Part shown: positions 1 to 38,686 of the stretch, piece by piece | How positions within the stretch are numbered: the first letter of the stretch is position 1 | How the letters are laid out: every line of letters starts with the position of its first letter | Assembly: GCA_016178595.1 (NCBI GenBank) | Contig: JACOSY010000009.1 | Coordinates: 1-38,686, forward strand | DNA: 38,686 nucleotides | Direction of reading: 5' to 3' | Origin: Ignavibacteria bacterium | GTDB lineage: Bacteria > Bacteroidota > Ignavibacteria > UBA10030 > SZUA-254 | Translations under genes and position numbers: made by a program | Notes under the pieces: model-generated | Told to the model about the DNA's origin: nothing | The model's database searches: none | The model's input: only the letters and a program-made list of their open reading frames with translations

Positions 1-82
1 TCGACAACCCCTGAGCCCGATAGACGGCAATATGATCTCTTTCATCAAGAGACAGTTGATGATACTGTGGTATAGGTGCCAT
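1..82 (-). CDS. IS30-family transposase, N-terminus only (cut by window edge)
   Basis: Reading leftwards from an ATG at 82, the frame stays open to the edge for 27 codons. It begins MAPIPQYHQLSLDERDHIAV and continues YRAQGLS. The pattern Y-x-x-LS-x-x-ER-x-x-I, followed by a Gly/Ser-containing turn, is the start of the helix-turn-helix of IS30-family transposases, which bind the element's terminal repeats; the DDE catalytic domain would lie outside the window. GGAG lies a few bases upstream of the ATG. The identification rests on a short N-terminal motif, so it is good but not certain. Confidence 0.7.
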   Translation of the reverse strand, partial: MAPIPQYHQLSLDERDHIAVYRAQGLS

Positions 83-337
83 ACTCCAAGAATAACAAAT
101 TCTCTCCTGGAGTGTTGCACTTCCTTGTAGAACTCATGACTCTTCAAAACCTTCACACTCGTCTGACTTCATCGGAAGGCTCGAAAAGTATACAAAAATT
201 TCTTATTTATTCAAAACATTTTCGATTTTGCAGGATCGTCGAGTAAACGGTGGGATAGAGAAATAGATACTGTAATTCTTGGGTTAAGGAAAAAGTACGT
301 TCAATCCAAAATGAGCAGAGCGACGTATAGTCACATT
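83..337. mobile_element. Outer end of the IS30-like element and non-coding flank
   Basis: There is no gene here. Just upstream of the transposase start (about 108-133) is a GTGTTGCACTTCC-like stretch, which resembles IS30-family terminal inverted repeats and probably marks the end of the insertion sequence. The rest, 135-337, is AT-rich and holds no recognisable feature. The other end of the element is outside the window, so the repeat cannot be confirmed as a pair. Confidence 0.35.
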
Positions 338-1045
338 TTAAGTGATGTGGTTGGAGTTGGACTTGGCTTTAGTGACCTCCACGATTCCAGAAACCCGCCA
401 GAGTTCAGCAATGTATCGGCCGTGAGATGGATGCTTATCGCAAAATGAGAGCTTGAGACGAGATTTGCCGTTGTCGACTTTCGAAAAGTCGAGCGCAGAA
501 ATATCAATATCGTGCTCAGCCAATGTGGAGGCAAGTTCGGCGCGCGTTCGTCCTCCATCATCCGAGAAAAGAATCTCACATTCAACAAAGTGACATTTGC
601 CGAGTAGTTTAGGCTCGATCTTTGCCAGAACAACGAGTGAGAAGAAGACGAGGATGGTGCAAAGTAGCCCAAGCCACGGAAAACCGGCGCCAATGAACAA
701 GCCGATCCCCGCTACGACCCAGATGGTTGCGGCCGAGGTGAGGCCTGTGATCGTCCCCCGTGATTGAATGATGGTTCCTGCACCGAGGAAACCTATGCCA
801 GTGACAACCTGTGAGGCAATCCTTGTGAGATCACCGCTTCCCGTTCCGACGCGCTGGAAGATGAATTCAGACACAAGCATGTACAGGCACGAACCGAGGC
901 AAATCAGCGTATTCGTTCTGAAGCCGGCTGGCTTTCCTTTGCGTTCTCGTTCAATCCCAATCAAGGCACCACAAAGGATAGCAAACCCCGAACGGATAAT
1001 GAAGATGGGAAGGATGGAGAAGAACAATTCTTTTGATTCGGTCAT
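338..1045 (-). CDS. MgtC/SapB-family membrane protein
   Basis: This 235-residue protein has about five hydrophobic segments in its first 140 residues and a soluble C-terminal domain. The family signature is visible: GALIGIERERKGKPAGFRTN after the first helix, then GIGFLGAGTI and LTSAATIWVVAGIG. In other bacteria MgtC-type proteins affect Mg2+ homeostasis and F-type ATPase activity; the role here is inferred only at family level. It starts 6 nt after the stop of bshA on the same strand, so the two are probably co-transcribed. The sequence before the ATG has no clear Shine-Dalgarno motif. Confidence 0.85.
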   Translation of the reverse strand: MTESKELFFSILPIFIIRSGFAILCGALIGIERERKGKPAGFRTNTLICLGSCLYMLVSEFIFQRVGTGSGDLTRIASQVVTGIGFLGAGTIIQSRGTITGLTSAATIWVVAGIGLFIGAGFPWLGLLCTILVFFSLVVLAKIEPKLLGKCHFVECEILFSDDGGRTRAELASTLAEHDIDISALDFSKVDNGKSRLKLSFCDKHPSHGRYIAELWRVSGIVEVTKAKSNSNHIT

Positions 1046-1051
1046 GGGGAG

Positions 1052-2191
1052 TTATTCTGTGAGAGCTGGTTGCCCGGAAAGAACGTGCTCGTAATAGTGT
1101 TCATAGAGGTCGATAACTTTCTCAGCATCGAAGGCCTCGACCGCACGTCGCCTGCTTGCGGCTGAAAAGAGTTTGTACTTTGCATCGCTCGTTAAGAGAT
1201 CGATCGCGTACTTTGCCATTCGCTCGACATCACCGATCTCTGCGATATAACCTGTTTCTCCATGGAGAACAAGCTCGGGTAATCCACCGACACTAGTCGC
1301 AACAACGGGTATCTCACACGCCATCGCTTCGAGTGCGGAAAGGCCGAAGCTTTCTGATTGGCTCGGAATGATGAATAGATCGGAGGCGGAAAGAAGGCAT
1401 ACCAACTCGCTCTGCTTTCCCAAGAACTTGACATCGTGAATGAGATCTAATTCGCGGGCAAGCTGTTCGCAATACGATCGGTCGGGTCCGTCTCCGATAA
1501 GAACAAGTTTTGCTGGAATCTTCTGTCTGACCAGCTGAAATATCCGAACAACATCAGGGACACGCTTCACAGGGCGGAAATTCGAAACGTGAATAAGGAC
1601 TTTCTCTCCGTTGGGCGCCAAGTTCTTCCGAATGTTCGCAGCATCGATTCGTTGGTACTTTTTCGTGTCGACGAAGTTTGGGATAACTTGAATGTCCTTG
1701 TTGATGTGGTAATTCGTCAGCGTCTTCTCCCGTAGAAAGCGAGAAACAGCCGTTACCCCGTCGCTTTGTTCGATGCTGAACTTCATGACGGGGAGATAGC
1801 TTGGTTCTAACCCAACCAGCGTTATGTCGGTCCCATGCAACGTCGTTACGATCTTTAATCCATTGTTACCGAGTATCTGTTTAGCCAAGTATGCACTGAT
1901 GGCGTGAGGGATGGCGTAATGGGCGTGGAGAATGTCCAAGCGCTCAAATTTTGTGACCTCAACAATCTTGCTCGCCAAGGCAGGGGTATAGAGTGGGAAG
2001 TCGAAGAGAGGGTAGCTTGAAACTTCAACCTCATGGTATACCATGTTACCGATGAAACCATCCAATCGGATGGGCATGGCATAGCTGATGAAATGAATCT
2101 GATGACCCCTTTCAGCCAGTGCCTTACCCAATTCCGCTGCGACGACTCCGCTTCCACCGTATGTCGGATAACATGCAATACCGATTTTCAT
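1052..2191 (-). CDS. bshA: N-acetyl-alpha-D-glucosaminyl L-malate synthase (bacillithiol synthesis)
   Basis: This GT-B fold, GT4-family glycosyltransferase of 379 residues transfers GlcNAc from UDP-GlcNAc to L-malate, the first step of bacillithiol synthesis. The diagnostic N-terminus MKIGIACYPTYGGSGVVAAE is present, with HFISYAMP, LHAHYAIPHA and the sugar-nucleotide region ESFGLSALEAMACEIPVVAT. The start at 2191 is chosen because MKIGIACYP is the family start and GAGG lies just upstream; an upstream in-frame ATG at 2248 would add 19 unrelated residues. bshB and bshC are not in the window. A thiol-disulfide flavoprotein that could act on low-molecular-weight thiols lies at 19016. Confidence 0.9.
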   Translation of the reverse strand: MKIGIACYPTYGGSGVVAAELGKALAERGHQIHFISYAMPIRLDGFIGNMVYHEVEVSSYPLFDFPLYTPALASKIVEVTKFERLDILHAHYAIPHAISAYLAKQILGNNGLKIVTTLHGTDITLVGLEPSYLPVMKFSIEQSDGVTAVSRFLREKTLTNYHINKDIQVIPNFVDTKKYQRIDAANIRKNLAPNGEKVLIHVSNFRPVKRVPDVVRIFQLVRQKIPAKLVLIGDGPDRSYCEQLARELDLIHDVKFLGKQSELVCLLSASDLFIIPSQSESFGLSALEAMACEIPVVATSVGGLPELVLHGETGYIAEIGDVERMAKYAIDLLTSDAKYKLFSAASRRRAVEAFDAEKVIDLYEHYYEHVLSGQPALTE

Positions 2192-2201
2192 AGACCTCAG
2201 A

Positions 2202-2209
2202 CAAAAGTA
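2202..2209 (-). promoter_or_regulatory. Possible -7 promoter element for bshA
   Basis: On the minus strand the sequence TACTTTTG matches the Bacteroidota -7 consensus TAnnTTTG, with a TTG about 20 nt further upstream. If used, transcription would begin only a few bases before the bshA ATG. That fits poorly with the GAGG motif there, so this is weak. Confidence 0.25.
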
Positions 2210-2393
2210 ATTAGAAAATGAAACAAAAACAATAGTATCTTCGTTCAAATAACCGATATTCGTTGGTTTACTTGATAATTCCTCGCTGTTTTGGTCTTTG
2301 TTTTAGGTGGTCACTCTCACAACAACTTGGAAGATTCTTCATTCTGTCATTTTAATGGTATAATCACAAAAATTTTTTTTAATATACAAGGGA

Positions 2394-2423
2394 TTGATTT
2401 TTCAAAAAAAATGCTTATATTTG
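2394..2423 (+). promoter_or_regulatory. Bacteroidota-type promoter upstream of the zinc-ribbon gene
   Basis: A TTG at 2394-2396 is followed after 19 nt by TATATTTG at 2416-2423, an exact match to the TAnnTTTG -7 motif at the expected spacing. It faces the 66-residue protein at 2493 and would give a leader of roughly 60 nt. The surrounding 2192-2492 intergenic stretch is AT-rich and holds no other feature I can support. Confidence 0.55.
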
Positions 2424-2492
2424 TCGAAGGGAATCCTTCCAGACGATTAAATTTCGTCAGATTTCGCCACTACGAGAAAGGATAGCAAAGTC

Positions 2493-2693
2493 GTGAAGCA
2501 AAAAGCAAAGGTCATCGGTATTGTTATTACCAGTTGCCCGGTGTGTGGAAATCCCATTAACTTTGACCGTCAAGTAACAAAAGTCTGTGCATACTGCGAA
2601 GAGGTTGTGCATATTGATCTCGACAAAGTTGAGGTTAGCCTGCATGGACCTGTTTCAACTGAAAACAAGAGGATGAAAATCAGCATGAACTGA
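2493..2693 (+). CDS. Small zinc-ribbon protein
   Basis: This 66-residue protein begins with GTG (KQKAKVIGIVIT). Two CxxC knuckles (CPVCG near residue 16 and CAYCEE near residue 33) form a probable zinc ribbon spanning about 20 residues. AAGGA lies about 12 nt upstream. A Bacteroidota-type promoter precedes it and a strong terminator follows, so it looks like a single-gene transcript between bshA and the SUF locus. Its function is unknown; it could bind a protein or nucleic acid through the ribbon. Confidence 0.7.
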   Translation: MKQKAKVIGIVITSCPVCGNPINFDRQVTKVCAYCEEVVHIDLDKVEVSLHGPVSTENKRMKISMN

Positions 2694-2720
2694 GCTGATC
2701 AATCCGTTCAGAATCTGTAA

Positions 2721-2747
2721 AGATTCCGCTGAAGCGGAATCTTTTTT
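2721..2747 (+). terminator. Rho-independent terminator after the zinc-ribbon gene
   Basis: AGATTCCGCT and AGCGGAATCT form a perfect 10-bp stem around a short loop and are followed by TTTTTT. It separates the small zinc-ribbon gene from the SUF locus. Confidence 0.9.
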
Positions 2748-2795
2748 GACCATAAATCGGACTGTAGCGGTCGGGTTTCTATCGAATCGGTAATT

Positions 2796-3203
2796 ATGTT
2801 TCAGCTATCGAAAAAAGTTGAATACGGTCTCATTGCCCTGAGACACATTGCAGCCGGCTCTCGGGGACAGATATTTACGGCAAAAGAAATAGCCGATAAG
2901 TATCAAATCCCTTTTGAACTCCTTGCAAAGGTTATGCAGAAGCTATGCAAAAAGGGCTTTGTTGTTTCGTATCAGGGTGTTCATGGCGGCTACATTTTAG
3001 TGAGGGATGCCCACGAAGTGAAAGTCTCTGCAATCATTAATGCCATCGAAGAGAAACCTTCAGTCTCAATTATCCAATGCGAGTCGGAGAAGCCTGAGAG
3101 TTGCATCATTCATACCACGTGCACGATCAAGGATCCGCTTGTGAAACTTCAGAGTTCGATTAACAAGGTATTCGAAGAATTGTCCATCATGGAGATGGTG
3201 TGA
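2796..3203 (+). CDS. Rrf2-family (IscR-like) regulator of the SUF locus
   Basis: This 135-residue protein has the Rrf2 winged-helix N-terminus (KVEYGLIALRHIA, then IADKYQIPFELLAKVMQKL and the wing GVHGGY). Three cysteines in the second half (IIQCESEKPESC...HTTC) sit where IscR-type proteins ligate a 2Fe-2S cluster. It is therefore likely an Fe-S-sensing repressor of the downstream operon. Its stop overlaps the next start (TGATG), so it is translationally coupled to the desulfurase gene. No clear Shine-Dalgarno precedes the ATG. The 45 bp upstream must hold the promoter and operator, but I cannot point to a convincing palindrome. Confidence 0.9.
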   Translation: MFQLSKKVEYGLIALRHIAAGSRGQIFTAKEIADKYQIPFELLAKVMQKLCKKGFVVSYQGVHGGYILVRDAHEVKVSAIINAIEEKPSVSIIQCESEKPESCIIHTTCTIKDPLVKLQSSINKVFEELSIMEMV

Positions 3204-4408
3204 TGACAACACCCGTTTATATGGACTATCACGCGACAACTCCCGTCGACCCACGGATAGTTGACGCGATGCTTCCATACTTCATGGAGAAGTTTGGAAA
3301 TCCCGCAAGCCGTCAACATCAGTTTGGTTGGATTGCTGAAGAAGCAGTCGAGTCGGCGCGTGCAAAAATTGCCCGTACGCTTCAAGCAGAAGCTCGCGAA
3401 ATCATTTTCACAAGTGGTGCAACCGAGTCTAACAATCTTGCTTTGAAAGGAATCGCGGAAGCGTGGAAGCAAAAGGGAATGCACATTATTACCGTACAGA
3501 CAGAACATAAATCTGTACTCGATAGCTGCAAGAAGTTGGAAAAACTGGGATTCCAAATTACCTACCTGCCTGTCGATGAATTCGGGATCATCGATTTGCG
3601 CCGATTAGAGGAGGCAGTCACTCCAAAGACGATTCTCGTTTCCATCATGGTTGCCAATAATGAAATTGGCACTGTCCAGGACATCGCAGAGATTGGAAGG
3701 CTTTGTCGAGAGCGGGGAGTCTTTTTTCACACCGATGCGACACAAGCCATCGGTAAAATTCCGATCTATGTCGATGATCTGAACGTCGATCTTCTTTCAT
3801 TCTCCGGTCACAAGGTGTACGGACCCAAGGGAATCGGTGTCCTGTATGTCAGAAGCACGAATCCAAGAGTGAAAATCTCATCGCAAATGGATGGTGGTGG
3901 ACACGAGCGGGGTATTCGATCCGGCACCTTGAATGTCCCCGGCATTGTTGGCCTTGCAACTGCTGTCGAAATCGCGGTTCAATCGATGCATGAAGAATCT
4001 GCCCGCCTTTCCGTTCTTCGAGACCGTATGCTCAATGAGTTTCGTTCGCAGCTCGATGAGGTGTATTTGAATGGGCACCAAACACAGCGGCTTCCGAACA
4101 ATTTGAACATCAGCTTCCTCCACGTTGAAGACAATGCGCTCATGATGAGCATGAAAGATGTCGCTGTGTCGACGGGGTCTGCCTGCACGACTGCGAATCC
4201 CGAGCCATCGCATGTTCTGAAGGCGTTGAGGCTTCCTCAAGAACGATTACAGTCAGCCATTCGTTTTGGTTTGGGTCGCTTCACGACAGATGAAGAAGTC
4301 GATTACGTCATTGATCGAGTCGTGGAAAACGTCAAAAAACTCCGCCAGCTTTCACCATCGTACCATGCGTTGCACGAACAAACAATCTCACATTCATTCT
4401 CGAAATAG
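3203..4408 (+). CDS. iscS: Cysteine desulfurase, IscS/NifS type
   Basis: This PLP enzyme of 401 residues converts cysteine to alanine and passes the sulphur on as persulphide. Visible features are the class-I start MDYHATTPVDP, the PLP lysine K204 in SGHKVYGPKG, and the catalytic C328 in STGSACTTANPEPSHVL. The flexible Cys loop is of the long IscS/NifS kind, unlike the SufS at 8589. The ATG at 3203 is preferred over the GTG at 3200 because GGAG lies 8 nt upstream and the start overlaps the Rrf2 stop. Having two desulfurases of different class in one locus is notable. Confidence 0.92.
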   Translation: MTTPVYMDYHATTPVDPRIVDAMLPYFMEKFGNPASRQHQFGWIAEEAVESARAKIARTLQAEAREIIFTSGATESNNLALKGIAEAWKQKGMHIITVQTEHKSVLDSCKKLEKLGFQITYLPVDEFGIIDLRRLEEAVTPKTILVSIMVANNEIGTVQDIAEIGRLCRERGVFFHTDATQAIGKIPIYVDDLNVDLLSFSGHKVYGPKGIGVLYVRSTNPRVKISSQMDGGGHERGIRSGTLNVPGIVGLATAVEIAVQSMHEESARLSVLRDRMLNEFRSQLDEVYLNGHQTQRLPNNLNISFLHVEDNALMMSMKDVAVSTGSACTTANPEPSHVLKALRLPQERLQSAIRFGLGRFTTDEEVDYVIDRVVENVKKLRQLSPSYHALHEQTISHSFSK

Positions 4409-4414
4409 GTTTTT

Positions 4415-4708
4415 ATGAAAGAGACACAGATTATTGTAAACAATCAAACGGAATTTCTGAAGTATCTCAAAGAAAAATTCCCGCTCATTCACATGTCGAA
4501 TGTGTTCTTCCGGGATTTCCACTATGGTGTCATGTCGTATCTTCAGGATCACGGCATGAAATTGAAGTACAATGATGGTGAAAAAGTTGCCCGCGAAGCG
4601 GGTGAAGCCTTCGAGAAGAATGGTATCTTCAGGAAAATCGATCATCAATCATGGCTGCTCAATTATCCTGAATTTGCGCTCCCGCGAGTTGAGAAGAAGG
4701 CATCGTAA
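4415..4708 (+). CDS. 97-residue protein of unknown function in the SUF operon
   Basis: This short soluble protein lies 6 nt after iscS and 17 nt before sufB, clearly inside the operon. It is rich in aromatic and charged residues ([28 protein letters not shown]) and has no cysteine, signal peptide or membrane segment. I do not recognise the family. Its position between the desulfurase and the scaffold suggests an accessory role in cluster assembly or sulphur transfer, but that is only inference from context. Confidence 0.75.
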
Positions 4709-4725
4709 TACTTTCACTGTTTATC

Positions 4726-6213
4726 ATGAAGACTGAAGAAACCCCAAAAAAACTTATGAGTACCGAAACCAATACGATCGAAGAGCTTGCAACCCAGGAG
4801 TACAAGTATGGGTTCGTTACCGACGTTGAGTACGATACTGTTCCAAAAGGACTCAACGAAGAGATCATCCGGATGATCTGGGAGAAGAAGCATGAACCGG
4901 AGTGGATGCTCGAGTGGCGGCTGAAGGCATACCGCCAGTGGGTGAAGATGGCCGATGAAAAGGGCGAGCCTGAGTGGGCGAACATCAAGTATGAGCCGAT
5001 CGACTACCAAGCAACCCGGTACTACTCGGCACCAAAGAAGCGTCCAAAGCTCAACAGCCTCGACGAAGTCGATCCGGAAATCCGAAAAACATTCGAGAAG
5101 CTTGGCATACCGTTGGAAGAACAAAAACTTCTTTCGGGCGTTGCGGTTGACGCGGTCTTCGACAGTGTCTCCGTCGCAACGACATTCCGTGTGAAACTGA
5201 GCGAGCTTGGCATCATATTCTGCTCGATGACGGAAGCGATACAGGAACATTCGGATCTGGTAAAGCAGTACCTTGGATCTGTTGTTCCGTACACCGACAA
5301 TTTTTTTGCCACGCTGAACTCAGCCGTCTTCACTGATGGATCATTCGCGTTTATCCCGAAAGGTGTTCGCTGCCCGATGGAGCTTTCGACCTACTTCCGC
5401 ATCAACGCGCGGGATACGGGACAGTTCGAGCGCACGCTCATCGTCGCCGAAGAAGGTGCGTCCGTAAGTTACCTTGAAGGATGCACGGCCCCGATGCGCG
5501 ATGAGAACCAGCTTCATGCCGCTGTCGTCGAGCTCGTTGCTCTCGATAACGCCACGATCAAGTATTCGACGGTTCAAAACTGGTACCCCGGCGACAAGAA
5601 TGGTCGCGGCGGTATTTTTAACTTTGTCACCAAGCGCGGCAAGTGCCTTGGAAGAAATTCCAAGATCACATGGACGCAAGTGGAAACCGGCTCTGCAATC
5701 ACGTGGAAGTATCCGAGCTGTATTCTTCAGGGAGATAATTCCGTTGGAGAGTTCTACTCCGTAGCCGTGGTGAACAACTACCAGCAAGCGGATACCGGAA
5801 CGAAGATGATTCACCTTGGCAAGAACACCAAGAGCACGATTGTCTCGAAGGGAATTTCAGCCGGGCATGGACAGAACTCGTACCGTGGATTGGTGCGCAT
5901 CGCGAAAAATGCTACCGGCGCACGAAACTTTTCGCAGTGCGACTCGCTGCTGATTGGCGACAAGTGCGGCGCGCATACGTTCCCGTACATGGAAGTGAAA
6001 AATACCACGGCGAGGATTGAGCACGAAGCCTCGACATCGAAGATCGGCGAGGATCAGATTTTTTACTGCAAACAGCGCGGACTTTCGACGGAAGATGCGG
6101 TGAATATGATCGTCAACGGTTTCTGCAAAGAAGTCTTCCGCGAGCTGCCGATGGAGTTTGCCGTCGAAGCGCAAAAGTTGTTGGGGATAAGTTTGGAAGG
6201 TAGTGTTGGATAG
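4726..6213 (+). CDS. sufB: Fe-S cluster assembly scaffold SufB
   Basis: SufB forms the SufBC2D scaffold on which Fe-S clusters are built. The 495-residue frame contains [33 protein letters not shown], the beta-helix core ([34 protein letters not shown]) and the C-terminal [16 protein letters not shown]. The last segment matches the SufB/SufD helical interface and is followed by [16 protein letters not shown]. An alternative start at 4756 (MSTETN) fits the usual family length equally well; neither has a good Shine-Dalgarno. It is followed by a 264-bp gap before sufC, the loosest point of the operon. Confidence 0.95.
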
Positions 6214-6260
6214 GGTCAATTCAAAATTAAAAATTCAAAAGGAAAAAAGGAGCAGTGTAA

Positions 6261-6485
6261 ATGAGGCGGAAAAATTATCTAATGAGTGGACTTGGAGCTT
6301 TCAGCATCAGTTATGGATTAGAACTTTATTCCTTTGCGAGATGCGAGAGAGTTGAAGAGAAGAAGAACTTCACCGTTCATTTGCATGCAGAACAACTAGA
6401 TCACAATGCGGTACCAAAGCCGATGATGTATGGTACAAGTAGTCTTCCGGGTTTTATGGTCAGTGGAGGATCGAACAATGCTTGA
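6261..6485 (+). CDS. Possible 74-residue protein between sufB and sufC
   Basis: This ORF begins with ATG and has a good GGAG motif about 9 nt upstream; its end overlaps the sufC start by 8 nt. The N-terminus has a short hydrophobic stretch (LMSGLGAFSISYG). I recognise no family. The stretch just before it (6214-6250) is A-rich and low in complexity, typical of a decayed insertion, so this may be a remnant and not a working gene. Confidence 0.35.
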   Translation: MRRKNYLMSGLGAFSISYGLELYSFARCERVEEKKNFTVHLHAEQLDHNAVPKPMMYGTSSLPGFMVSGGSNNA

Positions 6486-7236
6486 AATCATCAATCTCCA
6501 CGCGTCAGTTGGCGGCAACGAAATTCTTCGTGGCATCGATCTCAAGGTGAATGCCGGTGAAGTTCACGCCATCATGGGACCGAACGGTTCGGGAAAGAGC
6601 ACGCTTGCCGGCGTTCTTGCCGGCCGCGAATCGTACCAAGTCACCGAAGGAAAGATTATCTACAACGGACACGATCTCCTCGAGATGGCTCCCGAAGCTC
6701 GCGCGCGCGAAGGAATTTTCCTCGCGTTCCAATACCCCGTCGAAATACCGGGCGTGAGCAATACGTATTTTCTGAAAGCGGGATTGAATGCTATCCGCAA
6801 ACATAAAGGACTGGAAGAGCTCGATGCGATCGAGTTCTTGAAACTCGTGAAAGAGAAGGCGAAGCTTGTCGAGATGGATGAAACGCTGCTCAGTCGCCCC
6901 GTGAATCAAGGTTTCTCCGGCGGTGAAAAGAAACGAAATGAAATTTTCCAGATGGCGGTGCTCGAGCCGAAGCTCGCAATCCTTGATGAAACCGATTCGG
7001 GACTCGACATCGATGCGCTACGCACTGTTGCTGATGGTGTCAATAAGCTCCGGCGGCCCGACAACTCGACCATTGTTGTTACGCACTACCAGCGCCTGCT
7101 CAACTATATCGTTCCGGATTATGTTCATGTGCTTGTCGATGGACGGATTGTAAAATCCGGTCGTAAACAATTGGCGCTTGAGCTTGAAGATAAAGGCTAC
7201 GATTGGCTGCGTGATGAATCTGTCGTGAATGCGTAA
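6478..7236 (+). CDS. sufC: SUF ATPase SufC
   Basis: This ABC-type ATPase powers the SufBCD scaffold. Walker A is GPNGSGKST (about residues 35-43), the signature is FSGGEKKRNEIFQ, and Walker B is LAILDETDSGLDIDAL, the SufC-specific form. At 252 residues it has the normal family length. The start at 6478 (MLEIINLHASVGG) is preferred to the upstream ATG at 6430 because it matches the family and has TGGAGGA at 6464-6470. It is followed closely, or overlapped, by sufD. Confidence 0.96.
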   Translation: MLEIINLHASVGGNEILRGIDLKVNAGEVHAIMGPNGSGKSTLAGVLAGRESYQVTEGKIIYNGHDLLEMAPEARAREGIFLAFQYPVEIPGVSNTYFLKAGLNAIRKHKGLEELDAIEFLKLVKEKAKLVEMDETLLSRPVNQGFSGGEKKRNEIFQMAVLEPKLAILDETDSGLDIDALRTVADGVNKLRRPDNSTIVVTHYQRLLNYIVPDYVHVLVDGRIVKSGRKQLALELEDKGYDWLRDESVVNA

Positions 7237-7252
7237 GGAGAATGATGCACTG

Positions 7253-8587
7253 ATGGCTCAACAAATGAATGTACGAAACGAATGGTACCTTTCGAGCTTC
7301 GAGCGCTTCGAAAAGAGTTTGAACGGCGAAGCGAAGATGAGCGTTCATACGATGCGAAGAGCGGCCATTGCGAAATTTGCGGAGATCGGATTCCCGACAA
7401 CTCACGATGAAGAGTGGAAGTACACGGATGTTACGCCGATCGCCCGGATGCACTTCAAGCCGATTCTGGAATATAAATCGGCGGGACTCACCGCTGAAGA
7501 TATCGAGCGGTTTACGTTCGGCATACCAAACCTCGCCGTCATTGTGAACGGACATTTCTCAAAGGAGCTCTCACGGCTTTCCGATCTGCCGAAAGGCGTT
7601 CGCACGGGAAGTCTTGCCGAAGCACTTCGAAACGACACGGGAATTATTGAGAATCATCTTGCTCATCACGCTCGCTACGAAGAGAACGGATTCCTTGCGC
7701 TGAGCACAGCGTTTCTCCGCGATGGAGCGTTCGTCCATATTCCGGAAAAAATTGTTCTCGAAGAGCCGATTCATTTGCTCTTCATATCGACAAACCCCGG
7801 CGAACCATTTGTCTCGCATCCACGCAATCTCATCATTGCCGGGAAAAGCAGTCAGGCGGCAATTCTCGAAACGTACGTGAGTCTTACGAGCAATAAATAC
7901 TTCACGAATGCAGTGTCGGAAATTGTTGTCGGTGAGAATGCCGTCCTCGAGCATGATAAGCTGCAGGTCGAAAGCGAGCAAGCTTTTCATGTGAGCACGA
8001 TCCATATCCACCAGGAACGCAACAGCAATTTTGTCCAGCACGCCATTACGATGGGTGGACTGCTGACGCGCAATAACATTACTGCGGTGCTCAGCGGTGA
8101 GGGAATTGAATCGACGGTGAATGGCCTCTATCTCGGCACCGGTACTCAACATATCGACAACCACACGGTGATCGATCATGCGCAGCCGCACTGTAACAGT
8201 CACGAGTTATATAAAGGAATTCTTTCCGGCAAGTCGCGCGGGGTTTTCAACGGAAAAATCTTTGTTCGGAAGGATGCACAGAAAACCGATGCGAAGCAGA
8301 CGAACAAGAACCTCGTTCTCTCGGATGAAGCGTCCATCGATACAAAACCACAGTTGGAGATATTTGCGAACGACGTGAAATGCACGCACGGTGCAACCAT
8401 CGGCCAGCTGGATGAGGAAGCGATCTTCTATCTTCGTTCACGCGGCATCGATCTCGGTAAAGCGCGCGACATTTTGATCTTCGCGTTCGCAAGCGATGTT
8501 GTCGATCGGCTGAACATCGAACCGCTTCGCGATCACTTGCACGCGATGATTCACGATCGGTTGGAAACGGAACGAGAACAGAAATAA
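7253..8587 (+). CDS. sufD: Fe-S cluster assembly protein SufD
   Basis: SufD is the SufB paralogue of the SufBC2D complex, thought to act in iron entry. The N-terminal helical part has the family pattern PTTHDEEWKYTDVTPI. The beta-helix follows, and the C-terminal FANDVKCTHGATIGQLDEEA and FYLRSRGIDLGKAR is the diagnostic SufD end. The 444-residue length is normal. The ATG at 7253 is taken because AAGGAG lies at 7235-7240. An in-frame ATG at 7229 would overlap sufC by 8 nt and is a real alternative. Confidence 0.95.
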   Translation: MAQQMNVRNEWYLSSFERFEKSLNGEAKMSVHTMRRAAIAKFAEIGFPTTHDEEWKYTDVTPIARMHFKPILEYKSAGLTAEDIERFTFGIPNLAVIVNGHFSKELSRLSDLPKGVRTGSLAEALRNDTGIIENHLAHHARYEENGFLALSTAFLRDGAFVHIPEKIVLEEPIHLLFISTNPGEPFVSHPRNLIIAGKSSQAAILETYVSLTSNKYFTNAVSEIVVGENAVLEHDKLQVESEQAFHVSTIHIHQERNSNFVQHAITMGGLLTRNNITAVLSGEGIESTVNGLYLGTGTQHIDNHTVIDHAQPHCNSHELYKGILSGKSRGVFNGKIFVRKDAQKTDAKQTNKNLVLSDEASIDTKPQLEIFANDVKCTHGATIGQLDEEAIFYLRSRGIDLGKARDILIFAFASDVVDRLNIEPLRDHLHAMIHDRLETEREQK

Positions 8588-8588
8588 G

Positions 8589-9851
8589 ATGAGACATTCC
8601 GACGATATCGTAGTTCCAATGGATGTTGAGAAAACGTTCGATGTGCATCGGATCAGGGAAGATTTCCCGATTCTGAAACAGGTCGTCAACGGCAAGCCTC
8701 TCGTTTATCTTGACAACGCTGCGACGAGCCAAAAGCCACAGGTGGTTCTCGACGAAATGAATCGATACTATCTTGAAGAAAATTCCAACATCCATCGCGG
8801 TGTCCATTTCTTGAGCGATAAGGCAACGCAATCGTATGAGGCCGCGCGAAAGAAAATCCGGAACTTCATCAATGCCAACGATCATCGCGAGGTTATCTTC
8901 GTTCGCGGCACGACCGAAGGCGTGAACCTCGTGGCGAGCAGCTATGCCCGACGATTTCTCAAGGAGGGAGACGAGATCATCATCTCGGCGATGGAACATC
9001 ATTCCAACATTGTGCCGTGGCAAATGCTGCGGGATGAAAAGGGAGTGAAGCTCCGTGTTATCCCGATGAACGACAACGGTGAACTGCTCATCGACGAGTA
9101 TGAAACGATGTTCACCAATCGAACGAAATTCGTGGCGATCGTTCACGTCTCGAATGCGCTCGGCACAATCAACCCCGTGAAGCAGATGGTGAACATCGCC
9201 CATCGTCACGATGTTCCCGTGCTGATCGACGGGGCACAAGCTGTGCCGCACATGCGTATTGATGTGCAGGACATTGATGCCGACTTCTACACATTCTCCG
9301 CCCACAAGATGTATGGTCCGACCGGTGTCGGCATCCTTTACGGTAAACGACGATTACTTGAAGAGATGATTCCTTATCAGGGCGGTGGCGATATGATCAA
9401 GTCGGTCACATTCGAGAAGACGATCTATAACGATCTCCCGCACAAGTTCGAGGCAGGAACACCCAACATCGTCGGCGGTGTCGGGTTTGGTGCGACAATC
9501 GACTTCATCAACGGCATCGATTTCGATGCTGCGATTGCACACGAAGAAGAGGTGCTGGGGTATGCGACGAATGTACTTAGCGATATCAAGCGTGTGCGGA
9601 TTATTGGAACCGCGAGAGAGAAGGCGAGCGTGCTTTCCTTTACGATCGACGGTATCCACCCACATGATATTGGAACGATCCTCGATGACGATGGCATTGC
9701 GATTCGGACCGGCCATCACTGCGCACAGCCGGTGATGATCCGCTTTGGGATTCCGGCAACGGCACGAGCGTCGTTCGCGATGTACAATACGAAAGAAGAA
9801 GTCGATGTACTTGCGAAAGGCATTCACAAAGTCATCGAGGTGCTTGGCTGA
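8589..9851 (+). CDS. sufS: Cysteine desulfurase SufS
   Basis: This class-II PLP desulfurase supplies sulphur to SufU/SufB. It has the N-terminal LVYLDNAATSQKP, the PLP lysine K240 in FSAHKMYGPTGVGILYG, and the catalytic C378 in IAIRTGHHCAQPV, in the short rigid loop typical of SufS. It is 420 residues long. The start at 8589 directly follows the sufD stop; MDVEKTF at 8619 is an alternative. It is coupled to sufU by an ATGA overlap, consistent with the SufS-SufU partnership of Gram-positive bacteria and Bacteroidota. Confidence 0.95.
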   Translation: MRHSDDIVVPMDVEKTFDVHRIREDFPILKQVVNGKPLVYLDNAATSQKPQVVLDEMNRYYLEENSNIHRGVHFLSDKATQSYEAARKKIRNFINANDHREVIFVRGTTEGVNLVASSYARRFLKEGDEIIISAMEHHSNIVPWQMLRDEKGVKLRVIPMNDNGELLIDEYETMFTNRTKFVAIVHVSNALGTINPVKQMVNIAHRHDVPVLIDGAQAVPHMRIDVQDIDADFYTFSAHKMYGPTGVGILYGKRRLLEEMIPYQGGGDMIKSVTFEKTIYNDLPHKFEAGTPNIVGGVGFGATIDFINGIDFDAAIAHEEEVLGYATNVLSDIKRVRIIGTAREKASVLSFTIDGIHPHDIGTILDDDGIAIRTGHHCAQPVMIRFGIPATARASFAMYNTKEEVDVLAKGIHKVIEVLG

Positions 9852-10303
9852 TGTCTGCGCTCAGGGAATTATATCAGGAGGTCATTCTCGATCACAACAA
9901 AAGCCCGCGCAACTTCCGGAAGATGGAAGATGCGACTCGCACGGTCGAAGGTTACAATCCACTCTGTGGCGATCGCTATACGGTATATGTCAAGTTTGAA
10001 GACGATATGGTGAAAGATGTGAGCTTCGAGGGTGCAGGTTGTGCGATTTCGAAAGCCTCGGCATCCGTCATGAGTGCAGCGGTGAAAGGGAAAACCAAGG
10101 CGGAAGCGGAAGCGCTTTTTGCAGTTTTCCATAAACTTGTTACAGGTGAACCGGATCCGACGCAGGAGCTCGATACACTGGGAAAGCTTGCCGCCTTCTC
10201 AGGCGTCTCAGAATTTCCGGCTCGTGTCAAGTGCGCGATACTTGCATGGCATACCCTTTACGCTGCAATGGAATCGAATGAAGAAAAAGTCTCGACAGAG
10301 TAG
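9851..10303 (+). CDS. sufU: SufU sulphur acceptor / scaffold
   Basis: This 150-residue IscU-fold protein has the three conserved cysteines (NPLCGD, GCAISKAS and RVKCAILAWHTL) and the insertion between the second and third Cys that separates SufU from IscU. With the zinc-bound active site it would accept persulphide sulphur from SufS. The ATG overlaps the sufS stop. Two short palindromes follow directly after the stop. Confidence 0.93.
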   Translation: MSALRELYQEVILDHNKSPRNFRKMEDATRTVEGYNPLCGDRYTVYVKFEDDMVKDVSFEGAGCAISKASASVMSAAVKGKTKAEAEALFAVFHKLVTGEPDPTQELDTLGKLAAFSGVSEFPARVKCAILAWHTLYAAMESNEEKVSTE

Positions 10304-10342
10304 GACGGGATTCCTGTCCCTAAAAGACAGATTCGGATGTCT
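10303..10342. repeat. Two short palindromes between sufU and sufT
   Basis: GGACGGGA with TTCCTGTCC (10303-10319), and AGACA with TGTCT (10325-10342), form two small hairpins in the 88-bp gap. They have no T-run, so they are unlikely to be intrinsic terminators. They may stabilise or process the mRNA, or be a dispersed repeat. Confidence 0.45.
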
Positions 10343-10391
10343 GCTCTACCGGATGTTTCATTGAATAAGAATTGGAAATTGCGTATATAGC

Positions 10392-10787
10392 ATGAACGAT
10401 AAATTATCACAGCCGGAACTTACTCAACAGCAGAAGACGCCCGCAGGGGAACAACAGCGTCAGCCGCTGAGCTCAATCGAAAAGAGCATTATCGAAGCGC
10501 AGGTGATCGAATCACTTCGGACATGCTTCGATCCGGAGATTCCGGTCAATATCTTCGAGCTTGGATTGATTTACGACGTGAAGGTCGGTGATGATGGCAA
10601 TGTGGATGTGAAGATGACGCTCACATCACCGCACTGTCCGGCCGCGCAGTCGTTGCCCGGCGAAGTAGAAGCAAAAGTGAAATCCGTTGCCGGCGTTACC
10701 GGCGCGAAGATTGCCGTAGTGTGGGACCCACCGTGGAGCCCGAGCTTGATGAGCGAAGCAGCAAAACTTGAACTTGGATTTTTCTAA
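10392..10787 (+). CDS. sufT: SufT / MIP18-family (DUF59) Fe-S assembly protein
   Basis: This 131-residue protein has a low-complexity Gln-rich N-terminus of about 30 residues followed by the DUF59/MIP18 fold. Recognisable motifs are CFDPEIPVNIFELGLIYDV, MTLTSPHCPAAQSLPGEV and VVWDPPWSPSLMSEAAKLELG. Family members such as SufT and PaaD help mature Fe-S proteins. The conserved Cys is that of SPHCPA. It lies within the SUF locus 88 bp after sufU. Confidence 0.88.
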   Translation: MNDKLSQPELTQQQKTPAGEQQRQPLSSIEKSIIEAQVIESLRTCFDPEIPVNIFELGLIYDVKVGDDGNVDVKMTLTSPHCPAAQSLPGEVEAKVKSVAGVTGAKIAVVWDPPWSPSLMSEAAKLELGFF

Positions 10788-10791
10788 ATTT

Positions 10792-10866
10792 ACCCTCACC
10801 CCTATAATCCCCTCTCCCAAATTGGGAGAGGGGATGGCTCTGACGAAGTCGGAGACAGGGGAGAGG
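10792..10866. repeat. REP-like palindromic element between sufT and the SufA-type gene
   Basis: The core is a near-perfect palindrome: 14-nt arms at 10807-10820 (ATCCCCTCTCCCAA) and 10822-10835 around a single base. Further CCCTCACCCC and GGGGAGAGGG blocks lie outside it. This kind of CCCTCTCCC/GGGAGAGGG element is a common dispersed intergenic repeat. It could cap the upstream transcript; there is no T-run. Confidence 0.65.
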
Positions 10867-10891
10867 GTTCAAGAGCAAAGGGGATACCACT

Positions 10892-11260
10892 ATGTTAGAA
10901 ACTCTTACGATAAAGAAGCCACAGCTTCAAGAAGATCTTATTCTTACGGAAAAAGCCGCACAACAAGTTTTTAAGATCAAGGCAGAGAACAACATTCCTG
11001 AAAGTCACGGACTGCGTGTCGGAGTGAAAGGCGGCGGATGTTCAGGCTTGTCGTACGTCCTCGGGTTTGATGCAGAGGCACGCCCGACCGACAAGAAGTT
11101 CGAGCAGCATGGCGTCACTATTTTCATCGATCCGAAGAGTCTCTTCTTCTTGTCAGGAACAGAATTGGATTTTCAAGACGGACTGAACGGGAAAGGCTTC
11201 GTCTTCAATAACCCGAACGCGGCGAAGACCTGCGGCTGCGGCAGTTCGTTCAGTGCGTAA
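10892..11260 (+). CDS. A-type Fe-S carrier (IscA/SufA/ErpA family)
   Basis: This 122-residue HesB/IscA-fold protein carries clusters to target proteins. The three ligand cysteines are present in GGGCSGLSYVLGF and the C-terminal TCGCGSSF. The N-terminal extension of about 20 residues is longer than in typical IscA. AAAGGGGAT lies upstream of the ATG. It is the last gene of the SUF cluster; the palindrome before it may separate it from the main operon. Confidence 0.92.
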   Translation: MLETLTIKKPQLQEDLILTEKAAQQVFKIKAENNIPESHGLRVGVKGGGCSGLSYVLGFDAEARPTDKKFEQHGVTIFIDPKSLFFLSGTELDFQDGLNGKGFVFNNPNAAKTCGCGSSFSA

Positions 11261-11621
11261 GTCGCATGAGTATATTGTAATTGGAGGGTGGACTATGAAA
11301 CGGTTGAGCATAACATTAGATGGCGTCGAGTGTGGCTGGTAAGCTTCGGCGAGAGATAACCCGTCCGTCGCTTAGTAAGAGATCATATACCGAGCCTTCT
11401 GACGACAAGAACCCTCTGCAATAAAATACGATGCTGTATAGGGAAAATGAACTTCATCGAGGAGTACGAACGAAATCCAATGAGCCATAACATCCTATTA
11501 TTTCTATGAAACGTCGAATATTTCTTCATTCAGCAATCATCGGGGAGTCAGCACGATGATCCCCTTCAAGTCAGTCTTATCATCAACCATTATTTCTCAA
11601 ACAACGCAGGAGCAAAAGAGT
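11261..11621. other. Intergenic stretch before sodA with a possible 15-residue leader peptide
   Basis: No conventional gene is seen. At 11295-11342 a 15-codon ORF (MKRLSITLDGVECGW) follows a good GGAGG at 11283-11287. It could be a leader peptide or the start of a lost gene. The remaining sequence up to sodA has no strong hairpin or motif I can support; it presumably holds the sodA promoter. Confidence 0.3.
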
Positions 11622-12227
11622 ATGCCATTCACATTACCGGAATTACCGTATCCCACTGACGCGCTCGAGCCATACATCGACAAGATGACGATGGAGATTC
11701 ATCACGGCAAGCACCATGCTGCCTACGTGACGAACCTGAACAAGGCAACCGAAAACACCGAGTGGGCCTCAAAGTCGATTGAAGAGATTCTGAAAACTGT
11801 TTCGAAGCTCGCCCCGGCCGTTCGCAACAACGGCGGCGGGCATTACAACCATTCGCTCTTCTGGAAGTTGATGAAGAAGGGCGGAGGCGGACAACCAGCC
11901 GGCGCACTCGCCGATGCAATCAACCGCGACTTCACTTCCTTCGATAAATTCAAAGAGCAATTTTCGAATGCAGGCATCACGCGTTTCGGTTCCGGATGGG
12001 CATGGCTGATTAAGCAGGATGGAAAGCTCGCTGTGGCATCGACGCCAAACCAGGATAATCCGATGATGGACGTTGCCGAAACGAAAGGATCGCCAATCCT
12101 CGGCCTCGACGTGTGGGAACACGCCTACTACCTCAAGTATCAGAACCGCCGGCCCGAATATGTTGCCGCGTTCTGGAATGTGGTGAACTGGGATGAAGTG
12201 TCGCGCCTGTATTTGGCATCGCGATAA
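11622..12227 (+). CDS. sodA: Superoxide dismutase, Mn/Fe type (Mn-like)
   Basis: This 201-residue protein dismutates superoxide. The metal ligands are visible: the first His in [13 protein letters not shown], the second in [13 protein letters not shown], and Asp and His in [26 protein letters not shown] and TPNQDNP resemble Mn enzymes more than Fe enzymes, although metal use cannot be settled from sequence. The ATG at 11622 starts the canonical [11 protein letters not shown] and has AGGAG upstream; the 22 residues encoded before it in the same frame look like leader. No signal peptide is present, so it is cytoplasmic. Confidence 0.93.
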
Positions 12228-12253
12228 GTCATATCGTTGATGTAGTTTTGGTC

Positions 12254-12280
12254 AAGGTCGGCACTCTGCCGACCTTTTGT
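12254..12280 (+). terminator. Rho-independent terminator after sodA
   Basis: AAGGTCGGCA and TGCCGACCTT form a perfect 10-bp stem with a 3-nt loop, followed by TTTGTT. It lies 26 bp after the sodA stop. Confidence 0.9.
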
Positions 12281-12433
12281 TATTCCGTCGTATCATGGCT
12301 CATCCCGTCTCAAAACATCTCATAGCGGGTATTCTTTTCTCCGGCAGGCTTGAAGGCAGAGACGTTATGCAAACATCCTTCTGATTGTCCATGCTCTTGC
12401 TTCAGTTCAGAAAAATGTCTATTTTCATCACAC

Positions 12434-12616
12434 ATGAACGTTTCGGATAACAAAAACATGTCTTCGCAACAGGTTCGCGTGGAAAAAGTTTCAACAGAAT
12501 TGCCGCGTGATCATTACTGGCAATACTGTGTGAATTGTGGAACAAAATTAGAGGGACGGAAATGCAAATTGATCTGTCCGCACTGCGGTTTTTATCACTC
12601 GTGCAGCGAACCGTAA
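12434..12616 (+). CDS. Small zinc-ribbon protein of unknown function
   Basis: This is a protein of about 60 residues. The C-terminal half has YCVNCGTKLEGRKCKLICPHCGFYHSCSEP, with two CxxC knuckles plus extra cysteines that could bind one zinc. The start is uncertain: ATGs at 12434 and 12458 are both possible, and neither has a strong Shine-Dalgarno. The Cys-rich reading upstream to 12350 is probably not coding. It is followed 28 bp later by a tiny basic protein, possibly on the same transcript. Confidence 0.65.
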   Translation: MNVSDNKNMSSQQVRVEKVSTELPRDHYWQYCVNCGTKLEGRKCKLICPHCGFYHSCSEP

Positions 12617-12644
12617 TCATCGTATCACCATCAAAAGGAGTTCT

Positions 12645-12749
12645 ATGAACAAGAAAGGTGTGAATGCTCGTAAGAAGCATCGCAAAGCCATTCAACGTGC
12701 GAAGGCCAAGCGCAAAACACAGAAGGCCGGCGCAAAAAGCAAGTCGTAA
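12645..12749 (+). CDS. 34-residue highly basic protein
   Basis: This short ORF encodes MNKKGVNARKKHRKAIQRAK followed by AKRKTQKAGAKSKS. Nearly half of the residues are Lys or Arg and there are no acidic ones. A perfect AAGGAG lies 4 nt upstream of the ATG, and a strong terminator begins 7 nt after the stop, so a real translated gene is likely. The composition points to RNA, ribosome or DNA binding. I do not recognise a named family. Confidence 0.7.
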   Translation: MNKKGVNARKKHRKAIQRAKAKRKTQKAGAKSKS

Positions 12750-12756
12750 TCTTGCG

Positions 12757-12781
12757 GGGTATCCTTCCTGGATACCCTTTT
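12757..12781 (+). terminator. Rho-independent terminator after the 34-residue gene
   Basis: GGGTATCC, loop TTCCT, GGATACCC, then TTTTC: a perfect 8-bp stem followed by a T-run, directly after the tiny basic gene. Confidence 0.9.
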
Positions 12782-12808
12782 CATTTCTGTAGATTCATTC
12801 GAACAATC

Positions 12809-13657
12809 GTGGTCCATACATACGGCGCGGTGCAGTACGATCTTGCTGTTCGCACGCACATCATCGGTATTCTCAATGTCACACCTGACTCATTTTCGGA
12901 TGGCGGGCTGTACGACGATGTCGAGCGCGCGGTGTCACACAGCTTGCAGATGGTCGAAGATGGTGCAGACTTCATCGATGTTGGTGGTGAATCGACACGT
13001 CCCGGCGCCGAGCCTCTTCCGTTGGAGGAAGAACTTCGCCGGGTTCTCCCCGTGATCGAACGATTAGCGAAAGCGACGACCGTCCCGATCTCGATTGATA
13101 CGTACAAGTCAGCAGTAGCCGAGCGAGCGCTCAATGCCGGAGCTGTCATTGTCAATGATATTTCCGGACTGCATTTCGATTCCAAACTTGCGGACGTCAT
13201 TGCTCGCCATTCTGCCTCAGTTATTTTGATGCACATCAAAGGAACACCGAAGACGATGCAAAAGAATCCCCGATACGAAAATGTTATTGAGGAAATTTGT
13301 TTGTATCTTCAAGAAGGAATCGAACGAGCGCTAAGCGCAGGCATCAAACAGATCGTTGTCGATCCCGGTATCGGCTTTGGCAAGCGCCTCGAAGACAATC
13401 TTGATATTCTTCAGAACGTGAAGGAGTTTGAGCGATTCGGCTATCCCGTGCTCGTTGGCCCCTCACGCAAATCGTTCATCGGTAAGATACTTGACCTCCC
13501 CGTGACCGAGCGCGTGGAAGGAACGGCTGCTGCTATTGCAGTTTCGATCGCGAACGGGGCCAATATCGTCCGCGTACACGATGTGAAAGAGATGAAGCGA
13601 GTTGCAACAGTTGTCGATGCTATCATGCGACATTCATCATCCATCATGAACATTTGA
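12809..13657 (+). CDS. folP: Dihydropteroate synthase
   Basis: FolP condenses 4-aminobenzoate with hydroxymethyl-dihydropterin diphosphate in folate synthesis. Visible motifs are GILNVTPDSFSDGG, DVGGESTRPGAEPL, ISIDTYK, NDISGL, DPGIGFGK, VGPSRKSFIG and VHDVKEM, giving a complete TIM barrel. There is no ATG near the expected N-terminus. GTG at 12809 gives VVHTYGAVQYDLAVRTHIIG, which matches the usual short strand before GILNV; GTG at 12830 is possible. The reading further upstream runs through the terminator and is not coding. Confidence 0.92.
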   Translation: MVHTYGAVQYDLAVRTHIIGILNVTPDSFSDGGLYDDVERAVSHSLQMVEDGADFIDVGGESTRPGAEPLPLEEELRRVLPVIERLAKATTVPISIDTYKSAVAERALNAGAVIVNDISGLHFDSKLADVIARHSASVILMHIKGTPKTMQKNPRYENVIEEICLYLQEGIERALSAGIKQIVVDPGIGFGKRLEDNLDILQNVKEFERFGYPVLVGPSRKSFIGKILDLPVTERVEGTAAAIAVSIANGANIVRVHDVKEMKRVATVVDAIMRHSSSIMNI

Positions 13658-13750
13658 TTTGCGATATGTTGTCGTATGATTCGACGCTAATTTCTCAATC
13701 ACTTGCATACGCATTGATCTTGTTGTCTTTTTACTTGGTGCTGTGATATA

Positions 13751-14566
13751 ATGGAGCTCTTTAGAATCGGATTCCTTACCGTGAGCATTGTCGATATTCT
13801 CGACATTGCACTGGTGTCGTTCATTTTCTATAAGCTCTACACGGTGATGCGCGGAACCGTTGCCGCACAGATCTTCATTGGCCTCATCCTGATTATAGCA
13901 TTCTCATTCCTTACGCAGGCGCTTAACCTGAAAGCGATGAACTGGATACTCCGCACTCTCACCGATATCTGGGTAATCGCGTTCATCGTTCTCTTCCAGC
14001 CCGAGCTTCGACGATTGCTGGTGCTGGTAGGCAGAAACAGAGTTGTGCGCATGTTCTTAAGGCTTGACGTCCAAGAGTCGATCGACGAGATCGTCGGTGC
14101 TGTCGCAGAACTTGCACGCAAACATCATGGGCTCCTTGTGGTTGTCGTTCGCGCGACGGGGCTTCGGACATTTGTCGAGACGGGACTTCCACTGCAAGCG
14201 TTAATCAGCCGGCCATTACTTGTCTCCATTTTCAATCCGAAGTCTCCGTTACATGATGGGGCGGTTGTCGTGCGCGACCGTGTCATTGAGGCAGCGCGAG
14301 TAACATTGCCGCTTTCGCAAACATCCAACATAGGAGACTTCGTCCTCGGCATGCGTCATCGTGCAGGTCTTGGCATCACCGAACAGGCGGATGTTCTCTC
14401 CGTCATTGTCTCTGAGGAAACCGGAATAATTTCACTTGCCGACAATGGAATCCTGGTGCGCGGTCTCACACCGAACGAATTACGGAATGAACTTCACGCT
14501 CGTCTTTCGACGATGGGTGATAACTCGGCAAAATCGATCTGGAGTATTTTGAAATCACATGGGTAA
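13751..14566 (+). CDS. cdaA: Diadenylate cyclase (c-di-AMP synthase), CdaA type
   Basis: This 271-residue protein makes c-di-AMP from two ATP. It has three N-terminal membrane helices within residues 10-85, a short coiled linker and the DAC domain with the catalytic motifs DGA (169-171) and RHR (202-204). folP lies just upstream, and pcm overlaps the 3' end by 8 nt. Bacteroidota-type CdaA is usually the only c-di-AMP synthase, so this is probably the main source of that messenger for osmotic and wall control. Confidence 0.95.
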   Translation: MELFRIGFLTVSIVDILDIALVSFIFYKLYTVMRGTVAAQIFIGLILIIAFSFLTQALNLKAMNWILRTLTDIWVIAFIVLFQPELRRLLVLVGRNRVVRMFLRLDVQESIDEIVGAVAELARKHHGLLVVVVRATGLRTFVETGLPLQALISRPLLVSIFNPKSPLHDGAVVVRDRVIEAARVTLPLSQTSNIGDFVLGMRHRAGLGITEQADVLSVIVSEETGIISLADNGILVRGLTPNELRNELHARLSTMGDNSAKSIWSILKSHG

Positions 14567-15251
14567 TCCGCTTCGCCCGCACAAGGATAATGGGGGAACA
14601 CGTGATCGCGAAATGGTACGCCGTATCGACGCGGAGCGCGGAGAGATGATCGATGTGCTGCGCCAGCGCGGTATTACTGATGAACGGTTGCTGAAAGCCA
14701 TGCTATCGGTCGATCGCCGCGAGTACGTTCAGGAAGCATTCATCAATCGTGCGTACGAAGATTCTGCTTTGCCCATCGGCAGCTCGCAGACAATCTCTCA
14801 ACCATACACCGTTGCGTTTATGACGCAGGCTCTTGATGTGCAGAAAGGAGAGAAGGTCCTCGAGATCGGTACCGGATCCGGCTACCAGGCGGCTGTTCTC
14901 GCCGAAATAGACGCGCGGGTTTTCACCATTGAACGCCACATGGATCTCCTGACCGAGGCACGGAAGAAGTTCGATAAGCACCGGTATAACATCGCCTCGA
15001 AGTGCGGCGACGGCTCGATCGGGTGGAAAGAATTCGCACCGTACGACGGCATCATCGTTACTGCCGGTGCACCGGATGTACCGCAGCCTCTCCTCGACCA
15101 ACTCAAGGACGGTGGATTACTCGTTATTCCCATCGGAAACATGGAAGTCCAAAATCTTCACGTCATCCGTCGATGCGGTCAACACGTTGAGACGAATATC
15201 GTTGCCGGCTTCAAGTTCGTTCCACTCATTGGAAAGGGAGGGTGGAAGTGA
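14559..15251 (+). CDS. pcm: Protein-L-isoaspartate O-methyltransferase
   Basis: This SAM-dependent enzyme repairs isoaspartyl residues. It has the family markers LPIGSSQTISQPYTVAFMTQ, the SAM-binding loop VLEIGTGSGYQAAVLAEI, FTIERH and the C-terminal VPLIGKGGW. It is 230 residues long and lacks a signal peptide, so it is cytoplasmic. It overlaps cdaA by 8 nt; an internal ATG at the MVRRIDAERGEM segment is an alternative start that would trim the unconserved N-terminus. Confidence 0.92.
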   Translation: MGNPLRPHKDNGGTRDREMVRRIDAERGEMIDVLRQRGITDERLLKAMLSVDRREYVQEAFINRAYEDSALPIGSSQTISQPYTVAFMTQALDVQKGEKVLEIGTGSGYQAAVLAEIDARVFTIERHMDLLTEARKKFDKHRYNIASKCGDGSIGWKEFAPYDGIIVTAGAPDVPQPLLDQLKDGGLLVIPIGNMEVQNLHVIRRCGQHVETNIVAGFKFVPLIGKGGWK

Positions 15252-15289
15252 ATCGAAATCCCAATCGAAACTAACAAACAGGCTCGGCT

Positions 15290-16246
15290 TTGCCAGTGGA
15301 TTTGTCGACGAAACGCTCCCGCCGTGTCCTGGTCCTCGTCGGTCCGACTGCTTCCGGGAAAACGGCAGTCTCCCTTCTCATCGCGCCACGGATCAATGCA
15401 GAAATCATTTCTGCAGATTCCCGCCAGATGTATCAACATATGGATATTGGAACTGCTAAAGCGACGGCAGACGAACGAAGAACTGCCAGGCACTATTTCG
15501 TCGATGAGGTTTCTCCCGATCGCGATTCCAATGCCGGAGAATTTGGAGCTCGTGGTCGCGAGATCATCGAAGATATCTTGCATCGTGGAAAAGTTCCATT
15601 CGTGGTTGGAGGATCGGGCTTGTATGTGCGTGGATTGATTGATGGATTCTTCGAAGGTCCCGGTGCGGATGAGCTGGTTCGAAAGCAACTGTATCATCGG
15701 TTGCAGATTGAAGGGGCGGAAAAACTTCTTGAGGAACTGAGAAAGGTAGATCCTGACGCTGCATCACACATGGGACCCGGTAACAAGAAACGAATCGTTC
15801 GTGCACTTGAAATATACGCGCTTACCGGTATCTCACTTTCCGAGCTTCACAAGAGGAAGATCGACATTTCGTTCGAGTCTGTTCTTGTCGGATTGCGGTG
15901 GGATCGGGAAAAACTCTACCAGCGAATCAACGATCGCGTCGACCGGATGATAGCCGACGGTTTGGTGAAGGAGGTCGAGTGGCTGCGTGAACATGGTTAC
16001 ACTCCGCTACTGAACGCATTGCAGACAACGGGTTATGCCGAAGTTTTCCGGTACTTCCACAATGAGATCAATTATGAACGGATGATCGAGCTTATCAAGC
16101 GTAATACGCGTCGTTATGCAAAACGGCAACTCACGTGGTTCCGTGCAGATGCACGGATCAAGTGGTTCGACGTTCAGGACGAAGAGGAATTCCCGGCGAC
16201 AGCGAAAGCCATGGAAAAATATTTTTTCAATTACGCCCATGCCTGA
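15290..16246 (+). CDS. miaA: tRNA dimethylallyltransferase
   Basis: MiaA adds the isopentenyl group to A37 of tRNAs reading U-starting codons. The P-loop GPTASGKTAVS and the motifs ISADSRQMYQHMDIGTAK, FVVGGSGLYVRGLIDG and KRNTRRYAKRQLTWFR are all present in 318 residues. No ATG is available; TTG at 15290 or GTG at 15296 must be used. Its last codons overlap the next gene by 8 nt. Confidence 0.93.
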   Translation: MPVDLSTKRSRRVLVLVGPTASGKTAVSLLIAPRINAEIISADSRQMYQHMDIGTAKATADERRTARHYFVDEVSPDRDSNAGEFGARGREIIEDILHRGKVPFVVGGSGLYVRGLIDGFFEGPGADELVRKQLYHRLQIEGAEKLLEELRKVDPDAASHMGPGNKKRIVRALEIYALTGISLSELHKRKIDISFESVLVGLRWDREKLYQRINDRVDRMIADGLVKEVEWLREHGYTPLLNALQTTGYAEVFRYFHNEINYERMIELIKRNTRRYAKRQLTWFRADARIKWFDVQDEEEFPATAKAMEKYFFNYAHA

Positions 16247-16961
16247 CTATATCATCTACATCATTACGTTTCTTGCGTCACTTGTAACGCTTCTGGCGGG
16301 TTTCGGACTTGGAACGATCCTTACACCGGTCTTCGCGCTCGCCTTCGATGTCAAGCTCGCGATTCTTCTCGTTGCAATCGTGCACTTTTTCAATAATGCG
16401 TTCAAGTTTGTGCTGTTTAGAAAACACGTCGATTTCAGTATCGTCAAGCGTTTTGGTGTCTTGAGTATCGCAGGCGCGATGATCGGCGCGCTTCTCCAAT
16501 CGTATCTGTACTCCCAACCGCTTAAGATTTTCCTCGGCATCGTGCTTGTTGCCTTGGGTGTGGGGGAGCTTCTCCCGAAATCAATGAGCTTCACGTTCCC
16601 ACGGAAGGTTGACGTGATCGGTGGATTACTTTCAGGCGTTCTCGGCGGATTGGTTGGCAATCAAGGAGCGATTCGATCTGCATACCTGCTCAACTACAAT
16701 GTTTCGAAAGAAGCATTCATTGCGACGGCAACAATCATTGCCCTGTTTATCGACGCGACGCGAATCCCGATCTATCTAACGACACAGCGTGAATTTTTCG
16801 CATCCATTTCCTGGAATATCGCGCTTGTTGTCCTCATTGCGCTTGCCGGGACATTGGTCGGCAAGCGATTGCTTCAACATTTTTCTTCGTTGGTTTTCAA
16901 GAAAATAGTCGCCGGCTTTGTGGTTGTCATGGGATTGGCCTTTTCACTCCGCCTTCTTTAG
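16239..16961 (+). CDS. TSUP-family (TauE/SafE) permease
   Basis: This 240-residue inner-membrane protein has about eight hydrophobic segments and the repeated TSUP pattern (LASLVTLLAGFGLGTILTPV near the start; GGLLSGVLGGLVGNQGAIRS in the second half). TSUP proteins export or import sulphite, sulphoacetate or other organic sulphur anions. The substrate cannot be told from sequence. It starts at the ATG at 16239 inside the last codons of miaA. Confidence 0.85.
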   Translation: MPDYIIYIITFLASLVTLLAGFGLGTILTPVFALAFDVKLAILLVAIVHFFNNAFKFVLFRKHVDFSIVKRFGVLSIAGAMIGALLQSYLYSQPLKIFLGIVLVALGVGELLPKSMSFTFPRKVDVIGGLLSGVLGGLVGNQGAIRSAYLLNYNVSKEAFIATATIIALFIDATRIPIYLTTQREFFASISWNIALVVLIALAGTLVGKRLLQHFSSLVFKKIVAGFVVVMGLAFSLRLL

Positions 16962-16971
16962 CAGTTCTCAC

Positions 16972-17000
16972 TTTGATATTCTTATCAATTTTTGTATCTT
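16972..17000 (+). promoter_or_regulatory. Promoter of tRNA-Pro
   Basis: TTTGATA at 16972-16978 and TATCTT at 16995-17000, 16 nt after TTGATA, form a good sigma-70-like pair (or TTTG-N19-TA in the Bacteroidota notation). Transcription would begin about 5 nt before the tRNA. Confidence 0.65.
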
Positions 17001-17011
17001 AACATCGTTTA

Positions 17012-17086
17012 CGGGGCGTGGCTCAGCCCGGCTAGAGCGCTTGGTTCGGGACCAAGAAGTCGCGAGTTCAAATCTCGCCGCCCCGA
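17012..17086 (+). tRNA. tRNA-Pro (anticodon CGG)
   Basis: The full cloverleaf can be drawn. The acceptor stem is CGGGGCG/CGCCCCG, the D-stem GCTC/GAGC, and the anticodon stem CTTGG/CCAAG with loop TTCGGGA giving anticodon CGG. The variable loop is AAGTC, the T-stem GCGAG/CTCGC with loop TTCAAAT, and the discriminator A. CCA is not encoded. It is transcribed alone between the TSUP gene and a response regulator. Confidence 0.95.
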
Positions 17087-17162
17087 CAATACAGATTTCG
17101 GATTGCGAAGTGCGGATTGAGCGGAAGTTCGAAATCCAAAATCTAAACTCCAACATCCGCAA

Positions 17163-17594
17163 TTGCCATTGGATCCATCTCGCCTCAACATCCTCATTGT
17201 CGAAGACAATCTTGCTCACCAGCGCATCACGGAGTATGTCCTGAAGCGAAACAATGTGAAAGCAAATCTCATCGTCGTGCGCGATGGGCAGGAAGTGCTC
17301 GATTATCTTTATCGAAAGAATGCTTATAGCGATAGCGCTGCATCGCCGCGTCCCCACCTCATCCTTCTCGATCTCAATCTTCCGAAACGCGACGGCCGCG
17401 AAGTTCTGAAGGTCATCATGGAGGATGCATCACTCAAACAGATTCCAGTTGTCATCGTCAGTACCTCCGATCGTGAAGAAGACATCGCGTATGCATTCCA
17501 AACGGGCGCTGTTGCGTACATCAGCAAGTCGAGTGGCTTTGATAAATTCAACGAGCAGCTCGGCACTGTTTGGAAGTACGCCCGCGCCGACTGA
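17163..17594 (+). CDS. Single-domain response regulator (CheY/Rcp1-like)
   Basis: This receiver domain of 143 residues has no output domain. Acidic pocket E14/D15, phospho-acceptor D70 (LLDLNLPKRDG), S100/T101 (VSTSD) and K122 (SKSSGF) are all present. The long beta3-side insert with LPKRDG resembles Rcp1-type regulators paired with hybrid or phytochrome-like kinases. No kinase is nearby, so it is an orphan. The start is TTG at 17163 with no good Shine-Dalgarno, and the exact N-terminus is uncertain. Confidence 0.88.
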   Translation: MPLDPSRLNILIVEDNLAHQRITEYVLKRNNVKANLIVVRDGQEVLDYLYRKNAYSDSAASPRPHLILLDLNLPKRDGREVLKVIMEDASLKQIPVVIVSTSDREEDIAYAFQTGAVAYISKSSGFDKFNEQLGTVWKYARAD

Positions 17595-17650
17595 TCGTCT
17601 GCACCTTTGATACTCAGGTTGGAAATTCGTATTATGATGGCGGGACGACT

Positions 17651-18967
17651 ATGACGAAGATTCTCGCAATTGTTGGAAGACCAAATGTAGGGAAATCTAC
17701 GCTCTTCAATCGCATCATCGGTACGCGCGAGGCAATCGTGCACGATCAGCCGGGCGTCACCCGCGATCGTCACTACGGTACCACTGAATGGGCCGGCACG
17801 ATATTTACCCTCATCGATACAGGTGGTTACGTCCCACACTCGACAGATTTGTTCGAACAAGCCATCCGCGAGCAGGCCGAGATCGCCATCGACGAAGCGA
17901 GCGTTGTCATTTTCATGGTGGATGGAATCGCTGGTGTGACACTGCTGGATGAAGAGGTTGCCGGCATCCTCCGAAAATCCAACAAGAAAGTTCACCTCGT
18001 TGTCAACAAAGTCGATAATGACAATCGGGAGATCGACGCTGCACAATTCTACAGGCTTGGCCTTGGTGAACCTGTCACTATTTCCGCACTTGGCGGACGG
18101 AAGATCGGAGATTTTCTAGACACAGTCACCCAGGACTTCTTACGAAACGGCGAACAGAGCAGCAGCGAGAAAGATGAACGGTTGAAGCTGGCGGTGGTTG
18201 GGAAGCCAAACGTTGGGAAATCGTCGCTCGTGAATGCACTCCTTGGAAAGACGAGAAATATTGTCACCGATATTCCCGGAACCACACGCGATGCAATCGA
18301 TTCCATCCTCAAATACCATAACGAAGAGATTCTCCTCATCGATACTGCCGGATTGCGGCGGAAGAGCCGCGTGAAGGAAAGTGTAGAGTTTTACAGTACG
18401 TTGCGTGCACTGAAGAGTATCGATCGCTGCGATGTTGCGCTGTGCGTGGTAGATGCTGCTGCCGGAATTGATCGGCAGGATCTCCGGATTTTAGAGAGCA
18501 TTGCCGAACGGAGCTGCGGTGCCGTGCTCGTGGCGAATAAGTGGGACATTGTTCCCAAGGACGATCAAACAGCGAAGGCGTATGAAACCGCCATCAGAAA
18601 CCTCTTGCGTATCTACGATTACGTGCCGATCATTTTTGTCTCTGCCCTCGAAAAGCAACGCGTCTACAAGATCATCGAGCTTGCCAAGATGGTGAACGCC
18701 GAGCAGAACAAGCGCATCTCGACGAACAAACTGAATAACGCGATGCTGAAAGAAATTGCGGTGAAACCGCCTGCCGCTGCTTCCGGCAAAGAAATTAAGA
18801 TTAACTACGTTACGCAGGTAAAAACAAAGCCGCCCGGGTTCGCGTTCTTTACGAACGAGCCAAAGCTCATCGACGATGGGTACAAGCGTTTTCTTGAGAA
18901 CAGGCTGCGCGAGCATTTCCATTTTGTCGGTGTTCCGGTATCGCTCTTCTTCCGCAAGAAGCACTGA
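17651..18967 (+). CDS. der: Ribosome-assembly GTPase Der (EngA)
   Basis: This tandem-GTPase protein of 438 residues is needed for 50S subunit assembly. The first G1 is GRPNVGKST with PGVTRDRHYG and NKVD; the second is GKPNVGKSS with PGTTRDAID, DTAGLRRK and NKWD. A C-terminal KH-like domain follows (FFTNEPKLIDDGYKRFLENRLRE). The ATG at 17651 starts MTKILAIVGRPNVG; residues read upstream of it are not family-like. Confidence 0.95.
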   Translation: MTKILAIVGRPNVGKSTLFNRIIGTREAIVHDQPGVTRDRHYGTTEWAGTIFTLIDTGGYVPHSTDLFEQAIREQAEIAIDEASVVIFMVDGIAGVTLLDEEVAGILRKSNKKVHLVVNKVDNDNREIDAAQFYRLGLGEPVTISALGGRKIGDFLDTVTQDFLRNGEQSSSEKDERLKLAVVGKPNVGKSSLVNALLGKTRNIVTDIPGTTRDAIDSILKYHNEEILLIDTAGLRRKSRVKESVEFYSTLRALKSIDRCDVALCVVDAAAGIDRQDLRILESIAERSCGAVLVANKWDIVPKDDQTAKAYETAIRNLLRIYDYVPIIFVSALEKQRVYKIIELAKMVNAEQNKRISTNKLNNAMLKEIAVKPPAAASGKEIKINYVTQVKTKPPGFAFFTNEPKLIDDGYKRFLENRLREHFHFVGVPVSLFFRKKH

Positions 18968-19015
18968 TGCACTTCGCATGCACAACAAGCATAGTCTGAT
19001 GCCGCAACACCACCC

Positions 19016-20383
19016 ATGAAGAAGCGCCGAATCCTTGTCGTCGGTGGGCTTGCCGCCGGGCCCAGCGCTGCAGCAAAGGCCGTGCGCATCAATCCCAAGG
19101 TTGAGGTCACGCTCTTCGAGGCCGCAGAAACAGTTTCCTACGGGATATGCGAAGCGCCCTACGCGATTGCCGGTATCATCCAGGAGGAGCGAACACTCGT
19201 CGCGTATACTCCCGAACAACTTCACGAGAAGAAAGGGATTAACGTTAAAATCCTCCATTATGTCGAAAAAATTGTTCCCTCTCAGCACAAGCTTCTTGTT
19301 CGCAACCTGCGAAATCACTCCGTCGACGAATACGAATATGACAAGCTAATCCTAGCGACAGGATCGAAGCCCCGATGTCTCAATCTCGAGAATGAAAATG
19401 CACGAAATGTATTTCATCTCAGCTCTCGCGAAGACACCTTGAACATTCTGAATTTCATCCGGATCGAGAAGCCGACAAAAGCTGTCATCATTGGAGGCGG
19501 CTACATCGGCATGGAGATATCGGAAGCGTTGCGTACGCGCGCCATGGAAGTGACCATCATCCACCGGCACCGGTTACCGATGGCGGGTCTCGAACTGGAT
19601 ACGCGTGAGCGCATTGCCGAAGAGTTAGAAAAGAATCAAGTGCAGTTTGTTACCAATGCAGCGGTGCAAGGACTTGTTACGGGGAATGGCGGAAAAGTCC
19701 AACATGTCGTGACGAACCGTGGAACGTTCGAGGCCGATCTCATCATCCTCTCACTCGGTGTGGAGCCGAATGCCGCAGTTGCGCGCGACGCGAAGATTCG
19801 AACCGGATCCTTTGGGGGAATACTAACGGACGAACGGCAACAGACGAATGTCGATGACATTTACGCAGCGGGAGATTGCTGCGAGGTGAAGAACATCGTC
19901 ACCGGTAAACCGATGTATTTGCCTCTGGCAACTATCGCCAGCCGGGCAGCGTGGGTTGCAGGTGAAAATGCAGCCGGCGGTAGGGCGACATTCAAAGGAG
20001 CAATCCGCGCAATCGCAGTAAAAATCTTCGGACTCGAAGTTGCACAAGTAGGACTGAGCACCGAGGAAGCGAAGAGTGCAAAATTCTCTGTCGTGACAGA
20101 GGTCGTTACAGCATACGCCAAAGTGAGCATCATGCCGAATGCGCAGAAGGTCACTGTCAAACTCATACTGGATCAACGTTCGAACCGGCTTCTCGGGGCA
20201 AACGTCTATGGCGGGGATGGAGCTGTTCTGCGCGCAAACACCCTGGGTGTCGCCATCCAGCAAAAACTCACGATCGATGACATTGTACGATTAGATTTGA
20301 TATACTCTCCGCCATTCGCTCCGTTGTGGGATCCCATACTTGTTGCCGCCAATCAAGCGCAGAAAAAACTTGATCGGAGCTGA
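19016..20383 (+). CDS. FAD-dependent disulfide oxidoreductase (CoA-disulfide reductase family)
   Basis: This 455-residue flavoprotein has two dinucleotide-binding folds (RILVVGGLAAGPSAAAKA; KAVIIGGGYIGMEISEAL), the FAD motif DDIYAAGDCCEV and a C-terminal dimerisation domain. The single active-site cysteine lies in SYGICEAPY, the position used by CoA-disulfide reductase, NADH oxidase and polysulfide reductases of this family. Likely substrates are disulfides of CoA or another low-molecular-weight thiol, or persulfides. As the genome encodes BshA, a bacillithiol-linked role is possible but unproven. Confidence 0.82.
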   Translation: MKKRRILVVGGLAAGPSAAAKAVRINPKVEVTLFEAAETVSYGICEAPYAIAGIIQEERTLVAYTPEQLHEKKGINVKILHYVEKIVPSQHKLLVRNLRNHSVDEYEYDKLILATGSKPRCLNLENENARNVFHLSSREDTLNILNFIRIEKPTKAVIIGGGYIGMEISEALRTRAMEVTIIHRHRLPMAGLELDTRERIAEELEKNQVQFVTNAAVQGLVTGNGGKVQHVVTNRGTFEADLIILSLGVEPNAAVARDAKIRTGSFGGILTDERQQTNVDDIYAAGDCCEVKNIVTGKPMYLPLATIASRAAWVAGENAAGGRATFKGAIRAIAVKIFGLEVAQVGLSTEEAKSAKFSVVTEVVTAYAKVSIMPNAQKVTVKLILDQRSNRLLGANVYGGDGAVLRANTLGVAIQQKLTIDDIVRLDLIYSPPFAPLWDPILVAANQAQKKLDRS

Positions 20384-20459
20384 CAAGTCATTGATGACAA
20401 AAAAACTACTGACGAGTGAACGCCGGTCACTTTCAGTCACTATTTGAAATTGACGATCT

Positions 20460-21089
20460 ATGAAAAACCTTGTTCTCATCGATCACCCGCTCGTGAAACG
20501 AGACCTTACCATTCTCCGTGATAAGAACACCCGGAGCCACACGTTTCGTGCAGTGCTGCGCCGTACTGCGAGCCTGATGGCCTACGAAGTGACGAGCGAT
20601 CTCGCAATCAAGAAAAGCGTCGTGAGGACGCCGCTGGAACGGACCACCGGCTACACAATCACCGATCAGATAATACTTGTTCCAATACTTCGTGCGGGAC
20701 TCGGACTGGTGGGAGGATTTGTTGAAGTGCTGCCCGATGCACGGGTCGGTCACATCGGGCTGTATAGGGACGAGGTAACGCTCCAACCCGTTGATTATTA
20801 TTTAAAGTTTCCGAGCAAGTTGAACCATGCTCTTGTCCTCGTCCTCGATCCGATGCTTGCGACTGGAGGCAGTGCAACATCCGCCGTCTCAGTCCTGAAA
20901 AGTAAAGGTGCGAGAAAGATTCGCTTTGTCAGTCTTGTCGCCGCACCGGAAGGAGTACGATTGCTTTTGAAGACTCATCCGGATGTAAAAATGTATACCT
21001 GTTCTCTCGATCGCGAACTCAATGCGAAGGGATATATCCTGCCCGGGCTTGGCGATGCGGGCGATAGGATTTTCGGGACAGCGGAATAG
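20460..21089 (+). CDS. upp: Uracil phosphoribosyltransferase
   Basis: Upp salvages uracil to UMP using PRPP. The PRPP loop LVLVLDPMLATGGSA, the upstream VPILRAGLGLV, and the C-terminal uracil-binding part GYILPGLGDAGDRIFGT are clear. At 209 residues it is the normal length. It stands alone, with the next gene convergent 14 bp away. Confidence 0.95.
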   Translation: MKNLVLIDHPLVKRDLTILRDKNTRSHTFRAVLRRTASLMAYEVTSDLAIKKSVVRTPLERTTGYTITDQIILVPILRAGLGLVGGFVEVLPDARVGHIGLYRDEVTLQPVDYYLKFPSKLNHALVLVLDPMLATGGSATSAVSVLKSKGARKIRFVSLVAAPEGVRLLLKTHPDVKMYTCSLDRELNAKGYILPGLGDAGDRIFGTAE

Positions 21090-21103
21090 GGAGAGGTTCT
21101 TTT

Positions 21104-21475
21104 TTAACTGTTGAGCAGTCGCTGTATGGTCATGAGTAAATCCTCGATGGCATATGGCTTACTCATGAAGTCATCAGCGCCATTCTTTTTCGATTCAATG
21201 GCGTGCCGGAGGTCGGCGTAGGCGGTGAGCATCACGACCTTCGTGCCCGGAACTTCCTGTCGAATGTACTTCAACACCTGCATTCCATCCATCTTCGGCA
21301 TCTTGATGTCGAGCAGAGCGAGATCGAACTTCTTTGCTTTGAGAGCGGCGATCGCTTCATCGCCATCGCAGGCCGCAGTCACTTCATAGCCTGCGTTCTC
21401 CAGCTCATAACTCAAAGCGGCTCGTAGGTTGTCCTCATCGTCGGCGACGAGGATGGAGCTTTTCGTAATTTGCAT
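21104..21475 (-). CDS. Single-domain response regulator
   Basis: This 123-residue receiver domain has D12/D13, phospho-acceptor D56 (LLDIKMPKMDG), T84 (MLTAYAD) and K106 (FMSKPY). Its sequence resembles receivers of the NtrC class, but no output domain follows. The ATG at 21475 starts MQITKSSILVADDE; the 30 residues read upstream are not conserved. It is convergent with upp and an orphan, with no kinase in view. Confidence 0.87.
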   Translation of the reverse strand: MQITKSSILVADDEDNLRAALSYELENAGYEVTAACDGDEAIAALKAKKFDLALLDIKMPKMDGMQVLKYIRQEVPGTKVVMLTAYADLRHAIESKKNGADDFMSKPYAIEDLLMTIQRLLNS

Positions 21476-21756
21476 AAGAACGACGATGACCTCTGATAAT
21501 CTATCTGTTCGCTGTACATCCGTAAAATACCTGCTCAAGATAATGTTTGGATCGGTGGAATGCAAGGTTCTTTCGTACTTGTTGTGACGCGGATTGCAGT
21601 CTTGTTATGCGTAATCTACAGGTTATCGAAAATGTCAAAGTTCCTCTTCAGCCAGTCCTTGACATTTATGAACTCCACCCGTATATTGAAAGAGAGCAAC
21701 TTTAGGATTTTGTTGGATTTATGCTTTCCTCCAAATGAAGTACTCGGCACGTCTCC

Positions 21757-23940
21757 ATGAAAAACGGCATCTACAAGAAGAAGCTCGATGACCTCCTCGT
21801 AATATGCCGGAAGAATCTTCGGACAGTCAACGAAGATTTGATTCGCAAGGCATTTGAGTTCAGCGTCGAGGCTCACAAGAATGACATTCGCGCATCCGGT
21901 GATCCGTTCTTCAACCACCCGTACGAAGTTGCAATGGTGGTCGCAAAAGAAATCCCGCTCGATGACGTCTCTGTCGCCAGCGCGTTGTTACATGACGTTG
22001 CCGAAGATACCGTCTTCACGATCAAAGATATTCGGCAGGAGTTCGGCAGCACGATTGCCGACATTGTCGATGGCGCAACCAAAATCTCCGACATTTTCAA
22101 GAGTCACGAAGTAACCCAGGCCGAAAGTTATCGCAAGCTCCTGCTGTCGATGGTGAACGACATTCGCGTCATTCTTCTGAAGTTCGCAGATCGATTGCAC
22201 AACATGCGGACACTTGAGTATCTTCCGAAGGAGCGGCAGCTTCGGATGGCGAAAGAGACGCTCGATATTTATGCACCGTTCGCGCACCGCTTCGGATTGG
22301 CGAAAATCAAATGGGAGCTTGAAGACCTTGCATTTAAGTATCTCCATCCGCAAGAGTACGAACAAATAGCCCACAAGCTAAAATCACGCAGGAAAGAACG
22401 AGAATCCTATATCCGGAAGTTCGTCCAGCCGGTCGAGAAGCGGCTGCATGATGAAGGGATGACATTTGAAATCGAAGGAAGACCGAAACACTTTTTCAGT
22501 ATTTATAACAAAATGGTGAATCGGAACAAACCCTTTGACGAAGTATACGATTTGTTTGCCGTGCGCATCGTGCTCGACACAGAGAATATCAACGACTGCT
22601 TCACGGTCTATGGAATACTCTCGTCGATTTACATCCCGATCCCGGAGCGATTCAAGAATTACATTTCGGTGCCGAAGAAGAATGGCTACCAATCCATTCA
22701 TGCTACCGTCGTTGGACCCGAAGGAAAGATGGTTGAAGTGCAGATTCGCACACGCGGTATGCATGAAATTGCCGAGAAGGGCGTCGCCGCTCACTGGAAA
22801 TACAAAGAGAACCTGTCGACGCTCGATGAAGAGCTCGAAAACTGGATCTCCTGGGTACGTGAGATCTTCGAACATGCCGACGAGGAGGCAGTCGACAAGC
22901 AACTGTTGGAGAGTTTCAAGTTGAACCTCTATCAGGACGAGATTTACGTCTTCACACCGAAGGGAGAGCTGAAGATTTTGCCGCAAGGTGCCACACCAGT
23001 CGATTTCGCCTTTGCCGTCCATTCAAACATCGGCTTTCACTGCTTGAGCGCGAAGGTGAACGGTCGTATCGTCTCGTTAGATACTCCCGTTCGCAGCGGC
23101 GACCAGGTCGAGATTATCACATCAAAGCATCAGATGCCCAAAGCCGACTGGGAGCAGTTCGTCGTTACACACAAAGCGAAGTCGCAGATTCGGAAATGGA
23201 TCAAGGAAGAGGAGCGCAAGGCAATTGCAAATGGCCGTGAGTTGTGGGAGAAAAAGCTCAAGAAAGCAAAGCTCCATATTAACGACGATGATCTCATGAA
23301 GTACGTGCATGAATTCAAGGTCGGCGACCTGCGGGACTTCTTCCTCAAGATCCAGAGGGAAGAAATCAATCCCGATGCGGTGGTACAGGAAATAGAACTG
23401 AAGATGAAACACCCTCGGCAAGAAGCGGTCGTTGACGAGCAAAACGATGGAATCTTCAACCGCTTCATCAGCACGGCGAGAAATCTCACGAGCGGCATTA
23501 CGCTCTTCGGCACCCGCGATAATTTCTTGCACAGCTTTGCCAAGTGCTGCAATCCGATTCCTGGCGACGAGATTGTCGGCTATGTCACGAAAGGCGAGGG
23601 GGTAAAAGTCCACCTGAAATTGTGTAAAAATCTCCAATCGTTGATGGCGAGCGATCCGAGTCGTATCGTGGATGTTGGCTGGCCTGTCACGAACGGTGTG
23701 GAATACGCTTCAGCCGTCCGTATCTCGGGCGAAGATCGAACGGGTATGCTGAACGACATCACGCATTCGATCTCAACATATCAGAACACGAATATCCGCG
23801 GCGTGAAGATCGATGCAAAAGACTCGCTCTTTGAAGGGACCATCATGCTTGGCGTGAAAAATACCGAGCACCTGGACAGGATCATCGAGAAACTCCGGAA
23901 GATCAAAGGAGTATTCCGTGCCGAACGATTAGTCGAGTAA
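21757..23940 (+). CDS. relA: Bifunctional (p)ppGpp synthetase/hydrolase (Rel/SpoT)
   Basis: This long RSH enzyme of 727 residues controls the stringent response. In order it has an HD hydrolase (NHPYEVAMVVAKE, ALLHDVAEDT), a synthetase (YDLFAVRIVLDT, KNGYQSIHATVVG, EVQIRTRGMHEIAEKGVAAH), a TGS domain (DEIYVFTPKGELKILPQGA), a zinc-finger region around HSFAKCCNPIPGDEIVGYV, and a C-terminal ACT domain. HD and synthetase motifs both look intact, so it should be bifunctional. The HU-like gene starts 19 nt later. Confidence 0.95.
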   Translation: MKNGIYKKKLDDLLVICRKNLRTVNEDLIRKAFEFSVEAHKNDIRASGDPFFNHPYEVAMVVAKEIPLDDVSVASALLHDVAEDTVFTIKDIRQEFGSTIADIVDGATKISDIFKSHEVTQAESYRKLLLSMVNDIRVILLKFADRLHNMRTLEYLPKERQLRMAKETLDIYAPFAHRFGLAKIKWELEDLAFKYLHPQEYEQIAHKLKSRRKERESYIRKFVQPVEKRLHDEGMTFEIEGRPKHFFSIYNKMVNRNKPFDEVYDLFAVRIVLDTENINDCFTVYGILSSIYIPIPERFKNYISVPKKNGYQSIHATVVGPEGKMVEVQIRTRGMHEIAEKGVAAHWKYKENLSTLDEELENWISWVREIFEHADEEAVDKQLLESFKLNLYQDEIYVFTPKGELKILPQGATPVDFAFAVHSNIGFHCLSAKVNGRIVSLDTPVRSGDQVEIITSKHQMPKADWEQFVVTHKAKSQIRKWIKEEERKAIANGRELWEKKLKKAKLHINDDDLMKYVHEFKVGDLRDFFLKIQREEINPDAVVQEIELKMKHPRQEAVVDEQNDGIFNRFISTARNLTSGITLFGTRDNFLHSFAKCCNPIPGDEIVGYVTKGEGVKVHLKLCKNLQSLMASDPSRIVDVGWPVTNGVEYASAVRISGEDRTGMLNDITHSISTYQNTNIRGVKIDAKDSLFEGTIMLGVKNTEHLDRIIEKLRKIKGVFRAERLVE

Positions 23941-23959
23941 TTGTAGGAGTAGAAAGCGA

Positions 23960-24355
23960 ATGAAACGAAATGCACCACGCGTCAAGACGTATACCAAACG
24001 GGATATCGTGAAGCGTGTTGCATCGACGACACGCACGAATCTCAACACATCGGCGCAATGGGTCGATCGGGTTTTTGTTGCATTGAGGGATATTATGATG
24101 ACCGCCGACCCGGACTTGCGGATCGAGATTCGCGACTTCGGTGTGCTGGAAGTGAAACCAACGAAGTCCAAACCGAAAGCGCGCAATCCCAAATCCGGCG
24201 AGATCATCTTCGTGCCATCGCGCCGAAAGACGCACTTCAAGCCGAGCAAGCTGCTGAAAAAATTCCTCTCACAGCCGCTTGCACAACCGCTTGATAAAGA
24301 ACTGCAACAAAAACTACGTCCATTTCCACCGGAACAACCGCGGAACGGCCATTGA
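23960..24355 (+). CDS. HU/IHF-family DNA-binding protein with C-terminal extension
   Basis: This 131-residue protein has the HU fold: an N-terminal helix pair (TKRDIVKRVASTT), then IEIRDFGVLEVKPTKSKPKARNPKSGE containing the beta-arm RNP-type DNA contact, and VPSRRKTHFKPSKLLK. The basic N-terminus and Pro/Gln-rich tail of about 25 residues are longer than in ordinary HU. GGAG lies upstream of the ATG. The stop overlaps the ruvX start, so the two are translationally coupled. Confidence 0.9.
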   Translation: MKRNAPRVKTYTKRDIVKRVASTTRTNLNTSAQWVDRVFVALRDIMMTADPDLRIEIRDFGVLEVKPTKSKPKARNPKSGEIIFVPSRRKTHFKPSKLLKKFLSQPLAQPLDKELQQKLRPFPPEQPRNGH

Positions 24356-24783
24356 AAAAACGGCTGCTTGGCATCGATTACGGCAGTCGGAGAATTGGCG
24401 TTGCGGTAAGCGATCCGTTGAACGTCATAGCACGGGGAGTCACCGTTATCGAGAACTCACCGCGGGCACTCGGTGAGATTCAACGCCTGGCAGACGAGTT
24501 CGATGTCGAAAGAATTGTCGTTGGATTTCCATTGAATCTGAAAGGAGAGAGAGGATTCAAAGCGAAAGAAGTTGAGGAATTCATCCAACGGCTCACGCGG
24601 GAACTTCATCGCGAGGTTGTTCGTTGTGATGAAAGATTCTCCACAAAACTTGCGCTGCAAACCATGCATACTATGGGTGTAAAGAAAAAGAAGCGCCAAC
24701 AAAAAGGGATCGTTGATGAAATGGCTGCCGCACTGATTCTTCAACAGTACCTGGACTCTCACCCGTCGAGTGAGGAACGATAA
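24352..24783 (+). CDS. ruvX: Putative pre-16S rRNA nuclease / Holliday-junction resolvase YqgF
   Basis: This RNase H-fold protein of 143 residues has the conserved acidic core: LGIDYGSRRIGVAVSD at the start, IVVGFPLNLKGE, DERFST and the final DEMAAALILQQYL. In E. coli the homologue processes the 5' end of 16S rRNA. It uses a TTG start that overlaps the HU stop. Confidence 0.92.
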   Translation: MKKRLLGIDYGSRRIGVAVSDPLNVIARGVTVIENSPRALGEIQRLADEFDVERIVVGFPLNLKGERGFKAKEVEEFIQRLTRELHREVVRCDERFSTKLALQTMHTMGVKKKKRQQKGIVDEMAAALILQQYLDSHPSSEER

Positions 24784-24875
24784 GTACGACCGATCTCTTT
24801 TCATCGATAACCGGTCATCGGTAGAACGATCTGCGAGAGCAGCGCCGTATCCACAGGAAGGTTGAGTATTCGACA

Positions 24876-25538
24876 ATGAATTTTCACGACGTCAATCTCC
24901 TCATCGAAGAAGGAGAGGGATTTGAAATAGAATTTAAGCGACGGATTTCGTCGGCTGAGAAGATCGCCCGTACGATCATATCGTTTGCCAACACAAAAGG
25001 CGGGACGATCCTTTTTGGCGTCGACGATAACGGCTCGATTGTCGGTGTCGAAAGCGAGAAGTCTGAAATCGAATTGATCGAAATTGCAGGACGGGATTTT
25101 TGCGATCCGCTTATTTCCCCGACGATCGATATTGTGCCGTTTGACGGGCGCGACGTGATCGTTTGCCGGATTGGGGAGAGCAGGACGAAACCGCACTATT
25201 TTCTTGGTGAGCAAGAACGCGTGAACGGCGAAAGCACGCGTGTCTATATCCGCGTCAACGACAATACGATGATGGCAAGCCGGGAAGTGGTAAAAATTCT
25301 ACAGAATGAAAACCCGGACGCGACGCCACTGAAGCTTAGTATCGGCGAGAACGAACATCGCTTGTTCCAATACCTCGAGAAGAATGAACGGATCACCGTT
25401 CGAGAGTTCGGTCGGTTGGTGAACATCAGCGACCGCCGCGCCTCGCGAACACTCGTACAGCTCGTTCGCGCCGGAGTCGTTCGCATCCACACGCATGAGA
25501 AGGAAGAATTCTTCACGCTTGCGTACGACGTGAAGTAA
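24876..25538 (+). CDS. AlbA_2 (Schlafen-like) domain protein with winged helix
   Basis: This 220-residue protein has an N-terminal AlbA_2 domain (EGFEIEFKRRISSAEKIARTI, SFANTKGGTILFGVDDNG) and a C-terminal winged-helix part (LFQYLEKNERITVREFGRLVN...SDRRASRTLVQLVRAG). Such proteins are usually annotated as putative DNA-binding or ATP-binding transcriptional regulators, but their biochemical role is unsettled. It stands alone, convergent with the flavoenzyme at 25582. Confidence 0.83.
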   Translation: MNFHDVNLLIEEGEGFEIEFKRRISSAEKIARTIISFANTKGGTILFGVDDNGSIVGVESEKSEIELIEIAGRDFCDPLISPTIDIVPFDGRDVIVCRIGESRTKPHYFLGEQERVNGESTRVYIRVNDNTMMASREVVKILQNENPDATPLKLSIGENEHRLFQYLEKNERITVREFGRLVNISDRRASRTLVQLVRAGVVRIHTHEKEEFFTLAYDVK

Positions 25539-25581
25539 TGGCGTGCCGGACTTCTCGACCGATCTTATTTTTCAAACGCCC

Positions 25582-26760
25582 TCATGCCGGTAACTTCCCC
25601 TTCACACTCTGCGGAGTAAACGAACCCTTCCCGGCAATCAGCGCGCGTGCATTATCCAACTGTCCCCACGTATTCCACAGCAGCACGCCGCGGACACGTT
25701 CTTTATCAAGATAATAGAGAACACCTTCGCGGAATTCCTCCTTCCAGTCCTCAACAATCTCAAGCCTGCTGTCAAGCTCACCGACAGCTTCGTAGCCGAG
25801 GTCGAACAAATCGGAATAGAAGAACGGGAGATGATGATACGGCTCGTTTGCACCAGCCATGTTCTTTCCGGCACGCTCGCCCATGACGTTGGCGTTGTCC
25901 TCGTGCTCGACACGGATACGCTTGCCGAGCGCAGGGTTAAAGAAATTTGCCACATCGCCCGCGGCATAAACATCGGGATGCGACGTTTGCAGAAACTCGT
26001 TTACGGTGATGCCGTTCTCGACGTTCAGTCCAGCCGATTGTGCAAGCTCGACGTTCGGCTGTATTCCAATGCCGGCGACAAGAGTATCCGCCTGCAACTC
26101 CTTTCCGTTTGAAGTTTTGACAAGATACGCTTCACCTTGCCGTGTAATACCGGCGACCCCTTCTTTCGCACGCACCTCGACGCCTTTTGATGCATAGTAT
26201 TCATTCAAAAATTTCGACAGTCGTTGAGGGTACACCCGCGCACCGAGGCCATCTTCCGGGAAAATCATGGTCACCTGTTGCCGGTTCATCGCAAGCGCAG
26301 CGGCAATTTCCGACCCGATGAACCCGCCGCCAATAACCAGAAACCTGTTTCCTTGTTCCGAACGTAGTCTGAGCTTCTGGTAATCATCGAGTGTACGAAA
26401 GTAGATAATGCCGTCGACGCTGTAGGGCAATGTTCGCACTCTGCCGCCGGTTGCAAGAAGAAGTTTGCGGTACGTATAGGCGTCGCCGTGATCGTCAAGA
26501 ACACGTTTTTCTTTCAGATCGATCCGGGTTGCCGCTCGCGATGTGTAAACTTTTGCATGATCCTTCGCATTCTTCAGCCACACACTCTCGAGTGGATCCC
26601 CTTTCCACAGCGCCTTTGAGAGGGGCGGACGTTTGTACGGTGTGTGCTGCTCATTGCCGATGATTCCTATGGTTCCGGATGCATCGACGCTTCGGATACC
26701 TCGAACGGCGGCGTCTGCCGTCATTCCTCCGCCGATGATGAAATAGTTATACTGGGGCAT
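25582..26760 (-). CDS. FAD-dependent NAD(P)H:ferredoxin/rubredoxin reductase-like enzyme
   Basis: This 392-residue flavoprotein has an N-terminal FAD fold (YNYFIIGGGMTADAAVRGIR), a NAD fold (RFLVIGGGFIGSEIAAAL) and the FAD-contact motif HPDVYAAGDVANF. There is no redox-active CxxC, so it belongs to the ferredoxin-reductase/AIF type. The ATG at 26760 (MPQYNYF) has GGAG just upstream and is preferred to the ATG at 26793. It is the last core gene before the cassette array; an AAAGTCC/GGACTTT inverted repeat lies between it and the array. Confidence 0.87.
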   Translation of the reverse strand: MPQYNYFIIGGGMTADAAVRGIRSVDASGTIGIIGNEQHTPYKRPPLSKALWKGDPLESVWLKNAKDHAKVYTSRAATRIDLKEKRVLDDHGDAYTYRKLLLATGGRVRTLPYSVDGIIYFRTLDDYQKLRLRSEQGNRFLVIGGGFIGSEIAAALAMNRQQVTMIFPEDGLGARVYPQRLSKFLNEYYASKGVEVRAKEGVAGITRQGEAYLVKTSNGKELQADTLVAGIGIQPNVELAQSAGLNVENGITVNEFLQTSHPDVYAAGDVANFFNPALGKRIRVEHEDNANVMGERAGKNMAGANEPYHHLPFFYSDLFDLGYEAVGELDSRLEIVEDWKEEFREGVLYYLDKERVRGVLLWNTWGQLDNARALIAGKGSFTPQSVKGKLPA

Positions 26761-26886
26761 TGTTATCTCCGTCTCTTGTCGAAAGTCCCGCACTTATTTG
26801 GCAGGACTTTGACCTTTTATAAAGTGTTATGCGCAGGCAAAGTTCAATACCAAATCACGAACGAGAAAACACCTAACGCTAACGTA

Positions 26887-27417
26887 TCAGCCACCCGACT
26901 TAGTGATTCTCGTCGAGTGTAGTAGGGCTAAGCGCCAACCTGTACCCGAGTGCCGCAGGATTGCGCTCTCAAGCCACTCGCGATTGCGAGTCCCTTTTCG
27001 ATCCTTTATCTCAGACTTCAGGAAGTACACAACGTACGCGATATCGCCATGGATCTTTACCGATCGGAAGTCGAACATATCGCTGCGTTGATAACCACTA
27101 TCCGGGGCCGTCATCATTGTGACGTCACCCTCTATATCGAGGAGCTCGCCGTTCTCGAGGAGTAGGTAATCTTCGGTCAGGAGTGTTCGATATTTCTGCG
27201 CGTCGCCTGCACTGAATGCTGCATAGACTTTCGCAATGGCGTCTTTGACCGCCGTGGAATCGCCCTTTGATAGTGTGTGAGGATCGGCATCGGGTGTGTG
27301 CACAGTCGATGCCGGCGATGTTGTCTCCCCGCTACCTTGGGCTAGGAGATTTGGCCACATAACGCCATACAATACCATAAGTAGCAACAGGTGTGTTAGA
27401 TTAGCAGATTTGGCCAT
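26887..27417 (-). CDS. Cassette gene: secreted DUF4440/SnoaL-like protein
   Basis: This 176-residue protein has a signal peptide (about residues 1-28, ending NLLAQGSG) and a cone-shaped NTF2-like domain: AIAKVYAAFSAGDAQKYRTLL, EDYLLLENGEL, VVYFLKSEIKDR and the C-terminal RLALLHSTRI. NTF2-like proteins of this kind often act as small-molecule binders or have no known enzymatic role. GGAA-type Shine-Dalgarno precedes the ATG. Arms at 26826-26842 and 27468-27484 flank it (16 of 17 positions complementary). It is the last cassette of the array. Confidence 0.82.
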   Translation of the reverse strand: MAKSANLTHLLLLMVLYGVMWPNLLAQGSGETTSPASTVHTPDADPHTLSKGDSTAVKDAIAKVYAAFSAGDAQKYRTLLTEDYLLLENGELLDIEGDVTMMTAPDSGYQRSDMFDFRSVKIHGDIAYVVYFLKSEIKDRKGTRNREWLESAILRHSGTGWRLALLHSTRITKSGG

Positions 27418-27477
27418 GTGAGATTCCTTTCATTAGACTTGCATCAAAACGTCTTGTCAATATTTATCTTTGCTTGC

Positions 27478-27620
27478 GCATAACGTGTGCCGTAAAAATG
27501 CAATACTTTTGCGAACATCTTATTGCCATTTCAGTGAGCAAAAAGTATTGAGCTTCATCAGCGGATGTTGATTTCTTTTTCGATGTAAAACTCTGTGCGT
27601 CATTTTTACGGCTGTTATGC
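27478..27620. repeat. attC-like recombination site 1
   Basis: GCATAAC box (27478-27484), spacer GTGT, stem arm GCCGTAAAAATG (27489-27500), an inner hairpin with CAATACTTTTGC (27501-27512) against GCAAAAAGTATTG (27538-27550), and a linker of about 50 nt. The perfect partner arm CATTTTTACGGC (27601-27612), a single T and GTTATGC (27614-27620) complete it. Total length is 143 bp. It lies between the DUF4440 and DUF3224 cassettes. Confidence 0.85.
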
Positions 27621-27679
27621 GTTCGTGCACGGCGGCATCGTATGCTATCCTCGTCGATTCACTCCTGAATCAGATGCCG

Positions 27680-28090
27680 TCAGTCGAAATTGTATTCCAA
27701 TTCAAAATGACAACCTTCTCGATTGGCCAGATACATTCCAATGCCATGAATACCTTCGAGCTGACCGGTGCCCGAGCCTTTGGCAATCCGCAACGCCGCT
27801 TTTGCCACTCCACCTTCGAACGTGCCATTGTCTTCGAGGACAAAGCTGCCTGATTTTCCTGATAGTGTTCCATCAAAATATATGAGTCCAACGTATGAAG
27901 CGGAGGATTTGTGTTGATCCTTCGGGTCAGAGTGACTGTAGAACATCAGATACTCGACGGATGCCTTGCCTTCGATTTCTCCACTGAGATTGTATTCAAC
28001 AGAGGCTTTCGTCATTTTCTTTTCAGGAGTCATTTGTTGATAACTCAACTCTTCCCACTTCTTCACCGTGTAGGTTCCTTTGGCTTTCAT
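27680..28090 (-). CDS. Cassette gene: DUF3224-family protein
   Basis: This 136-residue cytoplasmic protein matches the DUF3224 pattern: KASVEYNLSGEIEGKASVEYLMFY, SYVGLIYFDGTLSGKSGSFVL and GTFEGGVAKAALRIAKGSGTGQL. These proteins form a small barrel resembling allene oxide cyclase; no function is established. GGAGAT lies upstream of the ATG. Its right-hand site is degenerate. Confidence 0.82.
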   Translation of the reverse strand: MKAKGTYTVKKWEELSYQQMTPEKKMTKASVEYNLSGEIEGKASVEYLMFYSHSDPKDQHKSSASYVGLIYFDGTLSGKSGSFVLEDNGTFEGGVAKAALRIAKGSGTGQLEGIHGIGMYLANREGCHFELEYNFD

Positions 28091-28100
28091 TTCTATCTCC

Positions 28101-28163
28101 GCATAATAGGTTTGTTTATTTGGATTCGAGCCTAAACATTTATTTCTTCAGGGCTTGTTATGC
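28101..28163. repeat. Degenerate attC-like site 2
   Basis: A GTTATGC box (28157-28163) and a decayed GCATAAT box (28101-28107) bound a 63-bp interval. The conserved 12-bp stem and inner hairpin seen in the other sites are absent, so this site looks shortened or inactive. Position and box sequences still mark it as a cassette boundary. Confidence 0.5.
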
Positions 28164-28183
28164 GTTCGTTGCTTTGCGTTCAT

Positions 28184-29551
28184 TCACTTCGTCGCAGAGA
28201 TCAACTCCGCCGGATCGTACGCCGTGCCATCTTTGATCACACGGAATACTTGATGCAGGTTCCTTAGGTCGATGAGCGGATCGGCATTGAGTATTATTAG
28301 GTCGGCAAGTTTGCCCGCTTCGATCGTTCCAAGTTCGTTCGACTTGCCAAGAGCTTTGGCAGCATCCCTTGTTGCCATTAAGATGGCTTGCATCGGAGAT
28401 GAGCCGATTTGGCTTTCCCCGTAGAGAGCCTTGTATTGCTGTCCGTGTACCATCCCGTAAGCTCCGCAATCTGTGCCAAAGACGAGAAGTACTCCTGCAT
28501 TACGAGCACGCCGTACTTCTTGGATGAAACTTGCCTGACGCCGTCTTGCGTCCCAACCCGAGTTCTTCATTTGCTGGGTCTGTCTGTGCACCGAATCGAT
28601 GCCCTGATGGAGCGCGGAGAGGACATCATCGGGATAGAGCTTCATTTGAGATGGATCGAGCGAATCGATGAGGGCCGTAGTGTCGATTCGCTGAAGCCAG
28701 AATGCGCCGCTTTGAGCCATCAAAGACATACCTTTTTGAGCCATCATCTTTAGAATCTGTTCGTCCTTAGCGCGGAGTGGAGCATTGTGCTCGATTCCAT
28801 CTGCCCCCGCGTCGATAGCGAGCTTGACAAGGTCATCAGCGGGGACATCGGTGTGAACGGTCGCCCGCAAACCGAGCCGATGAGCTTCTTCAATAATGAC
28901 GCGAACTTCTTCGAGCGAGGGAATCGGTCGCGAGTGTGTTAAGCGAATCTTGATGACATCTACGCCCAGTGCTGCAAGGGATCGAACCATTGCTCTTGCG
29001 CGATCAGGCCCATCGTATTCCAAAAAGATTGGCTGCTTCTGCGCGGTGGAATCCTTCTTGACCAATTGCATCCCGGCTGCGACGATACGAGGTCCCACGA
29101 TCCTGCCTGCATTGATTTCATCACGAACTTGTAGAACCAAATCCGTTGAGGCCAGATCTCTGACCGTAGTGAAGCCAGAAATCAGATTCAGCTTGACGTT
29201 GGTTAGGACCAACTGCCGCAGCTTCTCTGGTTTGTTCCACTGAGGGGGGAGTTCTCCGACATCGGAAAGTCCAACCATTTCGAGATGCAAGTGAGTATCA
29301 ATGAGTCCAGGCAATACAAACTTGCCAGCCGCATCGATGCGCTGGGCACCGAGAGGAATAAGCACAGTTTCCGTCGTACCGACCTTTGAGATTCGATTTC
29401 CTTCTATGATGACAGCGGCATTCGACAGCGGCGGCTTGCCCGTGCCGTCAATAAGCGTTGCCCCTGAGATCGCGATAGTCTGGAGTTCCTGTGAGTATGA
29501 TAGTGTGGATGAGAGCAACACCAACAATATCCAAAAGATGATCAATCTCAT
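28184..29551 (-). CDS. Cassette gene: secreted amidohydrolase-family enzyme
   Basis: This 455-residue protein has a signal peptide (residues 1-20, ending SSTLSYSQE). The amidohydrolase fold has HxH metal ligands in DTHLHLE, further histidines in ATVHTDVP and GIEHNAP, and the catalytic Asp in VFGTDCGAYG. It resembles secreted imidazolonepropionase/prolidase-like members; the substrate is unknown. The ATG at 29551 has AGGAG upstream. At 1.4 kb it is large for a cassette gene. Confidence 0.87.
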   Translation of the reverse strand: MRLIIFWILLVLLSSTLSYSQELQTIAISGATLIDGTGKPPLSNAAVIIEGNRISKVGTTETVLIPLGAQRIDAAGKFVLPGLIDTHLHLEMVGLSDVGELPPQWNKPEKLRQLVLTNVKLNLISGFTTVRDLASTDLVLQVRDEINAGRIVGPRIVAAGMQLVKKDSTAQKQPIFLEYDGPDRARAMVRSLAALGVDVIKIRLTHSRPIPSLEEVRVIIEEAHRLGLRATVHTDVPADDLVKLAIDAGADGIEHNAPLRAKDEQILKMMAQKGMSLMAQSGAFWLQRIDTTALIDSLDPSQMKLYPDDVLSALHQGIDSVHRQTQQMKNSGWDARRRQASFIQEVRRARNAGVLLVFGTDCGAYGMVHGQQYKALYGESQIGSSPMQAILMATRDAAKALGKSNELGTIEAGKLADLIILNADPLIDLRNLHQVFRVIKDGTAYDPAELISATK

Positions 29552-29584
29552 TGTTAGACTCCTAAGCGAACGCAACGCAATGTT

Positions 29585-29715
29585 GCCCAACGTCCGCAGT
29601 AGCAACGCAGTGCTTTTGCGAACTATCAAATGACAAATTCTCCGTGAGCAAAAGCATTGAGCGAAGTCTATAAAATCATCAAATGACGTGAGCGTCGTTG
29701 CTACTGCTGTTGTGC
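29585..29715. repeat. attC-like recombination site 3
   Basis: GCCCAAC box (29585-29591), spacer GTCC, arm GCAGTAGCAACG (29596-29607), an inner hairpin CAGTGCTTTTGC with GCAAAAGCATTG (29648-29659) followed by AGCG, and a linker. The exact partner CGTTGCTACTGC (29696-29707), T and GTTGTGC (29709-29715) complete it. It is 131 bp long and lies between the amidohydrolase and DUF6624 cassettes. Confidence 0.87.
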
Positions 29716-29736
29716 GAAGTTGCCTACACTGCATCG

Positions 29737-30663
29737 CTAATGTTTATTTTCAGCCGGCACCTTGTACTCGATGCCCCATTGTTTCACATAGTCTTCCAAT
29801 GGACCAAGTTCCACTTCGGCTCTTCGTTTATTAACATTTGGTTCGTCTTCTATCGGATAGATCTCATATTTTCCGTTTTTCATTTGAATCTGGGAACCAT
29901 ATAATTGCTTTTCGCCTTTTCCCATTCTAACCCGGTCAACTAATAAAGCGAATGAGGATTTGCTTAGTTCTCCCTTATTGGTAGCCTCCCGCAATATTGG
30001 CAAGTATTCTTCTTGAGTTTTGAGGTCAGCATGTTGGATGACGAGCCAGGCAGTCGAACTTTGATCTCCAACTAACGATTTACCTGGATATCCATATTCT
30101 TTAATGACTTCTTTGATTCTGCTGAGGTCTAAGGAATCAATTTTGTTTTGTTTGCTCCAAAGTTCCTTCATCTCTTTTGAGTCCCAACCGAACCTCTTCT
30201 GAACTGAGTCCATCATCATTCTGTTTCTTTGATCGGAATCGTTGATGGCTTCAAGTTCTCGCATGAGCGGTTTGTTGAGATGAGATTCATATTCATCGAT
30301 CTTCTTTTCAACTTTGTTGATTAATTCTGCCCATTCCTTAGTCTGATGGAGAGAGTTTAAATCAGTATCCTTTTTCAGGTGATCGATGTATTGCCATCCA
30401 AGGTCCGCTGACTGGTTAAGGTATTCCAATGCTTTAGTTTTGTTCCCAGCTAAAGCCCATGAGCATGCAGCATTATAGTAGCTAAAAAGTGTTCCTTGTT
30501 GAATTGTAAATGCACTGTCGTAATATTCTCCGGAATTTTCATACTCCTTATTGTTGTAACATTTGTCAGCCAGGTTAACTAATTCTTGGTAATTCTGTTG
30601 TTGGCAAGTAAGTACAGAAGCGAGCGCAGTTGATAAAACTGCGATCAAAATTATACGTTTCAT
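29737..30663 (-). CDS. Cassette gene: exported TPR/DUF6624 protein
   Basis: This 308-residue protein has an N-terminal signal sequence (MKRIILIAVLSTALASVLTC). The Cys could be lipidated, though Thr at -1 is not ideal. A TPR-like helical part follows (YYNAACSWALAGNKTKALEYL), then a DUF6624 domain (AWLVIQHADLKTQEEYLPIL, LLVDRVRMGKGEKQLYGSQ). AAGGATCC precedes the ATG. Its GC is low relative to the core genes. Function is unknown. Confidence 0.82.
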   Translation of the reverse strand: MKRIILIAVLSTALASVLTCQQQNYQELVNLADKCYNNKEYENSGEYYDSAFTIQQGTLFSYYNAACSWALAGNKTKALEYLNQSADLGWQYIDHLKKDTDLNSLHQTKEWAELINKVEKKIDEYESHLNKPLMRELEAINDSDQRNRMMMDSVQKRFGWDSKEMKELWSKQNKIDSLDLSRIKEVIKEYGYPGKSLVGDQSSTAWLVIQHADLKTQEEYLPILREATNKGELSKSSFALLVDRVRMGKGEKQLYGSQIQMKNGKYEIYPIEDEPNVNKRRAEVELGPLEDYVKQWGIEYKVPAENKH

Positions 30664-30728
30664 AAGTTTGGATCCTTTCTTGTGTGGGCAACGCCTATGA
30701 GCGAGATCGCTTCTATGATCGAGCGAAT

Positions 30729-30758
30729 GTTGCCCAACGTGTGCAGTGCCCCACATTT
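30729..30758. repeat. Body-less cassette junction 4
   Basis: The GCCCAAC box of the DUF6624 cassette (30732-30738) abuts the left arm of the VOC cassette, GTGCAGTGCCCCACA at 30741-30755. The usual stem and hairpin body is missing. The arm is complementary (14 of 15) to 31499-31513 at the other end of the VOC cassette. The 190 bp that follow, to 30952, contain no gene, though a GTTGGCGGTAGGCG motif at about 30879 resembles repeats of other Bacteroidota. Confidence 0.6.
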
Positions 30759-30952
30759 TCCACGGCCGTTGCCGCAATTCAATTCATTAAGGTTCCAGCG
30801 ACTGCAAGTGTTCTCTTATCAGTCTGCCAAGACAGGCTTTCTTCTCGCTCATCAGCCGCAATTTTCACCAAGCCCTTGTTGGCGGTAGGCGTTCTTTTTC
30901 AGTCCGTTATTTTATTGTCTTGCTACCAAGTTGTTTACCTAATTTTTCAAAC

Positions 30953-31453
30953 TCAATCTTTGGGTTCCCACAATTGAACTTTGTTTCCTTCTGCGTCAAG
31001 GATATGTACAAATTTACCAAAATCTACAGTTTCAATAGTATCCACAATGGTTACACCGTTCGTTTTTAATTCCTCAACAAGTGCTTCCAAGTTTTCAACC
31101 CTGTAATTTATCATAAAATCCTTTGTTGAAGGTTCAAAGTATTTTGTCGTTTCGGGAAACGGAGTCCATTGTGTTTGCCCTTTCTTTGTGCTGTCTGCAC
31201 CTTCATACCACTCAAAAGTTGCCCCATATGGGTTTGTGTTTAAACCAAGATGTTTTTGATACCATTCTGTCATTTTTTTTGGATCTTTGCATTTGAAAAA
31301 AATGCCACCAATGCCTGTTACCTTTTTCATTTTTTGTGTCTCCTCTCGTTGTGTTAGTATTGTTTTAAATGTGAAACCGGAAAGGAACGATGTCGCAATA
31401 AGGAATGCGGCAACGGCAACATGACGGTTCCAAGATTTTGTAGTTCGTTGCAT
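30953..31453 (-). CDS. Cassette gene: VOC-family (glyoxalase-like) protein
   Basis: This 166-residue protein has an N-terminal hydrophobic segment (VAVAAFLIATSFLSGF) that may anchor or export it. One complete VOC fold follows (KVTGIGGIFFKCKDPKKMTEWYQ, HILDAEGNKVQLWEP). VOC proteins include metal-dependent lyases, dioxygenases and resistance proteins; the exact reaction is unknown. AAGGAG precedes the ATG at 31453. The gene is AT-rich compared with its surroundings. Confidence 0.83.
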   Translation of the reverse strand: MQRTTKSWNRHVAVAAFLIATSFLSGFTFKTILTQREETQKMKKVTGIGGIFFKCKDPKKMTEWYQKHLGLNTNPYGATFEWYEGADSTKKGQTQWTPFPETTKYFEPSTKDFMINYRVENLEALVEELKTNGVTIVDTIETVDFGKFVHILDAEGNKVQLWEPKD

Positions 31454-31510
31454 TACTGTTACTCCTTTTCGATGAAGTCTTGTTAGATAATTGTGGATTG
31501 TGGGGCATTG

Positions 31511-31609
31511 CACATAACGTCGCGCGGGAAGTACGGCAGTGCGGGCGAACGTGAGCTGTTCTTGCTCACGATTCGACGGCACGCATTGACGTGCTTCCCG
31601 ATGTTCCGC
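31511..31609. repeat. Repeat copy 1 (attC-like hairpin shared with copies at 34641 and 37303)
   Basis: This 99-bp stretch from CACATAAC to GTTCCGC is identical to the other two copies except for one base (CGTGC instead of CGTAC). It folds as one long hairpin, with GGGAAGTACG and CGTGCTTCCC outside and CGTGAGC and GCTCACG inside. It belongs to the same class as the other sites but uses different stems. Confidence 0.8.
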
Positions 31610-31761
31610 AGCGCTCTCATGAGTGAGCGAATCTTTTGTGGTTGCGCATGTGCTCGATGAACAGATTCACTGTAATAAGTAATTCAAAATGAAATTTACT
31701 AACTGCCTCCTCAAACTTATGGGAGGTTGCGCAACCACTCGCGAGCGAATGGCTGCGGAAC
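31603..31761. other. Empty cassette (no gene)
   Basis: It is bounded by GTTCCGCAGC (31603-31612) and GCTGCGGAAC (31752-31761), perfect inverted arms, with an internal second pair GTGGTTGCGCA (31638-31648) and TGCGCAACCAC (31728-31738). The 159-bp interval has no coding region. It has the arm structure of the gene-bearing cassettes but no gene. Confidence 0.7.
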
Positions 31762-31883
31762 GTTTCGCCAAACAACGCAGCACTTTTGTGCACTCAGATT
31801 GACGAATTTCCTGTGCACAAAAGTGTTGAGCGAGGCATTTAGTAACTGAGCCACATCCAGCGTCGTTGTTTGGCGTGTTAGCC
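31755..31883. repeat. attC-like recombination site 5
   Basis: GCGGAAC box (31755-31761), spacer GTTT, arm CGCCAAACAACG (31766-31777), inner hairpin CAGCACTTTTGTGCAC (31778-31793) with GTGCACAAAAGTGTTG (31813-31828), then AGCGAGGC and the linker. The exact partner CGTTGTTTGGCG (31864-31875), T and GTTAGCC (31877-31883) complete it. It is 129 bp. Confidence 0.88.
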
Positions 31884-31902
31884 GCCGTGCAGCGTTCTGA
31901 GC

Positions 31903-32364
31903 CTACTTCTCCTTCGAATCATGTCTGTGAAATGACTGTTTGAGGCTTGCAAGGTCTCCAGAGGTAGTCGGCCATCCAGTTCCGATTCCCGTTGGATCGG
32001 CATGAAGGATGTTGAGATTCCCTTGGCTTTCCGCACTGCAACTCTTGCTGCCATTTGGGTACATCACGACGAGAGAGACTTTGATACTATTCTTACCAGA
32101 AACATCTTTGAACATCCCCAAGAAGTTGGAGCCGGAGAGTTTTGTCTCAAACGGTGTTTCCTGTTCACCGATAACGAGTGGGCTAGAATCGTTCGATGTT
32201 TGGCATGCATATGCCGATGAAAATCGAATGTGCGGGTTCTGGGAATCGGTTGATTCCACCCGAAGCAGATAGACCCTGTCTGTGGACTGCTCTTGAGCAT
32301 AACTCAAGGCAGAAATGTTGACCCCGATGAGAATCAGGATTGATAGAACACGAAATGCTTTCAT
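31903..32364 (-). CDS. Cassette gene: secreted protein of unknown function
   Basis: This 153-residue protein begins MKAFRVLSILILIGVNISAL and has a signal peptide cleaved near LSYAQEQ. The mature part has two to four cysteines (YACQTSND, KSCSAES) and beta-type segments (VYLLRVESTD, IKVSLVVMYPN). I do not recognise the family. GAGG precedes the ATG at 32364. It is flanked by arms at 31877-31893 and 32419-32436. Confidence 0.75.
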   Translation of the reverse strand: MKAFRVLSILILIGVNISALSYAQEQSTDRVYLLRVESTDSQNPHIRFSSAYACQTSNDSSPLVIGEQETPFETKLSGSNFLGMFKDVSGKNSIKVSLVVMYPNGSKSCSAESQGNLNILHADPTGIGTGWPTTSGDLASLKQSFHRHDSKEK

Positions 32365-32429
32365 AGTAACCTCTAATGAATTGTGTATAGTGATTATGTT
32401 GTTTGTATTACTGCCAAAGCTGCATGGCT

Positions 32430-32556
32430 GCGGAACGTCTCGGCAAACAACGCAATACTTTTGTGAACCTATAATTCTCATTTCCGTGAACAAAAGTATT
32501 GAGCGAGGCTTTTATTAATCATGACATTTCCAGCATCGTTGTTTGCCGTGTTATGT
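32430..32556. repeat. attC-like recombination site 6
   Basis: GCGGAAC box (32430-32436), spacer GTCT, arm CGGCAAACAACG (32441-32452), an inner hairpin CAATACTTTTGTG with CAAAAGTATTG, then AGCGAGGC and a linker. The exact partner CGTTGTTTGCCG (32537-32548), T and GTTATGT (32550-32556) complete it. Against site 5 the arms differ at one position, and both partners changed together (C/G to G/C). Confidence 0.88.
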
Positions 32557-32583
32557 GAAGTGGCGGCACGCACCAATTGTGAT

Positions 32584-33717
32584 TCATTTTGTAGCATACT
32601 CAGCGAGTTTCTTTCTAAGGAAGTCGTTGACGTGTTCCTTGTCGATGCCAAATATGTCCTGAATGGCACGGTAGAGGTCTTCATCCTCTTTCCCGTATGT
32701 CATCAGCTTTCGAATCATCGGAATACCGCCTTGTTCCTCTGCCATTTTGCACAGCAATCCACCGATAAAATATTGAGCATATACATGCAAGTCTACGCCC
32801 TTAAATGTCAAAACATTTACTTCGGGGTGTACATGGAGATACTCATAGTTTCGCCTGAGATGCCACGAAAGATCGTGACCGGAACTGCCTCCCACTAGCG
32901 TTGCATATCCTTCGAGAAAATAATGATGCGCATTGGGGAAGAGCGGGTTGATATAGATATGGACAAATTCGTGCGGATACCACTCGTCCGAACCGCCTGC
33001 ATATATAATTCGATTTGCAACATCCGTGTAGCCGCCCGGCCCACGGATGTTGCCTTCCGCAGCGTAGTAGTCAAATCCAAGAGCTTTGGCAACGCGATCG
33101 AGGTCATCAGCGAAATAGTATTCTACTGGTGCAACCGGCGTCTGCCAGGCAGCAGCGAGTGAATCGATAAATCGGTTCATTCGTTCTGCAAGTACACGAT
33201 TAAATTGATGGTCCGGCGGAAAAATATATTTAATGCTGCCGACTTGTTCTTTTTTCCAAAAACGAGTATTGATAGGAAGGACATTGCATAGCTTGTAAGA
33301 TCCATTTTCCAGACGAGCTCCCGTCTGGAAAATGATGATCACACTGACTTTACCCGAATCTTTGGGCGGCGAGTTGTAGAACATTGTTCGTATGACAAAC
33401 GTATCTGCGAATTTTGAAACGCTGAGGATGTTGATCTTGCAGTGTGACAACCAGGCGTACTGGCTTACTGACCACCATGTGTTGGCGACGAGGTCGTAAG
33501 GCTTATACTGATGCTGTTCCGATTCAACCCAATAAGGGTTTAAATAAAGGCTGTCAGGTTTTGAGTTGAGATAACTTTCCAAAAGTCGGATGACTTGAGA
33601 AATCTCTGAGTTAGAAGTGTCAATACTACTGCTGATCTCAATATGGATTGGAGATTGCTGAGCGAGTATGACTGCCGTCGTGCTCAGGAAAAGGACTATT
33701 GATATTATGCATCTCAT
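32584..33717 (-). CDS. Cassette gene: secreted putative zinc metallopeptidase
   Basis: This 377-residue protein has a signal peptide (MRCIISIVLFLSTTAVILAQ). The zinc-binding motif HEFVH lies in EWYPHEFVHIYINPLF, followed after about 18 residues by the likely third-ligand Glu in FLEGYATLVG, the gluzincin arrangement. The closing helical region (MIRKLMTYGKEDEDLYRAI) is as in peptidase MA-like proteins. The substrate is unknown, and loss of peptidase function cannot be excluded. Its right-hand site is truncated. Confidence 0.8.
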   Translation of the reverse strand: MRCIISIVLFLSTTAVILAQQSPIHIEISSSIDTSNSEISQVIRLLESYLNSKPDSLYLNPYWVESEQHQYKPYDLVANTWWSVSQYAWLSHCKINILSVSKFADTFVIRTMFYNSPPKDSGKVSVIIIFQTGARLENGSYKLCNVLPINTRFWKKEQVGSIKYIFPPDHQFNRVLAERMNRFIDSLAAAWQTPVAPVEYYFADDLDRVAKALGFDYYAAEGNIRGPGGYTDVANRIIYAGGSDEWYPHEFVHIYINPLFPNAHHYFLEGYATLVGGSSGHDLSWHLRRNYEYLHVHPEVNVLTFKGVDLHVYAQYFIGGLLCKMAEEQGGIPMIRKLMTYGKEDEDLYRAIQDIFGIDKEHVNDFLRKKLAEYATK

Positions 33718-33720
33718 AAG

Positions 33721-33808
33721 AGAAGTAGTAGTGAGTAGAGAACCGCATGGAGCGAACTCAACAATTTCCTTTTCAAGAAAGTGAGCGTCGTAAACACGCT
33801 TGTTATGT
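33721..33808. repeat. Truncated attC-like site 7
   Basis: Only the right end is recognisable: a GAGCG...GTGAGCGTCG stretch and the GTTATGT box at 33802-33808. The left AAC box expected next to the metallopeptidase start is absent, and no 12-bp stem can be drawn. This looks like decay of a former site. Confidence 0.5.
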
Positions 33809-33826
33809 GAAGTTGTTTTCCTGCCA

Positions 33827-34594
33827 CTATGATATCCCTGGTTCGGCTCTGTTTGATCGCAATAGTATAATTAGACCAATGAAATAAGGAAAGAAATAGA
33901 CAACTGCTGGCGGCAAAGGCATAATCCATACGATTATTGCTAAGAATAGGCTGAAAACGATGATGGTTGTTCCCCATTTGTTTCCAATCCATCCGCATTT
34001 CCACAATGCTCTTCCGAAGGCCATCGTACCAAGGCATCCTGACACAAAGTACACAAGGGCTAATCCAGACCGCCCTTGATAAAGAAACCTGAACAACTCG
34101 GAACTCTGCGCTGCCACATCTGGATCGCCTGGAGCCAAGGACATGATTGACCACAGTATCATTCTCTGGCCAAGCCAAAAGATCGTTGACACGGTGAAGT
34201 TGATAAAGCCAAGAAGCAAAAGGCCACGATTTGCAATATCCCAGAATGAAGCTGTAAGTATCACAAATCCAGTCAGCACTACCCAATGTCCTGCGAGGAG
34301 CCCTCCGCTGTTGAAGAATAACACTGCGGGGTGTTGGAAATCAGGAGGTCCTGCACTACCGCAAAGCCACACTACAGCACCACCGAGGGTTAGAATAAGT
34401 CCTGCCAGGCTCGGTGTGGATGTCAACTTTACATCTGTACGTAAATTTTTCACAACAGCAAGAACAACGGCTGCGAAATAGAAAATCCCAACTACAATCA
34501 GCACTGTTAGGCCTCGTGATTGATATACGCCGGCGAGAATAAGAAACCATATTGGAAGAAGCCAAAGATACCACATACTGATACGTCGAATCAT
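33827..34594 (-). CDS. Cassette gene: polytopic membrane protein of unknown function
   Basis: This 255-residue protein has about eight hydrophobic segments and little soluble mass (IWFLILAGVYQSRGLTVLIV; LALVYFVSGCLGTMAFG). I recognise no family motif. AAGGAG precedes the ATG. Arms at 33802-33825 and 34630-34654 pair over about 22 of 25 positions, across the gene. Confidence 0.72.
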   Translation of the reverse strand: MIRRISMWYLWLLPIWFLILAGVYQSRGLTVLIVVGIFYFAAVVLAVVKNLRTDVKLTSTPSLAGLILTLGGAVVWLCGSAGPPDFQHPAVLFFNSGGLLAGHWVVLTGFVILTASFWDIANRGLLLLGFINFTVSTIFWLGQRMILWSIMSLAPGDPDVAAQSSELFRFLYQGRSGLALVYFVSGCLGTMAFGRALWKCGWIGNKWGTTIIVFSLFLAIIVWIMPLPPAVVYFFPYFIGLIILLRSNRAEPGIS

Positions 34595-34647
34595 TTTGTT
34601 CTCCTTGAAACAATAATATTTGTCACTTGGGCTGGCAAAACAATTTC

Positions 34648-34850
34648 ACATAACGTCGCGCGGGAAGTACGGCAGTGCGGGCGAACGTGAGCTGTTCTTG
34701 CTCACGATTCGACGGCACGCATTGACGTACTTCCCGATGTTCCGCGCCGTTCGCGAAGCGAACAAGCGGAACAAGGGTGAACGAACAAAAATATTGAGTG
34801 AGGCTTTTCATTCCCAGCCATTACCAACGTCGTTGTTTTGTATGTTAAGC
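34648..34850. repeat. Compound attC-like site 8 containing the 142-bp repeat (copy 2)
   Basis: The ACATAAC box (34648-34654) starts repeat copy 2 (34641-34782), identical to copy 3 at the recombinase. After GGGTGAAC the sequence switches to the right half of an ordinary site (GAACAAAAATATTGAGTGAGG...CGTCG), ending in GTTAAGC (34844-34850). It therefore looks like an empty cassette joined to half a site. The two arms GTTCCGC...GCGGAAC (34739-34772) form a compact hairpin. Confidence 0.8.
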
Positions 34851-34874
34851 GCAGTGCGCCACTGAGGTTATCCG

Positions 34875-35465
34875 TTACAACTCGATTTCTATCCCCAGTC
34901 CGAAACCAAACCAAGTGAGACTCGATCCACCGTCAAACGTATTGAATATGATCGGGTAGCTCGCGTTCGCATCAATAGTCATCTTTTCATCAATTCTGAA
35001 TTGAATACCGACGACAGGCTCTGCTCCGAATTTCGATGCGTTGTCGCTAATGGTAACATTATAACCGGAGACATTTGTGGATGCACTCTCGTTTATCAGA
35101 TACAAACCAAGGTTTATTGCTTGATAGACTCGGACATCGCTTGTGGTGAAAAAGAATCTGTCTCCTATCGTGATTGGGATAACATTGTAAGCAGTAGAAA
35201 AGCTCTGCCCCGATGCATAATCATAATAATCTTTACCACCAAAGTGGAAAAAACCTGACGAAAGTGTGAGTGCGAAATTATCTGAGATAGCGCGGAGAAG
35301 AGAACCTCTGCCAGCAAAACCGACGTTCGTCAAATCATTGAATTTACCTGTCGGCACGCCTCCAGCACCTTCGACTTGCACAAACCACCCAGTACTCGAT
35401 GATGGTTGACTGCTTGCTACGGAGGTTATGGTTACCAGCATACAAAATAAAGCAAAAGCTTTCAT
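34875..35465 (-). CDS. Cassette gene: outer-membrane beta-barrel protein
   Basis: This 196-residue protein has a signal peptide (MKAFALFCMLVTITSVASSQ) and alternating amphipathic strands (WFVQVEGAGGVPTG, FALTLSSGFFHFGG, DRFFFTTSDVRVYQAINLG), ending in an aromatic/glycine strand (FGLGIEIEL). This resembles small OmpA/OprF-like or porin-type barrels of Bacteroidota. GAGGAG precedes the ATG. It is flanked by 19-nt arms at 34844-34862 and 35513-35531 (18 of 19). Confidence 0.82.
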   Translation of the reverse strand: MKAFALFCMLVTITSVASSQPSSSTGWFVQVEGAGGVPTGKFNDLTNVGFAGRGSLLRAISDNFALTLSSGFFHFGGKDYYDYASGQSFSTAYNVIPITIGDRFFFTTSDVRVYQAINLGLYLINESASTNVSGYNVTISDNASKFGAEPVVGIQFRIDEKMTIDANASYPIIFNTFDGGSSLTWFGFGLGIEIEL

Positions 35466-35524
35466 GTTAATTCTCCTCGAATAGTTTTTAATGTTGATGA
35501 ATTAGGTTGCCTGTGGCGCATTGC

Positions 35525-35727
35525 GCTTAACGTTTGGCGTAACCACGCAGCGGTTTTGCGAACTCAAAACGATGCGGCGAAGGCCGCTACAAATGACTTA
35601 TTCATTTCGCGGCCGTAGCCGCACACCAAGAGTGAGCAAAACCGTTGAGCGACCTCAACTGTTGCTTTTAACATCGTTTCAGACGCGCCTATCAACAGAG
35701 GGAGCGACGTGGTTACGCCTGTTAGCT
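35525..35727. repeat. attC-like recombination site 9, with a nested REP-like hairpin
   Basis: GCTTAAC box (35525-35531), spacer GTTT, arm GGCGTAACCACG (35536-35547), inner stem CAGCGGTTTTGC (35548-35559) with GCAAAACCGTTG (35636-35647), then AGCG and a linker. The exact partner CGTGGTTACGCC (35708-35719), T and GTTAGCT (35721-35727) complete it. Between the inner arms lies an extra hairpin at 35573-35623 (TGCGGC...GCCGCA), making this site 203 bp. Confidence 0.87.
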
Positions 35728-35743
35728 GCAGCCGCATTCCCTC

Positions 35744-36505
35744 TTACTTGAGTTTCACTTCTTCAAATAGAAAATCAAATGGTGCAGCCGCCAGTGTCCG
35801 AAAGAGTGTATGAACCTCTCCGGCAAATGACCTTTTGTAAAAGAAGACATAGTCTCTTACAGAAAACCTCTTAAATCGAAGGATCTTAATTTGTGCTGAT
35901 GGGTCAATATGATCACGAATTTGAGTGAACCTTTGGACGTATCGATCCGATGGAGTTCTATCCCGATGGTTGTACACGATCAGTAACTGGCATGCCTGAA
36001 GGTAAGTTTGAATCTCATTCAGTAAGGCATATTTGATAGACCGAGTTTGAGTTGATTTGACTTTGGGAGTTTGAATCCCATTGTCTGGATCGAGAAACCC
36101 AACATCGACTGTTTGAAAAACAGACAATGATTGTCTGAACCAACTCTCTCTATCTACGGCCCTTTGGCTTGGATGGACCGCCTGGAAGGGGAGAGGCTTG
36201 GAAAAGAAAGTTGTCCGACTTGGTAAAATGCCCGATTGTTCAAGTGCATGAATGGACCGTGAGTTATTGACGACTCTCTTTAGAATGCCAAACAGGGTTG
36301 TGTCACATTCACTGAACTTTGTTGACTTCGAGTAGGATGGGTCGAGATAAGAAGTGTAACGCCCATCTCCAGAGCCTTGCTCAACTTTGTCAGTCCGGTA
36401 CCAATTGATGGCCAATCGGACCTGGCGGCTGCTGATCTGACTGAGTTGGCGAAGAAGCACAAACTTGCCAAAATCACCGACATCCCCGGCATACTTGTCT
36501 TGCAT
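35744..36505 (-). CDS. Cassette gene: conserved protein with DPDNG motif, function unknown
   Basis: This 253-residue soluble protein begins MQDKYAGDVGDFGKFVLLRQ and contains VGFLDPDNGIQ in its middle. I recall this conserved hypothetical type (N-terminal DKYAGDVGDxxK, central DPDNG) but know no established function. The DPDNG loop is reminiscent of a catalytic or ligand-binding loop; that is inference. The ATG at 36505 starts the conserved part, with a TTG at 36523 as alternative. Arms at 35721-35736 and 36533-36548 pair 15 of 16. Confidence 0.75.
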   Translation of the reverse strand: MQDKYAGDVGDFGKFVLLRQLSQISSRQVRLAINWYRTDKVEQGSGDGRYTSYLDPSYSKSTKFSECDTTLFGILKRVVNNSRSIHALEQSGILPSRTTFFSKPLPFQAVHPSQRAVDRESWFRQSLSVFQTVDVGFLDPDNGIQTPKVKSTQTRSIKYALLNEIQTYLQACQLLIVYNHRDRTPSDRYVQRFTQIRDHIDPSAQIKILRFKRFSVRDYVFFYKRSFAGEVHTLFRTLAAAPFDFLFEEVKLK

Positions 36506-36541
36506 AGTACTACGGACCTTCAATTAATCGCGTGCGGTTGC

Positions 36542-36668
36542 AGCTAACGTGTCGCAAAACACCGCAGCATTTTTGTGAGCATACGAATCTCATTCTCAGC
36601 GAACAAAAATGTTGAGCGAGGCTTTTCATACTGAGCCAATTCCAGCGTCGGTGTTTTGTGTGTTATGT
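36542..36668. repeat. attC-like recombination site 10
   Basis: AGCTAAC box (36542-36548), spacer GTGT, arm CGCAAAACACCG (36553-36564), an inner hairpin CAGCATTTTTGTG with CAAAAATGTTG, then AGCGAGGC and a linker. The partner CGGTGTTTTGTG (36649-36660, one G-T pair), T and GTTATGT (36662-36668) complete it. The stop of the upstream membrane-protein gene lies inside this site. Confidence 0.87.
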
Positions 36669-37288
36669 GAAGTTGGCTGAAGAGCCTCTTGCTTGGATTT
36701 TAGAATATTATATGCATCCAGCAGAGAAACATAATAGTTGAACAGCGTTCTCTGCCAGGTCATGATTGATAAAAGTGTGAATGGGATCGCTATAAGGAAA
36801 ATAATTAGATAAGCGATCCCCCAATAATAGTTTTCGGATATTGGGAGTTGCTTATAAATCGGGAGAAATCTTTTGAGAATAAAGAAAAGGGTACTAACGA
36901 TGATAATGATAAAATTGACAGAAGTTGATTTCAGCACTCTGGCCTGATTGAGCAATCGGTCCAAGTATTGTGCAACATCATTATTAAAGCAACGAATGTA
37001 TAACATCATATAATGAGGTTTTTCCGGAAACTCCAGTTTGCCGTGTCGCTTTATGACTTGGAGAGGATGAATGCCAGAAAAAAAGGGTGACACTACAAAA
37101 TTGTCGAAAATAAGTCCAAGAGTATAGGACACCGCAAATAACGTGATAGATATAACTGGTATCCAGTCCTTGAGAACTTCAAAATGGATCCATTCATAAC
37201 CCGCTATGCTAAAGGTGAGTAAGCAAATCCAAGTGAGAATTTGGAATCCAATAATTACGATTTCAACGAGTAAAGATTTAGCAGTCAT
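36626..37288 (-). CDS. Cassette gene: membrane protein of unknown function
   Basis: This 220-residue protein has four hydrophobic helices in two pairs: about residues 8-65 (IVIIGFQILTWICLLTFSIA; VISITLFAVSYTLGLIF) and 125-175 (FIIIIVSTLFFILKRF; IAYLIIFLIAIPFTLL). A conserved-looking soluble loop separates them. I do not recognise the family. The last 15 or so residues are encoded by the attC-like site. It is the first cassette next to the recombinase, flanked by arms at 36662-36681 and 37296-37316 (19 of 20). Confidence 0.72.
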   Translation of the reverse strand: MTAKSLLVEIVIIGFQILTWICLLTFSIAGYEWIHFEVLKDWIPVISITLFAVSYTLGLIFDNFVVSPFFSGIHPLQVIKRHGKLEFPEKPHYMMLYIRCFNNDVAQYLDRLLNQARVLKSTSVNFIIIIVSTLFFILKRFLPIYKQLPISENYYWGIAYLIIFLIAIPFTLLSIMTWQRTLFNYYVSLLDAYNILKSKQEALQPTSHNTQNTDAGIGSV

Positions 37289-38340
37289 ATGATTGTTTCA
37301 GCCAATTTCACATAACGTCGCGCGGGAAGTACGGCAGTGCGGGCGAACGTGAGCTGTTCTTGCTCACGATTCGACGGCACGCATTGACGTACTTCCCGAT
37401 GTTCCGCGCCGTTCGCGAAGCGAACAAGCGGAACAAGGGTGAACAATTTATGCTTTGGATCGGGGGGAAGATGTTCGTTATCCATAATCAGGAAATCGAG
37501 GGGGCTGAGGATTCGCTCCAACGAACGGTTGCTTACGTGCGTATAAATCTCAGTCGTTTTTACACTTTGATGCCCAAGCAATGCTTGAATATAACGCAGA
37601 TCGGTGCCACGTTCAAGCAAGTGCGTCGCAAAGGAATGCCGGAGCGTGTGCATCGATGCCGGCTTGGTAATTCTTGCTGCCTTTACAGCGCGTTCAGTAA
37701 CTGCCTGAAGACTGCGAGCTGCCAAATGATGATCCGCAGTGTGGCTGGGAAATAACCAACCGCTCGTTCCAAGATTATATTTCTTCCAGTAGAGAAGCAA
37801 CTGCTTCCTCAATGATTCGGGAAATATTGTATAGCGATCGCGTTTTCCCTTGGCTCCACGTATGTGGATGAGTCCTCGTTGTCCATCGATATCTTCTATC
37901 CGTAATTTCACCAATTCACTGACACGCAATCCGCATCCGTACGCGAGCATGAGCATCGTCCGGTGTTTGAGATTTGGTACACATGCGAATAGCCGTTTGA
38001 CTTCGTCCTCGTTCAGCACATCCGGCAGCTTTTTTTCCTTCAATGGACGTGGAAGAGATCCAATGACAAACGGTCGTTTGTACAAGTCGACATACAGCAA
38101 TCGTAACGCATTGAATACTTGATTCACCGTGCTCGCTGCTTGCTCCTCTTTTATGAGAAGATGAAGCAGGTAGTTTCGAATGTCATCATCAATCAGTTCT
38201 CGTGGATGACGGGGATGAAAATACCGTACAAACTTTCGAAGAGAACTGATATATGCTTTTATCGTCTTCAGACTATAGTTGCGGAGCCGTAGCTCGCGCC
38301 TGACCGTCTCGAACAATCCTTGCCGCTTCGCTTCAGACAT
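37285..38340 (-). CDS. Tyrosine recombinase of the cassette array (IntI/Xer-like, no IntI insertion)
   Basis: This 351-residue protein has a SAM-like core-binding domain (residues 8-95) and a catalytic domain with the full set R139, K164, H231, R234, H257 and Y266 (GCGLRVSEL, GAKGKRDRY, HTLRHSFATHLL, LLGHQSVKTTEIYTHV). Between PESL (175-178) and WLFPS (195-199) there are only about 16 residues. IntI1 has about 50 there, including the integron-specific additional domain. The ATG at 38340 has GGAGG upstream. From about residue 300 the frame runs into the 142-bp repeat, so the last 50 residues are repeat-encoded. It shares orientation with the cassettes, as in inverted integrons. Confidence 0.88.
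   Translation of the reverse strand: MSEAKRQGLFETVRRELRLRNYSLKTIKAYISSLRKFVRYFHPRHPRELIDDDIRNYLLHLLIKEEQAASTVNQVFNALRLLYVDLYKRPFVIGSLPRPLKEKKLPDVLNEDEVKRLFACVPNLKHRTMLMLAYGCGLRVSELVKLRIEDIDGQRGLIHIRGAKGKRDRYTIFPESLRKQLLLYWKKYNLGTSGWLFPSHTADHHLAARSLQAVTERAVKAARITKPASMHTLRHSFATHLLERGTDLRYIQALLGHQSVKTTEIYTHVSNRSLERILSPLDFLIMDNEHLPPDPKHKLFTLVPLVRFANGAEHREVRQCVPSNREQEQLTFARTAVLPARRYVKLAETII
37303..37444. repeat. 142-bp repeat copy 3 (candidate attI-adjacent empty cassette)
   Basis: It is identical to 34641-34782. It contains the ACATAAC box (37310-37316), a long hairpin with GGGAAGTACG and CGTACTTCCC arms and an inner CGTGAGC/GCTCACG. It ends in a compact hairpin at 37401-37434 where GTTCCGC and GCGGAAC arms are separated by almost nothing. 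It abuts the recombinase coding end, where an integron would have its attachment site. Confidence 0.82.
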
Positions 38341-38354
38341 TTCTCCTCCCTCCC
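38341..38354 (-). promoter_or_regulatory. Strong ribosome-binding site of the recombinase
   Basis: On the minus strand GGGAGGGAGGAGAA lies directly before the ATG at 38340. It supports this start over the ATG at 38466, whose reading would pass through the leader hairpin. Confidence 0.8.
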
Positions 38355-38356
38355 AT

Positions 38357-38401
38357 AAAAAACCCGTAGATTGAAAACGCTGGTCGTTTCGTCCTACGGG
38401 T
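38357..38401 (-). terminator. Terminator-like hairpin in the recombinase leader
   Basis: On the minus strand ACCCGTAG (38401-38394) pairs perfectly with CTACGGGT (38369-38362). A second inner pair GAAACG/CGTTTTC closes the loop, and TTTTT follows (38361-38357). It sits just upstream of the recombinase RBS. It may attenuate recombinase expression, or be the terminator of an upstream gene, although none is visible on that strand. Confidence 0.6.
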
Positions 38402-38591
38402 CTCAAGAATAATATCTTCTGTTCAAACCCTCCGCACGACCATCCCAGCAAACGTCCCATAAACAAAACGTTATTGGGACCACTCTAAGACTAAGCTAAA
38501 CTGATTAGGTCGAATGTAAGAGTTCTCCATCGCAATGTCAAATCAACGCATTGACTCATTAAAAATCTAAATAAAACGGAGGTATTGCCTC
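38402..38591. other. Intergenic region between recombinase leader and right-edge ORF
   Basis: AT-rich, with no gene. It presumably holds divergent promoters for the recombinase and the rightmost ORF. An AACGTTATTGG stretch near 38468 resembles the core boxes of the cassette sites, but it lacks any stem. I see no LexA-type box. Confidence 0.3.
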
Positions 38592-38686
38592 ATGGAAAAA
38601 TCTAAACGAAAATTGCTGGAAGATTCCCTATATCCTGCACGGGGAAGCATTCCATTCACCAGAGCAGGAGTAAAGGATGTCCTTGA
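38592..38686 (+). CDS. Start of an unidentified gene (cut by window edge)
   Basis: An ATG at 38592 follows CGGAGG (38578-38583) and stays open to the edge for 31 codons, beginning MEKSKRKLLEDSLYPARGSI and continuing PFTRAGVKDVL. The good Shine-Dalgarno suggests a real gene. The visible part is too short to identify. Confidence 0.5.
   Translation, partial: MEKSKRKLLEDSLYPARGSIPFTRAGVKDVL

Follow-up and report, generated by a model that had tools for sequence, protein, structure and literature searches.

The window analysed here is the whole 38,686-nt stretch at positions 1-38,686 of contig JACOSY010000009.1 from an Ignavibacteria bacterium (GCA_016178595.1). It carries an array of unrelated genes that are separated by attC-like sites and adjoin a gene encoding a tyrosine recombinase (Table 1). 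These genes are probably carried as mobile cassettes.

Table 1. Coordinates of the sites, cassettes, repeats and recombinase gene in the window
Feature	Position	Strand	Details
Cassette	26826..27484	-	Ends complementary (GTTATGCGCAGGCAAAG / rc GTTATGCGCAAGCAAAG); gene 26887-27417
Site 1, complete attC-like	27478..27620	+	GCATAAC, GTGT, 12-bp L stem, inner hairpin, T, GTTATGC
Site 2, complete attC-like	29585..29715	+	
Repeat D1 copy a	31505..31646	+	77% to reference copy; weakly attC-like
Site 3, complete attC-like	31755..31883	+	
Site 4, complete attC-like	32430..32556	+	
Cassette	33802..34654	-	End inverted repeat; gene 33827-34594; left site keeps only its 3' half (about 33781-33808)
Repeat D1 copy b	34641..34782	+	Followed by site remains (34753-34850)
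Cassette	34844..35531	-	End inverted repeat; gene 34875-35465 (OMP_b-brl match slightly below Pfam cut-off); left site truncated
Site 5, complete attC-like	35525..35727	+	Inner hairpin with long insert
Cassette	35721..36548	-	End inverted repeat; gene 35744-36523 (no Pfam match)
Site 6, complete attC-like	36542..36668	+	Closest of the six to the integrase
Cassette, first after integrase	36662..37316	-	End inverted repeat; open frame 36626-37288 (no Pfam match) runs into site 6
Repeat D1 copy c	37303..37444	+	Identical to copy b; at 3' end of integrase gene
Tyrosine recombinase P0001, IntI-like, without I2 insert	37444..38340	-	Open frame 37285-38466

The initial annotation of this DNA described six complete sites running from a 7-nt box that ends in AAC to a 7-nt box that starts with GTT, and all six are found at their proposed positions with this layout. 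The 12-nt arms are fully paired in the five sites that were aligned for the covariance model (R1), one pair being a G.T in site 6, so that the description of five perfectly complementary sites is correct if this single G.T is counted as an imperfection. The proposed 4-nt GTNY spacer after AAC and the single T before GTT are seen in the five aligned sites, where the inner hairpin closes in TTGAG. The remaining one, site 5, has the same arms and spacers flanking its long insert. The L stems of all six sites are uninterrupted and lack an extrahelical base. As in attC, AAC/GTT boxes and an unpaired central spacer (4/1) are present, and RYYYAAC, the fuller form of the attC box, is only loosely retained. 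Within a single site, pairing between the 7-nt boxes is partial, covering 7, 6, 4, 6 and 5 of 7 positions in the five aligned sites when G.T is allowed.

The suggestion that the fold is conserved over the sequence is borne out by strong covariation among 100 sites from the window genome and related genomes. In this alignment, which was fitted to R1 and therefore favours the structure, pairing extends to 94.7% of cells. Its covariation score of 0.597 exceeds those of column shuffles (0.170) and of slid partners (0.080 at most). A model-free scan for AAC, spacer, stem, stem, spacer and GTT gave 130 matches in 288 kb of array loci and 8 in the reversed sequences; since the scan covers both strands, most sites are probably counted twice among the 130. 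The covariance-model search of related genomes, proposed as a check, located sites between genes there as well.

In many cassettes the box starts a longer repeat that pairs with the box at the opposite end of the same cassette. Ignavibacteria cassettes often have ends that together make an inverted repeat specific to the cassette, about 20 bp long, in which position 11 is a fixed G.T. Of 73 cassettes, 44 pair over at least 15 positions; among 344 mispaired ends taken from these loci, 9 do so. In the window, five of the ten left ends tested have a strong partner, the three D1 ends being set aside; no strong partner was found for the left ends at 27614, 28157, 29709, 31877 and 32550. End pairing beyond the 7-nt box was considered as a feature unique to this system, and this had to be narrowed, as canonical cassettes of the phylum pair too. 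With the same finder, canonical cassettes reach a median of 11 positions (2/25 at 15 or more; mispaired controls 0/60) and the cassettes of the present system a median of 14 (17/35 at 15 or more; mispaired controls 4/106). The G.T at position 11 occurs in 24/35 of the latter versus 1/25 of the canonical cassettes. One genome (G008) holds two copies of a cassette, which on the left side are similar from AAC inward and dissimilar outside AAC, placing one cassette boundary at AAC; on the right side the similarity extends 8 nt beyond AAC, and one copy is split across two contig ends.

Half of the strong sites of the window genome (6/12) lie outside an array, which goes against a strict association with cassettes; one of these six has a complete single cassette. 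This solitary cassette carries an end repeat matching at 19/20 positions, and partner ends were found for one of eight sites outside arrays. Such copies outside arrays, the perfect hairpins and the almost unchanged copying of D1 are what would be expected if the sites were non-mobile or self-mobile repeats (terminators, REP/MITE-like or IS200/IS605-like hairpins) lying between genes by chance. We regard this explanation as highly improbable: the arms differ among sites yet pair, unlike those of copied repeats, the end pairing belongs to the cassette and not to the site, arrays adjoin one recombinase family in two phyla, and an Rfam search of the window matched no REP, terminator or other known RNA family.

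The recombinase encoded beside the array matches the IntI family profile TIGR02249 with 245.1 bits, below the cut-off of 265, in two stretches of which the best ends at profile position 177. In an alignment count, which replaced a regular-expression measure that covered only part of the rows, the I2 region of the catalytic domain comprises 14-20 residues in 44/44 Ignavibacteria rows and at most 23 in 61/61 farther rows, and thus at most 23 in all 105/105 relatives, some of these rows being near-copies; the same region has 52 residues in 32/32 true IntI. The tyrosine recombinase catalytic residues, R139, K164, H231, R234, H257 and Y266, are invariant in 19 sequences. The best match of the structure model (pLDDT 80.7, pTM 0.60) is VchIntIA (2a3v), the domain arrangement being too loose for more. 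A careful tree of 52 chosen rows, used in place of a quick tree of 124 rows that had one very long branch, weakly places IntI among the enzymes without I2. In the parts of two publications that concern it, I2 is reported to recognise extrahelical bases and to confer single-strand recombination (PMC7790495, PMC4792948). Its absence here would suit recombination of double-stranded DNA, in which the enzyme would recognise the inverted repeats as duplex arms, in the way XerCD recognises dif, without using the fold. This seems unlikely, as arm sequences vary widely while pairing persists, and duplex recognition would not need pairing.

Because a first comparison of bulges had used loci picked by the bulge-free R1, it was redone on loci chosen by their integrase. 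Forty-eight loci with an I2-less enzyme, from the three groups with arrays, contain 34 uninterrupted and 7 bulged stems (7/41 bulged), divided into 13:4 for Ignavibacteria, 18:2 for Patescibacteria and 3:1 for Bacillota. The uninterrupted stem, singled out as a difference from canonical attC, thus mostly holds. Across all 80 named integrase loci, including the 32 set aside here, 40 stems are uninterrupted and 10 bulged (10/50), with 8 and 5 in the reversed control. Asymmetry of the 4/1 spacer was also put forward as diagnostic and is rejected, since the phylum's canonical sites also have unequal spacers (5/2 or 6/2). The proposal of a separate attC-like class therefore stands for fold-conserved sites between cassettes that lie outside the canonical layout, and falls for the asymmetry as its distinguishing mark.

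The integrase and an array share one contig in the window and in five further genomes (G008, G013, G015, G030 and G004). Nearly all genomes searched are metagenome assemblies, and the many-genome searches score the best few candidates per genome, so the site counts are lower bounds. Among 100 relatives, sites are present in 25/33 with an I2-less integrase and 24/67 without one (p=2.5e-4); there is no link to true IntI, with sites in 11/23 relatives that have it and 38/77 that do not (p=1). The sites could in principle be divergent attC of an ordinary integron, served by a true IntI that is present or was so in the past, with the linked recombinase as a bystander. True IntI is indeed common, exceeding the cut-off in 84/296 genomes of the phylum and in 23 of the 100 relatives, and 24 of the 49 site-bearing relatives have no I2-less integrase in their assembly (one, G049, has a fragment). 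Some of these carry true IntI, for example the site-rich G065, with at least 17 sites. We nevertheless consider a bystander role quite unlikely: sites track the I2-less enzyme and not IntI across genomes, the window's own genome has no match above the IntI cut-off, and 40 loci beside true IntI hold 49 bulged and 2 uninterrupted stems. Moreover, when R1 was run on 20 true-IntI loci plus one class 1 integron, no match reached E<=0.5 and one had 0.52.

As far as sequence features can tell, the same system occurs in Patescibacteria, where at least 49/286 genomes have sites; these sites show the 4/1 geometry and covary. One of these genomes (G409) has 17 sites in a single direction in one array before the integrase. 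End pairing reaches 15 positions in 4 of 16 Patescibacteria cassettes, and in G409 it stops at 8-10 in 11 of 15. A few Bacillota probably have the system too. From the 32 named loci outside these three groups came 9 matches, and from their reversed sequences 8; such an array is therefore not seen in most relatives belonging to other groups. A scan of viral contigs found no relative.

These features best fit a lineage of integrons that lacks I2 and acts on folded sites. The locus is likely a cassette array resembling an integron, in which an I2-less tyrosine recombinase from the IntI/Xer group works on sites mostly without an extrahelical base. With integrons (IntI, attI, attC) it has in common folded sites with AAC/GTT boxes and an unpaired spacer that is asymmetric, cassettes of about one gene each, a tyrosine recombinase next to the array and a cassette boundary at AAC/GTT. 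Unlike in integrons, there is no I2 insert and mostly no extrahelical base, the spacers are 4/1 instead of 5-6/2, and the Ignavibacteria system has longer end pairing with a fixed G.T, canonical ends averaging 11 bp. The CTXphi attachment site is a phage site used by host dimer-resolution enzymes, and we know of no cassette arrays for XerCD/CTXphi. As described in the relevant part of PMC4792948, XerCD and the folded single-strand CTXphi site likewise combine a recombinase without I2 and a stem without extrahelical bases. An integron-like subgroup of simple tyrosine recombinases has been described in a report whose pertinent sections treat the insertion as essential to the working of integrons and, in contrast to the present system, associate members lacking it with no array or type of site (PMC8138268).

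Recombination, the cut, folding of a single strand in the cell, strand choice and circles are the steps that we infer for this system. A cassette would consist of one gene and a folded site at the 3' end of that gene. On one strand, the fold would comprise the 12-bp L stem, an R stem that begins at AAC/GTT and, left unpaired, the asymmetric 4/1 spacer; the recombinase would cut within AAC/GTT, and whole cassettes would be exchanged. In Ignavibacteria, the R stem (about 20 bp, with the G.T at position 11) would be complete only when the cassette's own ends are joined, as in an excised circle, and insertion of circles should therefore be favoured. Instead of extrahelical bases, the candidate marks by which the strands are distinguished are the asymmetry of the spacer and the fixed G.T.

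Ignavibacteria relatives and many bacteria with tiny genomes appear to hold libraries of exchangeable genes delimited by DNA sites that fold, operated by a recombinase without the part regarded as essential for recognising such folds. This would be a natural cassette system in which both halves of the recognition, the helix and the extruded bases, are absent, and it suggests that other features can govern the choice of strand. It also renders the origin of integrons directly testable. Tentatively, integrons may predate I2, with a broad I2-less group (Ignavibacteria, Patescibacteria and some Bacillota) recombining mostly bulge-free folded sites, and IntI with I2 and bulged attC arising within it. 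If true, this would answer the chicken-and-egg question of whether attC or its reading domain came first. A search that relies on the IntI insert or on a canonical attC model would probably overlook the I2-less system, so the cassette pools of Ignavibacteria and Patescibacteria may be largely uncounted.

The position of the array also varies, lying 3' of the integrase gene in Ignavibacteria, unlike in integrons, and 5' in Patescibacteria. An attI beside the integrase is not recognisable in the window, where D1 copy c occupies the place at which relatives carry an attI-like hairpin. Inspection by eye revealed a hairpin 3' of the integrase gene in 4/4 Ignavibacteria relatives and, for most of 14 Patescibacteria loci, a AACTCGTTT.TATACGAA-like site 5' of this gene.

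The six attC-like sites in the window lie where the initial annotation placed them and have the layout it described (a box ending in AAC, a 4-nt spacer, a 12-nt arm, an inner hairpin, the second arm, one T and a GTT box, or 4/1 geometry), as was confirmed in the window sequence. The adjoining recombinase, which that annotation does not mention, contains Phage_integrase and Phage_int_SAM_4 domains, and the NCBIfam model that fits it best is that of the integron integrase (245.1 bits in two stretches, below the cut-off of 265). Among solved structures, V. cholerae IntI4/IntIA (2a3v) is nearest in sequence, matching in two stretches that flank the insert, and 2a3v is also the top Foldseek match for the predicted recombinase model. 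The I2 window of IntI1, 52 residues long, is filled in 32 of 32 IntI proteins; it holds 14-20 residues in the 44 rows from Ignavibacteria and 14-23 in 61 more distant ones. Named relatives of the recombinase with 51-87% identity all come from metagenome assemblies, with titles such as Ignavibacteria, Ignavibacteriales, Bacteroidetes and Chlorobi. A relative at 43% is found on a Persicobacter plasmid (L116 8001-8834), followed downstream by sequence that we take to resemble an IS91-type transposase.

Recombinase, folded sites and 142-nt repeat (D1) of the window
Feature	Coordinates	Strand	Remarks
Recombinase P0001	open frame 37285-38466; best read 37444-38340	minus	adjoins the six sites
Six folded sites	27478-27620, 29585-29715, 31755-31883, 32430-32556, 35525-35727, 36542-36668		4/1 geometry
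D1 copy a	31505-31646		
D1 copy b	34641-34782		terminates in short palindrome GTTCCGC...GCGGAAC
D1 copy c	37303-37444		terminates in short palindrome GTTCCGC...GCGGAAC

A covariance model built from five of the window sites (R1) gave 12 strong matches (E<1e-7) when run on the genome of the window: six of these are in the window, and the other six, on separate contigs, are not part of arrays. Matches to R1 were present in 49 of 100 relatives, often spaced by ~1 kb, and the fold is kept across 100 sites with abundant compensatory change. An even sample of the phylum was R1 positive in 12 of 296 genomes, ten of them from the window's order. The sites follow the I2-less integrase, the IntI-like tyrosine recombinase without the I2 insert: among the 100 relatives, in sets compiled by hand with integrase best E up to 2.1e-50 and one fragment (G049) excluded, sites occurred in 25 of 33 genomes with this enzyme versus 24 of 67 without it (p=2.5e-4), and at least five sites in 15 of 33 versus 4 of 67 (p=6e-6). 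They do not track IntI (11/23 with, 38/77 without; p=1).

True IntI is common in the phylum, where 84 of 296 genomes exceed the cut-off, and complete canonical integrons are already known from Ignavibacteriae according to PMC9024848. A search of the titles and abstracts of published papers returned no description of an I2-less integron or of Patescibacteria integrons. Most sites around true IntI consist of AAC, 5-6 nt, a stem with one extrahelical base in the 3' arm, 2 nt and GTT. Among loci selected for holding an integrase, stems without versus with an extrahelical base numbered 13:4 in 18 Ignavibacteria loci (0 matches in all in reversed sequences), 18:2 in 24 Patescibacteria loci (reversed 5), 3:1 in six Bacillota loci (reversed 0) and 2:49 in 40 IntI loci (reversed 8). 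The remaining 32 named loci, mostly other Bacteroidota, gave no signal (6:3, reversed 8). One of them, an I2-less integrase locus from Sphingobacteriaceae (L137), has two end repeats and only bulged stems in its two stem-type matches, and may be an intermediate or a different system. Both enzyme types occur together in single genomes (G019 and G023).

Cassette ends were compared in 73 cassettes between neighbouring sites from 23 loci including the window, pairing each left end with the reverse complement of the right end and allowing G.T and one mismatch. Agreement had a median of 18 positions and reached at least 15 in 44 of the 73 cassettes, versus 9 among 344 mispaired ends taken from these loci; of ten left ends in the window, five pair strongly with a partner. 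Pairing in canonical Bacteroidota cassettes (IntI loci L228-L267) also exceeds the 7-nt R box, to ~11 positions. G is almost invariant at position 8. At position 11, 53 of 73 cassettes have a G.T (G on the left, T on the right), which is equally common in mispaired ends and is therefore fixed in sequence and not covarying. This mark was present in 65 of 73 matches of a GTT-anchored repeat scan of array loci, which found zero matches in three shuffles.

One cassette of genome G008 occurs in two places; one copy is split into two pieces lying at contig ends, which match at 98.4% over 319 nt and at 100% over 141 nt. The copies are alike from AAC inward on the left side and unlike beyond it, and on the right side the likeness stops 8 nt past AAC. 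Another cassette, common to two genera (88% over 865 nt), has, at the 3' end of its gene, the 3' portion of the site. These copied and shared cassettes argue that site and gene move as a unit whose polarity is that of integron cassettes. A Pfam scan of nine non-integrase proteins placed three over the cut-off (glyoxalase, DUF6624 and DUF3224) and one just under, and five were without any family.

In the proposed mechanism, a single strand of the site would fold, and the enzyme would bind the R and L stems and cut at the AAC beside the longer spacer, in the way that IntI cuts the R box. The outer R stem would be partly mismatched in the array, because its flanks come from different cassettes, and complete in the excised circle, which could bias the reaction toward insertion. 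According to PMC2727003, attC x attC recombination by IntI1 is prevented when the extrahelical bases of both partners are deleted, VchIntIA likewise requires these bases, and their deletion in attC x attI lowers the rate ~sixfold and loosens strand choice. A system that lacks extrahelical bases has to rely on different marks; candidate marks are the spacer asymmetry and the G.T.

Integrase relatives from Patescibacteria (40-46% identity; titles include Magasanikbacteria, Kuenenbacteria, Abawacabacteria, Dojkabacteria, Parcubacteria and Kerfeldbacteria) are accompanied by sites with 4/1 geometry and an uninterrupted stem. Scanning for this geometry gave 19 candidates in 62 loci versus 5 in the reversed control, and it was still the commonest (18 of 50) in 80 named loci when not required. 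Of 18 such genomes, 17 had matches to a second model (R2) built from seven sites; six of the 18 had contributed to the model, and 11 of the other 12 were positive. Across the phylum, 49 of 286 genomes were positive at E<=1e-5, one being a model source. Covariation in 31 sites was 0.534 versus 0.128 when shuffled. The array of genome G409 has 17 sites over ~28 kb in a single direction, stopping 2.8 kb before the integrase, and its cassette products include a methyltransferase and a 2'-5' RNA ligase. A HaeIII-type restriction enzyme and an accompanying C-5 methylase (L300 11464-13448) are encoded in the interval that separates the last site from the integrase, with matching ends on both flanks by eye. 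Agreement in the 15 end pairs measured in G409 spanned 8-26 positions and was 8-10 in 11 of them (mispaired mean 6.0); in 4 of 16 further Patescibacteria cassettes it reached 15. The integrase gene of Pseudobacteroides cellulosolvens (Bacillota) is followed by end repeats that carry the position-11 mark, and the spacers in this species look different and variable by eye. One R2 site lies beside an I2-less integrase (L166 9649-9734) on a contig titled Altiarchaeales archaeon; the enzyme falls with Patescibacteria in a quick tree, so mis-binning is possible.

A tree of 52 chosen rows, for which two Xer-like proteins encoded in the window's genome (presumed XerC/XerD) served as outgroup, recovered one clade each for IntI (100/100), Patescibacteria (100/99) and Ignavibacteria (98/92). 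IntI joins Patescibacteria (80/64) and does not fall outside all I2-less enzymes, which weakly favours an I2-less ancestor; loss of I2 is a tenable alternative, and a quick tree of 124 rows did not settle the placement of IntI relative to them.

Directly 3' of the integrase gene, Ignavibacteria relatives carry by eye an attI-like hairpin, which in G030 reads AAC, A, a 13-bp hairpin, AGAT and GTT, is similar in G008 and is less regular in G013 and G015. D1 occupies this position in the window. Two of its three copies are identical, D1 itself is weakly attC-like (E 0.11-0.27), and the terminal palindrome of copies b and c looks like an empty mini-cassette. At 30738-31518 of the window, a right cassette end (GTTGCCCAAC) by eye directly abuts a stretch complementary to the 31518 end, as would be expected had the site separating two cassettes been lost. 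Contig C15 of the same genome (L057 2953-3661) holds a non-array site and one cassette with an end repeat of 19/20, where a second site was not found; this cassette was apparently inserted elsewhere in the genome. Most of 14 Patescibacteria loci have, by eye, a AACTCGTTT.TATACGAA-like site 5' of the integrase gene.
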